14,118 nt of DNA from the NCBI GenBank assembly GCA_021782065.1, contig JAJXVQ010000020.1:1-14118 (forward strand), written 5' to 3'. The position numbers and the translations under genes are program-made. The number at the start of each line of letters is the position of its first letter. Within the stretch, counting starts at the first letter, position 1. The notes under the pieces are model-generated. The model was not told the DNA's origin and did not search any database. It saw only the letters and a list, made by a program, of their open reading frames with translations. This document shows positions 1 through 14,118 of this stretch, one piece after another. The stretch comes from Pseudomonadota bacterium (lineage in GTDB: Bacteria; Pseudomonadota; Gammaproteobacteria; UBA1113).

Positions 1-61
1 AGCTGTGATGGCGAGTTTCAAGATATGCTTTTTCTTCTGGTGTTAAATATAATCTCTTCAT
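1..61 (-). mobile_element. IS630-type transposase, N-terminal end only (runs off the window)
   Basis: Reading the minus strand from the ATG at 61 gives 20 codons beginning MKRLYLTPEEKAYLE and continuing past the window edge. The pattern of a short basic start, then L-T-x-E-E-x-x-x-L-E, resembles the start of IS630/Tc1-mariner-family transposases, where a helix-turn-helix DNA-binding region follows. Only the start is visible, so completeness and activity cannot be judged. The outer end of the element should lie within roughly 100 bases upstream of the ATG (to the right, about 62-130), but I could not identify the terminal repeat. Family assignment rests on very few residues and is tentative. 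Confidence 0.5.
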
Positions 62-75
62 ACCCCATAGCTTGA

Positions 76-222
76 TCCCTTTGGCGACAAATTGCAAGCT
101 TTTTCAAAGATCTTGGGTATATATTGCGTGAACAAGACTTTATTTGGCAATCGAGCCGTGGCGCTTATGCGTTAGAAGATGAGAGTTTTGTAGAATGGTT
201 TAAGCATACTCAAGGGAAATAA
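76..222 (+). pseudogene. C-terminal fragment of an unidentified protein, probably cut by the IS element
   Basis: After a stop at 73-75 this frame is open to the TAA at 220-222 and has no ATG start. It encodes about 48 residues. The last part has a natural protein look (KDLGYILREQDFIWQ, then an acidic/aromatic tail ending VEWFKHTQGK). It resembles the C-terminal end of a soluble protein, perhaps the winged-helix tail of an ATPase, but I do not recognise it with certainty. It lies directly beside the divergent transposase end, so the simplest reading is a gene interrupted by the insertion, with the true junction somewhere between about 76 and 130. Confidence 0.4.
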
Positions 223-450
223 ATCGGCAGCAGTTTCCTGCTAAGGTAATCTAGTCTAAGAGGGCTTATTTTTCGTAGAAATTTTTAATGATTCTCATAG
301 CCGCAATTCTGTAAAATTCAAATGTTTCTAAAAGCGCTATAATATTCCCTTATAACTTATTTGCAAAGTACAAGCAATTGTGCTAATTATTGGGCAAGTA
401 TTAGTCCATCTGATTATGATGTCTAGATTTTGAACGGAGATAAATAAACC
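223..450. other. Non-coding AT-rich stretch with a weak hairpin and a possible -10 box
   Basis: I see no convincing gene here. A very short stem (TAAG/CTTA, 257-268) followed by five T (269-273) could be a weak terminator for the upstream fragment. A perfect TATAAT lies at 338-343, but I see no good -35 at the right distance. The minus-strand open frame covering 337-537 has no family resemblance and overlaps the better-supported remnant at 451, so it is not called. Confidence 0.3.
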
Positions 451-618
451 ATGGACAACAACATAGTCATTTTTGCAATTTTTCTTATTTTCTCGGGTGC
501 GGCAGCGATGGCGACGCTCGCTTTGTACACGCGTCAATCCTTTTCGTCTTGTTCGCTACACTCGTCGGCTTACAATAGCGGGGACTGCTATTCCTTGCTA
601 TTGGAATCTATTTCATAG
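451..618 (+). pseudogene. Frameshifted N-terminal remnant of a membrane protein resembling a cation:proton antiporter
   Basis: An ATG at 451 preceded by CGGAGA (435-440) opens a 55-codon frame. Its first 30 residues (starting MDNNIVIFAIFLIFSGAAA, then MATLALYTRQS) look like the first transmembrane helix and loop of KefB/CPA2-type monovalent cation:proton antiporters. After the RQS motif the frame turns into a serine-rich, non-membrane sequence and stops at 616. A neighbouring frame in the same stretch reads as membrane-like sequence (SILFVLFATLVGL, then GLLFLAIGIYFIGRE ending at 629). This points to a frameshift plus a large deletion of the antiporter body. The ribosome binding site may still allow a short peptide to be made. 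Family assignment is by recollection of the N-terminal pattern only. Confidence 0.4.
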
Positions 619-635
619 GGCGTGAATAGTTATGT

Positions 636-665
636 TTTATACTGTAATATAGAATAAAATATGAT
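636..665 (+). promoter_or_regulatory. Possible sigma70 promoter of the signalling cassette
   Basis: TTTATA (636-641, 4 of 6 to the -35 consensus) and TATGAT (660-665, 5 of 6 to the -10) are separated by 18 bases. This would start transcription near 672, about 95 bases before the first cassette gene. The region is very AT-rich, so chance matches are likely. Confidence 0.25.
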
Positions 666-733
666 ATGATTTAGCTTCATAAGGAAGGATGGTTAGGCTT
701 TATATTTTTATATGAGTAAGAGGTAAAACCAAA

Positions 734-769
734 ATGTCGGTCTTGCTTGAAGGGGGGTACTTTATGTGA
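734..769 (+). CDS. Possible 11-codon leader peptide overlapping the start of the LuxI-like gene
   Basis: ATG at 734 opens the frame MSVLLEGGYFM and ends at TGA 767-769. It is preceded by AAGAGG (718-723) at a usable distance. Its stop overlaps the GTG start of the next gene in the four bases GTGA (766-769), the arrangement expected for translational coupling. The GAAGGGGGG that should serve as ribosome binding site for the next gene lies inside this small frame, so ribosomes on the leader would affect access to it. This may be coincidence, since very short frames are common. Confidence 0.25.
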   Translation: MSVLLEGGYFM

Positions 770-1437
770 AAGAAGCAAATAGCCTAGAAATGCTTAATCA
801 GGCACGTTCTCTTTTCTATCATTATTATATAGAAATACACGAATGGGAAATTTATGATGTTAACCATTCTGGTATATGCATTGTGAAGGGTAAAGAAGGC
901 TTTATGCTAGAAGATAATTATGATGAAGAAAGCATCTGGTTCTTATTATACCTGAAACAAATCCCCATTGGCTGTATTCGGATATGTGGTGTTGATCAAA
1001 ATAAAATCCTTGAAATAGAAGAATATGCAAATGTCAGAAGAAAACTCAAGGATATTTTTAGCAAAAAGAAACAACTTAATTTAGTGGGATTTAACAGAGA
1101 AGTTGTATTGCCACAATATGGGTGTGATCAATCTTTGCTGTGCCTATTAGAAGCACCTATTGCCTATTGTCTTCAAAAAAATAGATCCATACTAACGAGT
1201 TGTGTGTTTCAAGAATGGTATACTCTCTATACTATTCTGGGTTTTGAAGAATTAACATCTGCCAAATTTAAATATTATGAGACAGAGCCCCATTATCTAG
1301 ATGTTTTTTTCGCTGAAAGTATGAATTTGCTAAAAATACTTAACAATATACCATTGTTGTTAAATTTACCCGCCAGTCCCTGTCTAAACAATTTAAACCA
1401 TATCTCTTATACGAAAAAAAGGAATTATTATGATTAA
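766..1437 (+). CDS. LuxI/GNAT-fold protein, putative autoinducer-synthase-like acyltransferase
   Basis: This 223-residue protein is compatible with the LuxI/GNAT fold. Seen in order: R14 and a Phe/Tyr pair at 17-18, W27, a D-x-Y-D motif at D50-D53, G-C-I-R at 69-72, N-R-E-V at 110-113, then a helix (LLEAPIAYCLQKNRS, 127-141) and an LGFEE-x(5)-KFKYYE stretch near 158-171. LuxI/LasI enzymes carry the same ordered pattern (R, F, W, D-x-Y-D, G-x-x-R-L, E-x-x-R) for binding SAM and acyl-ACP. The family Glu three residues before the last Arg is Gly108 here, so classic homoserine-lactone synthesis is not assured; a related acyltransferase is possible. The GTG start is chosen for the GAAGGGGGG at 749-757; the next Met is eight codons in. 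The gene is AT-rich and overlaps the next one by 8 bases. The fold is moderately sure, the product unknown. Confidence 0.55.
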   Translation: MKEANSLEMLNQARSLFYHYYIEIHEWEIYDVNHSGICIVKGKEGFMLEDNYDEESIWFLLYLKQIPIGCIRICGVDQNKILEIEEYANVRRKLKDIFSKKKQLNLVGFNREVVLPQYGCDQSLLCLLEAPIAYCLQKNRSILTSCVFQEWYTLYTILGFEELTSAKFKYYETEPHYLDVFFAESMNLLKILNNIPLLLNLPASPCLNNLNHISYTKKRNYYD

Positions 1438-1765
1438 TTTTGGAGTTTTTGAACAAGTAAGGAAGAAATATAAAAACGAAGATTTCCCCTTTTTAAATGA
1501 ACAATGCATAAGCGCACAAATAAACAAGCCTTATCAGGGGTTACATATACTTCATAATATCCCCTTAACCATTGAAGCGGTTTTAAAGATAGAACCTCTA
1601 TTGATTGGCGGTGCGGATATAACTATGAGTTGTATTAGTATTCTTGAGCCACAGCAAATTGCACTAGACATTCTAAAAGATGCTAATGTTAAGGTTCAAA
1701 TAGAGCATTGTTTTACAGGAGAATATGACTTTTGTATGGATTGTTGTGGTGAACTTCTTGATTAA
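1430..1765 (+). CDS. Small protein matching the N-terminal part of S-adenosylhomocysteine hydrolase, without the catalytic region
   Basis: The 111 residues align by eye with about the first 110-120 residues of S-adenosylhomocysteine hydrolase. KPYQGLHI (33-40) stands for the family KPxxGxRI; NIPLTIEAVLKIEPLLIGGA (43-62) for the family helix in which LHMTxETAVLIETLxxLGA is typical; ITMSCISILEPQQIA for VxWxSCNIFSTQDHA; and GEYDFCMDCCGELL for the EEYxWC helix. The substrate-contacting His of LHMT is Pro45; the following Thr (T47) is kept. The later substrate, catalytic and NAD-binding regions are absent, so it should not hydrolyse SAH. It may be a binding or scaffold protein, or the stump of a longer gene. 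Ribosome binding site AGGA at 1420-1423. It starts inside the preceding gene and ends 9 bases before the kinase gene, whose AAGGAG overlaps its stop codon. Confidence 0.55.
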   Translation: MINFGVFEQVRKKYKNEDFPFLNEQCISAQINKPYQGLHILHNIPLTIEAVLKIEPLLIGGADITMSCISILEPQQIALDILKDANVKVQIEHCFTGEYDFCMDCCGELLD

Positions 1766-1774
1766 GGAGCTTTT

Positions 1775-4700
1775 ATGGATAAGAACGATAAAAGCAGGAT
1801 ATATCTTGATAATATAATAGAGCGTTCACCCGCGTATATTTTTTGGAAAGACATAAATCTTGCCTATTTAGGGTGTACTTATAAGTTTGCAAATCTTCTT
1901 GGGAGAAACTCCCCTAAAGAGATAATAGGGAAGACGGATTCTGAACTGGGTTGGGGCGTGGGTGAAGTAGAAACCTATAGAAAAAGAGATTTAGATGTAA
2001 TTAATGGCAATACGATCATCAATGTAGAAGAAAAAATTGCAAGACCAGACGGGTCTAAATTCATGATGCTAGTTAATAAGACGCCTTTAAGAGATGAATA
2101 TGGCAATTGTATAGGAATCCTTGCCCTATCTGTGGATATAACAGACCGAAAAATAGCTGAAAATGCTCTGCAAATGGCCAAAGAAGCTGCCGAGGCAGCC
2201 AATCAAGCCAAAACCGAATTCGTACAAAATATGCAGCATGATATACGTACACCCTGCGCGGGCATTTGGGGTGTATTGGACATTGTCGCTAAAACAGAAC
2301 CGGATGCCGAAAGAAGAGAAACGTTAGAGATGGCGGTTGATGCCAGTAAAAGGCTTTTAGATCTGTGCAATGAGGCGGTTGAATTTGGAGATTTGAGTGG
2401 GAATAATAAACCCGTTGTACAAAAGAGTTTAGACGTGCGCGAATTGGCGCGATCGGTGATTGAACTCAATAAACCAGCGGTTTTTGCTAAAGATCTCAGT
2501 ATTCACTTTAAGATAGCAGCCTCGGTGCCACCCCATATTGTGAGTGATGAATTCAGATTAAGCCGTATTCTCATCAACTTGCTGGGCAACGCCGTAAAAT
2601 TTTCACGCCAAGGCGAAATTACCTTAAGCATGACGGCTTCTGCGATAGACCAAGACACGCGCAAGGGTTTCTTAACAATAGAATTCAAAGACCAGGGAAT
2701 AGGCATTGCTGCCGATAAAGTCCATACCGTTTTTGAAAAATTTAGCCGGGGGGTTGCCTCTAACACCAATAAATACCCTGGAACGGGTTTGGGCCTGTAT
2801 GTGGTGAAAACCTTTGTGGATGAATTAAATGGCGAGATTGAATTAGAAAGCCAGGAAAACGAAGGAACTTATTTTAAGCTCAATATTCCTTTTAAGGCCC
2901 TTTTGGAAGAGTTGAAGAAACCAGGCGTGGAAATTGACGAGCATTTTAAGTCTCCGATTAAATTCGAGACGACAGCGGCAAAGCAAGCTCCAAAAACCAC
3001 CATTCAAAAAAGGCCTGTGGCTGAAAAACCATTTGCCCACAAGCTTTTAATCATCGAAGACGATAAAACCTGTCTTTTTGCCGAAAAGAATCTGTTATCT
3101 ACTTTCACAAATCATATTGATACAGCGGAAACCGTAGCCGAAGCGCTAGAGAAGTTAGCTTCAAAAATGTATGATTTGGTAATTTCTGATCTGGGCTTGC
3201 CTGATGGCTCCGGCAACGACATCGTAGCCAAGGTTAAAGTCAGCACGGAATCCCTTAATTACAATACACCGTTTGTGGCGATGACAGCACATCAAGACGC
3301 ATTAAAACATGAACAAGCCATGGCCGCGGGTTTTACCTCCACCAACACCAAGCCCTTAGGTGCCGAAAAAACCACCGAGTTTTTAAATGCGTATCCGGCA
3401 AAAAGGGTGGGTTCGCCTCGAGAAGAATTGGCTATTTCGACCAAAACACACGGTCTGCCGGTAATCGATTTGGTCTTAGGCATGCAACGAATTTCCGCTA
3501 TTACTGAAAGCCAAGCAATAGAAGTCTTAGGCATTTTATGGGAAACTTTGCAAGTTGATATCCCCTTATTGCAACAGGCAGAAAAAAATAATGATATCGA
3601 AGGGACAAATGCATTGTTGCTTAAAATACGCGGTGGTTCATGCTATGCAGGCACGCCTCGCTTAGAAGCAGCTTGTGAGGCATTGTATCATGCAGCAGGA
3701 AGAGGAATTAAAGACTTAAGAAAAATTCATGACTTGTTCTCTTTGCTCTATGACGAGGCAAAATTATTTACTGAGCAGTTCAAAGAACTCATCAAAGGCA
3801 TGAATGCTCAAAAAGAATCGGAACATTTAAGAATGCTGAATGAAAAGCAAAAAGCACTTTTAGAACAAGAGGCAAAATTCACCAAAATAGCCAATCAAGT
3901 GGCGCACGATATACGTTCACCCGTCGGTACTTTATTAATGATCTTGAAATCGTGCATGGACATTCCAGAAGCAAGGCGCATCACTCTAAGGGAAGCCGCC
4001 ATGGGCATAGGCGATATTGCCAATCACTTGCTACATGAATATAGAAAGAAAGGCGCGGATGAAGCGATAGTACACGAAGAACGCCAGGCTATGTTAGTAT
4101 CTACTGTTTTGCTGGAATCCTTAACCCACAAAAAATACCAATATGAGGGCTTACCTATTCAATTTGACTATAACTTCCAACCCAATACCCAATTTGCGTT
4201 TATTGAAATACAAGCGAGTGCTTTTAAGCGGATGTTATCTAATTTAATGAATAATGCCGTGGATGCTTTTGACGGTCAACATGGAACAGTTGGTTTACAG
4301 CTAGAAGCCGATAATGAATGGGTGAAAATATGCATTCAGGATATGGGAAAGGGTATGTCTTCTGACTTGCGCGACAAAATTCTGCATAAAACTGCTGTGA
4401 CACAGGGCAAGCAATCAGGCCACGGCTTAGGGTTTACTCAGGTGTGGGAAACCTTAGATCAGAATCAAGGTGAGTTAGAAATCGATTCTAAACTCGGTGT
4501 AGGAACTATGATTACGGCCACTTTTCCTAGGATCACCGCCCCGCATTGGATTGCGGAAGAAATGGTATTAAACGCGAATGATACCGTTGCTATTTTAGAT
4601 GACGATAGCTCTATACACGGTGCTTGGGATGCTCGTTTTGAAAGCCTTTTAAATGAAAATGCAGAATTACAGCTAAAACATTTTCAGATGGGTAGTGAAG

Positions 4701-5278
4701 CGTTGGCCTTTATAGAAAGATTGACAGAGACTCAAAAAGAGCGAATTTTTCTGCTCTCGGACTATGAACTGTTGAAACAAGAGTTCAATGGTTTAGAAGT
4801 CATTGCTAAAAGTGGATTACAACGTTGTATGCTGGTCACTAGCCATTATGCCGATCCAGCCATACAAAAAGAGGCGGCCAAAACGAACACCCGAATTTTG
4901 CCTAAGCAATTGGCTTCTGAAGTGCTGATCAAAATGAATGATGCTGCACCGGAAAAGGTCTATGCCGTTATCGTGGATGATTATGAGGGTTTTGCTAAAA
5001 CATTAGCGGTCTATGCTTTTGACGATGACCAAATCACAGTCGAATACCTTAACCCAGAACATCTTTTAAGGGATCTCCATAAATATGACAAAGATACTAA
5101 ATTCTATCTGGATAATAATTATGCCAACTCAAAACTAACTGGTTTAGAGGTCGCCAAAAAATTGCATGATCTAGGTTATGAACATTTAGTTATGTTATCC
5201 GGTGAAGTCGATTTAAAAGGGCCACCTTATGTGACCATTATTGGGAAAAATGAAATAGAGCGCTTGAAGAATTGGTAA
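1775..5278 (+). CDS. Soluble hybrid sensor kinase: PAS, two kinase cores, three receivers, degenerate Hpt
   Basis: 1167 residues with no membrane segment or HAMP domain, so a cytosolic sensor. Order: PAS (about 8-127); linker helix; HisKA with H155 (MQHDIRTP); HATPase with N268/N272, DQGIG (306-310), GTGLG (336-340); receiver 1 (423-540: D429, D430, D472, T504, K526); Hpt-like domain (about 570-670); coiled coil (about 675-705); second HisKA with H711 (VAHDIRSP); second HATPase with N823/N827, DMGKG (856-860), GHGLG (882-886); receiver 2 (936-1050: D942-944, D996, T1022, K1044); receiver 3 (1061-1160: D1068/D1069, D1113, S1142, K1158). In the Hpt domain the usual H-x-L-x-G motif reads LKIRGG, with Leu616 at the phospho-His position. 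No DNA-binding or enzymatic output domain is present, so a separate phosphotransfer protein or partner is expected. AAGGAG at 1764-1769 gives a strong start. Domain calls are confident; the signal is unknown. Confidence 0.9.
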   Translation: MDKNDKSRIYLDNIIERSPAYIFWKDINLAYLGCTYKFANLLGRNSPKEIIGKTDSELGWGVGEVETYRKRDLDVINGNTIINVEEKIARPDGSKFMMLVNKTPLRDEYGNCIGILALSVDITDRKIAENALQMAKEAAEAANQAKTEFVQNMQHDIRTPCAGIWGVLDIVAKTEPDAERRETLEMAVDASKRLLDLCNEAVEFGDLSGNNKPVVQKSLDVRELARSVIELNKPAVFAKDLSIHFKIAASVPPHIVSDEFRLSRILINLLGNAVKFSRQGEITLSMTASAIDQDTRKGFLTIEFKDQGIGIAADKVHTVFEKFSRGVASNTNKYPGTGLGLYVVKTFVDELNGEIELESQENEGTYFKLNIPFKALLEELKKPGVEIDEHFKSPIKFETTAAKQAPKTTIQKRPVAEKPFAHKLLIIEDDKTCLFAEKNLLSTFTNHIDTAETVAEALEKLASKMYDLVISDLGLPDGSGNDIVAKVKVSTESLNYNTPFVAMTAHQDALKHEQAMAAGFTSTNTKPLGAEKTTEFLNAYPAKRVGSPREELAISTKTHGLPVIDLVLGMQRISAITESQAIEVLGILWETLQVDIPLLQQAEKNNDIEGTNALLLKIRGGSCYAGTPRLEAACEALYHAAGRGIKDLRKIHDLFSLLYDEAKLFTEQFKELIKGMNAQKESEHLRMLNEKQKALLEQEAKFTKIANQVAHDIRSPVGTLLMILKSCMDIPEARRITLREAAMGIGDIANHLLHEYRKKGADEAIVHEERQAMLVSTVLLESLTHKKYQYEGLPIQFDYNFQPNTQFAFIEIQASAFKRMLSNLMNNAVDAFDGQHGTVGLQLEADNEWVKICIQDMGKGMSSDLRDKILHKTAVTQGKQSGHGLGFTQVWETLDQNQGELEIDSKLGVGTMITATFPRITAPHWIAEEMVLNANDTVAILDDDSSIHGAWDARFESLLNENAELQLKHFQMGSEALAFIERLTETQKERIFLLSDYELLKQEFNGLEVIAKSGLQRCMLVTSHYADPAIQKEAAKTNTRILPKQLASEVLIKMNDAAPEKVYAVIVDDYEGFAKTLAVYAFDDDQITVEYLNPEHLLRDLHKYDKDTKFYLDNNYANSKLTGLEVAKKLHDLGYEHLVMLSGEVDLKGPPYVTIIGKNEIERLKNW

Positions 5279-5365
5279 TGCTGATTCAATCTGCGAGATC
5301 TAAAAATGTTCACAGGTCTATTCTGGGTGGTCCACGGACAGCCCCTACGTTGTTCTGAGGCTCGT

Positions 5366-5935
5366 ATGATGAATATGCACATTGACTTAAAAACCGGCTG
5401 GGCTAGCGATATACGAATCCTTGCCTCACCTAATTGTAACAGTCGCCCTGTAGGAACGGAGGTTGATCTACTTATTATACATTGTATCAGCCTGCCGCCT
5501 GGACAATATGGGGGTGGCTATATTGAAAAATTATTCAGCAACCAATTGCCCGTAAAAGAACATCCTTATTTTAAAGACATTGCTAACAACCCTGTTTCTG
5601 CGCATTTTTTGATCGAAAGACACGGTGCTGTGACTCAATTTGTCAGTATCTACGACCGTGCCTGGCATGCGGGCGTGTCCTCTTTTGCGGGCCGTGCGCA
5701 ATGCAATGACTACTCCATAGGAGTAGAATTGGAGGGTTGTGTCACCGATAGTTTTACTTTTGAACAATATAAGGCCTTACAGGCCCTGTGTTTGGCCTTA
5801 AAGGGATGTTTTCCAGCCATTAATTGCGGTAGAATTGTGGCTCATAGCGATGTAGCGCCTGGGCGCAAAGATGACCCCGGGCCTTTTTTTGATTGGCAGG
5901 AACTTTTTGCTTTATTAAAGGACGCGGGTTTTTAA
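5366..5935 (+). CDS. ampD: AmpD, 1,6-anhydro-N-acetylmuramyl-L-alanine amidase
   Basis: A zinc amidase of the cytoplasmic cell-wall recycling pathway. It cuts the lactyl-amide bond between anhydro-MurNAc and the stem peptide of imported muropeptides, and in many species loss of it derepresses AmpR-controlled beta-lactamase. From this start (189 residues) the zinc ligands are H39 (LLIIHCISLPPG), H160 (IVAHSDVAPGRKDDPGP) and D170, with catalytic Glu at E121 (SIGVELEG). The block RAWHAGVSSFAGR-x(2)-CNDYSIG is typical of AmpD. The open frame extends upstream to 5306, but the extra 20 residues have no counterpart in AmpD. TGAGG at 5356-5360 supports ATG 5366 or 5369. No signal peptide, consistent with AmpD rather than the exported AmiD. 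ampE follows, as in E. coli. Confidence 0.93.
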   Translation: MMNMHIDLKTGWASDIRILASPNCNSRPVGTEVDLLIIHCISLPPGQYGGGYIEKLFSNQLPVKEHPYFKDIANNPVSAHFLIERHGAVTQFVSIYDRAWHAGVSSFAGRAQCNDYSIGVELEGCVTDSFTFEQYKALQALCLALKGCFPAINCGRIVAHSDVAPGRKDDPGPFFDWQELFALLKDAGF

Positions 5936-5957
5936 TCTATATAGAAGGACGATGGTT

Positions 5958-6803
5958 ATGATGATTCTTATTGTGGTGTTGCTTTGTTTAGCCTTGAATC
6001 GTTTTACCCCTATGGGGAAATGGGGGCGTAACTATGGCTGGTTAAATCGATATTTCGAATACCATCAAAAATGGTTGGGTATGACGCCTTTTGGCAAAGG
6101 GGTGTTGGGATTATTGATGGCCTTGTTACCCGCTGTGATTGTGGTTGCGCTGTTGCAATGGATGATGGTTTATTTTGCGTGGAATATTGCTGCTGTTGTA
6201 TTTGCTGCTGCTGTTTTATTGTATGCTTTAGGTGTTATACCAGCTATAACAGCCGATTACATCCCCGCTAGAAGCAGTACAATCAGCACTATAGAAGAAG
6301 CAGCACGCCATGAAGGCGCGGCTATAGTTGTTCCTAAAAATACAGGAAGCCTATTGTGGCAGGCACAAACAAATATGTTTGCCGTATTATTTTGGTTTGT
6401 GTTGCTGGGTCCAGCAGGGGCAGTGTTATACCGTTTTTCACGCTTGCTGTCTGAGCATATTTATGCTGAGGATGCGCCACAAATACGCAATGCTGCAGTG
6501 GTTTGGATATCGTACTTAGATTGGATCCCAGTGCGTGTATTAGCTTTATGTTTTGTATTAGCAGGCCGTTTTGAAAGCACCTTCAAGGTATGGTGGCATC
6601 AAATTACAACGGGGCCTAAAGGCAATGAAGCCTATTTGGAAGCATGTGGTCATGCCGCATTAGAAAGTGGCAATGATACGCCACAAAGACAATGGGCTTT
6701 GTATCAACGGGCATTAATTATTTTGTTAATTGTACTGGCATTGGTGGCCCTGGCAGTGTGGGCGCATCAGGACACATCGATGGTAGTAATAAGCAGAGAG
6801 TAA
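5958..6803 (+). CDS. ampE: AmpE, inner-membrane protein of the amp signalling locus
   Basis: About 281 residues, close to the usual AmpE length. Hydrophobic segments lie near residues 1-14, 36-60, 62-80, 137-160 and 190-205, with a C-terminal one near 250-270. The family signature is LDWIPVRVLALCFVLAGRFE, which matches the AmpE motif LDWVPVRLxG. AmpE is linked genetically to beta-lactamase induction, but its biochemical role is not established. ATG 5952 is only two bases from AAGGA (5945-5949), whereas ATG 5958 has ideal spacing, so 5958 is preferred. The stop codon directly abuts the aceE start, with no room for pdhR or aroP, which sit here in E. coli. Confidence 0.88.
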   Translation: MMILIVVLLCLALNRFTPMGKWGRNYGWLNRYFEYHQKWLGMTPFGKGVLGLLMALLPAVIVVALLQWMMVYFAWNIAAVVFAAAVLLYALGVIPAITADYIPARSSTISTIEEAARHEGAAIVVPKNTGSLLWQAQTNMFAVLFWFVLLGPAGAVLYRFSRLLSEHIYAEDAPQIRNAAVVWISYLDWIPVRVLALCFVLAGRFESTFKVWWHQITTGPKGNEAYLEACGHAALESGNDTPQRQWALYQRALIILLIVLALVALAVWAHQDTSMVVISRE

Positions 6804-9464
6804 ATGAAAAAGAGTTTAATCGATATTGATCCTATAGAGACACAGGAGTGGGTGGACGCGTTGGCTTCCTTAATTCGTGAAGAAGGGGTTGAACGCGCCG
6901 ATTACATTTTAACGCGAGTATTAGACAAGGCACGGCGTTTGGGCGTGAATGCCCCTTTAACGAACACCGATTATGTTAATACGATAGCAACACAAGATGA
7001 AACTCCTTATCCAGGCGATCTAGCTCTGGAAGAGCGTATCAATGCTTTTATACGCTGGAATGCAATGGCGATGGTGGTGCGTGCTGCGCGTAAAGCTCCG
7101 GGCGTGGATGGCCATATTTCAACCTTCGCCTCTTCGGCTATCCTATATGAAGTGGGTCTATTGCACTTTTTTCGCAGCGTCGACGATGCATCGCATGGTG
7201 ATTGCGTTTATACGCAGGGGCATTCATCCCCAGGCTTGTATTCCTTTGCTTATTTAACGGGTTGTTTGTCAGCTAAACAACTAGACCATTTTCGTCAGGA
7301 AGTGGGCGGTGAAGGCATTTCCTCTTATCCGCATCCGTGGTTAATGCCCGGCTTTTGGCAGTTTCCGACGGTATCGATGGGTTTAGGCCCTATACAAGCA
7401 ATTTATCAAGCGCGTTTTTTAAAATATTTACATCATCGGGGCTTGCAAGATACTTCTGGCCGTAAAGTATGGGTGTTTTGCGGCGATGGGGAAATGGATG
7501 AGCCGGAATCAGTAGGCGCATTGCAGATCGCGCAAAAAGAACAGCTCGATAATCTTATTTTTGTGGTGAATTGTAATCTGCAGCGTTTAGATGGCCCCGT
7601 CCGTGGTAATGGTAAGATCATCCAAGAATTAGAAAGTCATTTTCGCGGCGTAGGCTTTAATGTGATTAAGGTTATTTGGGGCAGCGAATGGGATGAATTA
7701 TTTGCTCGTGACACGGAAGGCTTATTGCGGCTACGTATGATGGATATGAACGATGGCGATTATCAATTATTCCAAGCTAAAGATGGCGCGGTGGCCAGAG
7801 AAGTATTGTTTGGTGGCGATCCGCGTTTATTAGCCATGGTTGAACACTTATCGGACGAAACCATTTTTGAAATGCGCTATGGCGGTTTGGATCGTAAAAA
7901 AGTCTATGCTGCTTATAAACAGGCAGTGGATGCAAACAATGGTCGCCCCACGGTTATCTTGGCTAAAAGTGTTAAAGGCTACGGCTTAGGTCCAGTGGGT
8001 CAAGCGCAGAATACAGCGCACAACCAGAAAAAATTAGCTTTAGAAGATGTGACCTATATGCGCGATCGTTTAAAGATCCCATTGCAGGACAAAGAATTAG
8101 CAGAATTGCCTTATATGGAATTTACTAAAGGTTCTCCTGAATTAAATTATTTACACCAGCAGCGTAAAGCGCTAGGTGGCCATTTCCCTAAACGCAAACT
8201 GACAGAAGGCAGCTTAACGTTGCCAGAAGCACCGCTGTGGGAGCCGCATTGGCAGGGTAGTCAGGATAGAGAATATTCTACCACCATGGCTTTTGTGCGT
8301 ATCTTAAGTAGTTTATTAAAGGATAAAAACATCAAAGATAGAATTGTACCCATTGTTGCCGATGAGTCGCGTACTTTTGGTATGGAGGGGTTGTTTCGTC
8401 AATTGGGTATTTATTCAGTAGAGGGGCAATTGTATAAACCTGTTGATTCCGGTGAATTGATGTATTATAAAGAAGATATCAAAGGACAACTCTTGGAAGA
8501 AGGTTTGACAGAAGCAGGTGCTTTTTCTTCCTGGTTGGCGGCGGCTACGTCTTACAACACCAATCAATTGGCGATGTTGCCTTTTTATATTTATTATTCC
8601 ATGTTTGGCTTTCAACGCATTGGCGATTTGGCCTGGGCTGCAGGTGATCAAAAAGCACGCGGCTTTTTAATAGGCGCTACCGCTGGCCGTACGACTTTGT
8701 CTGGTGAAGGCTTACAACATGAAGATGGTCATAGCCATGTCATGGCAGGATTAATACCGAATTGCATCAGTTACGACCCTACTTTTCATTACGAATTAGC
8801 CGTCATTATGGAAGAGGGATTACGTCGTATGTATGGTGTAGGGGATGATGTGTATTATTACATCACCGTCATGAATGAAAACTATCTGCATCCTGCCATG
8901 CCGGAAGGCGTGCGCGAGGGCATTATACGTGGTTTGTATTGTTTGGAAAAAGTAGCAGCAACACAAAAGCCTACAGTGCAGTTATTAGGCTCCGGTACTA
9001 TTCTGCGCGAAGTGATTGCGGCTAAAGCGCTATTGCAAAACTATGGTGTAGAAGCCCAAGTGTGGAGCGCTCCCAGCTTTAATGAATTATATAGAGAAGC
9101 TTGGGCCATAGAGCGCGATAATCGCTTGCATCCTGAAGCAACCGCTAAAGTGCCTTATGTCACGCAATGCTTAGCGCCTACCAAAGGTCCTATTGTAGCC
9201 GCTACCGATTATGTGCGTGCTTATGCTGAACCCATACGTGCTTATTTGGATGATCGCTCTTATACGGTATTGGGTACAGATGGTTTTGGTCGCAGCGATA
9301 CCCGACGTGCTTTGCGCCAGTTCTTTGAAGTCGATAGCAATACGATTGCTTATGCCAGCTTAAAAGCTTTATACGATGAAAAAGCAATCGAGCTAAAAGT
9401 GCTGCAAAAAGCGATGAAAGATCTAGGAATTAATCCCAATAAAGAAAATCCCGTAAAATGTTAA
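6804..9464 (+). CDS. aceE: Pyruvate dehydrogenase E1 component, homodimeric type
   Basis: This thiamine-diphosphate enzyme decarboxylates pyruvate and reductively acetylates the lipoyl groups of AceF, linking glycolysis or amino-acid breakdown to acetyl-CoA. The 886 residues match the E. coli length (887) almost exactly, offset by two. The ThDP/Mg motif starts at GDGEMDEPES (D228) and ends with N256-C-N258. Active-site His residues are H104 (GHISTFAS) and H140 (YTQGHSSPG). Later family blocks are complete: NTAHNQKK, DESRTFGMEGLFRQLG, FYIYYSMFGFQRIGD, GEGLQHEDGHSH and VMNENY-x(3)-AMPEG. ATG 6804 directly follows the ampE stop (TAAATG); the ribosome binding site is the modest AGAGAG at the end of ampE, suggesting translational coupling. 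aceF follows after 11 bases. No sign of damage. Confidence 0.98.
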   Translation: MKKSLIDIDPIETQEWVDALASLIREEGVERADYILTRVLDKARRLGVNAPLTNTDYVNTIATQDETPYPGDLALEERINAFIRWNAMAMVVRAARKAPGVDGHISTFASSAILYEVGLLHFFRSVDDASHGDCVYTQGHSSPGLYSFAYLTGCLSAKQLDHFRQEVGGEGISSYPHPWLMPGFWQFPTVSMGLGPIQAIYQARFLKYLHHRGLQDTSGRKVWVFCGDGEMDEPESVGALQIAQKEQLDNLIFVVNCNLQRLDGPVRGNGKIIQELESHFRGVGFNVIKVIWGSEWDELFARDTEGLLRLRMMDMNDGDYQLFQAKDGAVAREVLFGGDPRLLAMVEHLSDETIFEMRYGGLDRKKVYAAYKQAVDANNGRPTVILAKSVKGYGLGPVGQAQNTAHNQKKLALEDVTYMRDRLKIPLQDKELAELPYMEFTKGSPELNYLHQQRKALGGHFPKRKLTEGSLTLPEAPLWEPHWQGSQDREYSTTMAFVRILSSLLKDKNIKDRIVPIVADESRTFGMEGLFRQLGIYSVEGQLYKPVDSGELMYYKEDIKGQLLEEGLTEAGAFSSWLAAATSYNTNQLAMLPFYIYYSMFGFQRIGDLAWAAGDQKARGFLIGATAGRTTLSGEGLQHEDGHSHVMAGLIPNCISYDPTFHYELAVIMEEGLRRMYGVGDDVYYYITVMNENYLHPAMPEGVREGIIRGLYCLEKVAATQKPTVQLLGSGTILREVIAAKALLQNYGVEAQVWSAPSFNELYREAWAIERDNRLHPEATAKVPYVTQCLAPTKGPIVAATDYVRAYAEPIRAYLDDRSYTVLGTDGFGRSDTRRALRQFFEVDSNTIAYASLKALYDEKAIELKVLQKAMKDLGINPNKENPVKC

Positions 9465-9475
9465 GAGGTTTATAG

Positions 9476-10726
9476 ATGCCAAACATAATAGAAGTAAAAG
9501 TTCCGGACATTGGGCAGAGTGAAGCGGTTGATGTCATCGAAGTATTAGTGAAGGTAGGCGATATGCTCGCCGTTGAGGATCCGATCATTACATTAGAATC
9601 CGATAAAGCCAGTATGGATGTACCCAGCCCTTATGCGGGGGTAGTAGAAAGTATCAACATTAAAGTAGGCGATAAGGTGACGGAAGGTAGTGTTATCTTA
9701 TCGTTAAAGACCGAAGCCAGTGCAGAAAAAAGCGGAGAAAAACCGACGAAAGAAGAAAAACTCGTTGATAAAAAAGAAACGGAAGTAACAGTAGCGCCTG
9801 TAGCCTCCGTGGCTAAAGAAACGGTGCAACCCCCTATTGCCGATAGTCTACACGCTGGTCCTGCGGTCAGACGATTGGCGCGTGAGTTAGATTTAGACTT
9901 AAGACAAATTCCCGCGACTGGGCCTAAGGGTCGTATTTCAAAAGAAGACGTTAAAGCTTATGTACAATCCCGTATGCAAGGCGGTGGTGGTTTTGCATTC
10001 CCTCCTGCGCCGCAAATTGATTTTGCGCAATTTGGACTTATTACCATACAGCCTTTGTCTAAAATTAAAAAATTATCGGGTGCTAATCTACATCGCAATT
10101 GGGTCACTATTCCGCATGTGACTCAATTTGATGAAGCCGATATTACGAATTTAGAAGCTTTTAGAGCCGAGCATAAGGCAGAAGTGGAAAAACAAGGCTT
10201 TAAGTTAACACCTTTGGTATTTATCATGAAAGCGGTTGCAGCGGTATTGAAAAAAATGCCGCAATTTAATGCGTCTTTGTCTGCCGATGGCGCTTCTATG
10301 GTATTAAAACAATATATACATTTAGGTGTGGCTGTGGATACACCCAATGGTTTAGTAGTGCCAGTAGTGCGTGATGTAGACAAAAAGTCCGTGTTGGAAT
10401 TGGCGGCAGAATTGGCCAGTATCAGCGAGCGCGCACGCAATAAAGCTTTAAAAACACCCGAATTGCAGGGCAGTTCATTCAGCATTTCTAGCTTGGGCGG
10501 CATAGGCGGTACGGCTTTTACGCCTATTATCAATGCACCCGACGTGGCCATTTTAGGAGTGTCTAAGTCTAGCTATAAACCAGTGTACGATAAAGGCAGT
10601 TTTGTGCCACGGTTAATGTTGCCTTTGTCTTTATCTTATGATCACCGCGTGATTGATGGCGCCGATGGCGCGCGCTTTTGTAGACAATTGGTGGAATATG
10701 TAGAAGGTGTTCCGCTTAGCTTTTAA
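9476..10726 (+). CDS. aceF: Pyruvate dehydrogenase E2 component (dihydrolipoyl acetyltransferase) with one lipoyl domain
   Basis: The E2 core transfers the acetyl group from lipoyl-lysine to CoA and binds E1 and E3. Domains: one lipoyl domain (2-80) with lipoyl-lysine K44 in ESDKAS; a charged, Pro/Ala/Val linker (about 81-125); the peripheral-subunit-binding domain (127-163, GPAVRRLARELDLDL...GPKGRISKEDV); and the catalytic domain (about 185-416) with SLSYDHRVIDGADGARF holding H390 and D394. E. coli AceF has three lipoyl domains; one domain in 416 residues is a known shorter form, not a truncation. AGAGG at 9464-9468 is well placed. It is co-transcribed with aceE by all appearances. A palindromic element begins one base after its stop codon. 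Confidence 0.97.
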   Translation: MPNIIEVKVPDIGQSEAVDVIEVLVKVGDMLAVEDPIITLESDKASMDVPSPYAGVVESINIKVGDKVTEGSVILSLKTEASAEKSGEKPTKEEKLVDKKETEVTVAPVASVAKETVQPPIADSLHAGPAVRRLARELDLDLRQIPATGPKGRISKEDVKAYVQSRMQGGGGFAFPPAPQIDFAQFGLITIQPLSKIKKLSGANLHRNWVTIPHVTQFDEADITNLEAFRAEHKAEVEKQGFKLTPLVFIMKAVAAVLKKMPQFNASLSADGASMVLKQYIHLGVAVDTPNGLVVPVVRDVDKKSVLELAAELASISERARNKALKTPELQGSSFSISSLGGIGGTAFTPIINAPDVAILGVSKSSYKPVYDKGSFVPRLMLPLSLSYDHRVIDGADGARFCRQLVEYVEGVPLSF

Positions 10727-10855
10727 ATATACTCTTCGCAGTTGCTTCTTAGGTTTTGTTGCCTTCGCCCATCTCGCCCTAGTCATGTAGAGTACTATAC
10801 GCCTGGGGCTCGAGAGCTCGGCGCCTCGCCTAAAAAGCAACTGCTATGAGTATAT
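10727..10855. repeat. 129-bp imperfect palindrome (MITE-like) between aceF and lpd
   Basis: The outer arms 10727-10753 and 10829-10855 are inverted copies matching at 24 of 27 positions, starting ATATACTC and ending GAGTATAT. The interior is also partly self-complementary around AGTACT (10791-10796), with GCCCTAG on one side and CTGGGGC on the other, so transcribed RNA could fold into one long hairpin. The interior also contains CGAGAGCTCG and GGCGCC. It encodes nothing recognisable. It looks like a small non-autonomous mobile element inserted in the operon, which could reduce readthrough into lpd or protect the mRNA end. Confidence 0.7.
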
Positions 10856-10900
10856 ACATTGATATGAAGAATATAGGTATTAAATAAATAGGAGACAGCA

Positions 10901-12328
10901 GTGAGTACAGCAAATAAATTACATTTTCCTTTGGTTGTGATTGGTAGTGGTCCTGGTGGTTACACCGCAGCATTCAGAGCCGCCGATCTAGGGTTAAAAG
11001 TATTATTAATAGAGCAATATGCAGCGATAGGTGGTGTATGCCTAAACGTAGGCTGTATTCCTTCTAAGGCTTTATTACATAGCGCCAAAGTTATAGACGA
11101 AGCGCATGATATAAAATCCTGGGGTATAGAGTTTGCCGCACCTAAAGTGAATACACAAACCTTAAAAGCGGCTAAGGATAAAGTCGTAGGTCGTTTAACC
11201 GGGGGGTTAAAAGCGTTGGCCAAACAACGTGGCGTGACAATTCTACAAGGGGTGGCGCAATTTGAAAATGATACAACGATTACCGTTACCACTGCCGAAG
11301 GTAAGCAAACAGTGCAGTTTGATGATGTAATTATTGCGGCTGGTTCTAGACCAGTAAAACTACCTTTCTTACCAGATGATCCACGCATCATCGACTCAAC
11401 TGGCGCATTGGAATTAGCCAAGGTTGATGGCAATATGTTGGTGATAGGCGGTGGTATCATCGGCTTGGAAATGGCTACAGTCTATAGAGCGCTGGGTTGT
11501 AAGATCACCATAGTGGAATTAATGGATGGTTTAATGCCGGGTGCAGACAGAGACTTAATTAAGCCTTTCCATAAATTTGTTGCCAAACAGTATGAACAAA
11601 TTCTATTGAAAACAAAAGTCACAAACGTAGAAGCTAAAAAAGATGGTTTATGGGTAACTTTCGAAGGGGAGGGCGCCCCCAGTGAACCACAATGTTTTGA
11701 TCAAATTTTATCGGCAGTGGGTCGTCGATCGAATAGCGATCGTTTAGGCTTAGACAAAACGACGATTAAAGTGAATGAACGCGGTTTTATAGATGTGGAC
11801 ACACAGATGAAAACCAGTGCTGCTCATATCTACGCTATAGGCGATATTGTTGGTCAACCTATGTTGGCGCATAAAGCGGTTGCTGAAGCGCGCGTGGCAG
11901 CAGAAGTGATTTCTGGCTTAAAACATTATTTTACACCAACCTGTATTCCTTCAGTGGCTTATACCGACCCCGAAGTGGCCTGGACAGGCGTGACCGAAGA
12001 ACAAGCCAAAGCACAGGGTTTGAATTACGGTACTGCTACTTTCCCCTGGCTGGCCAGTGGCCGTGCGTTGAGTATGGCACGCGATGAAGGCTTAACCAAA
12101 TTGATTGTCGATAAGGATAATCATAAAGTTATCGGTGCCGGTATTGTGGGGCCTAATGCAGGCGAATTGATCAGCGAGTTGTGTTTGGCTATAGAGATGG
12201 GCGCCGATGTGGAAGATATCGCTTTAACCATCCACCCGCATCCGACCTTATCTGAAAGCGTGGCGATGGCAGCAGAAATTTTCGAGGGCACCGTGACCGA
12301 TTTATACATGCCTAAGAAGAAGTCGTAA
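10901..12328 (+). CDS. lpd: Dihydrolipoyl dehydrogenase, E3 component
   Basis: An FAD flavoprotein that reoxidises the dihydrolipoyl groups of E2 and reduces NAD+. It normally also serves 2-oxoglutarate dehydrogenase and the glycine cleavage system. The 475 residues show the FAD motif GSGPGGYTAA (15-24), the redox disulfide C47/C52 in GGVCLNVGCIPS, the NAD-binding motif VIGGGIIGLEMA, the second FAD motif IYAIGDIVG, and the C-terminal interface HPHPTLSE with H447 and E452 as catalytic pair. GTG is used as start, supported by AGGAG at 10890-10894. It is separated from aceF by the palindrome and about 45 bases that might hold a separate promoter, though I see no good -35/-10 pair. A hairpin follows the stop. 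Confidence 0.98.
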   Translation: MSTANKLHFPLVVIGSGPGGYTAAFRAADLGLKVLLIEQYAAIGGVCLNVGCIPSKALLHSAKVIDEAHDIKSWGIEFAAPKVNTQTLKAAKDKVVGRLTGGLKALAKQRGVTILQGVAQFENDTTITVTTAEGKQTVQFDDVIIAAGSRPVKLPFLPDDPRIIDSTGALELAKVDGNMLVIGGGIIGLEMATVYRALGCKITIVELMDGLMPGADRDLIKPFHKFVAKQYEQILLKTKVTNVEAKKDGLWVTFEGEGAPSEPQCFDQILSAVGRRSNSDRLGLDKTTIKVNERGFIDVDTQMKTSAAHIYAIGDIVGQPMLAHKAVAEARVAAEVISGLKHYFTPTCIPSVAYTDPEVAWTGVTEEQAKAQGLNYGTATFPWLASGRALSMARDEGLTKLIVDKDNHKVIGAGIVGPNAGELISELCLAIEMGADVEDIALTIHPHPTLSESVAMAAEIFEGTVTDLYMPKKKS

Positions 12329-12335
12329 CACCTGT

Positions 12336-12360
12336 AGGGGCGGCTCCGCGAGCCGCCCTT
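12336..12360 (+). terminator. GC-rich hairpin after lpd, likely terminator or REP-like repeat
   Basis: GGGCGGCTC (12338-12346) pairs perfectly with GAGCCGCCC (12350-12358) across a 3-base loop, and A12336/T12360 can extend the stem. Only TTCT follows, so it is not a textbook T-tract terminator. It lies 7 bases after the lpd stop, where the operon should end. The motif also resembles dispersed GGGGCGGC/GCCGCCCC repeats seen in many genomes. Confidence 0.6.
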
Positions 12361-12399
12361 CTAAGTAGTCCTGTGTCATTCTAGTTTACTGCATTAGTC

Positions 12400-12413
12400 G
12401 GAGAATCATCATA
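12400..12413 (+). promoter_or_regulatory. Ribosome binding site and probable AUA start of dusA
   Basis: GGAG (12400-12403) is followed after 7 bases by ATA (12411-12413), in frame with dusA. The 10 codons from there to ATG 12441 read (M)ENHLLSIAP, which is the conserved beta-strand start of DusA proteins (xLSVAPMxDWTDRH). No ATG, GTG or TTG lies in this frame between the ribosome binding site and 12441; the only alternative is CTG at 12423, 19 bases from the GGAG. Confidence 0.45.
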
Positions 12414-12440
12414 GAAAATCACCTGTTATCTATAGCACCA

Positions 12441-13370
12441 ATGATGGATTACACCGATAGGCACTATCGTTATTTGATGCGTCTATTGTGCCCCCGAGTA
12501 TTGCTGTATACGGAAATGGTAACCGCGATGGCATTGGCACATGGAGATGTAGAGCGCTTACTTATTTTCGATAAGGCGGAACATCCGCTGGTGTTGCAAT
12601 TAGGTGGTTCCAATCCACGGTTATTAGCACAAGCAACGCGCTTAGCCGCTGAATACGGCTACGATGCTGTGAATTTGAATGTAGGCTGCCCTAGCCCTAG
12701 GGTGCAAGAAGGACGTTTTGGCGCTTGTTTAATGGCGGAGCCTCAGCTAGTAGCGGAGTGTGTTGTAGCTATGCAAGAGGCGAGTTCTTTGCCCGTTACC
12801 GTTAAAACCCGCTTAGGCATAGGCCGTGCCGAAGTAGCTGAATTACTTTATCCCCTAATTGAAAGATTAGCAGTAGCTAAGGTGACCACCTTTATTATTC
12901 ATGCACGCAATGCGTGGTTAGAAGGTTTAAGCCCCAAGGAAAATCGCACGGTGCCGCCTTTAAATTACGATGCTGTCTATCAATTGCAACGAGACTTTTC
13001 CGAGTTATCTTTTGTGTTGAATGGCGGCATGCAAAGTTTGGAAGATATAGTATGTTTGGCGCCGCAATTTAGCGGAGTGATGATAGGGCGTGCGGCCTAT
13101 CATGATCCTTATCTTATTGCGAAGGCTGAACGTGCTTTATATCCAATAGATATTTCCTTACCTAATCGCACTGAAGTCGTTCGCCTTTATTATCATTATG
13201 CTAGCGAGCAGTTGGCTAGTGGTTCGCGTCTTTATCCCTTACTAAAACCTTTATTGGGTTTATTTTTAGGGGAGCCTAAAGGTCGCCTGTGGAGGCGGCT
13301 CTTAAGCGGGGTGGGGCAGGAAAATCCAAAAATCATTTTGCAGGCTTTGGAAGCAGTGACGGCAGCCTAA
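12441..13370 (+). CDS. dusA: tRNA-dihydrouridine synthase DusA (U20/U20a)
   Basis: An FMN enzyme that reduces uridine in the tRNA D-loop using NADPH. From ATG 12441 it has 309 residues. Blocks typical of the DusA subgroup are MDYTDRHYRYLMRLL, LLYTEMVT, LQLGGSNP, NLNVGCPSPRVQEGRFGACL (catalytic C96), VTVKTRLGI, FIIHARNAWLEGLSPKENR, VLNGGM and GVMIGRAAYHDP. The SPKENR and RVQEGRFGACL motifs separate it from DusB and DusC. The canonical start at 12441 omits the conserved SIAP strand, which is encoded just upstream, so translation probably begins at ATA 12411, giving 319 residues. The 12441 coordinate is the conservative choice. Its stop overlaps, tail to tail, the end of the minus-strand transpeptidase remnant. 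Confidence 0.95.
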   Translation: MMDYTDRHYRYLMRLLCPRVLLYTEMVTAMALAHGDVERLLIFDKAEHPLVLQLGGSNPRLLAQATRLAAEYGYDAVNLNVGCPSPRVQEGRFGACLMAEPQLVAECVVAMQEASSLPVTVKTRLGIGRAEVAELLYPLIERLAVAKVTTFIIHARNAWLEGLSPKENRTVPPLNYDAVYQLQRDFSELSFVLNGGMQSLEDIVCLAPQFSGVMIGRAAYHDPYLIAKAERALYPIDISLPNRTEVVRLYYHYASEQLASGSRLYPLLKPLLGLFLGEPKGRLWRRLLSGVGQENPKIILQALEAVTAA

Positions 13371-13573
13371 TATGGCCTAATAATCACTGGCGTATTACCT
13401 ACATCCACAAACTGTGTATTTAACCATTTTGCATCTTCAGTCAGCAGACGTATGCAACCGTGGCTGGCATGGTACCCTGTAACCTTGGGCGAACCATGCA
13501 AGGTAGTTTCATTGATGTTGAAACACACTATTGGCATTTTCCTGCGCATTTCGTTATAATGTCGCCTTGTCAT
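13367..13573 (-). pseudogene. C-terminal remnant of a YkuD-type L,D-transpeptidase
   Basis: The 68-residue minus-strand frame contains LHGSPKVTGYHASHGCIRL followed by DAKWLN-x(2)-FVDVGNTPVI, the catalytic end of L,D-transpeptidases (ErfK/YbiS/YkuD), with nucleophile C40 and H38. These enzymes form 3-3 peptidoglycan cross-links or attach proteins in the periplasm. The family domain is about twice as long and has a signal peptide or lipobox; both are missing. Resemblance to the family starts around residue 11 (MPIVCFN), the preceding residues do not fit, and I see no ribosome binding site before ATG 13573. It is best read as a gene that lost its 5' half, with the ndk promoter now at the break. 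Confidence 0.65.
13531..13560 (+). promoter_or_regulatory. Sigma70 promoter of ndk
   Basis: TTGGCA (13531-13536, 5 of 6 to consensus) and a perfect TATAAT (13555-13560) are 18 bases apart. Transcription would start near 13567 and give a leader of about 30 bases before ndk. The promoter lies within the minus-strand L,D-transpeptidase remnant. Confidence 0.7.
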
Positions 13574-13598
13574 TATTTTTTAATATAAGAGGAAAGTC

Positions 13599-14021
13599 AT
13601 GTCTGTAGAAAAAACATTGTCTATTATCAAGCCAGATGCAGTCCGTAAAAACGTTATCGGACAAATTCTGTCTAAATTTGAGGCTAATAGCCTAAAAGTT
13701 GCGGCTATGAAGATGAAGCATTTGACCAAGGCCGAGGCTGAATCCTTTTATGCAGAGCATAAAGAGCGTGGCTTTTTTGGCGATTTAGTGCGTTTTATGG
13801 TTTCCGGTCCGGTAGTGGTATTGGTTTTAGCTGGTCCTGACGCCATCCTAAAAAACCGTCAATTGATGGGTGCTACGGATCCTAAAAAAGCAGAGCCAGG
13901 TACGATTCGTGCTGATTTTGCAGATAGCATAGATGAGAATGCCGTACATGGTTCAGATTCTGCTGCTGCTGCAACGAGAGAAATTGCTTTCTTTTTTGAC
14001 GCCGCAGAAGTAGTTCATTAA
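13599..14021 (+). CDS. ndk: Nucleoside diphosphate kinase
   Basis: It transfers the gamma phosphate between nucleoside triphosphates and diphosphates through a phospho-histidine, balancing the NTP and dNTP pools in the cytoplasm. The 140 residues fit the bacterial family length. Visible motifs are [10 protein letters not shown] (K11), [35 protein letters not shown] and the active site NAVHGSDS with phospho-acceptor H117. AGAGGAAA (13588-13595) is a good ribosome binding site for ATG 13599. It appears to be transcribed alone from its own promoter, with a large hairpin 17 bases after the stop. Confidence 0.98.
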
Positions 14022-14038
14022 ATATATCTACTCTTTCT

Positions 14039-14106
14039 ATCCGCTCCCTGACGGTCGCGGCTCGGTTATAAACGATACATTGAGCCGTGACCGTCAGGGA
14101 GCGGAT
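14039..14106. repeat. 25-bp near-perfect inverted repeat after ndk
   Basis: Arms 14039-14063 and 14082-14106 match at 24 of 25 positions, with an 18-base AT-rich spacer between them. The arms contain CCGCTCCCTGACGGTC. There is no T-tract, so although it may end or protect the ndk transcript, it looks more like a dispersed palindromic repeat. Outer sequences (TAAATATA before it, GGGTATAC after it) resemble those of the palindrome at 10727-10855. Confidence 0.75.
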
Positions 14107-14118
14107 GAATGGGTATAC

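What the first reader, a model, noticed from the sequence alone, without database searches (positions are those of the whole stretch)
766..5278. Possible new signalling module: LuxI-like protein, SAHH-like stub and double-core hybrid kinase in one operon
Seen: three genes with an 8-base overlap, then a 9-base gap, and good ribosome binding sites; the first has LuxI/GNAT features, the second an SAHH N-terminal region, the third is a cytosolic PAS hybrid kinase. Known: LuxI-type synthases use SAM and normally pair with LuxR receptors, not with hybrid kinases; SAHH handles a product of SAM-dependent methylation. Inference: the synthase-like protein makes an intracellular or diffusible signal, the small protein binds SAM-derived metabolites or supports the synthase, and the kinase reads the signal through its PAS domain. 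I do not recognise this combination as a described system.
Basis: partly seen in the sequence, partly recalled or inferred. Interest (0 to 1): 0.8.

Follow-up and report, generated by a model that had tools for sequence, protein, structure and literature searches.

The report
Acyl-synthase, SAHH-like, hybrid kinase cassette
Relatives of Legionella carry a small gene cassette that pairs a probable fatty-acyl signal maker with a signal-reading kinase, sometimes as one fused protein, which looks like an undescribed way for bacteria to make and sense a chemical signal.

Summary
In detail: three co-directional genes at 766-1437, 1430-1765 and 1775-5278, with an 8-base overlap and a 9-base gap. The combination is not a chance neighbourhood. 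The same gene order and strand recur in three other genomes (G009, G146, G118), and in three more (G015, G016, G014) the gene-1 domain sits directly in front of a PAS kinase: one reading frame in two, two overlapping frames in the third. A second SAHH-like gene in G009 overlaps another such kinase. Gene 2 is the first third of a 352-360-residue SAHH-derived NAD-binding protein whose SAHH active-site residues are replaced; the window copy is truncated. The window kinase is a chimera: a module-type PAS, one core 63-71% identical to G015, a second core 49-69% identical to G014, and an HPt domain without its histidine. The cassette lies between a kefC remnant and ampD. Best reading: a synthase-sensor cassette, like LqsA/LqsS in plan but with unrelated parts, acquired here and partly remodelled. 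No biochemistry exists; the signal and its chemistry are inferred.

The parts
451..540 (+). remnant of a kefC-like Na_H_Exchanger gene, left boundary of the insertion
   Evidence: 24 of 30 residues identical to the intact gene directly upstream of ampD in relative G013; that gene is PF00999 E 6e-49
766..1437 (+). gene 1: FeeM/GNAT-type acyltransferase-like protein, 223 aa
   Evidence: 40% identical over 185 residues to G009 homologue P0012, which passes the Pfam FeeM cut-off (35.1 vs 27 bits); 16 invariant columns in alignment A2 of 8
1430..1765 (+). gene 2: N-terminal third (111 aa) of an SAHH-derived protein; truncated relative to 352-360 aa relatives
   Evidence: 56, 58 and 45% identical to P0011, P0022 and P0023 over 111 aa; A3 alignment
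1775..5278 (+). gene 3: cytosolic double-core hybrid histidine kinase, 1167 aa
   Evidence: Pfam domains; no hydrophobic 19-residue window >=1.6
1775..2158 (+). PAS region of gene 3, closest to PAS of the three-gene kinases
   Evidence: 54/51/48% identity to G146/G118/G009; 29% to fused G016, no hit at E<=1e-4 to G015 or G014; best-ranked plasmid match 44.5%
2159..3697 (+). first core: HisKA-HATPase-REC-HPt; HPt lacks the phospho-acceptor His
   Evidence: 71% (HK) and 63% (REC-HPt) to fused G015 kinase; alignment shows Leu where G015, G009, G118 have His
3770..5275 (+). second core: HisKA-like, HATPase, REC2, REC3
   Evidence: 63% / 69% / 49% to G014; 31% to Legionella plasmid kinases
5306..5935 (+). 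ampD-like amidase, right boundary of the insertion (host gene)
   Evidence: PF01510 E 2e-27; ampD-ampE-aceE order kept in G013, G014, G016

Best explanation
A mobile synthase-sensor cassette. Gene 1 (FeeM-like acyltransferase) joins a fatty acyl chain from acyl-ACP or acyl-CoA to an amino acid or amine, giving a small acyl-amide. The full-length gene 2 protein (SAHH fold, NAD site kept, SAHH catalytic residues replaced) oxidises, reduces or binds that compound or its precursor. The cytosolic PAS hybrid kinase senses the compound and sends phosphate through HisKA, REC and HPt. In a related set the gene-1 domain is fused in front of the PAS kinase, so production and sensing are coupled in one chain. 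In this window the cassette was inserted between kefC and ampD, gene 2 lost its NAD half, and the transmitter was replaced by two cores from other kinases, so this copy is a remodelled one. Shown by sequence: homology, gene order, fusion, truncation, insertion site, chimerism. Inferred: catalysis, the compound, its sensing by PAS.
For: Same order and strand in G009, G146, G118, with different flanks where they could be read: NADH-dehydrogenase genes beside the G009 copy, adenosine deaminase, sigma factor and enolase genes around the G118 copy, kefC/ampD here. Gene-1 domain fused to a PAS kinase in G015 and G016, two overlapping frames in G014. Second SAHH-like/kinase pair in G009 with 11-base overlap. 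FeeM/GNAT matches; profile match to a FeeM protein, probability 95%. In G001 the gene-1 homologue ends an operon with an Autoind_bind protein (PF03472 E 1e-8), a thioesterase, an FAD enzyme and a hydrolase, the setting of a signal or small-molecule pathway. Module kinases lack clear membrane stretches. PAS stays with the module while the cores differ.
Against: No enzymatic or binding data. Gene 1 of the window alone matches no family; the profile of all eight finds in the PDB only weak GNAT or unrelated chains (7 at E<=1, best E 0.003), no FeeM or LuxI chain. Position 108 of the E-x-x-R motif is not E in the window and G001. Where gene 1 is fused, and in G001, no strong gene-2 family match was found, so gene 2 is not essential to the gene-1/kinase link. 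G1176 has a gene-2 relative without kinase or gene 1 beside it. PAS identity (48-54%) is only moderately above the best-ranked plasmid PAS (44.5%). Window gene 2 is truncated and the HPt His lost, so this copy may be failing; in G014 the receiver Asp of REC2 reads Gly. Distribution is narrow in the samples. Structure predictions were useless (pLDDT 36.5 and 48.2).
Confidence: 0.55

Rival explanations
1. The gene-1 domain is a sensor, not a synthase: a GNAT-fold module that binds acyl-ACP, acyl-CoA or an amino acid and controls the kinase directly as an input domain, reporting metabolic state inside the cell.
For: Fused N-terminally to PAS in G015 and G016, the usual place of an input domain; cytosolic kinases; E of the E-x-x-R motif missing in 2 of 8 members.
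Against: Stands alone as a separate gene in five loci (window, G009, G146, G118, G001); W27, D50, R72, E83 and R111 are invariant in all 8, as one expects of an enzyme; the G001 copy sits with biosynthetic genes and no kinase.
Confidence: 0.3
2. Membrane or storage lipid control: gene 1 makes N-acyl amino acid lipids (OlsB-like) and the kinase adjusts their level; no cell-to-cell signal.
For: Weak NCBIfam matches to ornithine acyltransferases (G001 homologue E 9e-5; window E 0.055).
Against: Those scores are far below their cut-offs (22 of 350 and 13 of 320 bits); Autoind_bind neighbour in G001. Neighbours were not searched for OlsA.
Confidence: 0.12
3. In this window the cassette is a decaying insertion with no present function.
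For: Gene 2 truncated, HPt His lost, chimeric kinase, neighbouring kefC reduced to a remnant.
Against: All three frames open; 8-base overlap of genes 1 and 2 the same as in G146; stub 56, 58 and 45% identical to the three full-length relatives, which over that part are 54, 60 and 47% identical to each other; HisKA His and receiver Asp kept.
Confidence: 0.2

Closest known systems
LqsA/LqsS and CqsA/CqsS quorum-sensing cassettes
   Same: Autoinducer synthase gene beside its cognate sensor histidine kinase, discussed as one cassette (passages of PMC3376566 read)
   Different: Synthase there is PLP-dependent and the kinase a trans-membrane protein; here a FeeM/GNAT-like protein and a cytosolic PAS kinase, plus an SAHH-like gene; fusions exist
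LuxM/LuxN and AinS/AinR (recalled, no call)
   Same: Acyl-homoserine-lactone synthase paired with a hybrid kinase
   Different: LuxM/AinS are a different family and LuxN/AinR are membrane receptors (recalled); no homology tested here
FeeM N-acyl amino acid synthases (PF21926)
   Same: Gene-1 relatives match the family; FeeM is described as structurally close to AHL synthases (passages of PMC9654057 read)
   Different: Window protein below detection alone; one search for FeeM with histidine kinase gave two papers, judged unrelated from the listing
S-adenosylhomocysteine hydrolase
   Same: Gene-2 family aligns over N-terminal and NAD domains (PDB match E 1e-19)
   Different: Shorter, SAHH catalytic residues replaced, separate match of SAHH length in the same three genomes
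LuxI/LuxR
   Same: Shared acyltransferase fold by way of FeeM; an Autoind_bind protein is in the G001 operon; the FeeM protein of G085 has a sub-threshold PF00765 match (22.5 vs 24 bits)
   Different: No PF00765 match in the gene-1 family, no LuxR seen among the window ORFs

Membership tests
LuxI AHL synthase (PF00765) | match to the family profile | tested here: not met
   0 of 8 gene-1 members match: window, P0012, P0014-P0017 at E<=1, P0020-P0021 at E<=0.1. The genome search with PF00765 rang nowhere, controls included, and shows nothing
LuxI AHL synthase (PF00765) | SAM and acyl-ACP as substrates | not testable with these tools
   needs enzymology
LuxI/LuxR pair | adjacent LuxR-type receptor | tested here: not met
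   none seen among the window ORFs (by eye for genes beyond ampE); the G001 relative has an Autoind_bind protein in its operon
FeeM N-acyl amino acid synthase (PF21926) | match at the curated cut-off of 27 bits | tested here: inconclusive
   P0012 35.1 bits passes and P0015 27 is at it; P0016 26.4, P0017 24.4, P0021 19.6, P0020 16.4 are below; window and P0014 do not match
FeeM N-acyl amino acid synthase (PF21926) | acyl-ACP dependent amino acid acylation | not testable with these tools
   needs enzymology
SAHH | catalytic residues (D131, E156, K186, D190, N191, H301, human numbering, recalled) | tested here: not met
   alignment with two SAHHs (rows SAHH_L085, SAHH_L086): DDGGD becomes DCCGE or DCCAE, EETTTG becomes ELTQTG, FDN becomes LET/IET, GHFD becomes GADD/GAED; one Lys kept
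SAHH | NAD-binding domain | tested here: not met
   present in full-length relatives (P0011 PF00670 E 7e-10); missing from the window stub
CqsA/LqsA synthase cassettes | PLP-dependent synthase | tested here: not met
   gene-1 relatives match GNAT/FeeM profiles
CqsS/LqsS sensors | membrane-embedded sensor | tested here: not met
   no 19-residue window >=1.6 in the window kinase; one borderline in G009; Legionella plasmid kinases as positive control have 22 and 34
Hybrid histidine kinase phosphorelay | HisKA His, receiver Asp, HPt His | tested here: inconclusive
   HisKA and receiver residues kept in the window, HPt His replaced by Leu; HPt His kept in G015, G009, G118

The most novel reading that the evidence does not exclude
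A new class of signalling system in which the signal-making acyltransferase is itself the front end of the kinase: synthase and sensor evolved as one exchangeable unit (separate genes with an SAHH-derived NAD protein in some lineages, one fused protein in others), so the kinase reads the state or product of the enzyme bound to it, and the transmitter behind it is freely swapped.
Probability: 0.35. Interest if true: 0.85.

Novelty: new variant of a known kind. Interest (0 to 1): 0.68.

Why it matters
Legionella has one well-studied signal system (Lqs). This would be a second, unrelated synthase-kinase plan among its relatives, and the fusions make the link between enzyme and sensor physical rather than guessed. 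It gives directly testable claims: what the acyltransferase makes, whether the kinase answers to it, and what an SAHH-derived NAD protein does in signalling.

Tried and rejected
LuxI as the family of gene 1: rejected on profile matches. SAHH function for gene 2: rejected on residues, and a separate match of SAHH length is present in the three genomes with the full gene 2. Legionella plasmid kinases as the same system: their kinase is related to the window's second core, but gene 1 and gene 2 had no tblastn match in those loci L001-L003 at E<=0.01; the L001 operon holds a regulator-like gene, a hydrolase and a binding protein. L002 has a GNAT-annotated gene on the opposite strand beside its kinase; it does not align to the gene-1 profile (probability 0.4%).

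Led nowhere: the protein database search timed out five times; gene-1 scan of genome contigs, no relative; viral contigs, no relative of gene 2 or of the kinase C-half; single-sequence structure predictions too poor to search with, so no fold search was run; a plasmid search meant to name G118 found nothing; PF00765 in 12 genomes and 14 controls rang nowhere and shows nothing; plasmid searches with gene 1 (one weak 33-residue match), with the G118 gene 1 (none), with gene 2 (none) and with the G146 gene 2 (two weak matches, one annotated adenosylhomocysteinase).

Dropped rows: the row called SAHH_L084 is a MetK-like protein taken by mistake (judged by length and sequence); the residue reading uses SAHH_L085 and SAHH_L086. 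Weak gene-1 profile hits in G111, G568 and G626 were not inspected; G085 was: a FeeM protein with no kinase seen among the neighbouring ORFs (by eye). Weaker matches of the gene-2 profile were not inspected beyond G009:C6.

Full report
What is there. The window holds three + strand genes at 766-1437, 1430-1765 and 1775-5278, overlapping by 8 bases and separated by 9, followed by ampD, ampE, aceE, aceF, lpd, dus and ndk genes (ampD and ampE by Pfam; the others named by eye). No whole genome is held for the window. G001 is the genome of a MAG titled uncultured Legionellales.

Gene 1. The window protein matches no Pfam family at E<=1 and no solved structure at E<=10. Of the 10 genomes of G001's order, 5 have a relative at E<=0.01: G009 (40% over 185 residues), G001, G016, G015, G014. 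Of 143 genomes of the order of L. maceachernii (G006), 4 match at E<=0.001: G146 and G118 strongly (E about 1e-57 and 5e-56), G085, a FeeM protein in another setting, and G111, weak and not inspected. Wider samples: 3 of 369 in the class at E<=1e-10, all three of G001's order; 2 of 200 (28 bits each, not inspected) and 0 of 195 in two other orders at E<=1e-5; 1 of 398 in the phylum at E<=1e-6, which is G001 itself. So the family is concentrated near Legionellales in what I could sample. Its relatives match FeeM (PF21926) and Acetyltransf_5 (PF13444): P0012 passes the FeeM cut-off and P0015 is at it; P0014 and P0020 pass that of Acetyltransf_5. A FeeM protein aligns to the profile with 95% probability. 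Against this, the profile finds no FeeM or LuxI chain in the PDB, only weak GNAT and unrelated chains. None of the eight matches the LuxI family. A review states that FeeM is structurally close to AHL synthases without sequence similarity (PMC9654057, passages read). Sixteen columns are invariant in the eight, among them W27, D50, W58, R72, E83 and R111; E of an E-x-x-R motif is kept in 6 of 8.

Gene 2. Three full-length relatives of 352-360 residues (P0011, P0022, P0023) show that the window protein is the N-terminal third of a longer protein. The profile matches SAHH structures at E 1e-19. Aligned with two SAHHs, the family keeps the NAD loop but changes the catalytic motifs (residue roles recalled). 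Each of the three genomes with the full gene 2 also has a separate match of SAHH length. The stub is 56, 58 and 45% identical to P0011, P0022 and P0023, which over that part are 54% (P0011-P0022), 47% (P0011-P0023) and 60% (P0022-P0023) identical to each other, so it has not visibly drifted. In a phylum sample 1 of 398 genomes has a family member at E<=1e-28 (G1176), with no gene 1 or related kinase directly beside it; that search scored at most five candidates per genome.

The module. G009, G146 and G118 have gene 1, gene 2 and a PAS hybrid kinase in the same order and on the same strand; the G146 kinase is cut by the contig end. Gene spacing is -8/9 in the window, -8/116 in G146, 11/27 in G118, 151/34 in G009. 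Neighbours differ where they could be read: NADH-dehydrogenase subunits beside the G009 copy; adenosine deaminase, a sigma factor and enolase around the G118 copy; a small upstream ORF in G146 matched no Pfam family. G009 has a second locus where an SAHH-like gene of 379 aa overlaps a PAS hybrid kinase of 630 aa by 11 bases, with no gene 1. In G015 (875 aa) and G016 (761 aa) the gene-1 domain, a PAS domain and a kinase are one reading frame; in G014 the gene-1 domain and part of a PAS lie in one frame and the rest in an overlapping second frame. In sum, of eight strong gene-1 loci including the window, seven have a kinase adjoining or fused; of six gene-2 family members looked at, the stub included, five adjoin a kinase. 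The exception for gene 1, G001, ends an operon of an S24-like regulator, an Autoind_bind protein without a matched HTH (PF03472 E 1e-8), a thioesterase, an FAD enzyme and an alpha/beta hydrolase, with a decarboxylase and an AMP-binding enzyme on the other strand. Autoind_bind was found in 3 of 12 genomes searched, G001, G118 and G146, all gene-1 carriers; 4 of the 7 carriers lack it, as do all 5 non-carriers, so this is suggestive only.

The window copy. The kinase is a mosaic. Residues 1-128 (PAS) are 54, 51 and 48% identical to the three-gene kinases and 45% to the second G009 kinase, 29% to fused G016, with no hit at E<=1e-4 to G015 or G014. Residues 129-400 and 401-665 are 71 and 63% identical to the fused G015 kinase. 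Residues 666-1167 are 49-69% identical to G014. The best-ranked PAS match in 72,556 plasmids is 44.5%, so the PAS assignment is fair rather than strong, while the break against the 71% core is clear. The HPt His is Leu here and His in G015, G009 and G118; HisKA His and receiver Asp residues are kept here. The gene-1 tree puts the window with G009 (91/90) and the fused trio apart (100/99); the other supports are below 95 and G001 is a long branch. In relative G013 an intact kefC-like gene lies directly upstream of ampD; in the window only its first 30 codons are recognisable, at 451-540 (24 of 30 identical), then comes the cassette, then ampD; in G016 three other long ORFs lie between kefC and ampD. 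So this is an insertion site, and the simplest reading is that the cassette arrived there as a unit.

Function. Shown by sequence: homology, linkage, fusion, truncation, insertion. Inferred: that gene 1 acylates an amine or amino acid, that the product is the kinase's ligand, and that PAS reads it. The kinases have no membrane stretch apart from one borderline window in G009, unlike the plasmid kinases used as control, so the ligand would be met inside the cell. The plan is that of LqsA/LqsS (PMC3376566, passages read), with unrelated parts.

In print. Ten searches of the open-access library were run, among them FeeM with histidine kinase, quorum sensing with Legionellales and acyltransferase, autoinducer synthase with SAHH and kinase, and fusion terms. 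Judged from the listings, no paper described this combination; passages of two papers were read. Most subscription papers and preprints are not held, so this is no proof of absence.

Noticed in passing
L093:6685-11294 (G001): Operon of an S24-like regulator, an Autoind_bind protein without a matched HTH, thioesterase, FAD enzyme, alpha/beta hydrolase and gene-1 homologue, with an Orn/Lys/Arg decarboxylase and an AMP-binding enzyme on the other strand: looks like a signal biosynthesis cluster.
   Followed up: partly
L117:2295-3501 (G146): A short Autoind_bind ORF (189 aa) next to an S24/HTH regulator that is 31% identical to the one in G001; perhaps a split LuxR.
   Followed up: partly
L001:2733-7446 and L002:3552-7365: Legionella plasmids carry a membrane kinase related to the window's second core; the L001 operon starts with a regulator-like protein 27% identical to that of G001.
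   Followed up: partly
window 451-5305: The gap between kefC and ampD is a variable insertion site in this lineage: cassette here, three other long ORFs in G016, nothing in G013.
   Followed up: yes
window 1-60, - strand: Reads KRLYLTPEEKAYLETRHHS, which recalls a transposase N-terminus (from memory, not searched).
   Followed up: no
L096:9436-9455 (G014): Gene-1/PAS frame and kinase frame overlap in different frames inside the PAS domain; assembly error, decay or true split not decided.
   Followed up: no
L125:9733-10794 (G1176): Lone SAHH-like family member (353 aa) in a distant genome of the same phylum, after glycosyltransferase- and flippase-like ORFs (named by eye).
   Followed up: partly
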